Shown here: piece after piece, positions 1 to 64,000 of the stretch | Position numbering within the stretch: the first letter of the stretch is position 1 | Layout: the number at the start of each line of letters is the position of its first letter | From: Pseudomonas putida | GTDB lineage: Bacteria; Pseudomonadota; Gammaproteobacteria; Pseudomonadales; Pseudomonadaceae | Direction: 5' to 3' | NCBI RefSeq assembly: GCF_025905425.1 | Contig: NZ_CP109603.1 | Coordinates: 4,356,501-4,420,500, forward strand | DNA length: 64,000 nucleotides | Notes under the pieces: model-generated | Told to the model about the DNA's origin: nothing | Databases searched by the model: none | Seen by the model: only the letters and a program-made list of their open reading frames with translations | Made by a program: the position numbers and the translations under genes

Positions 1-113
1 AAATAGGTGATAAGACCGACGACAGCGATACCGCCGAGCGCGATCATGGCAAGCGTCACCATGACTATCGGCTCGTGATAGGGTATCGCCTCCAGGCTTA
101 GTTTACCGAACAT
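1..113 (-). CDS. cyoB: Cytochrome bo3 ubiquinol oxidase subunit I, N-terminus only
   Basis: Only the first 37 or so codons are inside the window and the gene continues past base 1. The translation begins [19 protein letters not shown], which is the typical CyoB start ahead of the first membrane helix. CyoB is the haem-copper subunit that oxidises ubiquinol, reduces oxygen and pumps protons in the inner membrane. It starts three bases after the cyoA stop, the usual cyoAB arrangement, so the two are co-transcribed leftwards. Confidence 0.93.
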
Positions 114-116
114 CTC

Positions 117-1061
117 TTACTCCTCTGCACCGGCAGCTGGTTGCATACTCGATTCCACACCCTTGGTAGTGGCCAGATCTTTGCTGCCTGCTTCTTCGTG
201 GACCGGCTTGCCGCGGTTCATGCCTTCGTACTTGTCGACGATGGACTGGAACAGCTCTGCCGGGGCCTCGCTGTACAGCGCGACTGGGTTGTATTCGCTA
301 GGTTTGGCCAGAGCGTCGTACTCGGCTTTGCCCAGTTTCAGCGGCGACTGCTTGACCTCGGCGACCCATGCATCGAAGTCGGCCTGGGAAGTGGCAGTAG
401 CCTTGAATTTCATGCCGGTGAAACCAGCACCGCTGTAGTTGGCGCTGATACCGTCAAACACACCGTTCTCGTTGGCGATCAGGTGCAGTTTGGTGGTCAT
501 GCCGGCCATGGCGTAGATCTGGCCGCCCAGACCCGGGATGAAGAACGAGTTCATCACGGCGTCAGAGGTGACGCGGAAGTTGATCGGGGTATTGGCCGGG
601 AAGTTGATCTTGTTGACCGTGGCAATGCCCTGTTCCGGGTAGATGAACAGCCATTTCCAGTCCAGCGCGACCACGTCGATCTGGATCGGCTTCACGTCGG
701 AATCCAGCGGACGGTAAGGGTCCAGCTTGTGGGTGGAGTGGTAAGTGAAGTAACCCAGGGCAATGATGATCAGGATCGGGATGATCCACACCGCGGCCTC
801 GATCTTGGTCGAGTGCGACCAGTCAGGCGTGTAGGTGGCGGCCTTGTTGGAAGCACGGTACTTCCAGGCGAACACCAGGGTCATGATGATGACCGGCACC
901 ACCACCAGCAGCATCAGGCCGGTAGCGATGAGGATGAGGTTCTTTTGCTCAATGCCGACCTGACCTTTCGGGTCGAGCAGGGTCCAGTTGCACCCACTGA
1001 GTAAAAGCATGCCTAAAAAGGGCAATATGCCAAACAGTCTGGGGTAACGCTTTTTACTCAT
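117..1061 (-). CDS. cyoA: Cytochrome bo3 ubiquinol oxidase subunit II (lipoprotein)
   Basis: A 314-residue subunit II of the bo3 quinol oxidase. A lipoprotein signal ends in LSGC (Cys24), followed by two transmembrane helices at about 41-66 and 90-107 and a periplasmic cupredoxin-like domain. The positions where cytochrome c oxidases carry the CuA cysteine loop read [13 protein letters not shown], without cysteines, as expected for the quinol-oxidising branch. An AGAGG ribosome site precedes the ATG. It is the first gene of the cyo operon here and is followed directly by cyoB. An intrinsic terminator after dsbB at 1590-1617 suggests that cyoA is transcribed from its own promoter in the long upstream gap. 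Confidence 0.97.
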
Positions 1062-1589
1062 CTCACGACCTCTAGATCAGCTTGCTTCAATGCAATTTGT
1101 GTTTTGGTAGCCAACACTTCGTCCTGCCAAGTGCGGCATTTCGCGCCCGTAGTCACTCCTGCCAGGGGTCCGACTGCAGGACCTTGGCTAAAGCGGTTTA
1201 ACGGTGCTTATGGTTTCGTAGGCAACAGGCCTGTACTTCAGACCAAGTCCATTTGGTGCGGGAAAACGCGGAGGGGTGTCCGCTCGGTATCGCCGCTGGG
1301 CGAAACTTGACGAAGTCAGCAAAAGGGAGCGCTGAGGCTTCCTTCAATCCTGCGACTCGCAAGCAGTGCCGAACGGAAATTGGGGGCGATTGTAGATAGG
1401 TCGCCAACCCTTGACTATGACTTATTGAGCAACAGTCTTTTACAGAATCTGCAACAATGCGACGCGATGGATCAACTTCGCGACAGTTTGTCGCACCCCG
1501 CCGGGTAGCCCTCAAAGCCGCATTCTACAAGGCTTTGTCATTGATCTGGATCAAGCGGGGAGCAACTTTCGGCGCATCAGGTGCGGTGC
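1062..1589. other. Long cyoA upstream region
   Basis: About 530 bases without a convincing gene lie between the dsbB terminator and cyoA. The region carries the ANR/FNR box at 1541-1554. The strand that would form the cyoA leader contains an A/C-rich stretch (ACCAAAACACAAATTG, about 1099-1114) that could be an Hfq/Crc-type motif, but this is weak. Short reading frames here lack ribosome sites and I do not call them. I could not place a -35/-10 pair with confidence. Confidence 0.6.
1541..1554. promoter_or_regulatory. ANR/FNR box
   Basis: TTGATCTGGATCAA is a perfect TTGAT-N4-ATCAA palindrome, the consensus for the oxygen-sensing regulators FNR and ANR. Both neighbouring genes run leftwards and dsbB ends just to the right, so the only leftward gene it can serve is cyoA, 480 bases away. 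ANR represses cyo in pseudomonads when oxygen is low, which fits. Confidence 0.75.
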
Positions 1590-1617
1590 AAAAGCCCCGA
1601 TGTAATTCGGGACTTTT
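1590..1617 (-). terminator. Intrinsic terminator of dsbB
   Basis: An 11-bp stem (AAAAGCCCCGA at 1590-1600 against TCGGGACTTTT at 1607-1617, with one G-U pair in the leftward RNA) ends in a run of T on the leftward strand. It starts immediately after the dsbB stop codon. Confidence 0.8.
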
Positions 1618-1619
1618 GT

Positions 1620-2126
1620 CTAAGCCTGACGTCGATTGCGGTAGATACCCAGCGGCACCAGGATAGCGGTGAGCACGAACGCGACAAGCGCCCATTGCGC
1701 CAGCGACAGGCCGAGGATCGGTGGGTACGGCGTGCTGCAGAAGCCATCGACCTGGAATGCCAGTGGCCACAGCTTGGCCAGGGGCAGGTCGTCGACGATC
1801 GGCTGCAGGGTATCGATGCCGCAACTGACCATGGGGTTGGCGAGTATATACACATGGTTGCCGGCCGCAACGATTCCGCCAATGGCACTGAGCACCACCA
1901 GGCCTTCAAAGAAGGTCAGGCTGCGGCGCCCAGGCATCGCGGCGGCGATGAACGCGAACACGGCAATAAACAGAAGGGCATAGCGCTGCAGGATGCACAG
2001 CGGGCAAGGCGCCTCGCCAAGCACGATTTGCATGTAAAGGGCGCCACCGATCAGCGACAGGCAGATCAGCCCCAGCAGCACCAGAAAGCGCCGTTCCCGA
2101 TTCAGGCGCGATGTTTGTTCGTTCAT
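1620..2126 (-). CDS. dsbB: DsbB-type disulfide bond formation protein
   Basis: A 168-residue inner-membrane protein with four predicted helices. The first periplasmic loop has the redox motif CPLC (Cys41-Cys44), and the second loop has the partner cysteines Cys102 and Cys130. DsbB passes electrons from periplasmic DsbA to ubiquinone. Its place just upstream of the quinol oxidase genes cyoAB therefore makes functional sense, although the terminator between them argues for separate transcripts. Length and cysteine pattern are normal for the family. Pseudomonads often have two DsbB paralogues, and which one this is cannot be told from the window. Confidence 0.92.
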   Translation of the reverse strand: MNEQTSRLNRERRFLVLLGLICLSLIGGALYMQIVLGEAPCPLCILQRYALLFIAVFAFIAAAMPGRRSLTFFEGLVVLSAIGGIVAAGNHVYILANPMVSCGIDTLQPIVDDLPLAKLWPLAFQVDGFCSTPYPPILGLSLAQWALVAFVLTAILVPLGIYRNRRQA

Positions 2127-2309
2127 TGCCGGTTCCTTCGATGGATAGTGGCCGCGTGGTCCGCCTGCCTGAGCGCAATTCTACACGCTGGGCAGGGCCT
2201 TTGAGCGTGCCGAGGAGGCAACGTGACAGCACTGCGCGGGGCTATCCGGAGATGGCTGAGACCGGCCGTAGCGACATCGGTTCAACGTCGCGAGGCAAAA
2301 AAGCGGCTA

Positions 2310-2348
2310 CCCGGGTGCCGTGCAGGGGCAAGCCCCTCGACACCCGGG
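2310..2348. other. Compound stem-loop in dsbB-hmp gap
   Basis: CCCGGGTG (2310-2317) pairs with CACCCGGG (2341-2348), and an inner hairpin AGGGGC/GCCCCT (2324-2329 with 2332-2337) lies inside it. On the plus strand it sits 20 bases before a strong ribosome site and a short reading frame. On the minus strand it lies in the hmp-dsbB intergenic region. Its role is unknown. Confidence 0.45.
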
Positions 2349-2382
2349 AGTGAAGGATACCGTGATTAAAGGAGGATTAAAG

Positions 2383-2517
2383 ATGAAAGCTTGGACGCCT
2401 GTTTCATCTTTCCTTTATATAAGCAGGCAGGAGCAGCCTTGTGCTGCCCCTGCACTGAAACCTGCGCGAACCAGAGGCGTTTACTCCAGCGCCGCCGCCG
2501 GCCCGAAGAACTCGTAG
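2383..2517 (+). CDS. Possible 44-residue peptide with strong ribosome site
   Basis: An ATG at 2383 is preceded by AAAGGAGG (2368-2375) with ideal spacing and opens a 44-codon frame (MKAWTPVSSFLYISRQEQ and onward). The last 12 codons overlap the 3' end of hmp on the other strand. The sequence resembles no family I know and ends in low-complexity residues. The ribosome site is the only real evidence. It could equally be a chance purine run next to the hairpin at 2427-2453. Confidence 0.25.
   Translation: MKAWTPVSSFLYISRQEQPCAAPALKPARTRGVYSSAAAGPKNS
2427..2453 (-). terminator. Hairpin downstream of hmp
   Basis: GCAGGAGCAGC (2427-2437) pairs with GCTGCCCCTGC (2443-2453) with one mismatch, 28 bases after the hmp stop. 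There is no clean T run, so it may be a weak or factor-assisted terminator. Confidence 0.45.
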
Positions 2518-3659
2518 CGGCTCTGCTGCTCAGGCACACCCAGGCCCTTCAACTGGCGTTTGACCGCTGCCATGAAGCCCTTGGGCCCAAGGAAGTAGGC
2601 ATCGACGTCACGTTCACGTGGCAGCCACTCGGCCAGCAGGTCTTCGCTCAACAGGCCTACGGCATCGGCCGCAGCACCACCTTGCGGCTCGGCATAGCAG
2701 TAGAAGCGCTTGAGCTGTGGATGACGCGCGGCCAGGCCGTCGATCCAATCACGGAAGGCATGCACGGCGCCGTTACGCGCACAGTGGATGAAATGCACTT
2801 CACGCTGAGTCTGCAGCGCCGCTTGCAACATCGCCAAGGTCGGGGTGATACCCACACCGCCACTGATCAGCACCAAGGGTTTTTCACTGGCGGCCAAGGT
2901 GAAATCGCCGGCGGGCGGGAACAGCTGCAGGGTCTGGCCCACGACCAGTTCGTCATGCAGGAAGTTGGAGACCTTGCCACCGGCTTCGCGCTTGACGCTG
3001 ATGCGGTATTCCTTGCCATCGCACAGGGCCGACAGGGAGTAGTTGCGACGTTGCTCGGCACCGTCGATGAACAATTGCAGGCCAATGTACTGCCCAGGCT
3101 CGGCTTTGAGCACCGGCTTGCCATCCACCGGAGCAAAATAGAACGAGACGATCTCGCTGCTCTCCTGCTCGCGGCGTACCAGGCGAAACTCGCGGGTACC
3201 ACGCCAGCCACCGGCGGCTTCTTCTTTCTCTTTATAGAGGCTTTCTTCGGCGCCGATGAGGATGTCGGCGAGCTGACCATACGCGGCGCCCCAGGCAGCG
3301 ATCACCTCAGGGGTGGCGATTTCCTTGCCGAGCACTTCTTCGATGGCACGCAGCAGGCAGCTGCCCACGATCGGGTAGTGCTCCGGCAGAATCTGCAGGG
3401 CGACGTGCTTGTTGATGATCTGACCGACCAGGCCGCCGAGTTGTTCGAGCTGGTCGATATGGCGGGCATACATCAACACGCCGTTAGCCAACGCACGTGG
3501 CTGGTCGCCGCTGGCCTGGTGGGCCTGGTTGAACAGCGGTCGTACCTCAGGGTACTCGTTGAGCATCATCTGGTAGAAGTGAGTAGTCAGCGCTTCACCG
3601 CCGCTTTCCAGCAGGGGGACAGTGGCTTTGACGATTGCACGTTGTTCGGCATTGAGCAT
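2481..3659 (-). CDS. hmp: Flavohemoprotein nitric oxide dioxygenase
   Basis: A 392-residue cytoplasmic flavohaemoglobin that turns nitric oxide plus oxygen into nitrate using NAD(P)H. The globin domain (about 1-138) has the proximal haem histidine His85 in NKHVALQI. The FAD-binding domain has RNYS at 205-208, and the NAD-binding domain has GGVGITP at 267-273. Length matches E. coli Hmp (396). It is transcribed away from the NO-sensing activator norR, with paired NorR-type sites and a sigma-54-like promoter in between, so NO induction is likely. Confidence 0.96.
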   Translation of the reverse strand: MLNAEQRAIVKATVPLLESGGEALTTHFYQMMLNEYPEVRPLFNQAHQASGDQPRALANGVLMYARHIDQLEQLGGLVGQIINKHVALQILPEHYPIVGSCLLRAIEEVLGKEIATPEVIAAWGAAYGQLADILIGAEESLYKEKEEAAGGWRGTREFRLVRREQESSEIVSFYFAPVDGKPVLKAEPGQYIGLQLFIDGAEQRRNYSLSALCDGKEYRISVKREAGGKVSNFLHDELVVGQTLQLFPPAGDFTLAASEKPLVLISGGVGITPTLAMLQAALQTQREVHFIHCARNGAVHAFRDWIDGLAARHPQLKRFYCYAEPQGGAAADAVGLLSEDLLAEWLPRERDVDAYFLGPKGFMAAVKRQLKGLGVPEQQSRYEFFGPAAALE

Positions 3660-3705
3660 TGCAACAACTCCTGAGCCTGTGGCTTCAAATGATGGCTTTA
3701 GCTAC

Positions 3706-3721
3706 TTCACCATTCGTGCCA
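3706..3721 (-). promoter_or_regulatory. Sigma-54-like promoter of hmp
   Basis: On the leftward strand the sequence reads TTGGCACG, N4, GTGAAG. The -24 half is perfect for sigma-54. The -12 half departs from TTGC, reading GTGA. Its place, about 45 bases before the hmp start and just downstream of the NorR-type sites, fits activator-dependent transcription. Confidence 0.5.
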
Positions 3722-3748
3722 ACTTTTACAGCCAGCAAAATCAGGGGG

Positions 3749-3799
3749 TTGACGCAGGTCATGTCAAAAAGACCCACCCCGGCGTATAGTCATATTGAC
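3749..3799. promoter_or_regulatory. NorR/FhpR-type enhancer sites
   Basis: Two inverted repeats lie between hmp and norR. TTGAC-N9-GTCAA is at 3749-3767, and GTCATATTGAC at 3789-3799 fits the GT-N7-AC NorR core. They lie about 30-95 bases upstream of the hmp sigma-54-like promoter and immediately before norR, so norR may also autoregulate. Confidence 0.6.
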
Positions 3800-3813
3800 C
3801 AACAGGAGTCCCT

Positions 3814-5364
3814 ATGACTGCAAAACCTCTGCTCACCGCCCTCCTCCCTTTGGTCAGCGACCTGTCCCGCGACCTGAGCGACCAGGAACGTTACCGCCGC
3901 CTGCTTCAGGCCATGCGCGGGCTGTTGCCGTGCGACGCCGCCGCGCTGCTGCGCCTGGACGGAGAGTGGCTGGTGCCGCTGGCGGTGGATGGGTTGAGCC
4001 CCGACACCCTGGGCCGACGCTTCCGGGTCAGCGAGCACCCGCGCTTCCAGATCCTGCTCAGCCGCCCGCACCCCACCCGCTTTGCCAGCGATTCGGAACT
4101 GCCCGACCCATACGACGGCCTGGTCAACGCCCCGGATGCCGACCTTGAAGTGCACGACTGCATGGGCTGCCCATTGATGGTCGATGAGCGCCCCTGGGGC
4201 CTGCTGACCCTGGATGCACTCAGCCCTGGGCAGTTCCAGAGCCTGGAACTCGATGCCCTGCAGGCCTTCGCCAGCCTGGCCGCCGCCACGGTGACCGTGG
4301 CCGAGCGCATCGAGCACCTGGCCCTGCGCGCAGAGGATGAACACCACCGCGCCGAGATCTACCGCCAGGCCAGTACCCAGGACAAGGAGCTGATTGGCCA
4401 GAGCGCCGCGCACAAGCGCCTGGTGGAGGAGATACGCCTGGTCGGCGGCAGCGAACTGACCGTGCTGATCACCGGCGAGACCGGCGTCGGCAAAGAGCTG
4501 GTGGCCCAGGCCCTGCACCAGGCCAGCAACCGTGCCGACAAACCGCTGGTCAGCCTTAACTGTGCGGCATTGCCCGACACCCTGGTGGAAAGCGAGCTGT
4601 TCGGCCACGTGCGCGGCGCCTTCACCGGCGCCCATGGCGAACGCCTTGGCAAGTTCGAGCTGGCCAACGGCGGCACGCTGTTCCTCGACGAAGTCGGCGA
4701 GTTGCCACTGACCGTACAAGCCAAGCTGCTGCGCGTACTGCAGAGCGGCCAGTTGCAACGCCTGGGTTCGGACCGTGAACACCGGGTCGACGTCCGCCTG
4801 ATCGCAGCAACCAACCGCGACCTGGCAGCAGAAGTACGCAATGGCAACTACCGCGCCGACTTCTACCATCGCCTGAGCGTGTACCCGCTGCACGTTCCGC
4901 CGCTGCGTGAACGCGGGCGCGATGTGCTGCTATTGGCGGGCTACTTCCTCGAACAGAACCGCTCGCGCCTGGGCCTTAACAGCCTGCGCCTGAGCAGCGA
5001 AGCCCAGGCCGCGCTGCTGGCCTACGACTGGCCAGGCAATGTGCGAGAACTGGAACACCTGATCGGCCGCTCGGCACTCAAGGCGCTGGGCCAGCACCCC
5101 GACCGACCACGCATCCTCACCCTGGAAGCCATCGATCTGGACCTGCGTGCCGTCACCCCGGCGAACCCTCTGCCCTCCCCCACGCCTCTGCAGGAGGCGA
5201 CACTGCCCGAAGGCGGGCTGCGTGAAGCGATTGACGGCTACCAACGCCAGGTGATCGAAAGCTGCCTGCAACGGCACTCGGAAAACTGGGCAGCCGCCGC
5301 GCGCGAACTGGGCCTGGACCGCGCCAACCTCAGTCGGCTGGCGCGTCGGCTGGGGCTTCGCTAG
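3814..5364 (+). CDS. norR: NO-responsive sigma-54 activator NorR (FhpR)
   Basis: A 516-residue bacterial enhancer-binding protein. An N-terminal GAF domain (about 1-170) carries LPDPYDG and HDC (Cys116), matching the region that holds the NO-sensing iron in E. coli NorR. The AAA+ domain has Walker A GETGVGKE (221-228), the sigma-54 contact loop GAFTGA (268-273) and Walker B TLFLDE (288-293). A Fis-type helix-turn-helix forms the C-terminus. CAGGAG precedes the ATG. Divergence from hmp and the shared operator sites indicate that it activates hmp when NO is present. Confidence 0.93.
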
Positions 5365-5400
5365 GGCCTTCTTGCCAGACGGCACCCTCCGCACGTTGAA

Positions 5401-5496
5401 CCGGGCCAAGAAAGCCCTGCGCGAACGCTGAAAAAGGCCCGGTCACATCCTCCTGTGGGAGCGGGTTTACCCGCGAACACCGGCGAAGCCGGTGCC
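5401..5496. repeat. Hairpin and REP palindrome between norR and cheV
   Basis: CCGGGCC (5401-5407) and GGCCCGG (5436-5442) form a possible terminator stem. Next comes a putida-type REP at 5455-5496, GTGGGAGCGGGTTTACCC followed by the CACCGGCGAAGCCGGTG hairpin. The REP belongs to the same class as those at 16308 and 26594. Confidence 0.8.
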
Positions 5497-5595
5497 ATGT
5501 CGGCGCCTTCTCGATAGGCGGCATTGCTTGTGGACTAAAGCGCAGCACGAACACGCCGATAACCCGTTATCCCTCTATTCCCCACGAAGGTCACC

Positions 5596-6495
5596 ATGGC
5601 CACGCAAAAAGCTCGCGCGGATTCGCTGTCCCTGCTGCTGTTCACGCTGCGCAGCGGCAAGCTGATGGCAATCAACCTGCTCAAGGTCAGCGAGATCATC
5701 CCCTGCCCTGCACTGACCAAGTTGCCTGAATCGCACCCCCACGTGAAGGGCGTGGCGACCTTGCGTGGCAACTCGCTGTCGGTCATCGACCTGTCCCGCG
5801 CCATCGGCGAGCGCCCGCTGGCCGACCCGCAGGGCGGCTGCCTGATCGTCACCGAAATCAGCCGCTCACGCCAGGGCCTGCATGTTCAGGCCGTGAGCCG
5901 CATCGTTCATTGCCTGAGCACCGATATCAAACCGCCGCCCTTCGGCTCGGGCAACCGCTCGTTCATCACGGGCGTGACGCGGGTCGACAACGCACTGGTG
6001 CAGGTGCTGGACATCGAGAAAGTCATTCATGCCATTGCCCCACCCGCAGCCGAGCCACAGCACGGCACCCTGACCGAAGAAGACGCAAGCCTGCTGGCCG
6101 CCGCCAACATCCTGGTGGTGGACGACAGCCTGGTAGCCTTGCAGCAGTCGGTGCACACCCTGCGCAACCTCGGCATCGAATGCCACACCGCGCGCAGCGC
6201 CAAGGATGCGATCAACGTGTTGCTGGAATTGCAGGACACCGAGCAGGAGATCAACATCATCGTCTCGGATATCGAGATGTCCGAGATGGACGGCTACGCC
6301 TTCACCCGTACCCTGCGCGAAACGCCAGACTTTCAGCACCTGTATGTACTGCTGCACACCTCGCTGGACAGCGCCATGAGCGGTGAGAAAGCCAAACTCG
6401 CAGGGGCCAACGCCATCCTTACCAAGTTCTCCTCGCCGGAGCTGACCGATTGTCTGGTGGTGGCGGCGCGGGCGGTGGTGTTTGCCGAGCGTTGA
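5596..6495 (+). CDS. cheV: CheV chemotaxis coupling protein
   Basis: A 299-residue fusion of a CheW-like domain (about 10-150) to a receiver domain (about 170-295). The receiver has the acidic pair Asp176-Asp177, phospho-acceptor Asp225 in IIVSD and a conserved lysine in LTKF. CheV couples chemoreceptors to CheA and adjusts signalling by its own phosphorylation. It stands alone, away from any che operon in this window, as is common for cheV paralogues in Pseudomonas. Confidence 0.93.
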   Translation: MATQKARADSLSLLLFTLRSGKLMAINLLKVSEIIPCPALTKLPESHPHVKGVATLRGNSLSVIDLSRAIGERPLADPQGGCLIVTEISRSRQGLHVQAVSRIVHCLSTDIKPPPFGSGNRSFITGVTRVDNALVQVLDIEKVIHAIAPPAAEPQHGTLTEEDASLLAAANILVVDDSLVALQQSVHTLRNLGIECHTARSAKDAINVLLELQDTEQEINIIVSDIEMSEMDGYAFTRTLRETPDFQHLYVLLHTSLDSAMSGEKAKLAGANAILTKFSSPELTDCLVVAARAVVFAER

Positions 6496-6583
6496 TATAT
6501 TAAGCGACAAACTCCCCGGCTTGCCGTCAGGGGTGACTCGGGCATAATTCGCTCCCCTCGGAAGATTTTTGCCGGAATCGCGT

Positions 6584-6895
6584 ATGAAGTTTCTCAGCTC
6601 CCTCCTTGTCGTTTGCGCGCTCTTCAGCGGTGTTGCCCAGGCCTCCAGCAGCCAGGCCTGGAACGAGCAGCGCCAGCAGATGCTCAAGGCGTGCCTTGCC
6701 GCCAGCCAGTTCAAGGACGCCCACGCGAGAGGCAAGCCCGCCGAGTTCGATGACCAGGTCGGCATGAGTGCCCTGCTGATCGAAGGCGTCTACCCGCAAA
6801 AACACATGCAGCAACGCACCGGCACCGAACTGTGCCTGTACGACCGCCAGCACCAGCGTGCTTTCGTCAGCGAATGGAACCCGGAAGCCAAGTGA
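6584..6895 (+). CDS. Small secreted protein of unknown function
   Basis: A 103-residue protein starting at the ATG MKFLSSLLVVCALFSGVAQA, a clear Sec signal peptide cleaved after AQA. An in-frame TTG 15 bases upstream would place charged residues before the signal and is less likely. The mature part has two cysteines (in KACLAA and TELCLYD) that could form a disulfide. I do not recognise the family. It overlaps the next gene's GTG start by four bases, so the two are probably translated together. Confidence 0.75.
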   Translation: MKFLSSLLVVCALFSGVAQASSSQAWNEQRQQMLKACLAASQFKDAHARGKPAEFDDQVGMSALLIEGVYPQKHMQQRTGTELCLYDRQHQRAFVSEWNPEAK

Positions 6896-7626
6896 CCGAC
6901 AGCGTGCAATTCGCCTGCACCGGCTGCGGCAAGTGCTGCACCGGCCACCATGTGCCACTGACCCTCGACGAAGCCCGCCAGTGGGCGGCCTCCGCTGGCC
7001 AGGTAATTGTCTTGAACGAGGCCTTCGTGGCCGATGGCCCAGGCATGCCAGTCGAGCAGCGCGAGCATGTGCTGCGCCGCTCTCACCCGGTGGCCTGCGG
7101 CGACACTGAAGCCCGCGTTTCGGTAACCTTCGCGGCATTCAACCCGGGGCGCTGTCGCAACCTCGACGATAACGACCTGTGCACCATCTACGACGAGCGC
7201 CCACTGGTGTGCCGTATCTACCCGGTGGAGATCAACCCGCATATCCCACTGCGGCCAGAGAGCAAAGACTGCCCACCCGAAGCCTGGCAACAAGGGCCTG
7301 AGCTGATTCACGGCACGCAACTGGCCGACCCACAGCTGGCGGCGCTGGTGCAGGCGTCGCGCCAGGCAGACCGTGATGACATCGCGGCGAAGGTTGCCGT
7401 GTGCCAGGCGCTGGGCATGACCACCAGTGCGCTGAAAGGGAATGGGTTTACCGCTTATCTGCCGGACATGGGAGCCTTTGCTGCCGCGCTGGCGCAGGTG
7501 CCGGCGGACAACGGTGCGCGGTGGACGCTGCATGTGCAGGATGAAGAGCTAACGGCCAGTTTGCAGGGCCATGGCCTGTATACCACCTGCGAAACGCCGG
7601 TTTATTACGCTTTTATTGGTTTTTGA
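6892..7626 (+). CDS. YkgJ-family cysteine-cluster protein
   Basis: A 244-residue protein of the YkgJ/UPF0153 type, a putative zinc- or iron-chelating family. Its signature is the opening CTGCGKCC, then the paired cysteines in GRCRNL, DLCTIY and LVCRIYP. The GTG start at 6892 overlaps the stop of the secreted-protein gene (GTGA). A longer frame upstream would run through that gene and lacks a ribosome site. The metal-cluster role is inferred for the family, and no reaction is known to me. Confidence 0.82.
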   Translation: MTDSVQFACTGCGKCCTGHHVPLTLDEARQWAASAGQVIVLNEAFVADGPGMPVEQREHVLRRSHPVACGDTEARVSVTFAAFNPGRCRNLDDNDLCTIYDERPLVCRIYPVEINPHIPLRPESKDCPPEAWQQGPELIHGTQLADPQLAALVQASRQADRDDIAAKVAVCQALGMTTSALKGNGFTAYLPDMGAFAAALAQVPADNGARWTLHVQDEELTASLQGHGLYTTCETPVYYAFIGF

Positions 7627-7680
7627 TGGGATTGCGGGGTGGGCCCAGGTGCATGGTTTGAGCCTTGTGGTGTAGCGGAA

Positions 7681-7900
7681 ATCGAGCGCCGCCCGCGCGG
7701 CGCATCGCGACGCAAGGCCGCTCCCACATTTGTTTCGGGCCAATTACTCCTGTGACATGAGCGCGCGGCCCCTTGGCGCCTGACTCAATGTAGCGTCGGA
7801 CAAGCAAGGCGGTCGCGCGCCTCTATCACAGGCGAGACTGGCCCGAAACAAATGTGGGAGCGGCCTTGCGTCGCGATGCGCCGCGCGGGCGGCGCTCGAT
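7681..7900. repeat. 220-bp element with 62-bp perfect inverted repeats
   Basis: Bases 7681-7742 are the exact reverse complement of 7839-7900. Each arm carries a REP-type palindrome (GTGGGAGCGGCCTTGCG). Inside, CCTGTGA and TCACAGG plus a GCGCGC tract continue an imperfect pairing, so the whole element could fold into one long hairpin. It contains no gene. It lies between the YkgJ gene and the efflux operon in an otherwise empty 430-base gap. Confidence 0.9.
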
Positions 7901-8053
7901 CTCGAAACCACCGCAAAACCTTCGGCAAACCCTTCGGCAAACCCGAAACTGACAGGCCTGTCAGCCAGGCGTCATGCTGCCGACCCGGTCCTGGGGCTAT
8001 AAGCTTGAATACAGACAACCGTCCCCACCCTTCTGGCCCAGGTGCCCGCTCCG

Positions 8054-9217
8054 ATGCGACGTCCGTCCCGTTCTGTCTTCCTCGCCGCGTTGGCGCTGCT
8101 CATCCTGGTAGCGCTGGGCGTTTGGCTCAGCCAGCGTAAGGAGGCCCCCGCCCCCCGTACGCAGGCCGCTATTCCGGTGCGCGTGGTCAGCGTCGCCGAG
8201 CAGGACGTGCCACGCTATGCCAGCGCCATCGGCTCGGTGCTGTCGCTGCACAGCGTCGAAATCCGCGCACAGGTAGAGGGGGTGTTGACCCAGGTGCTGG
8301 TCAAGGAAGGCCAGTGGGTGAAGGAAGGCGACCTGCTCGCGACCCTCGACGACCGCGCCATCCGCGCCAGCCTCGACCAGGCGCGCGCGCAACTCGGGCA
8401 GAGCCAGGCGCAGATCCAGGTAGCCGGTGTCGACCTCAAGCGCTATCGCCTGCTGAGCACCGATGACGGGGTGTCAAAGCAGACCCTCGACCAGCAGCAG
8501 GCGCTGGTCAACCAGTTGCAGGCCACGGTCAAGGGCAACCAGGCGGCCATCGCCAATGCCGAAGTGCAGCTGTCCTATACGCAGATCCGCTCACCGGTGA
8601 CCGGCCGGGTCGGCATCCGCAACGTCGACCCCGGCAACCTGGTGCGCAGCAGCGACACCCTGGGCCTGTTCAGTGTGACCCAGATCGACCCCATCGCCGT
8701 CGAGTTCGCCCTGCCGCAACAGATGCTGCCCACCCTGCAAAGCCTGCTCAAAGCGCCCACCCCGGCGCTGGTGCAGGCCTACATGGACGCCGACGGTGAA
8801 CGCAGCCTGCTGGGTGAGGGCCACTTGGCGTTGATCGACAACCAGATTTCCGCGACCACCGGCACGGTGCGGGTCAAGGCCGAGTTCGACAACAAGGACG
8901 GGCGCCTGTGGCCCGGCCAACTGGTCACCCTTCGCTTGCGCACCGCCATGCAAGAGAACGCCCTGGTGGTACCGCCGCCGGTGGTGCAGCGCGGTCTCGA
9001 CGGCCATTTCGTCTACCGCCTGGACGGTGACAAGGTCACCAGCGTGCCGGTCAAGGTGCTGTACCAGGACAGCGGGCTGAACATCATCGCCGGGGTCAAG
9101 GCGGGTGATCGCCTGGTGCTCGATGGCCAGTCGCGGCTCAAGCCGGGCTCGCGGGTAGAGGTCACCGCCGATGCGCCCGCCTCTTCGGAAATGGCCGACC
9201 GTCGGAGCCAGCCATGA
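8054..9217 (+). CDS. RND efflux periplasmic adaptor (membrane fusion protein)
   Basis: A 387-residue MdtA/AcrA-type adaptor. It has an N-terminal membrane anchor (about 8-25), lipoyl and alpha-hairpin regions (SLHSVEIRAQVEGVL, then QARAQLGQSQAQIQVAG), a beta-barrel, and a C-terminal domain ending in SRLKPGSRVEVTADAP. It links the inner-membrane pump to an outer-membrane channel. ATG at 8054 is preferred, with GTG at 8042 as an alternative, and neither has a strong ribosome site. The stop overlaps the pump gene's ATG, so the genes form one operon. Confidence 0.92.
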   Translation: MRRPSRSVFLAALALLILVALGVWLSQRKEAPAPRTQAAIPVRVVSVAEQDVPRYASAIGSVLSLHSVEIRAQVEGVLTQVLVKEGQWVKEGDLLATLDDRAIRASLDQARAQLGQSQAQIQVAGVDLKRYRLLSTDDGVSKQTLDQQQALVNQLQATVKGNQAAIANAEVQLSYTQIRSPVTGRVGIRNVDPGNLVRSSDTLGLFSVTQIDPIAVEFALPQQMLPTLQSLLKAPTPALVQAYMDADGERSLLGEGHLALIDNQISATTGTVRVKAEFDNKDGRLWPGQLVTLRLRTAMQENALVVPPPVVQRGLDGHFVYRLDGDKVTSVPVKVLYQDSGLNIIAGVKAGDRLVLDGQSRLKPGSRVEVTADAPASSEMADRRSQP

Positions 9218-12200
9218 ACACGCGCAACGGGGTTTCGGCGTGGTGCATCGACCACCCCATCGCCACCCTGCTGCTGACGTTCGCCCTGGTGCTGCTGGGC
9301 GCCATCGCCTTCCCCCGCCTGCCGGTGGCACCGCTGCCAGAGGCCGACTTCCCGACCATCCAGGTCACTGCCCAATTGCCGGGTGCCAGCCCGGAGACCA
9401 TGGCCTCGTCGGTCGCCACGCCGCTTGAAGTGCAGTTCAGCGCCATCCCCGGGATGACCCAGATGACCAGCAGCAGCGCGCTGGGCTCGACCACCCTGAT
9501 CCTGCAGTTCACCCTCGACAAGAACATCGACACCGCAGCCCAGGAAGTGCAGGCCGCCATCAACACCGCCACCGCGCGCCTACCACAAGACCTGCCCAAC
9601 CCGCCGACCTGGCGCAAGGTCAACCCGGCCGACAGCCCGGTGCTGGTGATGACCGTCAGCTCGAACCAAATGCCCGGCAATGACCTGAGCGACTATGCCG
9701 AAACCCTGCTGGCTCGTCAGCTGAGCCAGATCGACGGGGTTGGCCTGATCAACATTACCGGGCAACTGCGCCCGGCCATCCGCGTGCAGGCGCAACCGGA
9801 AAAGCTGGCGGCCATCGGCCTGACCCTCGCCGACCTGCGCCTGGCCATCCAGCAGACCAGCCTCAACCTGGCCAAAGGCGCGCTGTACGGCGAGCACAGC
9901 GTGTCGACCCTCGCCGCCAACGACCAGCTGTTCCACCCCGAAGACTATGCCCAGCTGATCGTCTCGTACCGCGACGGTGCACCCGTACACCTGCAGGACG
10001 TGGCCAAGGTCATCAACGGCGCCGAGAACGCCTACGTCAAGGCCTGGTCCGGTGACCAGCCGGGGCTGAACCTGGTGATCTTCCGCCAGCCCGGTGCCAA
10101 CATCGTCGACACCGTGGACCGGGTGCTGGCCGCGTTGCCCAAGCTGCAGGAAATGCTCCCGGCGTCGATCGAGGTGTCGGTACTGCAGGACCGCACCCAG
10201 ACCATCCGCGCCTCGTTGCACGAGGTGGAGCTGACCTTGATGATCGCCGTGGCCCTGGTGATCGGGGTGATGGCGTTGTTCCTGCGCCAGTGGTCGGCGA
10301 CCCTGGTGGTGTCGAGCGTGCTCGGGGTGTCGCTGATTGCCAGCTGCGCGCTGATGTACGTGTTCGGCTTCAGCCTGAACAACCTGACCCTGGTGGCCAT
10401 CGTCATTTCGGTGGGGTTCGTGGTGGACGATGCCATCGTCGTGGTGGAGAACATCCATCGCCACCTGGAAGCGGGCGATGACAGCCGCACCGCTGCACTC
10501 AAGGGCGCCGGTGAAATCGGCTTCACCGTGGTCTCGATCAGTTTCTCGCTGATCGCCGCCTTTATCCCGCTGTTGTTCATGGGCGGTGTGGTCGGGCGGC
10601 TGTTCAAGGAGTTCGCCCTGACCGCCACGGCCACCATCCTGATTTCGGTGGTGGTCTCGCTGACCCTGGCGCCCACCCTGTGCGCGCTGTTCATGCGTCG
10701 CCCGACCGGCGCGCAGCACGGCGGCCTTGGCGAGCGCCTGGTCAAGTGGTACGAAAAAGGCCTGAACCGCGCCCTTGCCCACCAGCGCCTGACCCTGGGC
10801 GTGTTCGGCCTGACCCTGGCCCTGGCGGTAGTGGGTTATGTGGCCATCCCCAAGGGCTTCTTCCCGTTGCAGGACACCGGCTTCATCCTCGGCACCAGCG
10901 AAGCAGCAGCGGACGTGTCGTACCCGGCCATGATCGAAAAGCACCAGGCCTTGGCCAAGATCATCGAGGCCGACCCGGCGGTGCGGGCGTTTTCCCACTC
11001 CGTCGGCGTCACCGGCAGCAACCAGACCATCGCCAATGGCCGCTTCTGGATTGCCCTCAAGCCTCGCGGCGACCGGGATGTGTCGGCCAGCGAGCTGATC
11101 GACCGGCTGCGGCCCAAGCTCGCTCAGGTGCCGGGCATCGTCCTGTACATGCGCGCCGGCCAGGACATCAACCTCAGTTCAGGCCCATCACGCACCCAGT
11201 ACCAGTACGTGCTCAAGAGCAACGACGGCGTGGCGCTGAACCTGTGGACCCAGCGCCTGACCGACCGCCTGCGCGAAAACCCGGCGTTGCGTGACCTGTC
11301 CAACGACCTGCAGCTGGGGGCCAGCGTCACCCGCATCGACATCGACCGCCAGGCCGCTGCGCGCTTCGGCCTGACCACCACTGACGTCGATCAGGCGCTG
11401 TACGACGCCTTCGGCCAGCGCCAGATCAGCGAGTTCCAGACCGAGACCAACCAGTACAAGGTCATCCTCGAACTGGACGCCCGCCAACGCGGCAAGGCCG
11501 AGAGCCTCAACTACTTCTACCTGCGCTCGCCCTTGAGCAACGAGATGGTGCCGTTGTCGGCGGTGGCCCATGTGGCGCCGCCGAGCACCGGGCCCTTGTC
11601 GATCAGCCACGATGGCCTGTTCCCGGCCGCCAACCTGTCGTTCAACCTGGCCCCCGGCGTGGCCTTGGGCGATGCGGTGAGCATCCTTGAGCGCACCCAG
11701 CGCGAGCTGGGCATGCCGGACTCGATCAGCGGCAACTTCCAGGGCGCGGCCCAGGCCTTCCAGAGCTCGCTGTCGAGCCAGCCGTGGCTGATCCTGGCCG
11801 CGCTGGTGGCGGTGTACATCATCCTGGGTGTGCTCTACGAGAGCTTCGTCCACCCGCTGACCATTATCTCCACCCTGCCCTCGGCGGGCTTGGGTGCGCT
11901 GATGCTGCTCTGGGCCATGGGCCAGGACTTCAGCATCATGGGGCTGATCGGCGTGGTGCTGCTGATCGGCATCGTCAAGAAAAACGGCATCCTGCTGATC
12001 GACTTCGCCCTTGAAGCCCAGCGTCATCACGGCCTGACACCCGAGCAGGCGATCCACCAGGCCTGCCTGACGCGCTTCCGGCCGATCATCATGACCACCC
12101 TGGCCGCCTTGCTCGGCGCGGTGCCGCTGATGTTCGGCTTTGGCACCGGTGCCGAGCTGCGCCAGCCGCTGGGCATTGCGGTGGTGGGCGGGCTGTTGGT

Positions 12201-12306
12201 GAGCCAGGCCCTGACGCTGTTTACCACCCCGGTCATATACTTGGCCCTGGAGCGCCTGTTCCACCGCCGCCGAGCCGCCAATGCGGCCGCGCCAAGTGCC
12301 AGTTGA
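9214..12306 (+). CDS. RND multidrug efflux transporter (MdtB/MdtC type)
   Basis: A 1030-residue inner-membrane proton/drug antiporter with the RND layout: helix 1, a large periplasmic loop, helices 2-6, a second loop and helices 8-12. Helix 4 holds the proton-relay acidic pair in GFVVDDAIVVVENIHRH. The sequence is closest to MdtC/MuxC-like pumps. E. coli Mdt and Pseudomonas Mux systems use two different RND subunits, but only one is encoded here. No outer-membrane factor gene follows, so a channel from elsewhere must be shared. Confidence 0.93.
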   Translation: MNTRNGVSAWCIDHPIATLLLTFALVLLGAIAFPRLPVAPLPEADFPTIQVTAQLPGASPETMASSVATPLEVQFSAIPGMTQMTSSSALGSTTLILQFTLDKNIDTAAQEVQAAINTATARLPQDLPNPPTWRKVNPADSPVLVMTVSSNQMPGNDLSDYAETLLARQLSQIDGVGLINITGQLRPAIRVQAQPEKLAAIGLTLADLRLAIQQTSLNLAKGALYGEHSVSTLAANDQLFHPEDYAQLIVSYRDGAPVHLQDVAKVINGAENAYVKAWSGDQPGLNLVIFRQPGANIVDTVDRVLAALPKLQEMLPASIEVSVLQDRTQTIRASLHEVELTLMIAVALVIGVMALFLRQWSATLVVSSVLGVSLIASCALMYVFGFSLNNLTLVAIVISVGFVVDDAIVVVENIHRHLEAGDDSRTAALKGAGEIGFTVVSISFSLIAAFIPLLFMGGVVGRLFKEFALTATATILISVVVSLTLAPTLCALFMRRPTGAQHGGLGERLVKWYEKGLNRALAHQRLTLGVFGLTLALAVVGYVAIPKGFFPLQDTGFILGTSEAAADVSYPAMIEKHQALAKIIEADPAVRAFSHSVGVTGSNQTIANGRFWIALKPRGDRDVSASELIDRLRPKLAQVPGIVLYMRAGQDINLSSGPSRTQYQYVLKSNDGVALNLWTQRLTDRLRENPALRDLSNDLQLGASVTRIDIDRQAAARFGLTTTDVDQALYDAFGQRQISEFQTETNQYKVILELDARQRGKAESLNYFYLRSPLSNEMVPLSAVAHVAPPSTGPLSISHDGLFPAANLSFNLAPGVALGDAVSILERTQRELGMPDSISGNFQGAAQAFQSSLSSQPWLILAALVAVYIILGVLYESFVHPLTIISTLPSAGLGALMLLWAMGQDFSIMGLIGVVLLIGIVKKNGILLIDFALEAQRHHGLTPEQAIHQACLTRFRPIIMTTLAALLGAVPLMFGFGTGAELRQPLGIAVVGGLLVSQALTLFTTPVIYLALERLFHRRRAANAAAPSAS

Positions 12307-12315
12307 GACAAGACC

Positions 12316-12990
12316 ATGCGTGTGCTGATCATCGAAGACGAAGAAAAAACCGCCGACTACCTGCACCGTGGGCTGAGCGAGCAAGGCTTTACCGTGGACC
12401 TGGCGCGTGACGGTATCGACGGCCTGCACCTGGCCCTGGAAGGTGACTACGCGGTGATCGTGCTCGATGTGATGCTGCCGGGCCTGGACGGCTATGGCGT
12501 GCTGCGCGCCTTGCGCGCACGCAAGCAGACGCCAGTGATCATGCTGACCGCCCGTGAGCGGGTCGAAGACCGCATCCATGGCCTGCGCGAGGGCGCCGAC
12601 GACTACCTGGGCAAGCCCTTTTCGTTCCTCGAACTGGTCGCCCGCCTGCAGGCCCTGACCCGTCGCAGCAGCAGCCACGAACCGCTGCAGATCCAGGTTG
12701 CCGACCTGTGGATCGACCTGATGGCGCGCAAAGCCAGCCGGGCCGGCCAGCGCCTGGACCTGACCGCCAAGGAGTTCTCGCTGCTCAGCGTACTGGCGCG
12801 CCGCCAAGGCGAAATCCTGTCCAAGACGGCGATTGCCGAGCTGGTCTGGGACATCAACTTCGACAGTGACGCCAATGTCGTCGAGGTGGCCATCAAGCGC
12901 CTGCGGGCCAAGCTCGATGGGCCCTTCGACAACAAGCTGCTGCACACCATCCGAGGCATGGGCTATGTCCTGGAAAGCCGTGCGGGCTAA
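12316..12990 (+). CDS. OmpR-family response regulator
   Basis: A 224-residue regulator with a receiver domain (phospho-acceptor Asp51 in VIVLDVMLPG, conserved lysine in LGKPFSF) and an OmpR/PhoB winged helix (AIKRLRAKLD). It resembles the CopR/CusR/IrlR branch. It starts nine bases after the pump gene and overlaps its kinase gene, so it probably controls the efflux operon. The inducing signal cannot be read from the sequence. Confidence 0.92.
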   Translation: MRVLIIEDEEKTADYLHRGLSEQGFTVDLARDGIDGLHLALEGDYAVIVLDVMLPGLDGYGVLRALRARKQTPVIMLTARERVEDRIHGLREGADDYLGKPFSFLELVARLQALTRRSSSHEPLQIQVADLWIDLMARKASRAGQRLDLTAKEFSLLSVLARRQGEILSKTAIAELVWDINFDSDANVVEVAIKRLRAKLDGPFDNKLLHTIRGMGYVLESRAG

Positions 12991-14377
12991 CTCCATCGCG
13001 CTGCGCCTGTCGGCGCTGTTCATCCTGGTGGCGGTGGGGGTGTTCCTGCTGATCGGCTCGGCGTTGTATCGCCAGGTCGACCACAGCCTCGACCTGCTGC
13101 CGGCCGCCGAGCTGGATGCGCGCTTCAGTGTGCTCGAATCCACCCTCAACCGCTTCGGCACGGCCGATCACTGGGCCAAGGTCAGCAACAAGCTCAACCT
13201 GCTCAGCGAAGAGGACAAACGCATCCGCTTCTGGGTGGTCAGCAGCGACCCGGCATACGAGTATGGCCACCCCAGCGAGCGGGTCCGTGCGTTTGCCGAA
13301 GGCCCGCAGGGCATGCGCGACCTGCGTCTGCCCGACCAGCCCTACCCCTACAAGGTGCTGGTCAGCGAGCTGCCGGCCCTGGCCGACCGCCCGCCGCTGC
13401 GCTTTCTGATCGGTATCGACACCGAAACCTTCTGGCAGGCGCAGCACAGCCTGCTGGTGGCCATTGTCGGCCTGGCGGTGCTCGGTGTGCTGCTGGCGTC
13501 TGTGCTCGGTTACTGGGTAGCCCGCATCGGCCTGCGCCCGTTACTGGCGCTGTCCAATGAAGCCCAGGCGCTGGCACCGCCACGCCTGAACGGGCGCCTG
13601 CAGACCCACGACCTGGCCCCGGAGCTGGCGCAGTTCGCCGGGGCCTTCAACGCCGCACTCGACCGGGTCAGCCAGGCCTACTCGCGGCTGGAGGCGTTCA
13701 ACGCCGACGTCGCCCACGAGCTGCGCTCGCCGCTGACCAACCTGATCGGCCAGACCCAGGTGGCACTGACCCGCGGCCGCAGCGCCGAGCACTACTTCGA
13801 AGTGCTGCAATCGAACCTCGAAGAGCTCGAGCGCTTGCGCAGCATCATCAACGACATGCTGTTCCTGGCCAGCGCCGACCAAGGCAGCAAGGCCACCGCA
13901 CTGACCCAGGCCTCGCTGGCCGAGGAAGTGGCGACCACGCTGGACTACCTGGACTACATCCTCGAAGACGCGCACGTCAGCGTGACGGTCAGTGGCGATG
14001 CCCAGGCGCCGATCGAGAAAGCCCAGCTGCGCCGCGCGCTGATCAACCTACTGAACAACGCGGTGCAGCACACCGCGCCCAACCAGCAGATCCAGGTGCG
14101 GATCGACAGCGGGCCGGAGCAGGTCAGCATCGCCGTGAGCAACCCGGGGCCGGCGATCGATGATGCGCACCTGCCACTGCTGTTCGAACGCTTCTATCGG
14201 GTGGATGCGGCGCGCAGCAACAGTGGCGGTGGCAACCATGGGTTGGGCTTGGCGATCGTCAAGGCGATTGCATTGATGCATGGCGGAGAGGTTTTTGTGC
14301 ACAGTGAGGCCGGCGCCAACACCTTTGGCATTCGCCTGCCAAGCGCTCAACTACGCGGGTTTCCAGCAAAAACCTGA
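12965..14377 (+). CDS. Sensor histidine kinase (CusS-like)
   Basis: A 470-residue membrane kinase with helices at about 12-32 and 162-184 flanking a periplasmic sensor. A HAMP linker follows, then the HisKA box with His251 in FNADVAHELRSPL, and an ATPase domain with NHGLGLAIVKAI. It resembles heavy-metal sensor kinases (CusS/IrlS). ATG at 12965 overlaps the regulator gene by 26 bases. GTG at 12980 is also possible. As the last gene of the efflux operon it should phosphorylate the regulator encoded just upstream. Confidence 0.9.
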   Translation: MSWKAVRANSIALRLSALFILVAVGVFLLIGSALYRQVDHSLDLLPAAELDARFSVLESTLNRFGTADHWAKVSNKLNLLSEEDKRIRFWVVSSDPAYEYGHPSERVRAFAEGPQGMRDLRLPDQPYPYKVLVSELPALADRPPLRFLIGIDTETFWQAQHSLLVAIVGLAVLGVLLASVLGYWVARIGLRPLLALSNEAQALAPPRLNGRLQTHDLAPELAQFAGAFNAALDRVSQAYSRLEAFNADVAHELRSPLTNLIGQTQVALTRGRSAEHYFEVLQSNLEELERLRSIINDMLFLASADQGSKATALTQASLAEEVATTLDYLDYILEDAHVSVTVSGDAQAPIEKAQLRRALINLLNNAVQHTAPNQQIQVRIDSGPEQVSIAVSNPGPAIDDAHLPLLFERFYRVDAARSNSGGGNHGLGLAIVKAIALMHGGEVFVHSEAGANTFGIRLPSAQLRGFPAKT

Positions 14378-14507
14378 GCAATCGCCGCACGATCGTTACC
14401 TTTTGCGCAATAGTGCTTATCGTACTTCGCTCTGTTTCAAGTGCCTTCAAGGGACTAACTTTAGCCCTGTCCTCATTAGCACTTGCATCGCAAGAAGGTA
14501 GTTTCAA

Positions 14508-14732
14508 ATGTCCAACAGTATGGGTATTGCCAGCGTCTTCGTTCTGTCTTCCCTGTTGTTGTCGCCCCTGGCCATGGCCGAAGAATCCCAGGCTTTCGTC
14601 GCCCGTAATGCAGAGCTCGCCGCCGTCCATCAAGAGGCCCGCGACGCTGTAGCCGCACACCAGGCCGACGCCGTAAAAGATGCGAAGCAGACAGCTTCCA
14701 AGGTAAACATCGACGCTAACGCTGACAGCTGA
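14508..14732 (+). CDS. Small exported alanine-rich protein
   Basis: A 74-residue protein with a clear signal peptide (MSNSMGIASVFVLSSLLLSP, then LAMA). The mature part is about 50 residues, hydrophilic and alanine-rich, with a helical repeat-like character (AVHQEARDAVAAHQADAVKD). AGAAGG precedes the ATG, and a strong terminator follows at 14807-14835, so it looks like a separate transcript. I do not recognise a family or function. Confidence 0.75.
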   Translation: MSNSMGIASVFVLSSLLLSPLAMAEESQAFVARNAELAAVHQEARDAVAAHQADAVKDAKQTASKVNIDANADS

Positions 14733-14806
14733 TCAGCCGCTGTACCTGCTCCCGATTTCCCTTGGCTACGCCATGGGCACCGCCGGTGCCGATATGTTAG
14801 CCTTTT

Positions 14807-14835
14807 AAAGCCGCTGCCGATCAGCGGCTTTTTTT
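14807..14835 (+). terminator. Intrinsic terminator
   Basis: AAAGCCGCTG pairs with CAGCGGCTTT across a short loop and is followed by seven T. It terminates the small exported protein gene. The palindrome GGCACCGCCGGTGCC at 14776-14790 lies just before it. Confidence 0.92.
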
Positions 14836-14936
14836 ATGTGCTTTAACTCTCAGCCCCGCTGTAATTTCCCCAATAAAAAAGTTGCACATTCAAAAATAAA
14901 AACTGCCCCACCGTCAGACCAAAGGAGCTAGTACCG

Positions 14937-16271
14937 GTGCCTTCCGCGTTTCGTTTTACCCCGATGTTCATTGCATTGACTGCAATGATGCCTATCGCCG
15001 CTCAGGCAGATGAAGACAAGGCTGATGGCTTCATCGAAGGTTCTTCTTTCAAGCTGCATTTTCGTAATGCCTATTTCAACCGCGACAACCACAACGCCGG
15101 CGCGCGCGACACCCGCGAGTGGGGCCAGGGCGCGGTTGCGCGCTTCGAGTCCGGCTATACCCCTGGCGTGATCGGCGTTGGCGTGGACGCCCATGCCATG
15201 CTGGGCCTCAAGCTCGACGGCGGTGGCGGCCATGCCGGCACCAGCATTCTGCCGGCGCATGTCAAGGACGATGGCGAGTTGGGCGCGGCCCCGCATTCGT
15301 TCTCTACCGCTGGCGCGGCGGTCAAGCTCAAGGCCTTTGACACCGTGCTCAAGGCGGGTGACCTGTTCCTCACCAACCCGGTGATCGCGGGCGGCGAAAG
15401 CCGCATGCTGCCGCAGACCTTCCGCGGTGTGAGCCTGACCAACACCAGCATCGACGGCCTGCTGCTCGAAGGCGGCCAGGTCAGCTTCACCAAGCCGTAC
15501 AACCAGAGCGGCCACCGCCGCATCGACACCTACTACGGCTCGCTGGACGAACACGACAAGAGCAAGCACCTGAACTGGGCCGGCGCATCGTGGAGCGGTA
15601 CCGAGAACATCACCGCCAACCTTTACGCCGCCGAGCTGAAGGACATCTGGAACCAGTACTACGCCGACTTCGACTACACCTATGTGGTCAACGACCTGGT
15701 CAGCCTCAACCCGGGCGTGCACTTCTACCACACCCAGGACACCGGCCAGGCCCTGCTGGGCAAGATCGACAACAACACCTACAGCGTGCACTTCACCGTC
15801 AACGCCGGGTTCCACAGCGTCACGGCCGCCTACCAGCGGGTCAATGGCGATACGCCGTTCGACTACATCAACCTGGGCGACAGCGTGTACCTGGACAACT
15901 CGCGCATGTACTCGGACTTCAACGCGCCCAATGAGCGCTCGTGGAAGCTGCAGTACGGCTATGATTTCGCAGGCCTGGGCATCCCTGGCCTGAGCACGAC
16001 ACTGTCGTATTCGCGTGGTGAGGCAGACCTGACCAAGGCTGACCAGGGCAACACGCACTACGACTACTACCGCGCCGACGGCAAGAATGCCAAGCACTGG
16101 GAACGTGACCTGGACGTGAAATACGTGTTCCAGGAAGGCGACTTCAAGGACCTTTCGGTGCTGGTGCGTTATGCCGCACACCGTGGCAGCCAGGGTTATG
16201 CGTCGATCGACAGCAACAGTGACAACGATGAACTGCGCGTGATCGTTGATTATCCGTTGAACGTGTTCTGA
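14937..16271 (+). CDS. OprD-family outer-membrane porin
   Basis: A 444-residue outer-membrane porin. A signal peptide ends in AAQA, followed by [20 protein letters not shown], the hallmark start of OprD/OpdK proteins. Alternating beta-strands follow, ending in the C-terminal phenylalanine of NVF. The GTG start is chosen because AAAGGAGC (14921-14928) sits at ideal spacing, whereas ATG at 14964 would shorten the signal. OprD-family channels take up amino acids or small carboxylates. The exact substrate cannot be assigned. The upstream stretch is AT-rich and probably holds the promoter. Confidence 0.92.
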
Positions 16272-16307
16272 CCCGCTCCTAGATTTCATTGACTTAACGC
16301 AGACCCA

Positions 16308-16392
16308 GTGGGAGCGGGCTTGCCCCGCGAACACCGGCGCAGCCGGTGCCAGGCACCGCATGAGGCCATTCGCGGGGCAAGCCCGCTCCCAC
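16308..16392. repeat. Inverted pair of REP sequences
   Basis: GTGGGAGCGGGCTTGCCCC and onward (16308-16331) is the exact reverse complement of 16369-16392, with a CACCGGCGCAGCCGGTG hairpin between. It is a typical P. putida REP pair downstream of the porin gene and may end its transcript or protect its mRNA. Confidence 0.9.
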
Positions 16393-16524
16393 CGGATTGA
16401 AGGCAGGCTTGCGACCACTGTTCTCTGCACCACCGCGTGATTCCGTCGGACAAATCTTGTCCGACAATCACCACTTCCCTAGAATGTCGCCGCCGCGAAT
16501 GGCCCTGCCTCAGCAGTAGCGAGC

Positions 16525-18021
16525 ATGCTCACCCGATCACCGCGTTTTGCACTCTACAGGTCGCACCCCGAGCTGATCCTCAACCTGGGCAGTTGCCTCG
16601 CCGTGCTCGCCATCGTGGCCATCGTCAGCTACCTGCTGGCCCGTGAGCGCGACAGCGTCGAGGTGTCCGCCATCCGCTCCTCCAACAACATCGTCCAGTT
16701 GATCGAAAGCGACATCGTGCGCAACGCCGAACTCTACGATCAGTCGTTGCAAGGGCTGATTTGGGCGGTCGGGCGCAAGGAGTTGCCAGAAGTGCCCGGC
16801 GCGTTGCGCCAGCGCCTGTTGTTCAATGAAGCGTTCGTCGACCGTAAACGCGGTGACGTGCTCTGGCTCGACAAGCAAGGTAACGTGGTGGGCGATTCCA
16901 CCAGCGCTATTCCACGCAAGGCCAACTTCGCCGACACCGGGGTGTTCAGGGCGCATGTACGCGACGCCAACCTCGGTTTGCTGGTAGGCCCGCCCTTCAA
17001 GGCCAGGCTGGGCGACCTGGACTGGTGCATCAGTTTCAGCCGGCGCATCGCCGGCCCCGACGGCCAGTTCGCCGGCCTGGCCGTGGGTGCCCTGCGCCTC
17101 TCTTACTTCAGCGAACTGTTCAAGCGCCTGGACATCGGCGATGACAGCAGCATCAACTTGTTCAATACCGACGGCCAGCTGCTGGCCCGCCAGCCTACCC
17201 GCCAGCAAGACCCGCCGATTGGCACCAACTATGCCGAACGCGCCAATTTCAAACGCATCCTGGGCGAGCGCAGTGGCAGCTTCACCGCCCGCTCAGCCAC
17301 ACATGGCACCCCACGCATGTACACCTTCGCCCGAGTGGCTGACCTGCCGCTGATCGTGTTGGTGGTGCATTCGGCCGATGAAGTGTTCCAGTCATGGCGG
17401 CGTACCGTGATTCTGGTGGGCGTTGCCACCGGTGTGCTGTGCATCGGTATCCTTTGGCTGTCCTTGCTGCTGGGCCGCGAACTGCGTCGTCGCCACGAGG
17501 CCGAACAGGGCCTGGCCACGCTGGCCGCCACCGACAGCCTGACCGGCCTGGCCAACCGCCGCCGGCTGGATCAGGTGCTGCGCCAGGAGTGGGCACGCGC
17601 CCAACGCAACCACAAACCGTTGGCGGTGCTGATGGTGGATGTGGACCATTTCAAGGCGTTCAACCAGCGCCATGGCCATGCGGGTGGCGACCATGCCTTA
17701 CGGGAAGTGGCTAAGTGCATCGAGGGGTGTATCAGGCGCCCGGCGGACCTGGCGGCACGCTATGGCGGCGAGGAGTTTCAGGTGATATTGCCGGAGACCG
17801 ACCTGGCCGGCGCACGGCTTCTGGCCGAGCGCATTCGGGCCAGTGTCGCGGCGCTGGCGCCCTTTGCCAATGACACCCGTGCAGTCACGGTAAGCATCGG
17901 CATCGGCCTGTACGAAGCAGGCCCTCAGCACGATCTGGCGAGCGTACTGGGGGCTGCGGACGAGGCGCTCTACCGGGCCAAGGCCAATGGCCGTAACCGG
18001 GTAGAGGGGCCTACCCTTTAG
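16525..18021 (+). CDS. Membrane diguanylate cyclase with Cache sensor
   Basis: A 498-residue protein. A membrane helix at about 19-39, a periplasmic dCache-type sensor (about 40-290) and a second helix at about 294-316 lead into a cytoplasmic GGDEF domain. The active site is intact (GGEEF at 414-418). The inhibitory I-site RPAD (405-408) lies exactly five residues upstream, so product feedback is expected. It should make cyclic di-GMP in response to an external ligand. Its stop overlaps the convergent DUF2383 gene by four bases. Confidence 0.93.
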   Translation: MLTRSPRFALYRSHPELILNLGSCLAVLAIVAIVSYLLARERDSVEVSAIRSSNNIVQLIESDIVRNAELYDQSLQGLIWAVGRKELPEVPGALRQRLLFNEAFVDRKRGDVLWLDKQGNVVGDSTSAIPRKANFADTGVFRAHVRDANLGLLVGPPFKARLGDLDWCISFSRRIAGPDGQFAGLAVGALRLSYFSELFKRLDIGDDSSINLFNTDGQLLARQPTRQQDPPIGTNYAERANFKRILGERSGSFTARSATHGTPRMYTFARVADLPLIVLVVHSADEVFQSWRRTVILVGVATGVLCIGILWLSLLLGRELRRRHEAEQGLATLAATDSLTGLANRRRLDQVLRQEWARAQRNHKPLAVLMVDVDHFKAFNQRHGHAGGDHALREVAKCIEGCIRRPADLAARYGGEEFQVILPETDLAGARLLAERIRASVAALAPFANDTRAVTVSIGIGLYEAGPQHDLASVLGAADEALYRAKANGRNRVEGPTL

Positions 18022-18494
18022 GAGCGGGCGCGGGCTGCGTTACGCAGGGCCTTGACCTGGTCGTGGTTACGCTGCACACCTTGCAGTTGTTTTTCTACCA
18101 GGGTGTAGGTCTGATCACTGGCGGTGCGGCCAAGCTTGACCAGTTTTTCGCGCGCTTCCTTGTAGGCTTTCAGGGCATGGTCCTCGCCTCGCTCAACCTC
18201 ATTGAGCACGGCCTCCTCATCCTTGCCGGTGACCATTGCCTTGAGGTTGACCCAGCCACGGTGCAGGTCGCCGCTGATGCTGGTGGAGGTCTCCGGGTCC
18301 CCCCCCAGGCGGCGCACTTCACTTTGCAGCTCACCGGCGGCATTGGCGCACTCACCAGCACGCTGGACGAAGAAGGCTTTGAGCTCTGGGTTTTTCACAT
18401 CATCGGCCGAGGCCTTGAAACCTTTTTCGCCATCCTTGCTGTATTCGATCAGGTCGTTGAGCACATCAATTACGTCTTTGTTGGGGTTGCTCAT
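18018..18494 (-). CDS. PA2169-family four-helix-bundle protein (DUF2383)
   Basis: A 158-residue soluble helical protein starting MSNPNKDVIDVLNDLIEYSKD. An AAGGAG ribosome site sets this start over an upstream frame. Two ferritin-like helical pairs (LNDLIEYSKDGEKGF and ERGEDHALKAYKEA) match DUF2383/PA2169. These proteins are often stress-related, but no biochemical role is established. It stands alone, convergent with the cyclase gene. Confidence 0.85.
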   Translation of the reverse strand: MSNPNKDVIDVLNDLIEYSKDGEKGFKASADDVKNPELKAFFVQRAGECANAAGELQSEVRRLGGDPETSTSISGDLHRGWVNLKAMVTGKDEEAVLNEVERGEDHALKAYKEAREKLVKLGRTASDQTYTLVEKQLQGVQRNHDQVKALRNAARARS

Positions 18495-18693
18495 GTCACG
18501 AACTCCTTGGCAGGTGATAGTCATCTGTAATGGAGCAGTGTTCGTGCCAACCCTTTCAGTAAAAATAAATCCTTTAAAATCAATTAGTTAATTTTCTATT
18601 AACAGCGACCAAAGCGGCGTTCTGCATGATTGGCGCTTTGGCCTTCGTGCAGATTGCAGTATGGTCGGCGCTTTCCCACAGCCAGGTGCGCCG

Positions 18694-18915
18694 ATGAAAC
18701 CGGAAACCCTCGAACTGCTGGTCACCCGGACCATGCCCTTTGGCAAATACCAAGGCCGGATCATTGCCGACCTGCCAGGTGACTACCTGGCCTGGTTCGC
18801 GCGCAAGGGCTTCCCGGCCGGGGAGCTGGGCGGGTTGCTGGCGCTGATGCATGAAGTCGATCACAACGGCTTGATGGACTTGCTGGAGCCTTTGCGCCAG
18901 AAGCATCGGCGCTAG
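18694..18915 (+). CDS. DUF3820 family small protein
   Basis: A 73-residue protein beginning MKPETLELLVTRTMPFGKYQ. The MPFGKYQGRIIADLPGDYL and WFARKGFP segments are the DUF3820 signature, and this domain is also found fused to exonuclease-like proteins. An in-frame ATG at 18661 would add 11 residues not usual in the family. Function is unknown. It ends just before the convergent fruA. Confidence 0.8.
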   Translation: MKPETLELLVTRTMPFGKYQGRIIADLPGDYLAWFARKGFPAGELGGLLALMHEVDHNGLMDLLEPLRQKHRR

Positions 18916-18941
18916 CCAGGGGCGCTTGGCGCCCCTCTACC

Positions 18942-20681
18942 TCACCCCTTCACCGGCGCCACTGCCAGCTCCACTTGCTCGCTCTTCTTGATCACCGCAT
19001 ACACCACAGCCGTCAGCAGGCTCCCCGCCACGATCGCCAGCAAGTACAGCAACGCATGGTTGATGGCATTAGGGATCAGCAGCACGAACAGGCCACCGTG
19101 CGGCGCCATCAGCTTGCAGCCGAAGTACATCGACAGTGCACCGGTCAAGGCCCCCCCGGCCACGCTCGCCGGGATCACCCGCAGCGGGTCCTTGGCGGCA
19201 AACGGGATCGCACCTTCAGAGATAAAGCACAGCCCGAGAGCCAGCGCGGCCTTGCCCGCCTCGCGTTCACTCTGGGCGAACTTGCGCCGGGCAAGGAAGC
19301 TGGCAATGCCCAGGCCGATCGGCGGCACCATGCCAGCGGCCATGGTCGCCGCCATGGGCGCGTAGCTCGACGAAGCCAGCAGGCCCACCGAGAAGGCATA
19401 GGCCGCCTTGTTGATCGGGCCGCCCAGATCGACGCACATCATGCCGCCGAGCACCAGCCCCAACAGGATGGCGTTGGTGGTGCCCATGCTGTCGAGGAAG
19501 TGCGTCAGCCCTTCGAGCATGGCCGCCACCGGCTGGCCGACCACGTAGATCATCACCAGGCCGGTGAACAGGCTGGCCAGCAGTGGAATGATCAGGATCG
19601 GCTTGAGCGCTTCCAGGCTGCTCGGCAGCCGTGCCCAACGGGCAATGGCCTTAGCGCTGTAGCCGGCCAGAAACCCGGCGATGATGCCACCGATGAAGCC
19701 CGCGCCCAGGGTGCTGGCCAGCAGCCCGCCGATCATGCCGGGCGCCAGGCCCGGGCGGTCGGCGATCGACCAGGCGATATAGCCGGCCAACAACGGCACC
19801 ATCAGCTTGAACGCCGCTTCGCCGCCAATTTGCATCAACGCCGCCGGCAAGGTGCCTGGCTCTTTGTAGGCCTCGATACCGAACACGAACGACAAGGCGA
19901 TCAGCAGACCGCCCGCCACCACCATCGGCAGCATGAACGACACCCCGGTGAGCAGGTGCTTGTACACGCCGGTCTTCTCGCCCTTGCCTGTGCTGGAAGC
20001 CGCAGCGGCATCAGCAGCGTTTTCCACCTTGGCTTCGGCCAGGGCCTTGTCCAAGGTGGCGTGCGCCTGCTTGAGGGCAATGCCGGTGCCGCAGCGGTAG
20101 ATGCGCTTGCCGGCAAAACGCGCCGTGGGGACTTCGATGTCGGCGGCCAGCAGCACCACGTCGGCCTCGGCGATGGCTTGGGCGGACAATGGGTTGCGTG
20201 CCCCCACCGAACCTTGAGTTTCCACGGTGAGTTGGTAGCCCTTCTGCTGCGCGGCCTGCTGCAAGGCCTCCGCGGCCATGAAGGTGTGCGCGACACCGGT
20301 CGGGCAGGCCGTGACCGCCACGATCCGTGCGCCAGCGGCCGTTGCCGCTACAGGGCTGTTGGGCACATCCACCAACAGCTGAGCCTTGGCCGCCGCCTCG
20401 TCGAGGAAACCCTCGCGGTCGGCCAGCGCCTGGGACGGTGTGCTCTGGTACACGCGCTTGCCAACGAAACGGGCCAGGTCCACCGGCCCGGTGCTGACCA
20501 CCAACACCCAATCGGCTTCGCTGATCTGCGCCGGCGTCAGCTGCCGCTCAGGGTGCTCGGCATCCTGCACCTCGACGCTGGTGCTCCAGCCGCGACGCTG
20601 GGCAGCTGCGGCCAGCAAGCGCGCGCTCAACACACTGGACACCTGGCCGTTGGGGCAGGCGGTGACAATGGCAATGTTCAT
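18942..20681 (-). CDS. fruA: Fructose PTS EIIB'BC permease
   Basis: A 579-residue inner-membrane fructose permease that takes up and phosphorylates fructose to fructose 1-phosphate. Two EIIB modules come first: an N-terminal one with VTACPNG, lacking the usual follow-up residues, and a second with the full VTACPTGVAHTFMAAEAL phospho-cysteine motif. The EIIC membrane domain follows (about 240-570). The ATG at 20681 overlaps the fruK stop (ATGA), giving a tightly coupled operon fruB-fruK-fruA. Confidence 0.96.
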   Translation of the reverse strand: MNIAIVTACPNGQVSSVLSARLLAAAAQRRGWSTSVEVQDAEHPERQLTPAQISEADWVLVVSTGPVDLARFVGKRVYQSTPSQALADREGFLDEAAAKAQLLVDVPNSPVAATAAGARIVAVTACPTGVAHTFMAAEALQQAAQQKGYQLTVETQGSVGARNPLSAQAIAEADVVLLAADIEVPTARFAGKRIYRCGTGIALKQAHATLDKALAEAKVENAADAAAASSTGKGEKTGVYKHLLTGVSFMLPMVVAGGLLIALSFVFGIEAYKEPGTLPAALMQIGGEAAFKLMVPLLAGYIAWSIADRPGLAPGMIGGLLASTLGAGFIGGIIAGFLAGYSAKAIARWARLPSSLEALKPILIIPLLASLFTGLVMIYVVGQPVAAMLEGLTHFLDSMGTTNAILLGLVLGGMMCVDLGGPINKAAYAFSVGLLASSSYAPMAATMAAGMVPPIGLGIASFLARRKFAQSEREAGKAALALGLCFISEGAIPFAAKDPLRVIPASVAGGALTGALSMYFGCKLMAPHGGLFVLLIPNAINHALLYLLAIVAGSLLTAVVYAVIKKSEQVELAVAPVKG

Positions 20682-21625
20682 CGGCAACCCTCTTGTTGTT
20701 CTGTCAGTTGCACACCGGCTTCAAGGCGTATCAGTTGCTCGCGGTCACGAATGCCAAAGCCGACCTGGGTCACGGCCTGGGCTGCGATGGCAGTAGCCCG
20801 GCACAAGGTCTGGGCAGGCGTCTCGCCCAGCAACAGGCCATGGACCATGCCCGCCACCAGCGAGTCCCCCGCCCCCACGGTGCTGGCAACCTGCACCTTA
20901 GGTGGCTGGGCCTGCAGGGCGAGGTCGCGGGCAAACCAGCTGACGCCCTGCTCGCCGGCGGACACCACCACATGCTCGACACCGCTGGCCAACAGCCGCT
21001 CGGCCGCAGCGCGTTGCTGCGCTGGGCTTTGCACGTCCAGGCCAAGCACCTCGCCCAGTTCCTCGGTATTGGGTTTGACCAGCCACGGCGCGCTTTGCAG
21101 GCCGGCACGCAGGGCTTCGCCGCTGCTGTCGAGGGCGACCTTGAGGCCTTGCGCCTTCAGTTGTTCGAGCAACTGGCGGAACCACTCGGGGCTGATACCC
21201 CGGGGCAGGCTGCCCGCCACCACCACTGCATCATGCCCTGGGGCGATCTGTTCCAGGCGCCGCAACAACGCAGAGCGGGCGGCCTCATCGACCTCTGGCC
21301 CCTCGCCATTGATATCGGTCACGCGGCCATCGGCTTCGACCAGCTTGATGTTGCTGCGCGTCTCGCCCGGTACGCGGACAAAACAATCGGCAAAGCCACG
21401 CCAGTCGATCAAGGCCTCGAACGGCTGCAGGTTGTCCTGCCCGAGAAAGCCACCAACAGTGACGCTGTGGCCAAGGTCGGCCAGTACCTGGGCAACGTTC
21501 AGCCCTTTGCCCGCCGCATGGCTGTGTTGGGCCTGGCTGCGGTTGACGTGCCCGGGGCGCAAGGTATCGAGGCCGATGGTGATATCCAGCGCCGGGTTCA
21601 GGGTAAGGGTGAGGATCTTGGCCAT
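20678..21625 (-). CDS. fruK: 1-phosphofructokinase
   Basis: A 315-residue PfkB-family kinase converting fructose 1-phosphate to fructose 1,6-bisphosphate. It starts MAKILTLTLNPALDITIGLD, with the substrate-binding GKGLNVAQVLADLG and the C-terminal anion-hole signature STVGAGDSLVAGM. It is the middle gene of the fru operon. Its ATG shares one base with the fruB stop and its stop overlaps the fruA start, so translation of all three is coupled. Confidence 0.96.
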   Translation of the reverse strand: MAKILTLTLNPALDITIGLDTLRPGHVNRSQAQHSHAAGKGLNVAQVLADLGHSVTVGGFLGQDNLQPFEALIDWRGFADCFVRVPGETRSNIKLVEADGRVTDINGEGPEVDEAARSALLRRLEQIAPGHDAVVVAGSLPRGISPEWFRQLLEQLKAQGLKVALDSSGEALRAGLQSAPWLVKPNTEELGEVLGLDVQSPAQQRAAAERLLASGVEHVVVSAGEQGVSWFARDLALQAQPPKVQVASTVGAGDSLVAGMVHGLLLGETPAQTLCRATAIAAQAVTQVGFGIRDREQLIRLEAGVQLTEQQEGCR

Positions 21626-24477
21626 CAGTAACGCTCCACCAGCGCGCGAACCGCCGCGGCGCTGTCCTGTTGCAAGGCTTCGCGCGCCAGGGCGCGGGCC
21701 GTCTGGTGATCGGCCTGGCGGACCAGGGCTTTGACTTCGGCAATGCTGCGGGCGGCGACGCTCAATTCGTCCACATCCAGGCCAAGCAACACGGCCACCG
21801 CCTGCGGGTCGGCGGCCAGCTCGCCGCACACGCCCACCCACTTGCCTTCGGCATGGGCAGCGCGCACGGTCATGTCGATCAGGCTCAACACCGCCGGGTG
21901 CAGGCCGTCGGCCTGGGCCGAAAGGCTCGGGTGGCCACGGTCGATGGCCAGGGTGTATTGGGTCAGGTCGTTGGTGCCGATGCTGAAGAAGTCCACTTCG
22001 CGGGCCAACTGCGGCGCCAGCAAGGCTGCCGAGGGCACTTCGACCATGATGCCCAGTTGCAGGTCTGCCACCGGGATTTCCTCACGCAAGCGCTCGACCA
22101 TGGCCCGCGCTTCGCGCCATTCGTGCACCTGGCCGACCATCGGGAACATGATCCGCAGCGGGCGCTGGTCGGCTGCGCGCAGCAGTGCGCGCAACTGGTC
22201 TTCCATGATCTGCGGTTGCTGCAAGGTCAGGCGCACACCGCGCACGCCGAGGAAGGGGTTGTCTTCGGCAGCGATCGGCCAGTAAGGCAGCGGTTTGTCA
22301 CCGCCCACATCCAGGGTGCGCACCACCAGGGGCCGCCCACCGAGGCCATCGAGCACGCGGCGGTATTCGGCTTCCTGGGTGGCCACGTCCGGCGCCTGGG
22401 GGTGGGCCATGAAAATCAGTTCGGTGCGCAGCAAGCCGACGCCTTCGGCGCCCTGCTCCACGACCTTGTCGATACCGCTGCTCTCGCCGATGTTGGCGAA
22501 CACCTCGACGGCATGGCCATCGCGGGTGACTGCCGGCTCATGCCGGTCGGCCCAGGCCGCCTGCAGGCGCTGCTCGCGCTGGTCGCGCTCGGCCAGGGCG
22601 CGTTGCAGTTCAGCGGCCGCTGGGGCAACACTGACCACGCCGCGTTGCCCATCGAGCAGCAATGGCGTGCCGGCATCGAGCAGCAAAATCGCCGCACCGG
22701 CGCCGACTACAGCGGGGATGCCAAGGGCGCGGGCGACGATGGCGCTATGGGCCGTCGCGCCGCCCTGAGCGGTGACGATACCGGCAACCCGGCTCGGGTC
22801 CAGCCGGGCCACATCGGAAGGGCCGACCTCGGTCATCACCAGCACATAAGGCTGCTCAGGTTCAACGTGCGCCTGCACGCCGCACAATTGGGCCAGCACG
22901 CGGCGGCCGATGTCGCGCAGGTCGGCGGCACGTTCGGCGAGCAAAGCGTCGTGCAGCGACTCCTGCTGCCTCGCGGCCGCCTCAATCACTGCCATCCACG
23001 CCGCCGGGGCGCTTTCGCCCTGGGCCAGGCGCTGCTCGACATCGTCGGCCAACGCCGGGTCGGCGAGCATTTCCTGGTGAGTGACAAAGATCTCGCCAAT
23101 GGCCTTGTCGCTGCGCTGCACCAAGGTGTGCAGCTCGCTGTTCACCGTTGCCAAGGCATCGCGCAGCTTGACCCGTTCCTGGGCGAGGGATTCACCGCGC
23201 AGGGGGTAATCGATGGCGCGCTCGACGCAGACGTGGGCCGGCCCATGGGCGATGCCCGGCGCCGCGCCAACACCCTGGATCCGGCTGCCCGCAGCAGGTG
23301 CCTGAAGCACTTCCAGCGGCGTGCAGGCAAGCGGTGCAGGGCTTTGCGGCAGCGGCTCGACGTCCTCGCCCAGGCCTGCTTCGATGGCCGCCAGTAGCAC
23401 CGGCAACGCATCAGCGGCGATGCCGGGTTCGGCTATCAGCTCCAGTTCCTGGCCACGCCGGGCGCCGAGGCTGAGCAGCTTGCTCAGGCTTTTGACCGAC
23501 ACCGCCGGCTGCGCGCTGTCGGTAAGCCGCACCCGGACTTCACCCTCGAAGCCCTTGGCCAACTGCGCCAGCACCTTGGCCGGGCGGGCATGCAAACCAT
23601 GCGGGTTGGCCAGCACGATGCGCGCACTCGGCCAATCCACCGGCGCCTCGCCGCCCAGCACCTGCAGGACCGCACGGCTGTTGGTGGCCTGGTAGAGCAT
23701 CTGCCCGCGCCCTTCGATCAGCACCTCGCACAAGCGCTCAAGCAAGGCCTGATGAGCGGCGCCAAGGCTGGCCAGGCAGAACAGGCCGTTAAGCGGCTGA
23801 TCGCGATAGCGCAGGGGTTGCTGCGGGGTAATGAACGCCAGGCCAGGCTGGCGCACCTGGCGTTCGCTGTGCAGCCACCACAGGCCCTCGCCCAATGGCA
23901 ACGGCTCGGCCTGCTGCAGCACGGCAGCAAAGCCACTGTCGACGCAACCGGCGCGCTGCAGCAGGCGCGCACCGCGCCAGGCCAACTCATCGAAATCTTC
24001 AGCTGGCAGGTTCAGACCGACCAGTTGCGCATCCAGCGCCAACGCCTGCGGCGCGCCTTGCAACAGTTTGAGCAAGGCCTCGGCCGAGCTGGCCCGACGC
24101 AGCGCTTCGGCAAGGTCCGTCTCGCCCAGGGCGCGGGTCAGCAATTGCAGCAAGCGCAGGTGTTCATCGGAGCGGGCGGCAATGCCGATGGCCAGGTAGA
24201 CCCTTTGGCCATCACCCCAGTCCACGCCTTCGGGGAACTGCAGCAGGCGCACACCAGTGGTGTGGACCAGGTCCCGGGTCTGCGGTGTGCCGTGGGGGAT
24301 GGCAATGCCCTGGCCGAGGAACGTCGAGCCTTGCGCCTCGCGGGCCTGCAGGCCTTGCAGGTAGCCCTCGGCGACCAGGCCGTCGGCAACCAGCTGATCC
24401 GCCAGCAGGCGCAATGCCTCGGCCTTGTCCGCGGCCTTCTGGCCCATGGCTATTTGCCCTGTGGCGAGCTCGAGCAT
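21625..24477 (-). CDS. fruB: Fructose PTS multiphosphoryl transfer protein (EIIA-HPr-EI)
   Basis: A 950-residue fusion of the soluble PTS steps. EIIA(Fru) is N-terminal with His62 in GIAIPHG, HPr has His296 in NPHGLHARPA, and Enzyme I begins near 400 with phospho-His577 in GGATAHSAIV. It passes phosphate from phosphoenolpyruvate to FruA. The ATG at 24477 (MLELATGQIAMGQ) is favoured by an AAGGAGAAGGTC ribosome site. This PEP-to-EIIB fusion is the standard Pseudomonas arrangement. A Cra-type operator lies upstream. Confidence 0.95.
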   Translation of the reverse strand: MLELATGQIAMGQKAADKAEALRLLADQLVADGLVAEGYLQGLQAREAQGSTFLGQGIAIPHGTPQTRDLVHTTGVRLLQFPEGVDWGDGQRVYLAIGIAARSDEHLRLLQLLTRALGETDLAEALRRASSAEALLKLLQGAPQALALDAQLVGLNLPAEDFDELAWRGARLLQRAGCVDSGFAAVLQQAEPLPLGEGLWWLHSERQVRQPGLAFITPQQPLRYRDQPLNGLFCLASLGAAHQALLERLCEVLIEGRGQMLYQATNSRAVLQVLGGEAPVDWPSARIVLANPHGLHARPAKVLAQLAKGFEGEVRVRLTDSAQPAVSVKSLSKLLSLGARRGQELELIAEPGIAADALPVLLAAIEAGLGEDVEPLPQSPAPLACTPLEVLQAPAAGSRIQGVGAAPGIAHGPAHVCVERAIDYPLRGESLAQERVKLRDALATVNSELHTLVQRSDKAIGEIFVTHQEMLADPALADDVEQRLAQGESAPAAWMAVIEAAARQQESLHDALLAERAADLRDIGRRVLAQLCGVQAHVEPEQPYVLVMTEVGPSDVARLDPSRVAGIVTAQGGATAHSAIVARALGIPAVVGAGAAILLLDAGTPLLLDGQRGVVSVAPAAAELQRALAERDQREQRLQAAWADRHEPAVTRDGHAVEVFANIGESSGIDKVVEQGAEGVGLLRTELIFMAHPQAPDVATQEAEYRRVLDGLGGRPLVVRTLDVGGDKPLPYWPIAAEDNPFLGVRGVRLTLQQPQIMEDQLRALLRAADQRPLRIMFPMVGQVHEWREARAMVERLREEIPVADLQLGIMVEVPSAALLAPQLAREVDFFSIGTNDLTQYTLAIDRGHPSLSAQADGLHPAVLSLIDMTVRAAHAEGKWVGVCGELAADPQAVAVLLGLDVDELSVAARSIAEVKALVRQADHQTARALAREALQQDSAAAVRALVERY

Positions 24478-24593
24478 GACCTTCTCCTTTTGCAGTGCCC
24501 AGGTCGGGTACTGAGGTATTGTTGTGAAATTCACGAAAACGGCCAGTTCAACCGCCTTGCACAGATAGCCGCCGAGGCAGAAAATTTGGCAGC

Positions 24594-24605
24594 TGAATCG
24601 TTTAA
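24594..24605. promoter_or_regulatory. Cra (FruR) operator
   Basis: TGAATCGTTTAA differs by one base from the reverse complement of TTAAACGTTTCA, the P. putida Cra operator, and extends to GCTGAATCG as in E. coli Cra sites. It lies between the divergent fruB and fruR. Cra represses fruBKA until fructose 1-phosphate binds it. The rest of the 285-base gap shows nothing else I can assign firmly. Confidence 0.8.
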
Positions 24606-24762
24606 TCTGACCAGGCGGCCACGTTACTCGATAATCTCCCGAGGAAAAAGCCCCATCCTGTCGGACAATTGCGACAATGGTCGTCTGCGCGTGAGCGCAG
24701 CTCCGGGTCAAACTATCCGGTCTGGCCTCGCAGCCAGCCCCGGTAATAACAAGGAAAATTCG

Positions 24763-25758
24763 GTGAAACTCAGCGATATCGCCCGTCTGGCCGGTGTGTC
24801 CGTGACCACTGCCAGCTACGTCATCAATGGCAAGGCCGAACAGCAGCGCATCAGCAGCAGCACTGTCGAGCGCGTGCGCGCAGTGGTCGAGGCCCATGGC
24901 TTTACGCCCAACCCGCAAGCCGCTGGCCTGCGCAGCCGGCATACCCGTACGTTGGGCTTCATTCTCCCGGATCTGGAGAACCCCAGCTACGCGCGCATTG
25001 CCAAACAGCTCGAACAAGGCGCCCGCGCCCGCGGCTACCAGTTGCTGATTGCCAGCAGCGATGACCAACCGGACAGCGAGCGCCAATTGCAGCAGTTGTT
25101 CCGCGCCCGTCGTTGCGATGCACTGTTTGTCGCCAGCTGCCTGCCAGCCGAAGACGACAGCTACCGTGAACTGCAGGACAAGGGCCTGCCGGTGATCGCC
25201 ATCGACCGCCGCCTGGACCCCGCGCACTTCTGCTCGGTCATCAGCGATGATCGCGACGCCAGCCGCCAGTTGGCCGCCAGCCTGCTGAGCGCGGCCCCGC
25301 GCAGCATCGCGCTGATCGGCGCGCGCCCGGAGCTTTCGGTCAGCCAGGCCCGTGCCGGCGGGTTCGACGAGGCCCTGCAAGGCTATGCCGGTGAGGTACG
25401 TCGCTACCAGGGCGAGGCGTTCAGCCGCGAATGCGGTCAGCGCCTGATGCAGCAACTGATCGACGAACAGGGTGGTTTGCCAGATGCCCTGGTGACCACC
25501 TCCTACGTGCTGCTGCAAGGCGTGTTCGACACCCTGCAGGCGCGCCCCGCCGACTCGCGCCAGCTGCAGCTGGGCACCTTCGGTGACAACCAGTTGCTCG
25601 ACTTCCTGCCACTTCCGGTCAACGCCATGGCCCAGCAGCACGGGCTGATTGCTGCTACGGCGCTGGAGCTGGCCCTGGCAGCCATCGAGGAGGAGCGTTA
25701 CGAACCCGGCGTGCACGCCATCGGTCGAACCTTCAAGCAACGCATTACAGCGGGCTGA
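24763..25758 (+). CDS. fruR: Catabolite repressor-activator Cra (LacI family)
   Basis: A 331-residue LacI-family regulator. The N-terminal helix-turn-helix reads KLSDIARLAGVSVTTASYVI, followed by a hinge and a periplasmic-binding-protein-like effector domain. The GTG start at 24763 has AAGGA seven bases upstream. Frames extending farther left run through the fruB region and are not real. It diverges from fruBKA across the Cra operator. In P. putida, Cra senses fructose 1-phosphate. Confidence 0.94.
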   Translation: MKLSDIARLAGVSVTTASYVINGKAEQQRISSSTVERVRAVVEAHGFTPNPQAAGLRSRHTRTLGFILPDLENPSYARIAKQLEQGARARGYQLLIASSDDQPDSERQLQQLFRARRCDALFVASCLPAEDDSYRELQDKGLPVIAIDRRLDPAHFCSVISDDRDASRQLAASLLSAAPRSIALIGARPELSVSQARAGGFDEALQGYAGEVRRYQGEAFSRECGQRLMQQLIDEQGGLPDALVTTSYVLLQGVFDTLQARPADSRQLQLGTFGDNQLLDFLPLPVNAMAQQHGLIAATALELALAAIEEERYEPGVHAIGRTFKQRITAG

Positions 25759-25760
25759 GC

Positions 25761-26537
25761 ATGCGCCTGATCGACACCCACACCCACCTCGACTTCCCCG
25801 ACTTCGACGCCGACCGCTCGCGCCTGCTGGCCAACGCGGCGGCGCGAGGAGTGGAACGCATGGTGGTGCTGGGGGTGTATCAGGCGAATTTCCAGCGGGT
25901 ATGGGACCTGGCCTGCGCCGAAACGCACGTGTTTGCAGCCCTTGGGCTGCATCCGGTTTATCTTGACCAGCATCGCCCGGAACACCTTGCCCAACTGCGC
26001 GACTGGCTGGAGCGCCTGCGCGGCGACCCACGCCTGTGCGCCGTGGGCGAGTTCGGGCTGGACTACTACCTGGAAACGCTGGACAAGGGCCGCCAACAGG
26101 ACCTGTTCGAGGCCCAGTTGCAGCTCGCCTGCGACTTCGAGCTGCCCGCGCTGCTGCACGTACGCCGCAGCCATGCCCAGGTGATCGCCACGCTCAAGCG
26201 CTACAAGCCGGCCCGGGCCGGGGTCATCCATGCATTCGCGGGCAGCTACGAAGAGGCGCGCGAATACATCAAGCTCGGTTTCCGCCTTGGTCTTGGCGGG
26301 GCGGCTACCTGGCCGCAGGCGTTGCGGTTGCGCAAGACACTGGCACGGCTGCCGCTGGACAGTGTCGTGCTGGAGACCGATGCGCCGGACATGGCCCCGG
26401 TGATGTACCCCGGGCAGCGCAACAGCCCGGAGCACCTGCCGGAGATTGCCGTGGCGTTGGCTGAGGTGATTGGCATAGAGGTGGACCTGTTGGCTAACGC
26501 CAGCAGCAAGAATGCCTGTGAGTTATTTGGCTGGTAG
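25761..26537 (+). CDS. TatD-family metal-dependent hydrolase
   Basis: A 258-residue TIM-barrel hydrolase. Metal ligands His7 and His9 lie in IDTHTHLDF. GEFGLDYY supplies the bridging glutamate, LLHVRRSHAQV and GVIHAFAGS supply later histidines, and the final aspartate is in LETDAPDM. TatD-like enzymes are 3'-5' DNA exonucleases or deoxyribonucleases. It starts two bases after the fruR stop, so it is co-transcribed with fruR although no functional link is evident. Confidence 0.92.
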   Translation: MRLIDTHTHLDFPDFDADRSRLLANAAARGVERMVVLGVYQANFQRVWDLACAETHVFAALGLHPVYLDQHRPEHLAQLRDWLERLRGDPRLCAVGEFGLDYYLETLDKGRQQDLFEAQLQLACDFELPALLHVRRSHAQVIATLKRYKPARAGVIHAFAGSYEEAREYIKLGFRLGLGGAATWPQALRLRKTLARLPLDSVVLETDAPDMAPVMYPGQRNSPEHLPEIAVALAEVIGIEVDLLANASSKNACELFGW

Positions 26538-26593
26538 TGCAGGCCCTTTCGCCCATGGAACAAAACTTGACTCATTGATTTAGCACCGACGCT

Positions 26594-26636
26594 GTGGGAG
26601 CGGGCTTGCCCCGCGAACACCGGCGAAGCCGGTGCC
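26594..26636. repeat. REP palindrome
   Basis: GTGGGAGCGGGCTTGCCCC plus the CACCGGCGAAGCCGGTG hairpin lies between the convergent tatD and ampE genes. It belongs to the same REP class as the IS110 target site. Confidence 0.88.
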
Positions 26637-26653
26637 ATGCTCCGCGTGGCAGG

Positions 26654-27484
26654 TCAGACCAGCACGGTCCACAACGCAAACCCGGCATACCACAGCACCG
26701 CACAGCGCAGCAGCAACTCCCACAGGCTGTCTAACCGGCTCAGGCCACGCTGGCTGTCCTCCTGCTCGGGAATATCGTCGGCAATCCGGCCAACACGGGC
26801 CACCAGGTGCCCGGCGCTGATGTGCCAGTTGAGCAGCTCGTGCAGCATGACGCGGGTCACGGCGACGAAGTTACCAACCAGCGCGAAGCTCAAGGTCATT
26901 ACCCGCACCGGCAGCCAGTCCATGATGTGCCGCAGTTGCTCGGCACGCGCCTTGAGCGCGGGTTGCTTGCTGTGCTCACCGCACAGCGCCAGCAGGCGAT
27001 AGGCCAATGCAGCACCTGGGCCGAGCACGAAATACCAGAAGATCACGGCAAAGAAGCTCTGATAGGCCTGCCACAGCAGGTAGCCTTGCACGCGCACCAG
27101 CAGGCTATGGGGTTCGTCGGCCACCAGGCCCAGGTCGCGCTCGGCAACGTGCAGGGCAGCCTGATCATCACCCCGCCGCCAGGCATCGCGAAAAGGCCCC
27201 AGTGCCGCCTTGGCGTCGCCACGGCCCAGGCTGTAGATCAGCACCAGCAAGTGCACCGGCAACGCCAGCAGCCCATAGGCCACTGGCTCCAGCACATGCA
27301 GCAGCAGGACCAGCACCGCCACCGGCGCCAGCACCAAAATGGCCAAGGTCCACCAGGGGTGCACCTTGCCGCTACGCTCCAGGCGCACCAGCTCACCCAG
27401 GAAAAAACCGTCGCGCTGTACTTGATGGCGCAATGCCGAGAATTTCTCGACCCACAGTGCCAGCAGCAAAACCAGAAAACTCAT
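26654..27484 (-). CDS. ampE: AmpE-like regulatory membrane protein
   Basis: A 276-residue inner-membrane protein with helices near 1-10, 46-66, 70-86, 140-165, 194-215 and the C-terminus. The start MSFLVLLLALWVEKFSALR is typical for Pseudomonas AmpE. AmpE is encoded with ampD and is thought to sense or signal in beta-lactamase regulation, although its biochemical role is poorly defined. Its ATG overlaps the ampD stop (ATGA). Confidence 0.9.
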   Translation of the reverse strand: MSFLVLLLALWVEKFSALRHQVQRDGFFLGELVRLERSGKVHPWWTLAILVLAPVAVLVLLLHVLEPVAYGLLALPVHLLVLIYSLGRGDAKAALGPFRDAWRRGDDQAALHVAERDLGLVADEPHSLLVRVQGYLLWQAYQSFFAVIFWYFVLGPGAALAYRLLALCGEHSKQPALKARAEQLRHIMDWLPVRVMTLSFALVGNFVAVTRVMLHELLNWHISAGHLVARVGRIADDIPEQEDSQRGLSRLDSLWELLLRCAVLWYAGFALWTVLV

Positions 27485-28047
27485 GGGTTGTCCTCGTTAT
27501 CCTTCACGGTTTGGCGATAGCGATGCCAGTCGAATGCCGGGCCTGGGTCGGTCTTGCGCACTGGCGCAATGTCGCTGTGGCCCTGGATGCGCGCAAGGCT
27601 GATGACCGGCCAGGCGTTACGGATCTGCCGGGTGAGCTGCTCCAGCGTGGCGTACTGGGCATCGGTGTAAGGCAGGTCGTCAGTGCCTTCGAGCTCGATG
27701 CCGATGGAAAAGTCATTGCAGCCCTCGCGCCCGTCGAAACTCGACACCCCGGCATGCCAGGCGCGGTCGAGCAACGACACGAACTGGGTCACCGCGCCAT
27801 TGCGCTCGACAAACAGATGCGCCGATACCGTCAGGTGACTGATGCTCGCAAAATAGGGGTGTTCATTGGCGTCCAGGCGGTTCTGGAAGAATTCCTGAAC
27901 CTTGCCGGTGCCGAAACACGCTGGCGGCAGGCTGATGTTGTGGATCACCAGCAAGGAGATCGACTCGCCCTCGGGGCGTGCATTGAAGTTCGGCGAAGGG
28001 CAGTGGGTGATTCCGTGGAACCAGCCGGTGGCACGGTCCAATTGCAT
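27481..28047 (-). CDS. ampD: 1,6-anhydro-N-acetylmuramyl-L-alanine amidase AmpD
   Basis: A 188-residue cytoplasmic zinc amidase of the Amidase_2 family that trims recycled anhydro-muropeptides and so keeps ampC beta-lactamase repressed. Zinc ligands are His36 (LLVIHNISLP), His157 (QGHSDIAP) and Asp167 (KTDPGPAFDW), with catalytic Glu118 in IGIELEG. It has no signal peptide, which separates it from periplasmic AmpDh paralogues. It forms an operon with ampE. Confidence 0.95.
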   Translation of the reverse strand: MQLDRATGWFHGITHCPSPNFNARPEGESISLLVIHNISLPPACFGTGKVQEFFQNRLDANEHPYFASISHLTVSAHLFVERNGAVTQFVSLLDRAWHAGVSSFDGREGCNDFSIGIELEGTDDLPYTDAQYATLEQLTRQIRNAWPVISLARIQGHSDIAPVRKTDPGPAFDWHRYRQTVKDNEDNP

Positions 28048-28135
28048 GGGGCAGATCCTGAAAAAACGCCGGGTACAGAGCAGCAGTATGCCCTGCGTCC
28101 GAGGCCGTTTGCATGTGAATCATTGTAATGGTGGT

Positions 28136-30310
28136 TCAGCGGACCTGCCGTTGCCGCAGCCCTTCGAGCACCGCTTCCAGCGCCCGTTCGAACAGCAAGC
28201 CGTCATCGAGCACCCGCACTTCCCCCCGCTGCATCGCCAGGGCAAGGCTGCCAATGTTCCACTCACGCACTTTCATGCCCGTGCGATTGGCGAAGACCAG
28301 CCGATCGCTGCTGTCGATACGCGCCACCAGCTTGCAGCGCAGTGGCTGGTCTTCATCGAACACCTCGACCCAGGTGCCGATACGCAAACGCTGCACCTGG
28401 CGCAGCTCCGAGGCGTGGCCGTCGGCCACGTGCAGGGGCGCACAAGCCGGCTCTTCGGCCAGTGCCAGCACGATGTCCTCGGCCACAAGCACCGCCTCAA
28501 GCTCCGGGTGGTCATCGGCCAGGGGCCCTTGCGACGTGGAGCAGGCGCGCAGGTGCAACTGCTCCAACTGCAAAAAGAAGTCGCGGGTAGCGGTCGAGTC
28601 CAGCGCCACGCCAGCCAGGCCTTCGCGCAGTGCCTTGAGCAGCCCAGGCAGCGCTTGCAGCAATTGCTCACACGCCTGTGGGCCGTGGTGCGGGGCGATG
28701 CTGGCAAGCAGCGCGTCCAGGGTGGCCAAGGCGTTGTGCCAGGCCTGGGAGCCCTCGCCCTGCTTGAGCCACGCCAGCAACATCACCTGGCTCCAGGCCT
28801 GCACCAGCATCTGTACCACCACCTGCGGCAACACCCGTCCACGTAGACGCTGGTTGAGCACGTGCTGCACCTGCTGGCGAGCTTGCAAGGTGCGCGCCCG
28901 GCCCTCTTCGGCGTCGCGCGTGCGTTGTTCGAGCAGCTCGTTGCGGCGGCGTTCGTCCTGGCTGAAAGCGATAAAATCGTCGAGCAACTCGGCGAACAGG
29001 CTCGGGTCTTCGGTAAAGTCGTTGAGCAGGCGCTGAATGATTCGCTCCACCCGCACATGCAAACTGTCGCGCAATCCTTCACCCCCCTTCTCCCAACCGA
29101 TCGCAGCACCCGCAATCTCGTTGAGCAAGCGGCGGGCCGGGTGGCTGGCACGGCTGAACAGCCCTTTGTCGAGCAGCGCGACCTTGAGCAGCGGAATATG
29201 CAGACGCGCGATCAGCGCCCTGAGGCTGGCCGGAAGGTTGTCGTCGTTGTGGATGTACTCGAACAGCAGGCCGACCAGATTGATCATGTCTTCATCGGCC
29301 GTGGCGATGCGCCGGCGTGTGCCACTGCGCACACTTACGCGCAACAGCAGTTGTTCAAGCTGCTGGCCGAGCTCGAAGTCATCTGCCGCCTGCGTGGCGG
29401 GTACATAGTGCTGCAGGTGTGAGAGCAGGCGTAGCAGGTCGGCGGTGCTGATCGGCCGGGCAGCGGCCACGGCCTGCAAACGCGGCGCGATCTGCCCCCG
29501 CGCCGGGGCCAGGAGTGTTTGCAGCGAAGCAAAATACGCTTGCCCCGCACTGTCGGCGCCCACCTGCCCCTGTGCCTCCAGGCTTGCCGGCCGACGCCCG
29601 GCGCTCATGCGCCGGTCCTCGGCGCGCCGCCGTGGGGCCGGTTGCAGCTCGGGCAGCACGCCGGCTGCGGCGAGCAACTGGTTGGCCTCGGCATAGAGCA
29701 CATCCACATCACGCAGCACGTAGCGTTCGAAAAGCTTGAGCAGGACCAGCTTCACCCGTAGACCAACCCCCAGGTTGCGGCCGGCTTCGAGGAAATAGCC
29801 GCACAGGGCGGCGGGCCCAACTGGGTTCTGCTGCTCGCCCACAGGGCGATCAAGCAATGCCTGCAAGCGCAGGCCCAGTTGCTGCAGGGCAACGCCATCG
29901 CGCGACAGCACCCGCGCGACCATGCCATCGAGGGCCGACGCACGCTCTCGTTGGCTCTTGTTGCCGGTACTTTCCCCGCCATCCAGGCCGCCCAGGGGGT
30001 CGAGCTTGCCGATGCTGGCGAAGGTGCCATAGAACGTATCGAGAAAGCCGCGCTCGATGCTTTTGCGCTTCAGACGCAAATCACGCATTGCTTCGAAATA
30101 CAGGTTTTGGTCGCAGCGTTCAAAGGCCTTGTCGGCCATCTCGAAGAGGGTGTCGTCGGCGTTGTCGAACAAGCCTTGCAGGCCTTGACGCAATTGCAGT
30201 GCAGCTTTGTCCCGCACTTGCAGGAGCACCACCGGAAGGCAAGGCAGAGGCGTGCGCGCGCCCCGGTCGATGGCTGCCGCCAGCGGCACCACCTTGCCTT
30301 CTTTATGCAT
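28136..30310 (-). CDS. DUF1631 family protein
   Basis: A 724-residue, mostly helical cytoplasmic protein. The N-terminal part (LRQGLQGLFDNADDTLFEMA and the following RDLRLKRKSIERGF) and the C-terminal block TWVEVFDEDQ to LLFERALEAVLEGLRQ match DUF1631. The last 120 residues have a PilZ-like pattern (RCKLVARIDSSDRLVFANRTG), so cyclic di-GMP binding is conceivable, but a clear RxxxR motif is not evident. Function is unknown. It diverges from nadC. Confidence 0.82.
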   Translation of the reverse strand: MHKEGKVVPLAAAIDRGARTPLPCLPVVLLQVRDKAALQLRQGLQGLFDNADDTLFEMADKAFERCDQNLYFEAMRDLRLKRKSIERGFLDTFYGTFASIGKLDPLGGLDGGESTGNKSQRERASALDGMVARVLSRDGVALQQLGLRLQALLDRPVGEQQNPVGPAALCGYFLEAGRNLGVGLRVKLVLLKLFERYVLRDVDVLYAEANQLLAAAGVLPELQPAPRRRAEDRRMSAGRRPASLEAQGQVGADSAGQAYFASLQTLLAPARGQIAPRLQAVAAARPISTADLLRLLSHLQHYVPATQAADDFELGQQLEQLLLRVSVRSGTRRRIATADEDMINLVGLLFEYIHNDDNLPASLRALIARLHIPLLKVALLDKGLFSRASHPARRLLNEIAGAAIGWEKGGEGLRDSLHVRVERIIQRLLNDFTEDPSLFAELLDDFIAFSQDERRRNELLEQRTRDAEEGRARTLQARQQVQHVLNQRLRGRVLPQVVVQMLVQAWSQVMLLAWLKQGEGSQAWHNALATLDALLASIAPHHGPQACEQLLQALPGLLKALREGLAGVALDSTATRDFFLQLEQLHLRACSTSQGPLADDHPELEAVLVAEDIVLALAEEPACAPLHVADGHASELRQVQRLRIGTWVEVFDEDQPLRCKLVARIDSSDRLVFANRTGMKVREWNIGSLALAMQRGEVRVLDDGLLFERALEAVLEGLRQRQVR

Positions 30311-30552
30311 CCTGAACTCCTTGCAGGTTCGCTTGCCCGTCAGTGCAATGAATCGTCAAAACCATGACGCCAAATACTGGGCACCATTATCGGCAAAAAT
30401 TCTGATAGCTGCCAGCGCCGTATCGCTTGCAGGAAAATGACTCTGTTCTGGGTCAGACGCTCACACCGACCGACCAAAGGTCACTCGCTATGCGGCTGTA
30501 CACACCGGCCCCCTGCCCTATAATCGCCGGCATCTAGCTTGTGGAGCCGACC

Positions 30553-31401
30553 ATGCCGAACCTACGCCTCGCCGACCTGACCGCTGAAATCGAAGCCAAC
30601 GTGCGCCGCGCGCTGCTGGAGGACATCGGCAGTGGCGATATCACCGCGCAGCTGATCCCGGCCGAGCGCCTGGCCAAGGCGACCATCATTACCCGCGAGG
30701 ACTGCGTGATCGCTGGCACCGCCTGGGTCGATGCCGTGTTCCGCCAGCTCGACCCACGGGTGGCCGTGCACTGGCAGGTAGCCGACGGCGAGAGGGCGGT
30801 GGCCAACCAGCCGCTGTTCCACCTGGAAGGCCCGGCACGCTCGCTGCTCAGTGGTGAGCGTAGCGCGCTGAACTTCCTGCAGATGTTGTCTGGTGTCGCC
30901 ACGCGCGCGCGCTTTCTGGCCGACATGGTCGAAGGGACCCAGGTACGCCTTCTCGACACCCGCAAGACCCTCCCAGGCCTGCGCCTGGCGCAAAAGTATG
31001 CGGTCACCTGCGGCGGTTGCGACAACCACCGTATCGGCCTTTACGACGCCTTCCTGATCAAGGAAAACCACATCGCCGCCAGCGGTGGCGTGGCCGAGGC
31101 AGTGGCGGCGGCGCACCGTATCGCCCCTGGCAAGCCGGTGGAAATCGAGGTGGAAAGCCTGGACGAACTGCGCCAGGCCCTGAATGCGGGTGCAGATATC
31201 GTCATGCTCGACGAGCTGACCCTGGATGAAATGCGCGAAGCGGTGCGCATCACCGCAGGCAAGGCCAAACTTGAGGCCAGCGGCGGCGTCAACGAGAGCA
31301 CTTTGCGGGTTATTGCCGAGACTGGCGTCGATTACATCTCCATTGGTGCCATGACCAAGGATGTGAAAGCCGTTGACCTGTCGATGCGCTTGAGCCTCTG
31401 A
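30553..31401 (+). CDS. nadC: Nicotinate-nucleotide pyrophosphorylase
   Basis: A 282-residue quinolinate phosphoribosyltransferase that forms nicotinate mononucleotide in NAD synthesis. Signatures are [50 protein letters not shown] and the C-terminal [23 protein letters not shown] at 30553 is chosen over a GTG at 30541. A TATAAT at 30519-30524 is a likely -10 element. Downstream lies the IS110 element. Confidence 0.96.
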
Positions 31402-31439
31402 GGGCGCGCGGCGCTTGTACCCCGGATAACATGGGTCAT

Positions 31440-31447
31440 TGTGGGAG
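31440..31447. repeat. Split REP target, nadC-side half
   Basis: TGTGGGAG is the outer end of the REP that the IS110 element interrupts. The rest of the REP continues at 32691. Confidence 0.85.
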
Positions 31448-31460
31448 CAACTGTCTTCTT

Positions 31461-31544
31461 GTGGAAGCTGGCCTTGCCGGCGATGGGGCGCGTAGCGCCC
31501 CAGGCCCGGCTGTGCCGGGCATCGCCAGCAAGGCTTGCTCCTAC
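31461..31544. repeat. REP-like inverted pair inside the IS110 3' end
   Basis: GTGGAAGCTGGCCTTGCCGG at the left faces CCAGCAAGGCTTGCTCCTAC at the right, with GGGGCGCGTAGCGCCCC and GCCCGGCTGTGCCGGGC hairpins between. It lies inside the element ends. The transposase stop codon (31541-31543) is part of the right arm, so the palindrome could serve as terminator and may have set the protein's C-terminus. Confidence 0.75.
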
Positions 31545-32476
31545 GAATGAGCTATTTGCTCCTTCCAGGGCGTTCCGGTCTTGAGCATCGCATTTAGCCT
31601 CACTATCAATACTCGCATACACGCCACCACCGATACTTTCGCGCACTTCCCCTGGGCTCGCAGTGCTTTGTAGCGCTCGCAGAAGTCCTTGTTGTGCCGT
31701 ATCACCACCCAGCAGGCCATATAGAGCGCCCGCCTGACTTGTGAGCGCCCCCCCCAGATTGAACGCTTGCCCGACTGCTTGCCGCTGTCCTGGTTGAACG
31801 GCGCAACACCGACCAAGGCGGCAATTTCCTTCTTATCCACCTGGCCCAGCTCTGGCAGCAAGGCCATCAGCTTTCCGGCAGTAATCAGACCAATTCCTTT
31901 GACTTGAGTGAGCTGTTTAACCCGGTCATCAGGCAAAGCTGCTGCCTGCTGTGCGATCTCTTGTTCCAGCGCTCGAATTTCACCCTTCAGATAGGCGATG
32001 TGTTGTTCCAACCGCAAACAAACACTGGGAGCCCGCGCCTGCTTCAGGCGCCGCTTGTCATCGTCGCGCTGTTGGACGAAGCGATCCCGCTGCATAAGCA
32101 GTTCGCGCAGCAAGGCCCGCTCGGGTGTCATCACCTGGCAAGGCCGTGGGGGCATAACTTCAGCCAGGTGAGCCAAAACAGCTGCGTCAATGGGATCGGT
32201 CTTGGCGCGTTTACCCATCGACTTGGCAAAGTCCCGGGCACGACTGGGATTGATCCGGCAAACCGGAAAATCGGCATCCTGCAGCGCTTTGAGGACATTG
32301 CACTCGTAGCCACCGGTAGCTTCGAGCAAGACCATTGAAACTGCATACCCGCCAAGCTTTTCGACGAGCAGTTGGAATCCCTTCAAGTCATTGGAAACAC
32401 TGAAGTTCACCCCCTCAGGGCGGATGTGAACAGCAAGTGTGGCACTGGAAACATCGATGCCGACAGAGGAAGACAT
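31541..32476 (-). CDS. IS110-family transposase (DEDD recombinase)
   Basis: A 311-residue RNA-guided-type recombinase. The N-terminal RuvC-like DEDD site is visible as Asp8 (VGIDVSS), Glu52 (LLEATGGYE), Asp94 and Asp97 (KTDPIDAAVLAH). A coiled-coil stretch follows at about 130-180, then the C-terminal Transposase_20 domain with VKGIGLITA and the catalytic Ser231 in NQDSGKQSG. All key residues are present, so it looks active. ATG at 32476 follows AAGAGGG, and a TTG two codons earlier is less likely. The gene lies downstream of its bridge RNA on the same strand, the IS110-group layout. Confidence 0.93.
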   Translation of the reverse strand: MSSSVGIDVSSATLAVHIRPEGVNFSVSNDLKGFQLLVEKLGGYAVSMVLLEATGGYECNVLKALQDADFPVCRINPSRARDFAKSMGKRAKTDPIDAAVLAHLAEVMPPRPCQVMTPERALLRELLMQRDRFVQQRDDDKRRLKQARAPSVCLRLEQHIAYLKGEIRALEQEIAQQAAALPDDRVKQLTQVKGIGLITAGKLMALLPELGQVDKKEIAALVGVAPFNQDSGKQSGKRSIWGGRSQVRRALYMACWVVIRHNKDFCERYKALRAQGKCAKVSVVACMRVLIVRLNAMLKTGTPWKEQIAHS

Positions 32477-32501
32477 GGCCAAACCCTCTTAAACTCAAGG
32501 A

Positions 32502-32659
32502 GTGAGAGCGCTTTGGCTTGGCCCACGCTTGTGATTCGAGATTACGCCCCTCATCCAACTGTTCGGGCTCTCGCCAAAGTGGAACGGTGAATGGCAGCTT
32601 TTGCTCCCACACGTGCTCTGGGCACCTCGGGCTATCAGCTTGCCATTCACCGCTCTCAC
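32502..32659 (-). ncRNA. Predicted IS110 bridge RNA
   Basis: On the transposase strand, GTGAGAGCG (32659-32651) and CGCTCTCAC (32510-32502) close a domain holding two hairpins. The target loop has stem CGGTGAATGGC/GCCATTCACCG (32652-32642 with 32595-32585), left guide AGCCCG (32633-32628), apical GTGC/GCAC and right guide TGTGGGAG (32611-32604). The donor loop has stem CTTTGGC/GCCAAAG (32579-32573 with 32517-32511), left guide ACAGTTG (32562-32556) and right guide CACAAG (32533-32528). The left guides copy the left flank of the REP and the element's right end. The right guides complement the other sides including the CT core. The pairing is visible in the sequence. The role is inferred from IS621-type bridge RNAs. 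Confidence 0.82.
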
Positions 32660-32664
32660 TTCAG

Positions 32665-32690
32665 ATTCTATTCCCTCTCCAAGACACAAG
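32665..32690 (-). promoter_or_regulatory. Junction promoter half for the bridge RNA
   Basis: On the transposase strand TAGAAT (32670-32665) is a good -10. If the element circularises, its right end (GTTG), the CT core and the first base of the left end form TTGCTT, exactly 17 bases upstream of TAGAAT. Transcription would then start at about 32658, right at the closing stem of the RNA. In the integrated state the -35 is replaced by REP sequence. Confidence 0.6.
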
Positions 32691-32722
32691 CGGGCTTGCC
32701 CGCGAAGCGGCCCGAACAGGCG
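32691..32722. repeat. Split REP target, trxB-side half
   Basis: CGGGCTTGCCCGCGAAGCGG continues the REP interrupted by the IS110 element. Confidence 0.85.
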
Positions 32723-32739
32723 CAGCAAATTCCAGGCAT

Positions 32740-32770
32740 AAAAAAACCGGCCAGATGGCCGGTTTTTTTT
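32740..32770. terminator. Bidirectional intrinsic terminator of trxB
   Basis: AAAAAAACCGGCCAGATGGC continues into CGGTTTTTTTT, a GC stem with A and T runs on both sides. It lies 11 bases after the trxB stop and can work on both strands. Confidence 0.95.
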
Positions 32771-32780
32771 CGGGCATGGA

Positions 32781-34072
<1,292 letters not shown>

Positions 34073-34837
34073 ATGCAAGCCCCTGTCCTCTCTGGCCCCC
34101 AGTATCTGCGCGAAGGCCTGAAACTGGTGCTGAGCCCGAACCTGCGGTTGTTCGTGCTGCTGCCCCTGGCAGTCAACCTGCTGCTGTTCGGCGGCCTGAT
34201 CTACTTTGCCGGCCATCAGTTCAGTGTGTGGGTCGACGCGCTGATGCCGACCCTGCCCAGCTGGTTGAACTTCCTCACGTACATTCTCTGGCCACTGTTC
34301 GTCGCGCTGGTGGTGCTGATGGTGTTCTTCACCTTCACCCTGGTGGCCAACGTCATTGCGGCGCCGTTCAACGGTTTTCTGGCCGAAAAGGTCGAGGTGG
34401 TGGTGCGTGGCGAAGACAATTTCCCCGCCTTCAGCTGGGCTGAGCTGGTGGCCATGGTGCCGCGCACCTTCGGCCGCGAGATGCGCAAGCTGGGCTACTT
34501 CCTGCCACGGGCCATCGGCCTGTTCATCCTGTCGCTGATCCCGGTGGTCAACGTGGTTGCCGCGCCGCTGTGGCTGATCTTTGGTGTCTGGATGATGGCT
34601 ATCCAGTACATCGACTACCCGGCGGACAACAACAAGATGAGCTGGCAGGACATGCTTGCCTGGCTACGCAGCAAGCGCTGGCAGTCATTGAGCTTTGGCG
34701 GCATTACCTACCTGGCGCTGATGGTGCCGGTGGTCAACGTGCTGATGATGCCGGCGGCGGTGGCCGGGGCTACGTTGTTCTGGGTGCGTGAGAAAGGCGA
34801 TACCCGCGTCATGAAACCGTCCAACCAGAGCACCTGA
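34073..34837 (+). CDS. cysZ: Sulfate transporter CysZ
   Basis: A 254-residue inner-membrane protein of the CysZ/EI24 family, which brings sulfate into the cell for cysteine synthesis. It has helices near 25-47, 67-95, 148-180 and 212-240, and the conserved [13 protein letters not shown] and [20 protein letters not shown] segments. The ATG follows TCGGAG. A degenerate copy of the last 60 or so codons lies 4.2 kb downstream, beyond the iron-receptor module, pointing to rearrangement at this locus. Confidence 0.95.
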
Positions 34838-34962
34838 TAACCCCAATACGGACACGTTTCAGCTCCCAAGTCTTTAGGCAAGATGGCAATTCCCAATCGC
34901 AGCTTAACGGCATACAATCGCGATCAATTCTTATCCGCATTGGCACAACCAAGGAGTTGCAG

Positions 34963-35490
34963 GTGTCCAAGGGATCACTGTTGCCTTCCTCACCTCACAC
35001 TGACATAGACCTTCTGTATCGCGATCACAGTCAGTGGCTTCTGACATGGATTCGAAGACGGCTAGATAACAAGGACCAGGCAGCAGATATCACACAGGAT
35101 ACATTCGTACGCTTGATCAGTAGCGCTTTGGTGAAAGCCCCTCGGGAACCCCGAAGCTATCTCGCAACTGTGGCCAAACGGTTGATTATTGACCAGTCAC
35201 GTCGCCGCCAGCTGGAGAAGGCCTATCTGCAATACATGGCTGATGAGCCTCAGCTCTTGGCGTGCTCACCAGAGCGTCGTGTGCTTGTGTTGGAAACGCT
35301 GTTGCAACTGGCCGCAATGCTAGAAGGTATGGGAGAGAAAGTGCGACAAGCCTTCTTCTATGTCCAGCTTGACGGGCTTTCGTATAGCGAAGTCGCCGCG
35401 CGGCTAGGCATCTCGGTAAGTTCGGTAACCAAATACATGGCCAAGGCCACGGAGCGTTGCCTGTTCTACGAATTGGACGCCGAAGCGTGA
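34963..35490 (+). CDS. FecI-type ECF sigma factor
   Basis: A 175-residue iron-starvation ECF sigma factor. Region 2 is DHSQWLLTWIRRRLDNKDQA and ADITQDTFVRL. Region 4 is YSEVAARLGISVSSVTKYMAKA. GTG at 34963 is chosen because AAGGAG (34951-34956) is well placed for it, whereas TTG at 34957 directly abuts the ribosome site. It should direct transcription of the receptor gene downstream when released by its FecR partner. Base composition (many AT-ending codons) differs from the flanks. Confidence 0.9.
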   Translation: MSKGSLLPSSPHTDIDLLYRDHSQWLLTWIRRRLDNKDQAADITQDTFVRLISSALVKAPREPRSYLATVAKRLIIDQSRRRQLEKAYLQYMADEPQLLACSPERRVLVLETLLQLAAMLEGMGEKVRQAFFYVQLDGLSYSEVAARLGISVSSVTKYMAKATERCLFYELDAEA

Positions 35491-36428
35491 CCCTGTCAGA
35501 CAGGCACCTTGCATTGCGTGCTGCTGCTCAATGGCATGCCCGACTGGGGGCCGCTCCTGAGTGCCCAAAAGAGCAGGTCGAATTCCAGAGCTGGATCAAG
35601 CTAGATCCACTCAATTCCTGGGCCTGGGAACGAGTAGAGCACCTGCAAGCGGGCTTACAAGATGTTCCTGGCGGGCTAGCGCGGCATGCCCTGAGCAATA
35701 ACACTGGCGAAGCAGGACGCAGGGTAATACTCAAAAGTGTGGTATTGGGACTGGGCCTGGCAGGTCTTGCCTGGAACGGCTATCAACGCTCTGCGACATG
35801 GCTTGCTGACCTGCGCACGGGCGTGGGAGAACGACGCAATGTGGTTCTAGCCGACGGCACTCGCTTGTTCCTCAATACAGCTTCAGCAGTGGACATCCGC
35901 TACGATGCAGGCGAGCGGCTGCTAATTCTGCATGATGGCGAAATTCTGGTTGAAACCGCTTCAGACCCCCGCCCGTTCAGAGTGCGTACCATCCACGGTG
36001 AAATGCTCGCCCTCGGCACCCGGTTCGACGTCCGCATGTATGGCGACCACACCCGGTTAGCGGTGCTGGAACATACCGTGTTAGTGCACAGTGCCAGCGC
36101 ACCAGACCCCGTCAAGGTGGAGGCCGGTATGGGGCTGGACTTTGCCAATGGACAGCTCCCATTCCCTAAGGCTACTGAGATCAACGAGAGCGCATGGAGC
36201 CAGGGACGCTTGATCATTAATGAATGGCGCCTAGATCGCGCCTTGGTCGAGTTGGAGCGTTATCGGTTTGGCTTCATACGGTGCAGCGATGAGGTCGCCG
36301 ACCTGAGAGTTTCAGGCGTATTTCCGCTGGACGACATTGACCGGGCATTGATGGTCATCGCTCAGGCATTGAAGTTGAAGGTACACCGCCGTACTCGCTT
36401 CTGGGTACAACTGACCTCTGCGACCTAA
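35487..36428 (+). CDS. FecR-type transmembrane sigma regulator
   Basis: A 313-residue anti-sigma/signal protein. The cytoplasmic N-terminus has the DUF4880 pattern ALRAAAQWHARLGAA and FQSWIKLDPLNSWAWERVE. One membrane helix (VVLGLGLAGLAW) follows, then a periplasmic FecR domain (GERRNVVLADGTRLFLNTAS) and a C-terminal STN-like part that contacts the receptor. GTG at 35487 overlaps the sigma-factor stop (GTGA), so the two are translationally coupled. It relays receptor occupancy to the sigma factor. Confidence 0.9.
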   Translation: MTLSDRHLALRAAAQWHARLGAAPECPKEQVEFQSWIKLDPLNSWAWERVEHLQAGLQDVPGGLARHALSNNTGEAGRRVILKSVVLGLGLAGLAWNGYQRSATWLADLRTGVGERRNVVLADGTRLFLNTASAVDIRYDAGERLLILHDGEILVETASDPRPFRVRTIHGEMLALGTRFDVRMYGDHTRLAVLEHTVLVHSASAPDPVKVEAGMGLDFANGQLPFPKATEINESAWSQGRLIINEWRLDRALVELERYRFGFIRCSDEVADLRVSGVFPLDDIDRALMVIAQALKLKVHRRTRFWVQLTSAT

Positions 36429-36512
36429 TTATTTCACATCGCCATTGTCGGTTTGCGCAACTCGTCCGTGCTCTCTTCCAACCGCCTGAGAAAGGCACCT
36501 GAAGGAGCAGCC

Positions 36513-39050
36513 ATGTCACGCCTCACCCAGCCTCTCGGCAGACCACGACCTTGCCTTCGCAAACTGATTTTGGGAGCCACGCTTGCCCTACAGGCAGGGC
36601 TCCTGCAACCGCTGCTCGAGGGGGGCAGCCAGGCTCACGCCAAGCAGTCGCTGAACGCCTACAGTATTGCACCGGGCTCCTTGGGCGTAGCACTCAATCA
36701 GTTCGCTCAGGAAGCCGGCGTCGTATTGTCCTTCGATGCTACTTTGACAAAGGGCCGCCAGTCAGCTGGCCTGCATGGCCAATACAGCGTTGAAGAAGGT
36801 TTCTACTCCTTGCTGGGTGACAACGACATCCAAGTGATCAAGGTGGGCGCTAATTACCTCTTAACAGAGAAGGCTAACAGAGACTCCGCGTTTCAATTAG
36901 GGGCTACCCGCGTCAACGCTGATCGCCTCGGAGATGTAACTGAGAACTCCGGTTCCTTTACCACCGGCAGCGCTGCCGTTGGTAGCAAGGTCGCCACAAG
37001 CCTTAAAGAAGTGCCCCACTCAGTGTCGGTGATGACCCGCCAGCGCTTGGACGACCAGAACCTCACCAGCCTTACCGATGTGATGGACAAGACCACGGGT
37101 GTCACCCACTCTCGTGCCAGCCAAACTGCCGGCTCATCGCTGGGTAACGATAGCAACTTCTATTCCCGTGGATTCCAAGTCAACAACATCCAGATAGACA
37201 GCGGCGCACCGATGGACACTGTAATGGTGGGCTTTGGCTCAGTGAGTCAGCTGGACATGGTGCAGTTCGATCACGTTGAGTTCCTGCGGGGTGTGGACGG
37301 ATTGTATTCAGGTTCAGGTGACCCCGGCGGTACTATCAACCTCGTACGCAAACGTGCCCTGGACCATAATCAGCTGACCTTCTCCACCTCAGCAGGAAGC
37401 TGGGATAACTACCGCTCCGAGCTGGATATAACCGGCCCTCTCACCCAGGCAGGCAATGTCCGAGGCCGGCTTGGAACGGCCTATCAGGACCGAAAATTCT
37501 TCTACAGCCCTGGCAACATGAAGACGAAGGTTCTCTACGGCTCCCTGGAGCTCGATGTCACATCGGATACCCTGTTAACCCTGGGCGGTAGTTATCAGGA
37601 ACACGACGGTGTGAGTAACTTTTCAGGCCTACCTCGCTATGCCAACGGCGACGACCTGAAACTCTCCCGCCGCACCTCGCTGACCACTGATTGGAACCAC
37701 ACACACGAAACGACCCAGCAAGGCTTCATTAGAGTTCAGCATAACTTCACGCCAGACTGGGGAATAACGCTAGACGCCATGCGAATGGAGATGGACCGAG
37801 ACGCGATGGGCGTTTACTCCATCGGCGCTGTCGACCCTTCGGATAACACCGGTAGCACGTTCTGGGCCTTCCCGGCCAAGACCGGCATGGACCGAACTGG
37901 TTACAGCGCAACCATCAAGGGCGGCTTCGGCCTCTTTGACATGTACCACGATGTGGTCATTGGCGCAGACTATCAGAAAGGCAACGCCTGGACCGAGCAA
38001 TACACTACAACTAGCGACGGTACACCGGTTGACGTATTCAATCCGCAATTGCCGGCCAGTGCTAGCTTTTACCCCACTAAAGATGACTACCATATCACCA
38101 AGAAGAAATCGCTGTTTGCGATGACTCGACTGAGCATAACTGATGCACTAAAGCTCTCCCTCGGGGGGCGCATCACAGACTACGCGTATGAGAGCGACTC
38201 CCCCTATTACAAACCGGATGGCAGCCCCAATGGCGAGCTAGGGCTTCGTGAACTCCAAGATACAGGTGTCTTCACGCCATATGCCGGCTTGACCTATGAC
38301 ATAAACCAGAACTGGACAGCTTACACCAGTTATGCTGAAACTTTCCGCCCTCAATACCAGGAGCGAACCCGTGATAACGGCACGCTCGCTCCAGTCGAGT
38401 CGAAGAACTACGAAGTCGGCATGAAGGGCGAGTTCTTCGAAGGTCGACTGAACACTGCCGTATCTCTATATCGCGCCGTTCAGGAAAACGTTGCAGTGGC
38501 CGATGGGCCCGTTGAATACAACCGGTATAAAGGTTATCTGTGCTGCTACGTTAGCCAGGGACAGACTGTCAGCCAAGGGATTGACGCGGAGATTAGTGGG
38601 GAACTGAAACCGGATTGGCAATTGATTGCGGGTTACACTTACAACCACAGCCGCGATAAGGATTCCAGCACTTCCAACTACCGCAACATTACCCCCAAGC
38701 ATCTGTTCAAGCTTTGGAGCACCTATCAATTACCAGGGCCATTGCAAGCGTGGAAGATCGGTGCTGGAGCCATTACACAAAGCTCGAACTACGTTAGCGG
38801 TACCACATATGCCTACAACCCGAGCTCTGGACGGTTCGACGGCGATGAGCAGCCGTTCAAGTTTGTCCAGGCCAGCTATACCATCTGGAGCGGGAGCATC
38901 GACTACAAAATCGACGAGTACTGGTCAGCCACGCTGAATGCTAACAACCTCTTTGACAAACGGTACTACCAGACTGTTGGGGATACCACCGCAGCCAACT
39001 TCTACGGTGAGCCAAGAAACTTTGCTGTGACACTTCGTAGTAAGTTCTAA
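36513..39050 (+). CDS. TonB-dependent siderophore receptor with signalling domain
   Basis: An 845-residue outer-membrane receptor of the FpvA/FoxA/FiuA type. A signal peptide ends near AHA (residue 43). An STN signalling domain (YSIAPGSLGVALNQFAQEAG) comes next, then the plug domain (KEVPHSVSVMTRQRLDDQN to GTINLVRKRAL), a 22-strand barrel and the C-terminal phenylalanine. GAAGGAG precedes the ATG. The STN domain and the adjacent sigma/FecR pair indicate ligand-induced self-expression. The ligand, probably a foreign ferri-siderophore, cannot be named. I found no convincing Fur box. Codon use is more AT-rich than the flanks. Confidence 0.92.
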   Translation: MSRLTQPLGRPRPCLRKLILGATLALQAGLLQPLLEGGSQAHAKQSLNAYSIAPGSLGVALNQFAQEAGVVLSFDATLTKGRQSAGLHGQYSVEEGFYSLLGDNDIQVIKVGANYLLTEKANRDSAFQLGATRVNADRLGDVTENSGSFTTGSAAVGSKVATSLKEVPHSVSVMTRQRLDDQNLTSLTDVMDKTTGVTHSRASQTAGSSLGNDSNFYSRGFQVNNIQIDSGAPMDTVMVGFGSVSQLDMVQFDHVEFLRGVDGLYSGSGDPGGTINLVRKRALDHNQLTFSTSAGSWDNYRSELDITGPLTQAGNVRGRLGTAYQDRKFFYSPGNMKTKVLYGSLELDVTSDTLLTLGGSYQEHDGVSNFSGLPRYANGDDLKLSRRTSLTTDWNHTHETTQQGFIRVQHNFTPDWGITLDAMRMEMDRDAMGVYSIGAVDPSDNTGSTFWAFPAKTGMDRTGYSATIKGGFGLFDMYHDVVIGADYQKGNAWTEQYTTTSDGTPVDVFNPQLPASASFYPTKDDYHITKKKSLFAMTRLSITDALKLSLGGRITDYAYESDSPYYKPDGSPNGELGLRELQDTGVFTPYAGLTYDINQNWTAYTSYAETFRPQYQERTRDNGTLAPVESKNYEVGMKGEFFEGRLNTAVSLYRAVQENVAVADGPVEYNRYKGYLCCYVSQGQTVSQGIDAEISGELKPDWQLIAGYTYNHSRDKDSSTSNYRNITPKHLFKLWSTYQLPGPLQAWKIGAGAITQSSNYVSGTTYAYNPSSGRFDGDEQPFKFVQASYTIWSGSIDYKIDEYWSATLNANNLFDKRYYQTVGDTTAANFYGEPRNFAVTLRSKF

Positions 39051-39070
39051 CGAAAGAGCAGCCTTAAGGC

Positions 39071-39197
39071 ACCCCGACAACAACAAGGTGCTGCGCAGCA
39101 AGCGCTGCAGTCGCTGGGCTTCGGCGGCATCACCTACTTGGCGCTGATGGTGCCGGTGGCCGGGGCTACGATGTTCTGGGTGCGTGAGCGCGACTAA
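39071..39197 (+). pseudogene. Degenerate duplicate of the cysZ 3' end
   Basis: The segment parallels cysZ 34623-34797. It keeps GACAACAACAAG, CGCAGCAAGCGCTG and GGCGCTGATGGTGCCGGTGG, and then the stretch encoding AGATMFWVRERD. Relative to cysZ it has two in-place deletions and a lost G after CGCTG, which causes a frameshift, and then a stop. It cannot be translated as CysZ. It sits directly after the TonB receptor gene, so the sigma/FecR/receptor module is bracketed by cysZ and a cysZ remnant. Confidence 0.88.
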
Positions 39198-39215
39198 CGC
39201 CAGGCGCGGCCTTGT

Positions 39216-39331
39216 GTAGGAGCGGCCTTGCGTCGCGAAAGGGCCGCGTAGCGGCCCCAGGTTTTTTAGCATCGCCGCAGACATTGCTGGGGCTGCTACG
39301 CAGCCCTTTCGCGACGCAAGGCCGCTCCTAC
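39216..39331. repeat. Inverted pair of REP sequences
   Basis: GTAGGAGCGGCCTTGCGTCG and onward (39216-39244) is the exact reverse complement of 39303-39331, with further GGGCCGCGTAGCGGCCC-type pairing between. The right arm provides the stop codon of the neighbouring transducer gene. Confidence 0.9.
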
Positions 39332-40641
39332 CCGAGCCGGCTGGAGAACTGCCCGACTACATCCACCACCCGCTTCGCGCCGTCCTGGATCTCGACGATC
39401 ACATGGCCGGTTTCATCGGCCAGCGACAGCCCCTGCTCAGCCTGACGCTTGCTGGTGTCGATAATCGCTACCGCAGCCTGGGCCAATTGCTCGTTCTGCT
39501 GCACCACCCTGGCAATTTCTTCGGTAGCAGTGCTGGTACGCGAGGCGAGCTGGCGTACTTCATCAGCGACCACTGCAAAACCACGCCCCTGCTCGCCCGC
39601 CCGGGCCGCTTCGATGGCGGCGTTAAGCGCCAGCAAGTTGGTCTGCCCGGCAATGTCGCTGATGGTCTTGATGATCGAGCCGATCACTCGCGACTGGGTA
39701 TCCAGCGCCTGAATGCCTTCGGCCGCTTCCTGCATCGACGACTCCAGCCCCCGCATGACGCTTACGGTCTGCGTGACCACGTCGGTGGCCTTGCGCGCAC
39801 TGGCGTCAGTACTGAGGGAGGTGTTAAAGGCGATGTCCGCCGCCTCGGCAACCGCTTGCTCCTGGTTGACCTGGTCGGTGATCACAGTGGCAAACTTGAC
39901 CACTTTGTACAGCACATCATGGGCATCAAAGATCGGGTTGTAGGAGGCCTCCAGCCAGATGACCCGGCCATGGGCATCGATGCGCTTGAACCGTTCAGCC
40001 ACGTACTTGCCCCGGCGCAGCTTGTCCCAGAACGCCTGATAGCCCGCCGAATTGGCCTCGGCCGGTTCGCAGAAGATGCGGTGATGCTTGCCACGGATCT
40101 GCTCCAGGCGGTAGCCGACCGATGTCAGAAACCGTTCGTTGGCGGTCAGGATGGTGCCGTCGAGGTTGAATTCGATCACTGCGGTGGAGCGCATCAGCGC
40201 CTTGATCAGGCTTTCATGCTCACGCGATGTTTCGATGGTGCGGGTAAGGTCGCTGGAGTGCAGGCTGAAATACTTGATGCGCCCTTCGCTGTTCTTGACC
40301 GGCTGCAGGATGGAGCGCAGCCAGGCTTCCTGACCATTGCCGCGCAGCAGGCGGAAGGCCCCGTTAAGATGCTCGCCACGGCTGATCGCGGTTTTCATGC
40401 GCTGATAGAAGTCGAGCGTCTTCACATGGGCCGGGACAATGTCCTCGAGCTTGCGCCCAAGCAATTGGTCGGCACGGTAGAGCATCTCGCTCTCGAAGTT
40501 ACCGTTGACCATCTCGATCCGTCCCTGGGGGTCGAGCTGGAGCACCAGCATCTCGCTGTCGAGGCTGCTCTTGACCTGCTCGACGGACATCAGGTCTTCA
40601 CGCAGTTGCTGGATTTCTTGCTTGAGCTTGTTGTTGAACAT
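39328..40641 (-). CDS. Cytoplasmic PAS-PAS chemotaxis transducer (BdlA-like)
   Basis: A 437-residue protein without membrane helices. It has two PAS domains (about 25-145 and 150-265) and a methyl-accepting signalling domain whose hairpin tip reads [20 protein letters not shown]. The layout and size match BdlA, which links cyclic di-GMP to biofilm dispersal in P. aeruginosa. ATG at 40641 has CAGGAG upstream. The coding frame ends SSRLG at a TAG lying inside a REP arm, so the true C-terminus may have been trimmed by REP insertion. Confidence 0.87.
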
Positions 40642-40759
40642 TACCGCTCTCCTGGAGCGCAGCACGTAATCGAATGCATCTTCATCGGCTGCCGGTACTC
40701 GCTTCTTGAGTGCCCTCCACGCAAATATTCATAAAGTTGCAACAACCGGCAATCAGGCG

Positions 40760-40786
40760 TCACCTGCACGTCACGAGGCCGTCACA
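40760..40786 (+). promoter_or_regulatory. Pho-box-like triple repeat
   Basis: GTCAC occurs at 40760, 40771 and 40782, exactly 11 bases apart, the helical period of PhoB half-sites (consensus CTGTCAT). It ends 34 bases before the glycosyltransferase ATG. An AATGAT about 8 bases further on could be the -10. Confidence 0.6.
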
Positions 40787-40819
40787 TGGGCGCAATGATG
40801 CAAGCGGAAACTTTTTGTC

Positions 40820-42034
40820 ATGAATACACCCGCCCTACGCATCACCCTCGTCAGCGAAACCTTCCCACCCGAGATCAACGGTGTAGCCAACACCCTTGGC
40901 CGCCTCTGCGAAGGGCTGCGCCAACGTGGGCATGACATCGAGATCGTACGCCCCCGCCAGGCCGGCGAAGCGCCTGTGCACAACGATCCGCATGTGCTGC
41001 TGTGCCGCGGTTGGGGCTTGCCCGGCTACCCCGGCCTGCAATGGGGCGAAGTGTCCATGCACAAGCTGCTGCGGCGCTGGCGCAGGCAACGCCCGGATGT
41101 GCTGTACATCGCCACCGAGGGGCCGCTGGGGCTGAGTGCACTGCGTGCGGCGCGGCGCCTGGGGGTGCCGGTGGTCAGCGGCTTTCATACCAACTTCCCG
41201 CAGTATTCCGGCCAGTATGGCCTGGGTCTGCTGGCACGCCTGCTCACCCATTACCTGCGCTGGTTCCATCGCCGCACGGCAATCACCCTGGTGCCCAGCG
41301 TCAGCCAGCGCCTGGAACTGGAGCGCCGTGGTTTCGAGCGCCTGGAGCTATTGGCTCGCGGGGTCGATGCCTGCCTGTTCAACCCTGCGCGGCGCAGCCA
41401 GGTGCTGCGCGAAAGCTGGGGGCTTGGCCCGGATGATATCGCCGTGCTGCATGTCGGGCGGTTGGCGGCAGAAAAGAACCTTGGCGTGCTGCGCCCGTGC
41501 CTGGACGCCCTGCAGAAGAGTTATCCACACAAGCGCCTGCGCCTGATCGTGGTCGGTGATGGCCCGCAGCGCGCCAACCTCCAACAGCAGGTGCCTGATG
41601 CCGTGTTCTGTGGTGCCCAGCGCGGTGAGGTACTGGCCGAGCACTATGCCAGCGGCGACCTGTTCCTGTTCCCAAGCCTGACCGAGACTTTTGGCAACGT
41701 GGTGCTTGAAGGCATGGCTTCAGGGCTGGCAGTGGTTGCCTACGATGAGGCAGCAGCCGCGCAACATATTCGTCATGGGCACAGCGGCGCGCTGGCGATG
41801 CCAGGGGATCAGGCGGCGTTTATCGATGCAGCGTGCTGGTTGCTGGAAGAGGAGGAAACCCTGCGAAGGGTACGCTTGAATGCGCGTCAACACGCCAGCC
41901 GCCAGGGTTGGCCGGGGATTGTCGAGCAGTTCGAGAATTATCTGAGTGTTGCTACAAGAGAGAATAGCGCACAGCCGGGGAGTGCCAGCTCAGTGGTCGA
42001 GGTCAAACCTGAGTCATCTCAGACGCAAGGATGA
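40820..42034 (+). CDS. GT4 glycosyltransferase (MgtA/Agt-like)
   Basis: A 404-residue GT-B fold enzyme. The N-terminal acceptor domain starts LRITLVSETFPPEINGVANT. The C-terminal donor domain has LHVGRLAAEKNLGVL and the ESFG-type motif FPSLTETFGNVVLEGMASGL. It resembles GDP-mannose-dependent mannosyltransferases and the lipid glycosyltransferases that replace phospholipids under phosphate limitation. The repeat upstream supports the latter, but the donor and acceptor are inferred. It has no signal or membrane helix. Confidence 0.88.
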   Translation: MNTPALRITLVSETFPPEINGVANTLGRLCEGLRQRGHDIEIVRPRQAGEAPVHNDPHVLLCRGWGLPGYPGLQWGEVSMHKLLRRWRRQRPDVLYIATEGPLGLSALRAARRLGVPVVSGFHTNFPQYSGQYGLGLLARLLTHYLRWFHRRTAITLVPSVSQRLELERRGFERLELLARGVDACLFNPARRSQVLRESWGLGPDDIAVLHVGRLAAEKNLGVLRPCLDALQKSYPHKRLRLIVVGDGPQRANLQQQVPDAVFCGAQRGEVLAEHYASGDLFLFPSLTETFGNVVLEGMASGLAVVAYDEAAAAQHIRHGHSGALAMPGDQAAFIDAACWLLEEEETLRRVRLNARQHASRQGWPGIVEQFENYLSVATRENSAQPGSASSVVEVKPESSQTQG

Positions 42035-42048
42035 GCGGAGATCGCCAG

Positions 42049-42915
42049 CTACCGTGAGCCCCTTATGGCTTGCGCGGACTCATTCACGGCCAGCAAGGTT
42101 TTTTCTGTATTGACGATCCGAACACGAACTTTCTCGATTTCTACTGAAAGTACATCAGCGATATACTCTGGTGATTCGTCGAAAATGATCTTGCTACCTT
42201 CTTTCCCTTGCACTGCCTTTGAATGACGCTTCGTCAATAACGCATAGTCATTTTTATGATATTCAAGGCTTTCGTTCAACATCATCTTGCCTACTTTTCT
42301 TTCTGCAGGTGTTAAAGCGGTATGCGGCATAGGCTTGCCCGCCGATGATTCGATCGGGTAAATCTCGTCAAAAATCCGCTTCCCGTGCTTGGCTTTAACA
42401 TACTCATACATGATTGAGTCTGTTGCCTTGAGCACTCGTTCCCCCGCATTTCTCAGCATCCCTTTGAGGGCCTTCAGCATATGGCCTGACGGATCGCTGT
42501 GGTTGACAGGATCGCCTTTGCAATACGCGTAGGTGTTCATGCCGGCGGCACCGAAGGGGCTCCAGTCATCAGGGGCGGTAAACCGCATCAAGACAGGGTT
42601 GTAAAGGCGGTAACCCTTGCCTAGCAGATAGCCTTCCGTCAAAGACTCGGGTACCTGACCGGTAAACCCAGGCAGTAAAGGATGGGGGGCCTGGTAACCG
42701 TAAGGGGCGTAGAGGCGAAACTCTACTGGCTGTTTGGGGTGGGATTGCGTGGCCGGTGATAAAGCATCATTGGCCAGCAGTATCGATGTCTGTGCATCGG
42801 CGCTTTTAATCACGACTGCATGTGCGTGCTCTGCCACATCGAAGACACGTCGCTGCTCTTGCTCTTGATGTAGCAACGTCAGGCGATGCCCTTGATAAAA
42901 ATACATAAGCGCCAT
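42049..42915 (-). CDS. Orphan RHS core protein with unknown C-terminal domain
   Basis: A 288-residue protein resembling the tip of an Rhs/YD-repeat toxin. Residues 93-144 hold the RHS-associated core (GYLLGKGYRLYNPVLMRFTA to YCKGDPVNHSDPSGH). The last 145 residues (LKALKGMLRNAGERVLKATD and onward) are a separate basic domain with lower GC, as in variable Rhs toxin ends. No YD repeats, no export signal and no immunity-like gene adjoin it: the glycosyltransferase ends 14 bases from its 3' end. It may be a displaced Rhs tip cassette. Toxin activity is not shown. Confidence 0.75.
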   Translation of the reverse strand: MALMYFYQGHRLTLLHQEQEQRRVFDVAEHAHAVVIKSADAQTSILLANDALSPATQSHPKQPVEFRLYAPYGYQAPHPLLPGFTGQVPESLTEGYLLGKGYRLYNPVLMRFTAPDDWSPFGAAGMNTYAYCKGDPVNHSDPSGHMLKALKGMLRNAGERVLKATDSIMYEYVKAKHGKRIFDEIYPIESSAGKPMPHTALTPAERKVGKMMLNESLEYHKNDYALLTKRHSKAVQGKEGSKIIFDESPEYIADVLSVEIEKVRVRIVNTEKTLLAVNESAQAIRGSR

Positions 42916-43032
42916 TTGCCAAACCTCGTGATGCGGTTCGCGAGGTTGAAGTTTGACAGCGCACCTACTATTGCCGCTACTGGCAAAAATATCAGTTCAT
43001 ATCGGCGATGGGCCGCAAAGCGGCCCGTGTGT

Positions 43033-43515
43033 TCAGCCCAGCGCTTTCTCGATAGCCTGCACCACCGCAGGGTCGTCCGGGGCAGTCCTTGGCGAGAAAC
43101 GCGCCAGCACGCGCCCATCCTTGCCCACCAGAAACTTTTCGAAGTTCCAGGTGATGTCGCCGGGAAATTCAGCCCCTTCCCCCGCCAGCAGGCGATACAG
43201 CGAATGGCGGTGCGGCCCGTTGACCTCAAGCTTGGCGCCCAGCGGGAAGCTCACACCGTAGTTGAGGCTGCAGAATTCCTGGATCTCTTTCTCGCTGCCT
43301 GGCTCCTGGCCGGCAAACTGGTTGCACGGCAGCCCCAACACACTGAACCCCTTGCCCTTAAACTGCTGTTGCAGCTTCTCCAGCGAAGCGTATTGCGGCG
43401 TCAGGCCACACTTGGAGGCAACGTTGACCACCAGCACCACTTGGCCCTTGAACGGTGCGAGGGGCAGCTCCCCGCCGTTCAGTGCCTCCAACTTCAGGTC
43501 GTGAAATGCACTCAT
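43033..43515 (-). CDS. Glutathione peroxidase-family thiol peroxidase
   Basis: A 160-residue Gpx/BtuE-type peroxidase that reduces hydroperoxides. The peroxidatic cysteine lies in NVASKCGLTPQY, with GLPCNQFAGQEPGS (conserved glutamine and a second cysteine) and TWNFEKFLVGKDG completing the active site. It uses cysteine rather than selenocysteine. ATG at 43515 follows GAGGGG. It is transcribed leftwards after slyD but separated from it by a terminator. Confidence 0.93.
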   Translation of the reverse strand: MSAFHDLKLEALNGGELPLAPFKGQVVLVVNVASKCGLTPQYASLEKLQQQFKGKGFSVLGLPCNQFAGQEPGSEKEIQEFCSLNYGVSFPLGAKLEVNGPHRHSLYRLLAGEGAEFPGDITWNFEKFLVGKDGRVLARFSPRTAPDDPAVVQAIEKALG

Positions 43516-43573
43516 GTTGTAATCCCCTCTCAGGTTCCCGATTGCCGCGGGGGGCGAAATCCGCCCAATAAAA

Positions 43574-43634
43574 AGGCGCTCGTCCAAGCCGTCCACCTCC
43601 CGTTGGGAAGGCAAATCGGCTTGCCCGAGCGCCT
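43574..43634 (-). terminator. Long terminator hairpin of slyD
   Basis: AGGCGCTCG-N2-CAAGCCG (43574-43591) pairs with CGGCTTG-N2-CGAGCGCCT (43617-43634). On the leftward strand the stem is followed by TTTTTATT. It lies just downstream of slyD. The 25-base loop contains further GC pairing. Confidence 0.88.
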
Positions 43635-43662
43635 GGCGACTCTCTGAGCTTAGCGCAGAAAA

Positions 43663-44148
43663 TCAGTGGTGATGGCCACCTTCACCGTGGATGTGACGGT
43701 GCGCGATTTCTTCTTCGCTGGCGTCACGCACGTCGACAACCTTGACCTGGAAGGTCAGGCGCTGGCCGGCCAGCGGGTGGTTGCCGTCAACGGTGACGTC
43801 GTCGCCGTCGAGGTCGCGAATGGTGACGATCTGCATCTGGCCATCCGGCGCCGAAGCGTGGAACTGCATGCCGACTTCCAGCTCGTCAACGCCTTCGAAC
43901 AGGCTGCGGTTCAGGGTGCTGACCAGCTCGGCCAGGTATTCACCGTAGGCGTCTTCCGGCTCGATGGAGACGTTCAGCTCGTCACCGGCCTGCTTGCCTT
44001 CCAGCGCCTTTTCCAGGCCCGGGATGATGTTGCCGGCACCGTGCAGGTAAACCAGCGGCGCGCCACCGGCGGAGCTGTCGATGGTCTCCCCGGCGTCGTT
44101 GGTCAGGGTATAGTCGATGGAGACAGCCTTGTTGGCGGCGATCAGCAT
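43663..44148 (-). CDS. slyD: FKBP-type peptidyl-prolyl isomerase SlyD
   Basis: A 161-residue cytoplasmic foldase and metallochaperone. The FKBP half is MLIAANKAVSIDYTLTND to YLHGAGNIIPGLEKALEGK, with an inserted IF chaperone flap (about 70-120). The histidine-rich C-terminus (HRHIHGEGGHHH) can bind nickel, though it is much shorter than in E. coli. The start at 44148 overlaps the opposite-strand start of the DUF3565 gene. Confidence 0.93.
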   Translation of the reverse strand: MLIAANKAVSIDYTLTNDAGETIDSSAGGAPLVYLHGAGNIIPGLEKALEGKQAGDELNVSIEPEDAYGEYLAELVSTLNRSLFEGVDELEVGMQFHASAPDGQMQIVTIRDLDGDDVTVDGNHPLAGQRLTFQVKVVDVRDASEEEIAHRHIHGEGGHHH

Positions 44149-44449
44149 GGGGCAAGACCTTTTGCAAAAGTATGTAGAGCGGACAAGTGTAACCAAGCCA
44201 TCGCCCGATTGCGAACGTGCCTCGGCCGAGGAACGGTCCATCAGTCGGATCACAGGCTTCCATCAGGACCAAGAAGGCCACTGGGTGGTCGAGTTGTCGT
44301 GCGGCCACACCCAGCACCTTCGTCACCAACCTCCTTGGCAGGCGCGCCCGTGGGTGCTCGATGCCGAACAGCGCCAGCAGCGCATCGGCGAGGCTTTCGC
44401 GTGTGGCTGGTGTGCACAGGCAGCCGATAGCGCTACCCTTGGCCGTTGA
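44147..44449 (+). CDS. DUF3565 family protein
   Basis: A protein of about 100 residues with the DUF3565 core SRITGFHQDQEGHWVVELSC, GHTQHLRHQPPWQARPWVLD and a final CGWC. The paired cysteines and histidines suggest metal binding. ATG at 44147 is assumed, with TTG at 44162 and ATG at 44117 as alternatives. The start region overlaps the slyD start on the other strand, so the true start is uncertain. Function is unknown. Confidence 0.7.
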   Translation: MGQDLLQKYVERTSVTKPSPDCERASAEERSISRITGFHQDQEGHWVVELSCGHTQHLRHQPPWQARPWVLDAEQRQQRIGEAFACGWCAQAADSATLGR

Positions 44450-44481
44450 CTCCTTGCACCGCTTTAATTCGAGAAGCACGC

Positions 44482-46569
<2,088 letters not shown>

Positions 46570-46603
46570 ACGTCAGGGGGCGCCTGGCGCCCCCGTCTCG
46601 CTT

Positions 46604-47323
46604 TTACGGGTACTGCTGAACCTGCCCTTGCTGGTCATACTGCTGGCCGGGAATTGGCTTCAGGTTGACCTCTACACGACGGTTCTGCGCGCGGCCGTTG
46701 GCGTCGGCGTTGCTGGCGATTGGCTGGTCCGGGCCCAGGCCACGGGCGGAAATGCGCGAAGCATCGACACCCTGCGAAGTCAGGTAGGTGCTGACCGCTT
46801 GCGCACGGCGCAGGGACAGGTCCATGTTGTGCTGGCGGCTGCCGGTGCTGTCGGTGAAGCCAACCACTTCGATGGTGTTCTGGTTGAACTGCTTGAACGA
46901 ACCGGCCAGGTTGTTCAGCGGCGAGTAGAAGCTTGGCGCGATGTTGGCCGAGTCGGTGGCGAAGGTGATGTTGCCTGGCATGATCAGCTTGATCTGGTCG
47001 CCCTGGCGCTGCACCTCGACGCCGGTGTTGGCCATTTGCGCGCGCAGCTCGGCTTCCTGCTTGTCAGCGTAGTAGCCGTAACCCGCAGCGGCGGCACCCA
47101 CTGCGGCAGCGCCGATCAGTGCGCCTTTACCCCGGTTGTTGTGGTCGATGGCGGCGCCGGCGATGGCACCGGCCAGCGCGCCCAGGCCGCCGTACTTGGC
47201 GGTCTTGCTCATCCCCGTGGAGCCCTGCGCCTGACCCTGGTTGTCGTACGGGTTCTGGCTGGCGCAGCCCGTCATCAGGGCGGCGGCGGTTGCGACGATA
47301 ATCAGACGACGCATGGTGAACAT
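46604..47323 (-). CDS. OmpA-family peptidoglycan-binding lipoprotein
   Basis: A 239-residue outer-membrane lipoprotein. The lipobox LMTGC (Cys20) ends the signal. A glycine-zipper region follows (GALAGAIAGAAIDHNNRGKG), then an OmpA C-terminal domain with the peptidoglycan-binding pattern VVGFTDSTGSRQHNMDLSLR and NRRVEVNLKP. The ATG giving MFTMRR is chosen because GTAGGAGC precedes it. It resembles YiaD. It probably tethers the outer membrane to the cell wall. Confidence 0.9.
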   Translation of the reverse strand: MFTMRRLIIVATAAALMTGCASQNPYDNQGQAQGSTGMSKTAKYGGLGALAGAIAGAAIDHNNRGKGALIGAAAVGAAAAGYGYYADKQEAELRAQMANTGVEVQRQGDQIKLIMPGNITFATDSANIAPSFYSPLNNLAGSFKQFNQNTIEVVGFTDSTGSRQHNMDLSLRRAQAVSTYLTSQGVDASRISARGLGPDQPIASNADANGRAQNRRVEVNLKPIPGQQYDQQGQVQQYP

Positions 47324-47432
47324 GGACAAGCTCCTACTGAAATTCATAAATGCGGCAGGCCGCGAATGGCTCTATGCCAGCCTTGGATTGCCAAGATGGC
47401 AAAAAATTCCATGAACGTGTTTTCACCGAGGT

Positions 47433-48077
47433 TCATGCCCGCACAAACGGGTTCTCGCGCATCTCGTCACCCAGGCGGGTATCGGGCCCGTGACCTGTGA
47501 CCACGATGGCCTCTTCATCCAGCCGGTACAGCCGCTCCTTGATCGAACGAACGATAGCCCGCTGATCGCCGCCCCACAAATCGGTGCGGCCGATACCGCG
47601 ACGGAACAAGGTATCGCCGGCAATCAGCAGCTTGGCATCGGCAAACCAGAAACTCATCGACCCCGGCGTATGCCCCGGGGTGTGCAAGGCTACGCCACAC
47701 CCGCAGGCCAGCTCCTCGTCATCGCCCAACCAGCGATCTGGCGGTGGCACCGGGGTGTAAGGCACGCCGAACATCTGGCATTGCATCTCAAGGTTGTCCC
47801 ACAGCGACTGGTCATCTTTGTGCAGGTGCAACGTCGCGCCAGTCAGCGCCTTGAGCTTGCCTGAGGCGAGGAAGTGATCGAAGTGCGCATGGGTGTGGAT
47901 GATGCTCACCAGGGTCAGGCCGTGGGCCTGCAGGCGGGCGAGGATTTTCTCCGGGTCACCGCCTGGGTCGACGACGATGGCCTTTTTGGTCAATGGGTCG
48001 CCGATCAGGGTGCAATTGCATTGCAACGGGCCTACGGGGAAGGTTTCACGGATGAGTGCTGACGGTGTCATTTCCAT
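47433..48077 (-). CDS. Metallo-beta-lactamase-fold hydrolase (glyoxalase II-like)
   Basis: A 214-residue metallo-hydrolase. The binuclear metal motif is THAHFDH, with later ligands in LHTPGHTPGSMSFW, IAGDTLF and VVTGHGPDT. It resembles YcbL/GloC-type type II glyoxalases that hydrolyse S-lactoylglutathione, but the substrate is not proven. ATG at 48077 or 48071 is possible. It is followed leftwards by a gap without a gene before the OmpA-like gene. Confidence 0.88.
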   Translation of the reverse strand: MEMTPSALIRETFPVGPLQCNCTLIGDPLTKKAIVVDPGGDPEKILARLQAHGLTLVSIIHTHAHFDHFLASGKLKALTGATLHLHKDDQSLWDNLEMQCQMFGVPYTPVPPPDRWLGDDEELACGCGVALHTPGHTPGSMSFWFADAKLLIAGDTLFRRGIGRTDLWGGDQRAIVRSIKERLYRLDEEAIVVTGHGPDTRLGDEMRENPFVRA

Positions 48078-48096
48078 GGGTGAACACAGGAACCAA

Positions 48097-48444
48097 TTAA
48101 TCGAAGAGGGTTTGCACCCGAGCCAGCGCGTCGAGGACGACTAATTCGGGAACGGTTTCAACACGTTTGGCACTTCTGGCTTCGAGATCCACAGTGCGGA
48201 TCTGGTTGCAGAGCATTACACCTTGCGTCTGCGTGCCCGCACCACTGAGGGTAACGGCAAACCCTGCATGCCTTGCAAAATCGCCACCTTGGGAGATAGG
48301 GACAATGACCGCGAGCCCCGCAGCATTGAAGGCTGCAGGCGTGAGCACCAATGCAGGTCGCCCTGCCCCCTGCTGCTCTCGACCGACGGTAGGGTCAAGA
48401 TTGACGCGAACGATGTCGCCTCTGGCGAACTTGGCCCGCTTCAC
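48097..48444 (-). CDS. MazF/PemK-type toxin endoribonuclease
   Basis: A 115-residue toxin of the MazF/PemK fold. It has the N-terminal ARGDIVRVNLDPTVGREQQG and RPALVLTP strands and the catalytic-region VIVPISQGGDF. These proteins cut mRNA at short motifs and stop growth. The GTG start overlaps the antitoxin stop (GTGA), the normal coupled arrangement. All conserved segments look intact. Confidence 0.9.
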   Translation of the reverse strand: MKRAKFARGDIVRVNLDPTVGREQQGAGRPALVLTPAAFNAAGLAVIVPISQGGDFARHAGFAVTLSGAGTQTQGVMLCNQIRTVDLEARSAKRVETVPELVVLDALARVQTLFD

Positions 48445-48695
48445 ACTTCCCGCCCCACTGGACGCATCGCGTTCCAGTCGGCCATATCCTCTGGCTCCGG
48501 TGCGCTCAGATCACACTGTGCCATCAATTCTTCAAGGGTGTATTTGGGTTTTGTTCTGAGGGGCTTGAGCACCATCGTTTCGCCCGCCGTATCCAGGCTC
48601 AGCGTTGAGCCGACACCCAGTTGCAGCTGCTTGAGCACCGCTGCCGGCAGACGAATCGCTGCACTGTTGCCCCACTGCTGAATCTTGATCTGCAT
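48441..48695 (-). CDS. MazE-type antitoxin
   Basis: An 84-residue antitoxin. The N-terminal AbrB/SpoVT-like DNA-binding swapped-hairpin reads IKIQQWGNSAAIRLPAAVLK and LQLGVGSTLSLD. The C-terminal tail (YTLEELMAQCDLSAPEPEDM) would wrap around the toxin. ATG at 48695 has a GGGAG ribosome site, and longer upstream frames run into the operator. It precedes and overlaps the toxin gene and should repress the operon. Confidence 0.9.
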   Translation of the reverse strand: MQIKIQQWGNSAAIRLPAAVLKQLQLGVGSTLSLDTAGETMVLKPLRTKPKYTLEELMAQCDLSAPEPEDMADWNAMRPVGREV

Positions 48696-48709
48696 AAGTA
48701 TCTCCCAAG

Positions 48710-48771
48710 GTAGATACATAGTAGAAACCCTCCAAGTGATTGCAAGTGAAATGTAGAAACGTCGTATCTAC
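48710..48771 (-). promoter_or_regulatory. Repeat array upstream of mazEF (likely operator)
   Basis: GTAGATAC (48710-48717) and GTATCTAC (48764-48771) form an inverted repeat. Between them GTAGAAAC occurs twice (48721-48728 and 48753-48760). Two spaced palindromic half-sites upstream of the antitoxin are typical of MazE operators. It probably overlaps the promoter. Confidence 0.6.
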
Positions 48772-48901
48772 ACTGTCACTCGCTTGGCTTTAACAAAAGC
48801 CCTGTAATCACTAGAAGGAAATGCCTTACATCGCATTGGGAATCGACTCTCGGGAGCAATACCAGAAACTATCTAGCCAGGTGCAATGGCCACGACAAGG
48901 C

Positions 48902-49594
48902 TCAGGGCAAGAACAACCTGAACAACCCGCCTCCCAGCGCCCCACCATTGGAAATTTCGATCCGCCCCTTCACCCCATCGCTCTCATGCAACGCTGCGAT
49001 CCGCGCGGCGAAATACAGGCCCAGGCCGGTACTGCCGCTGTGTGAGTCGATGCCCTGGATGAACTCTTCCTGGCGTTCGAGCATGCGCTGTGGATAACCT
49101 GGGCCGTCATCGTTGACGCAGATAACCAGCTGATTCGCCTCTTCCTCGATACTGATCAACAACGCATGCCCGGCAAACCGGGTGGCGTTGGTGATCACGT
49201 TGGCAATCACTGATGCCACCAGCTCGCGGTCGAAGAAGCCCAGCGGGTTATCGGTGTCGATGCGCCAGGTGGCGAGGATGTCATTGTGCTTGAGCACTTC
49301 TTGATGGGCGGCCAACTGGGCTTCGATGAAGTCGTCCAGCTCATGGTAGTCCGGGCAGACCGGCAGCTGGTTCACGCCCAGTTTGTACAGCCCCAGCAGT
49401 TGCACCAGCATACCGTTGAGGTGACGAAACTCGTGTTCCATCACCCCTTGCTCGGTACCGCCACGCAACTCTTCGGGCAAACGCGCCAGCCACTGGTCAT
49501 GGGACTGGATCAGCGCTGACAGGGAGTTTTTGAGGTCGTGCACGGTGGAGGCGATCACCGTGGAAAAATCCAGCCCCTGATTGTCTTGATTCAT
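48902..49594 (-). CDS. Soluble sensor histidine kinase
   Basis: A 230-residue kinase with no membrane segment or sensor domain. The dimerisation box has His19 in STVHDLKNSLSALIQ. The ATPase domain has NVITNATRFA (N box), VNDDGPGYP (G1) and STGLGLYFA (G2). Its ATG overlaps the stop of the TPR response regulator (ATGA), so the pair works together. The input must come from a partner protein or the regulator's TPR domain. Confidence 0.88.
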   Translation of the reverse strand: MNQDNQGLDFSTVIASTVHDLKNSLSALIQSHDQWLARLPEELRGGTEQGVMEHEFRHLNGMLVQLLGLYKLGVNQLPVCPDYHELDDFIEAQLAAHQEVLKHNDILATWRIDTDNPLGFFDRELVASVIANVITNATRFAGHALLISIEEEANQLVICVNDDGPGYPQRMLERQEEFIQGIDSHSGSTGLGLYFAARIAALHESDGVKGRIEISNGGALGGGLFRLFLP

Positions 49595-51198
49595 GCGCCG
49601 AACACTCGGATGTGCAGTTTGCCATAGCGGTCATAGCGGTTATCGCTGGCAGGGATGCCGGCCACGCGGGTCAAGGCGTCGCGGCATTCCTGCATGATCG
49701 CAGGCTGTGGGTCATCCCCCCCGATGCGCAGCAGCGCCTGGGCGGTGTTGAGGGCGATGCTGATGTTCTTGGGTTGCAAGGCCAAGGCCTTGCGGAACAA
49801 CTGCAACGCTTCGTTGAGCTGACCTCCCTGGTAACTGCGCACTCCTTGGCGGTTAAGGGTGACTGCCTCGGTGATTGCATTGAGTACGGCCGGATCATCC
49901 GTCAGCTTGGCCACCCTCTGCATCACTTTGGGGTCGTCGCCGTAACTTTCAACGCAGCTTTTGAGCACGCCGATAGCGGCCGCTTCCTGCCCTGAGGCCT
50001 GCAACTGAGCAGCCACCGTCAACGCGGCATCGACCGAGAAGAACTGCTCCATCTTGTCCAGACGCTGCATGGCCTGCTCGGTGAGCTTGGCGGCGGTCTC
50101 GGCATCCCCGGCCTGCTGCAGGCTGGCGGCCTTCATCATGCGGGCGCGTACCTGCAGGCCCTGATCCTCAGGGTTTTCCTTGGCCACTTCACTGAGCACG
50201 GTGTTGATCTCGACGCGGGTACGGGCGTCCAGGCCGAAGCCTGCGTTCTTGTTCATCAACGCCTGAACCAGGCCAAGGTTGTTCTCGGCATCCTTGTAGC
50301 GCGAACTTTGCCCCTGGTTCACCGCATGGCGGAACGCTTTCGAGGCGGTTTCAAAATCTTCGTTGCCCAGCGCCAGCTTGCCCAGCGTGGCCTGTCGGCG
50401 TACCGACAGCGGCGACAGGCGTACCGCTTCTTCAAGCATGTTCTGGGCGCGCTTGTTCTCGCCTTGCGCCACCAGGGCCTCGGCCATGCCATCGTACAGG
50501 CCCGGCATGATCGGGAAGGCCTTGAGTGCCTGTTCGTACACGCCCTGGGCCTGTGCATGCTGGCCACGCTTGTGCATCAGGCTGCCCAGCGCCGAATACA
50601 CCCACGGCTGCGGACGGCTGGCGAGAATGGCCTTGAGGAACTTTTCCAGCTCATCGAAGCGATTGAGGTTGCGCAGCGCATCGGCCCGATAGCGCAGGCA
50701 CAGGGGTGCAAAGCGCGGGTCCTTCTTGCACAGTTCAGCGCAGGCCGCCAGGACTTCAGCCGGGCGCCCACGGTCCAGCGCCTGGAGGATGGGCTTGAGC
50801 AAGGTCTTGCGCTGGAACAGCTTCTCGACACGCTGGGCCAGCCCAACCCGGTTGAACGGCTTGGTCAGGTAGGCATCGGGCTCATGCTCGATGGCACTGA
50901 GGACAATGGCCTGGCTGCTCTCTGCCGTCACCATGATGAACACGCACTCATGGCTGATGTGCTTGTCGAGGATCAGGTCTTCGAGCACCTGCTGGCCGTT
51001 CTTCTTGCCGTCGCCCAGGTGGAAGTCCTGCAGGATGAAGTCATAACGTTTCTGCGCACACATGCGCAGGGCCTGCTCGCCGCTGTCGGCGGTGTCCACG
51101 TCGCGCACACCCAGTTCGCGCAGCATGGACCGGGTCGACGTACGAAAGTCGGTGAAGTCGTCGACGATCAGAAAGCTCTTTTGCCCGTACTGCAGCAT
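49591..51198 (-). CDS. Response regulator with TPR output domain
   Basis: A 535-residue protein. A receiver domain (about 5-130) has the acidic pair Asp13-Asp14, phospho-acceptor Asp58 (FILQDFHLGDG) and lysine in YLTKPFNR. The rest consists of tetratricopeptide repeats (RADALRNLNRFDELEKFLKA, SALGSLMHKRGQHAQAQGVY and others) ending in IRVFGA. There is no DNA-binding or enzymatic output, so it should act through protein contacts. It is coupled to the soluble kinase downstream. Confidence 0.87.
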   Translation of the reverse strand: MLQYGQKSFLIVDDFTDFRTSTRSMLRELGVRDVDTADSGEQALRMCAQKRYDFILQDFHLGDGKKNGQQVLEDLILDKHISHECVFIMVTAESSQAIVLSAIEHEPDAYLTKPFNRVGLAQRVEKLFQRKTLLKPILQALDRGRPAEVLAACAELCKKDPRFAPLCLRYRADALRNLNRFDELEKFLKAILASRPQPWVYSALGSLMHKRGQHAQAQGVYEQALKAFPIMPGLYDGMAEALVAQGENKRAQNMLEEAVRLSPLSVRRQATLGKLALGNEDFETASKAFRHAVNQGQSSRYKDAENNLGLVQALMNKNAGFGLDARTRVEINTVLSEVAKENPEDQGLQVRARMMKAASLQQAGDAETAAKLTEQAMQRLDKMEQFFSVDAALTVAAQLQASGQEAAAIGVLKSCVESYGDDPKVMQRVAKLTDDPAVLNAITEAVTLNRQGVRSYQGGQLNEALQLFRKALALQPKNISIALNTAQALLRIGGDDPQPAIMQECRDALTRVAGIPASDNRYDRYGKLHIRVFGA

Positions 51199-51357
51199 CA
51201 ACACGACCTGTATTGGGATGATTGAAAAATCGCGCAAGGCGATGCATACCACCGAATGCTGTATCGGCAGCCAGTCGGGAAAGATGAGGATAGAGCATGC
51301 AGCGCGCTGAACGATGGCGGGCAATGGCCTCAAGCCATCACTTTAGCGGGCACTGCC

Positions 51358-54075
51358 TCAGGCCAGCAAGCCCAGTGATTTGGCCTTGGCCACCGCTTGA
51401 GTCCGGCGCTCGACGCCCAGCTTGCTGTTGATGTGGCTGGCATGGGTCTTGACGGTATGCAGCGAGATGAACAACCGTTCGCTGATCTGCTGGTTGGAGC
51501 AGCCCTGGGCGATCAGCTCAAGCACAGCCCGTTCGCGGCCGCTCAATGCCTCGCCACTGCCACTGCTGAGCACAGGCAACTGGGGCAACCGTTTGAGCAG
51601 CTCTACTTGAACCGGGCAAGCCGAGCGCGCCGCGAGCTGCTCGTGCAGCCACTGTGGGTGTTTTTCGAGCAAGGGTTGGAACGGTTGCAGAACGCCGCCC
51701 TGCGCGGCTTCGAGCGCCTTAGGCAGCAGCCCGGCAGCCTGCGCGTCACAGCCTTGCGCGAGCAGCAGGGCGATCCACTGGCACAGGGCGCTGACTGCCA
51801 GCAGCATCCCGCCACTGACCAAGCCTCGTTCGACCAGCCCCGACAGGCGTTGAACCGACGCATCAGTGCGTAGCTGGATACGCTCCAGCAATGCCTGCTG
51901 CAGTTCGATGTGCAGGGGTAATAACGGGTGGAACTCCGGAGCTGCCGCAGGCTGCTCGCCACCGTAGGTCTGCCCCAGTCGCAGCAACCAGGACTCGGCA
52001 AGATCGGTGCGCCCCTGTGCCAGCCACAGCTCGCACTTCACCAGGGTAATCATGGCCAGATAGTAAATCGGCGGAACATCCCAGATGTGCATCAGCCGTT
52101 CCGCCTCGGCTAACTCAGCGAACGCTTCGGCGAAGTGGCCCTCCCGGCCATCAAGCGTAGCAATGACACAGTGGCCGATCAGCACGCTGATGTCTCGACA
52201 AGCCCGCGCCTCACCAAGCCCCGCACGCAAGCGCGCACGGCCCTGGGCCGCTTGCAGCCGCGAGACCAGCAGGTAGCCTTCGTATAGGGTCAGCCGCGCC
52301 CGCACTGCATACAACCGCTGCCCCGAAAGCCCTTGCAGGCGCTGCAAGCCCTGGCGCACTTCGTCCAATGCCCGCAACACTTCGCCGCGGGCGTGCAGCA
52401 CCCGTGCCCGGTCATAATGCGCCAAAGCCTCGAACAGCGGGTTACCGACGCGCTGGGCCAGCTCCAGGGCTTCGCGGTTCCAGCCCCGCGCGTGCCAGAA
52501 GTCGGCATCGGCAATGGCCAGGTTGGACAGTGTCGACAGGCACACCAGGCGCTGGCCATACCGTTTGCACGGCAGGCTCTGCAACGCTTCACCGCAGTAG
52601 GCCAGGGTGCGTTCACGATCACCCCGACCGCGCGCGATCACCCCGCTCAGGGCCAGCCACTGGGCCAGCATGGACTTCTGCGCGGTCGCCGACGGCGCAG
52701 GCAGAAAACGGCTGAGGTAGCCTGCCAGCTCTTCGGCCGCATCCAGCTGACAAGCCAACCCCAACGCCCAGCTGTACAGCACGATCAGGCGCGGCGTACT
52801 GATCAGCAAGCTCTCGGGCAGGTCCATTTTCCAGCGCAGCAGCATGCCGACGTTCTGCTCGGCCAGCAGTTGCTCCTCGGAGAGGCTCTGCACCAGGTCG
52901 GCAGCGACATCAAGGTGGCCAGCACGCAGCGCCTGTTCAACCGCCTCGTCCAGCAAACCCTGGGCCTCGAACCAGCGACAGGCACGCAAATACAGACGCG
53001 CCAGCGGTTCGCTGGCCTGGCGGCTACGCAGCAGGTCGGAGAACAGGTGATGGTAACGAAACCAGTGGCCGTGTTCGTCCAGGGGCACCAGAAACACCTG
53101 ATGAGCCTGCAGAAAGCGCAGGATGTCGGCGCTGTCCTGGCGGTCACGCAGGGCATCGCAGAGCGGCGCGCAGAAGCGCTCCTGGCACGCCGTGTCGAAG
53201 AGAAAAGCCTGTACGTCCGCCGGCAGGATTTCGATGACTTCTTCCAGCAAGTAGTCGCGTATCAGCCCTTCGCCGCCGTGCAAGGCGTGGGGCAAGGCAT
53301 GCTCATCGCCTGATTCGCTGGCCGCCAATTGCCAGAAGCGCAAACCGGCCACCCAACCGTCACTGCGCTGGATCAGGTTGTCCAGCGCCTGGCCACGCAG
53401 GCCGGTGGGTTGTCGGCCGATCACCGCCAGCGACTCGTCGGGGGTCAGCCGCAGGTCCTGCTCGTTGAGCTCGGTCAGTTGCCGCGACAGGCGCAGCCGC
53501 GCCAAGTGCCAATCCGGGCGCTGGCGACTGGTGATCAACAGCACCAGGCCACTGGGCAAGTGATTGAGGAAAAACTGCAGGCAGCGGTCGAGCACCGGCC
53601 CCTGGGCCAGGTGGTAGTCGTCCAGCACCAATAAGAGGGGGGTATCGGCTTGCAGGTACTGGGCAAGTTCGTCGAGCAGGCCGTCGATCCACTCCTCGAA
53701 GGCGAATGGCTGGTGGCGCTGGCGCATTTTCAGCAGGCCCATGGCCTGGCCACCCAATGCAGGGCAATACTGCTGCAGGCCTTCGAGCAGCCGCTCAAGA
53801 AAACGGCCAGGGTCGGCGTCGCGCTGGCTCAGGCCAAGCCAGAGGCTGCGCCAGTGCTCAGGCAGTGCTTCGCAGAATTCGATGGCCAGCGAGCTCTTGC
53901 CAAACCCCGCCGGCGCGTTGACCAGCAGCAACCGCCCGCTGAGGCCGGCATGCAGGCGCTGGCACAGCCGCGCACGCGGCACATGGCCATCCGGCAGCGG
54001 CGGCCGGAAGAAACGCCCGTCCAGCAGGCCCAGGGCCTGGCTGGCGAATCCATGCGTACGGGACAGATCTGTCAT
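51358..54075 (-). CDS. MalT-like LuxR-family transcriptional regulator
   Basis: A 905-residue STAND regulator. Walker A is APAGFGKS (54-61), with an NTPase/arm region and LVLDDYHLAQGP (Walker B). A long helical sensor domain follows, then a C-terminal LuxR helix-turn-helix (LSGRERAVLELIAQGCSNQQ and ISLHTVKTHASHINSKLGVE). MalT-type proteins activate genes when a small inducer binds. It is transcribed leftwards beyond the DUF1329/DUF1302 genes and probably controls them. ATG at 54075 is chosen; an extension upstream has no ribosome site. Confidence 0.9.
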   Translation of the reverse strand: MTDLSRTHGFASQALGLLDGRFFRPPLPDGHVPRARLCQRLHAGLSGRLLLVNAPAGFGKSSLAIEFCEALPEHWRSLWLGLSQRDADPGRFLERLLEGLQQYCPALGGQAMGLLKMRQRHQPFAFEEWIDGLLDELAQYLQADTPLLLVLDDYHLAQGPVLDRCLQFFLNHLPSGLVLLITSRQRPDWHLARLRLSRQLTELNEQDLRLTPDESLAVIGRQPTGLRGQALDNLIQRSDGWVAGLRFWQLAASESGDEHALPHALHGGEGLIRDYLLEEVIEILPADVQAFLFDTACQERFCAPLCDALRDRQDSADILRFLQAHQVFLVPLDEHGHWFRYHHLFSDLLRSRQASEPLARLYLRACRWFEAQGLLDEAVEQALRAGHLDVAADLVQSLSEEQLLAEQNVGMLLRWKMDLPESLLISTPRLIVLYSWALGLACQLDAAEELAGYLSRFLPAPSATAQKSMLAQWLALSGVIARGRGDRERTLAYCGEALQSLPCKRYGQRLVCLSTLSNLAIADADFWHARGWNREALELAQRVGNPLFEALAHYDRARVLHARGEVLRALDEVRQGLQRLQGLSGQRLYAVRARLTLYEGYLLVSRLQAAQGRARLRAGLGEARACRDISVLIGHCVIATLDGREGHFAEAFAELAEAERLMHIWDVPPIYYLAMITLVKCELWLAQGRTDLAESWLLRLGQTYGGEQPAAAPEFHPLLPLHIELQQALLERIQLRTDASVQRLSGLVERGLVSGGMLLAVSALCQWIALLLAQGCDAQAAGLLPKALEAAQGGVLQPFQPLLEKHPQWLHEQLAARSACPVQVELLKRLPQLPVLSSGSGEALSGRERAVLELIAQGCSNQQISERLFISLHTVKTHASHINSKLGVERRTQAVAKAKSLGLLA

Positions 54076-54294
54076 GGCCGGCTCGTTCTGGGTGGAAGAC
54101 AACGGCGATACGGATGCTTGCGAGACTAGCGGGTAACGCAGCGCATTTGAAGATGATGGGCACAATTAGGCCGCAAAAGACTACGACAAAAAGCAACAAC
54201 ACTGATGGACGCGGGTTGGATCGGGGCTTTGGCGGAATATTCACCGGCTTTATCACCGGTTTTGCAGGGCCGCGCAATGTTGGACCTGAACAGA

Positions 54295-54318
54295 AACGCC
54301 CCGGCAAGCCGGGGCGTT
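54295..54318 (-). terminator. Intrinsic terminator of the DUF1302-DUF1329 operon
   Basis: AACGCCCCGGC pairs with GCCGGGGCGTT around a two-base centre and is followed by TTCTGTT on the leftward strand, 33 bases after the DUF1329 stop. The 275-base gap before the MalT-like gene shows no other feature except its likely promoter. Confidence 0.85.
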
Positions 54319-54350
54319 CTGGGGATCACACGGAGGTGGCACTCAACGGT

Positions 54351-55715
54351 TCAACGAACGCCTGACTGACGCAGCGCCGCTGGCTGGAAATCGGCCTTGC
54401 TGGCACTGAAGCCGAAGTCATAGGCACGCTTCTCTTCGTTTTTCATGCCCAGCGCCAGGTAACGACCCGACTGCAGGTCGTAGATGGTTTCCAGGGTGTA
54501 CCACGGTACCTGCATGTTGTAGTAGTCCTGGGAGTGCGCTTCGGACACCCGCCACAACTGGCCACGCCCGTCATACTGGTCGATCACGGCAGCCTGCCAG
54601 GTGTCTTCGTCGATGTAGAAGTCACGCTTGGCATAGATGTGCCGCTGGCCAGGCTTGAGCGTCGCGACCACATGCCACACCCGGCGCAGCTCGTAGCGGG
54701 CCAGGTCCTGGTTGATGTGCCCGGCCTTGAGGATGTCGGCGTACTTCAGGCTCGGCGAGTCGAGTTTGTAGCTGTTGGAAGCGATGTACAGCTCCTTTTT
54801 GCCCTCGAGCTTCCAGTCGTAGCGGTCTGGCGCGCCGTTGAACATGTCCAGGTTGTCCGAGGTACGCAGGCCGTCGGCAGCGGTGCCTGGGCCGTCGTAC
54901 GACACTTGCGGCGCCTGGCGCACGCGGCGCTGGCCGGCGTTGTAGATCCACGCCTTGCGTGGCTCCTTCACCTGGTCCAGGGTCTCGTGTACCAGCAGCA
55001 CCGTACCGGCCAGACGCGCTGGGGCGGTCACTTCCTGCTTGAAGTAGAAGAGGATGTTGCCTGGGTTGTTCGGGTCGTAGTCCTTCATCTTGTCGCGGAA
55101 GACGAACTGGTCCGAGAAGTACACCAGGCTGTAAGAACCGTTCTGCTGCGGTGTGGCCTGAGTTACCAGGCGGCTGACGCTGCCGCCACGGTAGCGGGTG
55201 ATGTGGTTCCAGATCACCTCAAGGCCGCTGTGGGGGATCGGGAACGGCACGGCGGTGCGGAAGTTGTTCAGGCCGTTGCCGCCTTCGACCAGCGTGGTCT
55301 TGGTGGCGTTTTCCTTGATGGCAGCGAAGACGTCGTCAGGTACCGAGGAGCCGCGGTGGGTCTTGAACACGGGGATCTTGAAGGTATCCGGGTAGCGCTT
55401 GAACATCGCCACCTGGCCCGGCGAGAGCTTGTCCTTGTACTGGTCGACGTTCTGCGCAGTGATGGTAAACAGCGGCTTTTCGCTGCCATAAGGGTCGGAA
55501 AGGAACCCTTTGGCATCAGCGCTGCCCGCCGTCTTCGACAGCGGTTGCCAGGCACTGATCGAGCCATCGGCGTTACCGGCCTTTTCGGCGCCCATCGGGG
55601 TAAGGGTGCCGCCCAACTTGGCCGCCTCATCGGCAGACACCGCTGCCATGACGCTGGTCGCCAGCAGGGACAGCCCCAGCACACCGGCTTGCAGCAGACT
55701 TCTGGTCTTGTTCAT
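54351..55715 (-). CDS. DUF1329 exported protein
   Basis: A 454-residue protein with a signal peptide (ATSVMAA) and the DUF1329 features LGGTLTPMGAEKAGNADGSI, PHSGLEVIWNHITRYRG and KRDFYIDEDTWQAAVIDQYD. It resembles a LolA/LolB-like beta-sheet protein. DUF1329 genes nearly always follow DUF1302 genes, as here, and are linked to transport or modification of hydrophobic compounds. The precise substrate is unknown. Confidence 0.88.
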   Translation of the reverse strand: MNKTRSLLQAGVLGLSLLATSVMAAVSADEAAKLGGTLTPMGAEKAGNADGSISAWQPLSKTAGSADAKGFLSDPYGSEKPLFTITAQNVDQYKDKLSPGQVAMFKRYPDTFKIPVFKTHRGSSVPDDVFAAIKENATKTTLVEGGNGLNNFRTAVPFPIPHSGLEVIWNHITRYRGGSVSRLVTQATPQQNGSYSLVYFSDQFVFRDKMKDYDPNNPGNILFYFKQEVTAPARLAGTVLLVHETLDQVKEPRKAWIYNAGQRRVRQAPQVSYDGPGTAADGLRTSDNLDMFNGAPDRYDWKLEGKKELYIASNSYKLDSPSLKYADILKAGHINQDLARYELRRVWHVVATLKPGQRHIYAKRDFYIDEDTWQAAVIDQYDGRGQLWRVSEAHSQDYYNMQVPWYTLETIYDLQSGRYLALGMKNEEKRAYDFGFSASKADFQPAALRQSGVR

Positions 55716-55740
55716 GTTGTGTCGTCCTGGATCAGTATTC

Positions 55741-57627
55741 TTAGAAGTTCACGCCGAAGCTGAGGGCGACGAAGTCGCGGTCATCCACGGTGCTGTACTT
55801 GCCGTCGAAGAAGTTGGTGTACGACAGGCTCGCCGTGTAGGTGTTCTGGTACTCGGCGTCCAGGCCCAGGCTGACGGCCTTGCGGCCTTCCTCGAAGTTG
55901 GCGCCAGGGCCAGGCGAGTAGCCGGAAACGTCATGCGACCAGGCCACGCTGGGCTTGAGGTTGACCCCGGCGAAGACGTCGTTGTAGTCCCAGATGACCC
56001 GGGCGCGGTAACCCCAGGACGTGCTGGTGGTGTAGCCGTCGTTCTCGCATTTGCGATTCAGGTTGGTGGTGGATGCCCCGGCACCTGCGCCAGCGATGGT
56101 GCTGCCATTGAGTGCCTGGCAGGTATCCGCACCGCCGGTGGCAGGCAGCGGGCCAGGCCCGAAGACCGGGTCACGGCCGTAGCGGGTCTCGCGTGCGTTT
56201 TCCAGGCCGCCGACGTGGGTGACCCCAACTTCGCCCACCACGGTCATGCGGCTGGCGCCCATTACCTGGTCGAAGAAGTGCGTCAAGGTGGTCTGGAACT
56301 GGGTGATTTCCTTGCGACGGTAGCCGTGCAGGTCCTGGCCTGGGGTACCGGAGAGCAGCGAAGCGTTGCTCAGGGCACCACCAATCGGACGCACACCGGA
56401 GAACAGGATGTCGGTGGTATTCAATTGCACGGGCGCATTCGGGCGATAGCTGACTTCACCACTCCAGGCCGTACCCGTAGGCAGCGTGGTGGAGAAGCTC
56501 AGGCCATACAGGCGGATGTCCTCGGGGTACTCGACGAAGTACTCGGAGTTGCCGGCCACGATCAGCGGTGCCAGCGCCCGCAACTGTGCAGGCAGCGCGC
56601 TCAGGCCGGCGAACACCGACGGTGGGGCGCCGGTGGCGCTGAAGATCGGCGCGCGGCTGTGGTAGTTCATGAAGTAGGCACCGAACTCGGTGTCCAGCGG
56701 GTCAAACATGTAGCGCAGTGCCACGCCGAACTGGCCGCTGTCGCGGGCATCACGGTCGGCGCCGCGGCGCACCATCACCCCTTCCTCGTTGATGTCCACG
56801 CCCCGGGTGGCGAGGAACTGCTGGGCCGCGCCCGGCACCGTGCGGCTGCTGTTGAGCACGCGCAGGTTGTCGGTACAGCCGTCGGCGATGATGTCTGGCT
56901 GGGAGAAGAACGTGCCGCAGTTGTCGACGACGGTCTGGTCCCATTCAATCTGGTAGAAGGCCTCGGCCGACAGGTTGTCGGTCAGGCTCTGGGAGATGTA
57001 GAACATGTTGACCGGGATCAGGCCTTCCTTGACCTCGGCCCCTGGGCGGCGGAACGCGGACACGTCGATTGGGTTGATCGAATTGATGCCACCGCCGATG
57101 AAGGTACTCTCACCCCAGCTGACAACCTGCTTGCCCAGGCGCACCGAGCCTGGCATGTCGCCAATCGAATAGTTGTGGTAGACGAACGCATCGAGCAGTT
57201 CGGCGCCGGAAGACTTGGCGCCTTCCTTGCGGTTGGAGTCGCTGATGTCCTTGAACTCACGGCCCTCGTCCTTGAGTTCGAAGTCGTACCAGTACTTGCC
57301 ACGTACGAACACCCCGGTGTCGCCGTACTTGAGCTCCAGGTCGTGGATGCCCTTGAAGATCTTGGAGAAGGTCTCGCCACGCTTGAAGTTGAGGTGGCCG
57401 TCATCGGAGGTCTGCGACAACCCCTTGCCGCCATTGTTGACCCCGATCAGGTTCTTGTTCGGGCTGGCGGTCGACCAGCTGGCGCCGACGGAGAGCGACG
57501 AGTCGAACTGCCCTTCGATTTCCCCAATGTTGAAGCTGACAGCGAAAGCAGGGCTTGCGAGCGTGGAAGCAAGGCTGACGGCCAAGGGCAACTTGGCCCG
57601 GCGCCAGAACAGGTTTGCAGATTTCAT
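55741..57627 (-). CDS. DUF1302 outer-membrane-type protein
   Basis: A 628-residue protein with a signal peptide ending SPAFA and an early VSFNIGEIEGQFDSSLSVGA, the DUF1302 start. Repeated aromatic beta-strands and a terminal phenylalanine (FVALSFGVNF) suggest an outer-membrane barrel. The family occurs with DUF1329 and acyl-CoA ligases in gene sets for hydrophobic substrates. ATG at 57627 is used, as upstream codons lack a ribosome site. It is the first gene of a leftward pair with DUF1329. Confidence 0.86.
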   Translation of the reverse strand: MKSANLFWRRAKLPLAVSLASTLASPAFAVSFNIGEIEGQFDSSLSVGASWSTASPNKNLIGVNNGGKGLSQTSDDGHLNFKRGETFSKIFKGIHDLELKYGDTGVFVRGKYWYDFELKDEGREFKDISDSNRKEGAKSSGAELLDAFVYHNYSIGDMPGSVRLGKQVVSWGESTFIGGGINSINPIDVSAFRRPGAEVKEGLIPVNMFYISQSLTDNLSAEAFYQIEWDQTVVDNCGTFFSQPDIIADGCTDNLRVLNSSRTVPGAAQQFLATRGVDINEEGVMVRRGADRDARDSGQFGVALRYMFDPLDTEFGAYFMNYHSRAPIFSATGAPPSVFAGLSALPAQLRALAPLIVAGNSEYFVEYPEDIRLYGLSFSTTLPTGTAWSGEVSYRPNAPVQLNTTDILFSGVRPIGGALSNASLLSGTPGQDLHGYRRKEITQFQTTLTHFFDQVMGASRMTVVGEVGVTHVGGLENARETRYGRDPVFGPGPLPATGGADTCQALNGSTIAGAGAGASTTNLNRKCENDGYTTSTSWGYRARVIWDYNDVFAGVNLKPSVAWSHDVSGYSPGPGANFEEGRKAVSLGLDAEYQNTYTASLSYTNFFDGKYSTVDDRDFVALSFGVNF

Positions 57628-57959
57628 CGACGCTACTCCATGTACTTTTTTGTTATGGCAGTGAGTCCTTTCAGAAACGGTCCGTGGGACCGGTATGCAG
57701 GCTTGCGCCTGCGGCAACACGGCTTGCGCGTGTCGCCCTCCCCCATTCCTGAAAATCCCCTGGCCCCGACTATAGCCAGCAAGGCACAGGCGCTTGATCC
57801 CTCTAAAGTGTGATTTGCGCTCCGTGCCGCCAACTCGCTCCGCTGTTTTTCTGGTTACGCGCTGGCAAGGCTGAAGCATGGCGCATTTTAGCTGTTTGGC
57901 AAGGCAACGAGCTCTCTAGCATGCGGGTCGTGCTCTGGCGTGCACGACCCGCATGGTGC
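57628..57959. other. Gap between DUF1302 and acyl-CoA ligase genes
   Basis: The 332-base gap holds a 14-bp perfect stem, CATGCGGGTCGTGC (57921-57934) with GCACGACCCGCATG (57943-57956). It is probably the end of the acyl-CoA ligase transcript, though it lacks a T run. The rest should hold the DUF1302 promoter. I see no gene. Confidence 0.55.
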
Positions 57960-59642
57960 TTACAGCGTCGAAAGAAACGTGCTGTTACTGGCCTGCCACT
58001 GGACGATGTCCTGGCGGATGCGTTTCTTGTCGAGTTTGCCGACACTGGTCTTGGGAACTTCAGTAACAACGGCGATCTGGCTGGGAATCGCCCATTTGTT
58101 GATGTGCCCTTGCTCGACAAAAGGCTTGAGGTGCTCCTTGAGCGACTTGGCATCGATGGCCTGCCCATCGCGCACCACCAGCAAGGCGAAGGGCCGCTCG
58201 CCCCACTGCGGGTCGGCGATGCCCACCACCGCCACTTCGCGCACCGCGGGATGACGGCTGATCAGGTCTTCGAGGTCGAGCGAGGAGACCCACTCACCGC
58301 CGGTCTTGATCACATCCTTGATGCGATCGCGGATATCGATGTAGCCCATGCCATCGAGGGTCGCGACGTCTCCGGTGTGCAGCCAGCCGCCCTGCCACAG
58401 CTCTTTGCTCTTTTCCGGCTCTTTGAAGTAGCCCATCGTCAGCCAGGGGGCACGCAGCACCAGTTCGCCCTGGGTCTCGCCATCGGCTGGGAGGAAATTA
58501 CCCTCGCCGTCGACGATCGCCGCTTCAACCAGGGGTACCGGCACACCGGCCTTGATCCGGTAGGTGACACGCTCATCCTCACTGCCCGCCTGCAATTCAT
58601 CGTTCAGGTGCGCAGCCCCGATCAGCGGGCAGGTCTCGGACATGCCATACGCCGCAGTCAACTGGATGCCGCGCGCCAGGGCCGCCTGGTAGAGCGAGCG
58701 GTTGAGCGCACTGCCGCCGATGATGATCTTCCAGCCGGCGAAGTCCTGGCCTTGAGCGGTCGGGCAATTGAGCAGCATCTGCAGAATGGTCGGCACGCAA
58801 TGGGAAAAGGTGACCTTCTCTTCGCGCCACAGCTTGACCAGCATGTCCGGCTCGTAGCGCCCCGGGTACACCTGCTTCATGCCAAGCATGGTGGCGGCGT
58901 AAGGGATGCCCCAGGCATGCACGTGGAACATCGGGGTAATGGGCATGTACACATCGTTGCTGCCAAGCAGGCGCACGCTGTCGATGCTGCCGGTCACCGA
59001 GGTTTCGGCCAGGGTGTGCAACACCAGCTGCCGATGGGTGAAGTACACGCCCTTGGGGTTGCCGGTGGTACCGGTGGTGTAGAAGGTGGTGGCCACCGAA
59101 TTCTCGTCAAAATCCGGGAAGTCGTAACGCGGGCTGGCGGCGGCAAGCAGTTGCTCGTACTCGCCGACCAGGTCGGGCAGGTCGGCGGTCTTGTCTGGGC
59201 CGTCGGTCAGCAGCACGGTCTTATCGACGGTCGTCAACTGCCCGGCGATGGCCTGGTAGAGGCCGACGAAGTCACTGTTGACCAGCACCACGCGGTCTTC
59301 GGCGTGGTTCATGGTGTAGAGGATCTGCTCCGGTGACAGGCGCACGTTGATGGTATGCACCACCGCACCGATCATCGGGATGGCGAACATGCATTCCAGG
59401 TAGCGATGGCTGTCCCAGTCCATCACCGCCACCGTGTCACCGGCCTTGACGCCGGCTTCGGTCAGCACATTGGCCAGGCGTGCGATACGCTCGTTGAGCT
59501 GTGGATACGTCAGGCGCAACTGGTCGCGATAGACGATCTCGCGGGTTCTCTCGTAGCGGCTGCCAGACATCAGCAGGCGTTTGATCAACAGGGGATAGGC
59601 GTAGGCACCTTCGGCGGGTTTGATGATGCGGGTCTGCAACAT
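57960..59642 (-). CDS. Medium/long-chain fatty acyl-CoA ligase (AlkK-like)
   Basis: A 560-residue adenylate-forming enzyme that activates a fatty or aryl acid with ATP and CoA. Motifs are the P-loop TTFYTTGTTGNPKGV, the AYGMSETCPLIG acceptor motif, GWLHTGDVATLDGMGYIDI with RDRIKDVIKTGGEWVS, and the C-terminal lysine in PKTSVGKLDKKRIR. It resembles AlkK-type ligases. It lies upstream of and parallel to the DUF1302-DUF1329 pair, suggesting the same hydrophobic-substrate pathway. Confidence 0.9.
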   Translation of the reverse strand: MLQTRIIKPAEGAYAYPLLIKRLLMSGSRYERTREIVYRDQLRLTYPQLNERIARLANVLTEAGVKAGDTVAVMDWDSHRYLECMFAIPMIGAVVHTINVRLSPEQILYTMNHAEDRVVLVNSDFVGLYQAIAGQLTTVDKTVLLTDGPDKTADLPDLVGEYEQLLAAASPRYDFPDFDENSVATTFYTTGTTGNPKGVYFTHRQLVLHTLAETSVTGSIDSVRLLGSNDVYMPITPMFHVHAWGIPYAATMLGMKQVYPGRYEPDMLVKLWREEKVTFSHCVPTILQMLLNCPTAQGQDFAGWKIIIGGSALNRSLYQAALARGIQLTAAYGMSETCPLIGAAHLNDELQAGSEDERVTYRIKAGVPVPLVEAAIVDGEGNFLPADGETQGELVLRAPWLTMGYFKEPEKSKELWQGGWLHTGDVATLDGMGYIDIRDRIKDVIKTGGEWVSSLDLEDLISRHPAVREVAVVGIADPQWGERPFALLVVRDGQAIDAKSLKEHLKPFVEQGHINKWAIPSQIAVVTEVPKTSVGKLDKKRIRQDIVQWQASNSTFLSTL

Positions 59643-59858
59643 GGGTATCCCTTTTCTGAAAAGCGAGCCGGACAAGTCTGGATCTACTGTAGTAGCTGAA
59701 TGTGACGGTCAAATCAGCCGAAGGAATGATTTGGACGAGCGAGGTATGAGTGGCAGGCGTTGACGTGCAGCAACTGCGGGCTAGACACTGCGGCTAGCCG
59801 CTTCGGACACTGCGCCGAAGCTGATGGCCCTTTTCCCGCCCCGCCACCGGAGACCCCC

Positions 59859-60824
59859 ATGCCCAGCCCGCGTCGCGCCGTGTTCCTCGATCACCAATCC
59901 CTGGACCTGGGTGATCTCGACCTGTCCCCCTTGCAATCGCAGTTCGATGCGTTCGAGCTGTTTGCCGCCACCCGTCCGGAGCAGGTCGCCGAGCGCCTGC
60001 AGGGCGCCGTCGCGGTGGTCAGCAACAAGGTCATGCTCGATGCCGCGGCCCTTGCGGCCAACCCGCAGCTCAAGCTGATCCTGGTGGCCGCCACCGGCAC
60101 CAACAATGTCGACCTCGCGGCGGCCCGCGCCCAGGGCATCACGGTGTGCAACTGCCAAGGCTATGGCACGCCGTCGGTCGCCCAGCATACCCTCGCCCTG
60201 CTGCTGGCCCTGGCCACGCGCCTGTGCGACTACAACCAGGCAGTGGCCGACGGCCGCTGGGCAGAGGCCAGCCAGTTCTGCCTGCTGGACTACCCCATCG
60301 TCGAGCTGGAGGGCAAGACCCTGGGCCTGCTCGGTCATGGCGAACTGGGCGGCGCGGTAGCACGGCTGGCAGAAGCCTTCGGCATGCGCGTCTTGAGCGG
60401 GCAGATCCCCGGTCGCCCGGAGCGCGCCGACCGCATGGCCCTGGAAGACCTGCTGCCGCAAGTGGACGCGCTGACCCTGCACTGCCCACTGAACGAGCAT
60501 ACCCGGCACATGATCGGGGCCCGTGAGCTGGCCCTGCTCAAACCCGGCGCCCTGGTGGTGAATACTGCACGGGGTGGCTTGATCGACGAACAGGCCCTGG
60601 CCGACGCCCTGCGCCAGGGCCGTCTGGGTGGCGCCGCTACTGACGTGCTGAGCGTCGAGCCACCGGTCAACGGCAACCCGCTGCTGGCAGGCGATATCCC
60701 GCGCCTGATCATCACCCCGCACAGTGCCTGGGGCGCAGTGGAGTCGCGCCAGCGCATCGTCGGCCAGCTCAGCGAGAATGCCCAGGCCTATTTCGCCGGT
60801 CAGCCACGCCGCGTGGTCAGCTGA
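59859..60824 (+). CDS. D-2-hydroxyacid dehydrogenase (HprA-like)
   Basis: A 321-residue NAD(P)-dependent dehydrogenase, probably acting on glycerate/hydroxypyruvate. The Rossmann motif is [19 protein letters not shown]. Catalytic arginine lies in [15 protein letters not shown], glutamate in VLSVEPP and histidine in [11 protein letters not shown] at 59859 matches the family start. It is divergent from the acyl-CoA ligase and starts the rightward group ending at UPF0016. Confidence 0.9.
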
Positions 60825-60879
60825 GCGCAGCGTTAGCCTCTGCTACACTGCGCGACTTTTTTTACAGGAGGCGTCGTCC

Positions 60880-61878
60880 ATGGACCCGCGCAGTGAAGTG
60901 TTGCTCCGCCAGGCGGACCTGTTCCAAGGCCCGCTGCTGCTCGCCGGCGCGCCCGCCGACGACCTGCTCGGCCACCTGCCCATGGCCCATGGCTGGACCT
61001 GGCATGCCGGTGACCAGGCCATGCTCGAAGGCCGCTTTGCTGGCCGCAGCCATTACGGTGTCGAAGCCCCTGCGGTGGCCTTCGACAGCGCCGTGCTGTT
61101 CCTGCCCAAGTCCCGCGAGCTGGCCGCCTACCTGCTCAACGCCCTGGCCTCGCGCCTGGCCGGGCGCGAACTGTACCTGGTCGGCGAGAAACGCGGCGGC
61201 ATCGAAGGCGCGGCGAAGCAACTGCAGGCCTTTGGCAAACCGCGCAAGCTCGACAGCGCCCGGCATTGCCAGTTGTGGCAGGTGACCGTCGACCACGCGC
61301 CTAAGGCCACGCCGCTGGAAAGCCTGGCCGAGCGCTTCGAACTTGACCTCGAAGATGGCCCACTGCAGGTGGTCAGCCTGCCGGGCGTGTTCTGCCATGG
61401 CCGCCTCGATCGCGGCAGCGCACTGCTGCTCAAGCACCTCGATGGCCTGCCGAGCGGGCATGTGCTGGACTTCGGCTGCGGCGCCGGGGTGCTGGGCGCC
61501 ACGGTAAAACGCCGCTACCCGCAAAGCCGGCTTACCTTGCTGGACGTGGACGCGTTTGCCGTGGCAGCCAGCCGCCTGACACTGGCCGCCAACGGCCTGG
61601 AAGGTGACGTGATCAGCGGTGATGGCATCGATGCGGCCCCTGCCGACCTGAGCGTGATCCTGAGCAACCCGCCGTTTCATACCGGGGTGCACACCCATTA
61701 TCAGGCTTCGGAGAACTTGCTGAAAAAATCCGGCTTACATCTGCGAAAAGGCGGCGAAATGCGCCTGGTGGCAAATAGCTTCCTGCGTTACCAGCCGCTG
61801 ATCGAGGGGGCGCTGGGCAACTGCCAGGTACGTGCCGAGGCCGATGGTTTTCGTATCTATCAGGCAACACGCGGTTAA
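60880..61878 (+). CDS. rsmC: 16S rRNA m2G1207 methyltransferase
   Basis: A 332-residue protein with an N-terminal pseudo-methyltransferase half and a C-terminal active half. SAM binding is visible in [16 protein letters not shown], and the catalytic NPPF in [14 protein letters not shown]. This matches RsmC, which methylates G1207 of 16S rRNA in the 30S subunit. CAGGAGG lies just before the ATG at 60880. The upstream gap is only 55 bases, so it may be co-transcribed with the dehydrogenase gene. Confidence 0.93.
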
Positions 61879-61925
61879 AAACAGCACTTGCCGAAACCGA
61901 TTCGGCTAGGCAGAATCCGCACCGT

Positions 61926-62116
61926 CCTAGGGGAGTAGTCTCCCGCGAGCACCCAGCTCGCCCGGCACGCGTCAACATACTTGGCCCACAGGCCATGGCG
62001 CGTGCGACCCACTATGCAGAGCCTGCATAGAGAGATCCGCACAGACGGATCCGCGGTTTGACAAGACCTATGACACGCACACCTTACCCGGGGCGGGAAG
62101 GCTGTACGTGTCATAG
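61926..62116 (+). promoter_or_regulatory. yybP-ykoY manganese riboswitch
   Basis: The region starts with TAGGGGAGTAG, then GCACGCGTCAACATACTTGG and GCCATGGCGCGTGC, the conserved loops of the yybP-ykoY aptamer, with the GCACGCG/CGCGTGC stem. Two further hairpins follow (CTATGCAG/CTGCATAG at 62012-62030 and GATCCG/CGGATC at 62034-62051). A 10-bp stem CTATGACACG/CGTGTCATAG (62068-62077 with 62107-62116) looks like the expression platform. It precedes a UPF0016 gene, a common target. Manganese sensing is established for this class. Confidence 0.92.
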
Positions 62117-62146
62117 CCGTGTCGACCCGCCCCCGTAGGAAACCTG

Positions 62147-62731
62147 ATGCTGGAATCTCTGCTGGTCCCCACCGCCATCGTTGCCCTCGCCGAAATCGGT
62201 GACAAGACGCAACTGCTCGCGCTCATTCTCGCTGCCCGCTTTCGCAAGCCGTGGCCGATCATCGCCGGTATTATCGCCGCTACCCTGGCCAACCATGCTG
62301 CGGCTGGCGCCGTAGGTGCGTGGGTCGGCGGGTTCTTCAGCGACTCGGCGCTGCACTGGATCCTGGCCGCCAGCTTCACCGCCACGGCACTGTGGACGCT
62401 GGTGCCGGACAAGATGGATGACGATGAAAACCCTGCGCGCCGCTTCGGCCCGTTCCTCACCACGCTGATTGCGTTCTTCCTGGCTGAGATCGGCGACAAG
62501 ACCCAGGTGGCAACGGTGATGCTCGCAGCACAGTACCCGCACCTGATCATGGTCATCATTGGCACCACCCTGGGCATGCTGATTGCCAACGTGCCGGTGG
62601 TACTGGCGGGTAACTTTGCGGCGGACAAGCTGCCGTTGACACTGATTCGTCGACTGGCGGCTACCGCGTTTGCCGTGCTGGCGGTGGTGGCCGTGTATTC
62701 GGCGATGAAGGCCAGTGGCTGGGTGGGCTAA
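62147..62731 (+). CDS. UPF0016/TMEM165-family manganese exporter
   Basis: A 194-residue inner-membrane protein with six helices in two inverted halves. Each half has the family motif EIGDKT (16-21 and 114-119), which binds the cation. Bacterial members export manganese, and the gene sits directly behind a manganese riboswitch. GTAGGA precedes the ATG. Length is normal and no key residue is missing. Confidence 0.93.
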   Translation: MLESLLVPTAIVALAEIGDKTQLLALILAARFRKPWPIIAGIIAATLANHAAAGAVGAWVGGFFSDSALHWILAASFTATALWTLVPDKMDDDENPARRFGPFLTTLIAFFLAEIGDKTQVATVMLAAQYPHLIMVIIGTTLGMLIANVPVVLAGNFAADKLPLTLIRRLAATAFAVLAVVAVYSAMKASGWVG

Positions 62732-62755
62732 CGGAAAGCTGGGGGCGCGTTGCGC

Positions 62756-62829
62756 CCCTTTCGCGGCGCAAGGCCGCTCCCACAAGCCGGTCGCTGCACC
62801 CGTGGGAGCGGCCTTGCGCCGCGAAAGGG
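62756..62829. repeat. Inverted pair of REP sequences
   Basis: CCCTTTCGCGGCGCAAGGCC and onward (62756-62783) is the exact reverse complement of 62802-62829, each containing GTGGGAGCGGCCTTGCG. It lies between the convergent UPF0016 and M48 genes. Confidence 0.9.
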
Positions 62830-62855
62830 CCGCAAAGCGGCCCCCATGTCAGTGA

Positions 62856-63671
62856 TTACTTCTTGGCAGCCTGATACAGCGGCATCACCTTCGGAATGGC
62901 TGCCTGCAACGAGGCAATGCGGCTCTCGGACGCCGGGTGAGTGCTCATGAACTCAGGCGGTGCGCCTTCGGAAGCCTTGCTCATCTTGTTCCACAAGGTG
63001 ATTGCGGCATTCGGGTCGTAACCGGCACGTGCCGACAGCTCCAGGCCGATCAGGTCCGCCTCGTTCTCGTTGGAACGGCTGTTGGGCAGGGTCATGGCGT
63101 AGTTCACCACGGTGTCGGCCATGGCCATGCTGCCCTGGCCCAGGCCGAAGATAGCGCCGGCGCCCTGGCGGGCCATTTCCACGCCATAGGCCTTGGACAT
63201 CGCTTCGCGGCTGTGCTCACGCAAGGCGTGGGCAATTTCATGGCCGACCACGGCTGCGATCTCGGCATCGGTCAGTTTGAGCTGGTCGATCAGGCCGGTA
63301 TAAACGATGATCTTGCCACCGGGGCCGCAGTTGGCGTTGAGCTCATCGCTCTTGATCACGTTGACCTCCCAGTTCCACTGGGCGGCATCCGGGCGAAACT
63401 TCGGCGCCTGGGCGATCAGCCGGTCGGCGATGACCTGCACGCGCTTGGCGTCGGCGCTGGACTTGTCCAGCACGCCTTTGTTCGACGCCTCACCGAGGGT
63501 CTGCTGGTAGGACTGGGCGTACATCTGGTTGACCTCATCGGTCGAGAGCATGCTGAACATGTACTGCTTGCGCTCGACACCGACGGCACCGCCGCTGGTG
63601 GTATTCACCGCCTGGCAGCCTGCCAGCAGGATACCGGCACTCAACATACTGACAACAAATGACTTACGCAT
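62856..63671 (-). CDS. M48 metalloprotease lipoprotein (LoiP-like)
   Basis: A 271-residue zinc protease anchored as a lipoprotein (LLAGC, Cys19). The catalytic motif is HEIAH (144-148), with a third ligand in NENEADLIG. This matches LoiP/YcaL-type periplasmic M48 proteases that clear misfolded outer-membrane proteins. Substrates here are not known. It has its own start and is flanked by a REP pair at its 3' end. Confidence 0.92.
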   Translation of the reverse strand: MRKSFVVSMLSAGILLAGCQAVNTTSGGAVGVERKQYMFSMLSTDEVNQMYAQSYQQTLGEASNKGVLDKSSADAKRVQVIADRLIAQAPKFRPDAAQWNWEVNVIKSDELNANCGPGGKIIVYTGLIDQLKLTDAEIAAVVGHEIAHALREHSREAMSKAYGVEMARQGAGAIFGLGQGSMAMADTVVNYAMTLPNSRSNENEADLIGLELSARAGYDPNAAITLWNKMSKASEGAPPEFMSTHPASESRIASLQAAIPKVMPLYQAAKK

Positions 63672-63768
63672 GAAAACACTCCCTTTTACATGCGGCGTAT
63701 CCTAGGCCTAGTCGCCAGGACCCGCCATAGCCGCAGGGAAGAATTTTACCGACGGTGCAACCGCGCAA

Positions 63769-64000
63769 TCAGGCCGGCGTCAGGCACTCCGGTGCATCCA
63801 GTTTCGGGTCATTGACGAAATTGGCCAATGCCCGCTCACGCAGCGCCGCCGGGGGGCTGGCCAGCAGCTCATGCAAACGTGTCATCGGCGTATCAGGGTC
63901 CAGCCACGCCGCCTGCCCCGCCTCGTCCAGAATCAACGGCCGGCGCTGGTTCATGGCCGCCTGGGTTACCACCGCGCAGCTCAACCAGACCTGGTCCTGT
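63769..64000 (-). CDS. SOS response-associated peptidase (SRAP/YedK), C-terminal part
   Basis: The gene extends beyond base 64000, so only its last 76 or so residues are visible (DQVWLSCAVVTQAAMNQRRP, then LILDEAGQAAWL). It aligns by eye with the C-terminal part of YedK, which protects abasic DNA sites by a covalent link. Where YedK has IHDRRPLVL the sequence is MNQRRPLIL and about six residues shorter, so the usual catalytic-region histidine seems absent. The N-terminal catalytic cysteine is outside the window. Confidence 0.6.
   Translation of the reverse strand, partial: QDQVWLSCAVVTQAAMNQRRPLILDEAGQAAWLDPDTPMTRLHELLASPPAALRERALANFVNDPKLDAPECLTPA

Follow-up and report, generated by a model that had tools for sequence, protein, structure and literature searches.

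An IS110-group element of the ISPpu10 kind in Pseudomonas putida: its predicted bridge RNA, guide and target changes among its relatives, and a candidate antisense partner

What directs an IS110 element of Pseudomonas putida into REPs, and what part does the noncoding stretch upstream of its transposase gene play? ISPpu9 and ISPpu10 are both known to insert in REPs, and ISPpu10, of the P. putida IS110 group, is described as leaving a 2-bp direct repeat at its REP insertion (PMC1525189). The element considered here lies in a stretch of 64,000 nucleotides (hereafter, the window) of a 6.14 Mb, single-contig P. putida genome. We assign it to the IS110 bridge-RNA elements of the ISPpu10 kind; it is related or identical to ISPpu10, the two being likened on the basis of published descriptions. 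ISPpu10 is likewise REP-inserted, with a predicted four-guide bridge RNA, and is one of the six elements for which Extended Data Fig. 10c of Durrant 2024 (PMC11208160) gives predictions of bridge RNA and guides. Because that RNA had already been predicted, our finding is a correct rediscovery and not a discovery; new here are a table of natural re-programming, two stem-less insertion sites, and a possible link between the Rfam family sX15, antisense RNA and bridge RNAs. We are highly confident that the element is an IS110-group insertion sequence, active now or until recently, whose insertion into AGCCCG-CT-CCCACA targets is RNA-guided. Its parts are listed below.

31440..31445, minus strand: right target flank CCCACA, complemented by the right target guide (sequence and copies)
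31446..31447, AG on the plus and CT on the minus strand: core dinucleotide at the right end of the element, common to 27/27 copies
31448..31454, minus strand: right end (left donor) ACAGTTG, equal to the left donor guide
31448..32688, minus strand: IS110 element between the cores, 1,241 bp, with 27 full-length copies in the genome
31541..32482, minus strand: transposase/recombinase with DEDD_Tnp_IS110 and Transposase_20 domains, TTG start or internal ATG (32476)
32685..32688, minus strand: left end (right donor) TGTG, complemented by the right donor guide
32689..32690, AG/CT: core dinucleotide at the left end of the element (sequence and copy comparison)
32691..32696, minus strand: left target flank AGCCCG, half of a REP stem (sequence and copies)

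The family assignment rests on several features of the protein and of the ends. The transposase, of 313 aa, carries both PF01548 and PF02371 above their cut-offs, that is, the DEDD RuvC-like and Transposase_20 domains of the IS110 family in a protein within the expected range of about 300-460 aa. It scores 216.7 bits against the NCBIfam model NF033542, 'IS110 family RNA-guided transposase' (cut-off 140), and among solved structures it matches two, the transposases of ISCro4 and IS621. The C-terminal G--P----SG motif described for the family (PMC11187229) is present in the translation as GVAPFNQDSG. The noncoding left end (LE) measures 206 bp upstream of the gene, versus 93 bp downstream for the right end (RE); this long upstream and short downstream end is the arrangement of the IS110 group and not of IS1111. 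An in-frame TGA in several related transposases was considered as an oddity and dropped: in the aligned loci it is the natural stop near residue 306 of 310 or lies outside the aligned stretch, the homology search having read on past the natural stop. A separate observation concerns locus L147 of genome G132, whose transposase gene is interrupted by an in-frame TAG (aligned position 216 of 294), and in which all four guides match the ends and flanks.

A DNA query consisting of the LE and the gene start found 27 places in the genome at 99-100% identity. All 27 copies have the same two ends and the same length, and each is inserted between A(G/A)CCCG-CT on the left and CT-CCCAC(A/C) on the right, the variant flanks being AACCCG in place of AGCCCG in copy L026 and CCCACC in place of CCCACA in copy L022. 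Such uniform flanks would be uninformative on guidance if the copies had spread by REP-REP recombination or duplication, as might be suspected of L015 and L025, which have identical right flanks for 21 bases beyond the target and different left flanks. The flanks outside the REP otherwise differ among the copies, however, and relatives with other guides have other flanks (see below), and we give this explanation practically no weight. A search of 38 genomes with the two flanks of the window insertion joined gave no intact empty REP site; G007 and G024 have both flanks, separated by a few bases that comprise neither the element nor a REP.

The first-pass annotation had read the noncoding stretch upstream of the transposase as a closed two-loop RNA with four guides, located as follows (LTG and RTG, left and right target guides; LDG and RDG, left and right donor guides).

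32502..32659, minus strand: bridge RNA, predicted extent (fold, alignment, covariance model)
32628..32633, minus strand: LTG AGCCCG, equal to the left flank, without the core
32604..32611, minus strand: RTG TGTGGGAG, 8 nt including the core, complementary to the right flank
32556..32562, minus strand: LDG ACAGTTG, equal to the element's right end, without the core
32528..32533, minus strand: RDG CACAAG, including the core, complementary to the left end

The predicted RNA ends 19 nt upstream of the transposase gene, and the minus strand from 32659 to 32502 folds into a closed two-branch structure of -74.5 kcal/mol (z -5.63), a value reached by none of 200 dinucleotide shuffles; a longer version of the stretch gave a z of -5.33. 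The two-loop claim thus held, as did the claimed equality of LTG with one flank and of LDG with the right end, and the claimed complementarity, CT core included, of RTG to the other flank and of RDG to the left end. Single 6-mers are weak evidence, since AGCCCG occurs in 1,801 and CACAAG in 1,458 of 20,000 dinucleotide shuffles of the RNA (9% and 7%); all four words together occurred in none of the 20,000, at least three in 2, and at least two in 193. A similar arrangement is described for IS621, which likewise has a related recombinase, an RNA upstream of the gene with two loops, a CT core and REP insertion (PMC11208160). In IS621, however, the core takes part in all four guide pairings (PMC11208160), whereas here CT is contained only in RTG and RDG, and the element is therefore a variant in core inclusion. 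It also differs from IS621 in its 8-nt RTG, in its 6-nt LTG without core, and in the REP sequence that is targeted.

Support for the fold also comes from related RNAs. Alignment A1 comprises 24 of the 28 listed distinct bridge RNAs, from 21 genomes, and in it 13 of the 45 predicted pairs are kept by changes on both sides. With the guide-region pairs removed, 11 of 39 stem pairs are compensatory, and the covariation score was reached by 0 of 500 shuffles, a comparison that overstates stem covariation because the aligned sequences are related. The non-guide stems are paired in 98.4% of cells, versus 29-44% when slid. Further pair types are not above the shuffles (20 observed, 21.0 expected), and the outer closing stem has no compensatory pair in the 24 RNAs. 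The two-loop fold is conserved and its stems co-vary; stems devoid of covariation, which the first-pass annotation had named as evidence against its reading, are not what the alignment holds. The covariance model of the 24 RNAs also matches the left ends of five distant groups absent from its alignment (G409, G132, G269, G188b and G339) at 27-50 bits.

The most direct evidence on guidance is whether guides change together with flanks. A search of 398 genomes of the genus, with a threshold of E 1e-30, found relatives in 33, this one included. Of these, 28 entered the analysis (G068, G142, G158, G197 and G229 were left out), with at most five matches scored per genome for the relatives, and 102 stretches were taken, 27 from this genome and 75 from others. 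The end-finder dropped 14 loci: L028, nine loci of G339/G188b, L145, L146, L117 and L147. The ends of all of these were placed by hand, as distant relatives' ends were placed by eye, except for L028, whose ends were read in the copy comparison, and L117, which was excluded from the guide counts. For L145, L146 and L163 no right end was found and the left side only was used. The guide counts refer to 84 usable elements of 89, five rows having been dropped, and many of the 84 are copies of one element.

In these 84 elements, the four matches lie in the expected arms, as had been claimed for the window element. LTG matches its flank exactly in 28, exactly with G-U pairs allowed in 60, and within one mismatch in 80. 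All 8 bases of RTG match in 67 elements and the last 7 in 82; LDG matches at 7/7 bases in 73; all 6 bases of RDG match in 58 and the last 5 in 84. For a permutation test the genomes were sorted by commonest target into 11 target classes, 9 of which have a known right end and were used on the right side, and each class was represented by its first genome, chosen regardless of match. The length of the guide-arm match to the class's own flank was then compared with the match to every other class's flank. On the left side the own-flank sum was 59, against a permuted mean of 39.8 (3 of 200,000 permutations as high); on the right side, with 9 classes, it was 67 against 41.3 (58 of 200,000); and for both sides together it was 112 against 74.3 (11 of 200,000). 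The covariation of guides and flanks among homologues that the first-pass annotation had proposed to look for is thus found. The opposite outcome, in which the same guides stand beside unrelated flanks, did not occur, frequent as mismatches in the left guide are.

Individual relatives illustrate how both partners change. In G018, the element is inserted at AATTCG and the guide reads CATTCG. In G364 the right flank has changed to CCTACA and the right guide has changed too, and in G161 (target CGCCCC/TCCTAC) right flank and right guide are again both changed. In G132 (target GCGCTC/ACAGTT) the insertion site is CGCTC-CT-ACAGT, and the guides read CGCTCCT and ACTGTAG. The nine copies of G339/G188b are sited in a different dispersed repeat, TGTGCC/CACTCC, with matching guides; their left flank is TGTGCC in 8 of 9 copies (TGTTCC in L151), and their right flank is CACTCC in 7 of 9 (CTCTCC in L155 and L156). 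A placement of their left end at an earlier CT was rejected, no guide match being found there. The later placement is supported independently by the abundance of unfilled joined targets: allowing up to one mismatch, there are 74 and 33 of them, and none for the reversed control. Imperfect cases are also present: G308 has the guide AGCCCG and flanks AACCCG or AGGCCG in 4 of 5 copies, and the three copies fetched from G165 (L135-L137) are all at AGCCCC-CT with the guide TGCCCG, the mismatch lying next to the core. A scan of viral contigs confirmed no relative; a protein search of plasmids found relatives in 98 records, none reaching 60% identity, and a DNA search of plasmids gave one 11% piece.

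A different explanation is that the recombinase itself recognizes the REP hairpin and that the structured RNA is a 5' UTR hiding the ribosome-binding site, as was proposed for ISPpu9 in 2021 (PMC8450116). The placement of 25 of the 27 copies in a REP stem agrees with it, and in reporter experiments on ISPpu9 the structure of the 5' UTR is described as lowering translation (PMC8450116). The genome contains 732 exact, uninterrupted 13-mer target sites, AGCCCGCTCCCAC (reversed control, 0), of which 708 have CGGG 1-6 bases upstream. The two filled sites lacking the CGGG stem, L022 and L025, match the guides; the stem-less share, 2/27 of filled sites, is not far from 24/732 of uninterrupted ones, although these numbers are small and the stem criteria differ slightly, the version for filled sites having also allowed AACCCG. 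As these two of 27 copies occupy guide-matching sites without a stem, the palindrome is apparently dispensable, and it seems not to be required for insertion; REPs would be targeted because they carry the guide's complement. Hairpin recognition would, moreover, leave the four matches in the right arms unexplained, and the guides change with the flank across relatives, including those in a different dispersed repeat. We consider it very unlikely, while a UTR role of the same region may exist in addition to guiding. With 27 copies and over 700 further exact targets in one genome, this system offers a clean natural test of RNA-guided transposition, and the relatives that switched target together with guides add to its value.

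That the RNA guides insertion into P. putida REPs, as the first-pass annotation inferred, is supported by stem covariation, guide-flank covariation and the family models; the analysis establishes the anatomy, the predicted fold, both kinds of covariation and the 27 matching sites. By analogy with IS621, the recombinase would bind the RNA transcribed from the left end, of which loop 1 (LTG/RTG) would pair with both strands of the 14-bp target AGCCCG-CT-CCCACA, present in hundreds of REPs. The excised circle would join RE to LE at the CT core, and loop 2 (LDG/RDG) would pair with the joined circle ends, ACAGTTG-CT-TGTG. Recombination at the CT core would then insert the element and leave CT at both ends. 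The position of one further motif points to a promoter for the bridge RNA across the circle joint.

32665..32670, minus strand: -10-like TAGAAT for the bridge RNA, a putative promoter element, with TAnnnT in 27/28 distinct left ends

In the circle, TTGCTT across the RE-CT-LE joint would sit 17 nt upstream of TAGAAT as a putative -35, and transcription of the bridge RNA would begin at 32659, six bases past TAGAAT. In the inserted form, a sigma-70 consensus scan of 31400-32800 gave no promoter on either strand.

The opposite strand of the same region raises a second question, namely whether the bridge RNA has an antisense partner. Two features bear on it.

32490..32495, plus strand: -10-like TAAACT of a predicted antisense RNA starting near 32502 (+), with TAnnnT in 28/28 left ends, a role assigned by position
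32501..32665, plus strand: match to Rfam RF02234 (sX15), full model length, 45.0 bits, E 1.5e-6 (gathering score 55)

On the antisense side, all 28 distinct left ends have a TAnnnT box, which ends 4-7 bases beyond the RNA. On the sense side, a script found it 4-6 bases outside in 27 of 28; G165, cut short by the script, aligns as TAAGCT. At other offsets from 0 to 21, TAnnnT occurs in no more than 1 of 28. The 28 left ends are related and several come from one genome, so they are not independent events; the middle bases of TAnnnT differ among them. No good -35 was seen on the antisense side. sX15, described by Rfam as a Xanthomonadaceae sRNA, is the only Rfam match in 32440-32720 at E up to 10, and it covers the full 159 model positions on the strand opposite the bridge RNA; at 45.0 bits the window locus falls below the gathering score of the family. 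Other Rfam matches beside the element (STnc370, Leu_leader, RNAI and others) were far below their cut-offs and were set aside.

Of 20 related loci, 15 have an sX15 match (E up to 0.1), the best match in each being antisense to the transposase, and 5 have no match at that threshold; 5 of the 20 exceed the gathering score (56 to 120 bits). Loci where sX15 reads as the complement of the bridge RNA are the window locus, L163, L147, L093, L098 and L134. L163 comes from the sole genome over threshold in an sX15 search of 274 genomes of the class, and is not independent support because it was found via sX15. At L163, an IS110 transposase fragment has the sX15 match immediately upstream of it; the left flank, TAACGC-CT, is identical to the left guide predicted for this locus, and a second, weaker sX15 match stands on the transposase's own strand (35.8 bits). 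In that search of the class, which was stricter than the scan of the window, neither this genome nor 14 control genomes gave a match. Judged from sequence and location, and with the strand of sX15 resting on the Rfam model, Rfam sX15 resembles a complement of IS110 bridge RNAs.

A published antisense RNA provides a parallel. ISPpu9 likewise has a REP target, an AG/CT repeat and a long structured 5' region, and its Asr9 is described as a very stable RNA of about 180 nt, antisense to the region upstream of the transposase, with a -10 that overlaps the ribosome-binding site (PMC8450116), as the putative one of the window element would. The TAnnnT boxes, the sX15 match and Asr9 together suggest that the element has an antisense partner RNA with its own promoter.

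One could go further and suppose that the antisense RNA, of sX15/Asr9 type, is the functional small RNA and the sense RNA merely its complement. Both catalogued RNAs, sX15 and Asr9, are indeed on the antisense strand, and overproduction of the stable Asr9 is reported to raise ISPpu9 transposition about 3- to 4-fold (PMC8450116). On each side, however, an antisense RNA would pair with the other strand. The tested RNAs of IS621 and ISEc21 reportedly run in the direction of the gene. They are described as products of the element end that precedes the transposase gene (PMC11208160, PMC11187229), and we regard a functional antisense RNA with a passive sense strand as extremely unlikely.

With the sense strand retained as the bridge RNA, a tentative proposal, which we think somewhat more likely to fail than to hold, is that bridge RNAs commonly have 'anti-bridge RNA' partners, and that sX15, Asr9 and the RNA from near 32502 (+) are such partners, which set the frequency of RNA-guided transposition. 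The antisense RNA would act by base-pairing, either with the bridge RNA or with the leader of the transposase. Searches of the open literature listed no paper that connects sX15 or Asr9 to bridge RNAs, apart from the citation of the ISPpu9 small RNAs in Durrant 2024. If the antisense part is true, an Rfam small RNA and a puzzling ISPpu9 regulator would belong to one class of RNA, and there would be a natural regulator to study for IS110-based editing tools.

In five of seven ISPpu9 copies a second RNA, Ssr9, is described downstream (PMC8450116). The window genome differs in this respect: a genome search with the bridge-RNA model R1 gave 54 matches, namely the 27 known left ends and 27 weak matches on their complements, and no orphan bridge RNA was found in this genome at E up to 1. 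The one other R1 match in the window, at 22084-22247 (12.4 bits, E 0.46), is at chance level. Orphan ssr9 copies of P. putida KT2440 are described as flanked by A and B boxes and located in non-REP places (PMC8450116); from this description, they read like small non-autonomous elements with a second bridge RNA and another target.

Two minor observations concern the right end. A second REP-like inverted repeat, GAGCAAGCCTTGCTGGCGATG ... CATCGCCGGCAAGGCCAGCTTCCAC, is present in the RE of the window element (31455-31540), L088 and L157, and is absent from shorter relatives such as L093 and L098. The right end of L128, L130 and L135 holds GCTGTGGGAG(T/C)TTGGCTGTCTT, an inverted near-copy of the end-plus-target sequence AAGACAGTTG-CT-CCCACA.
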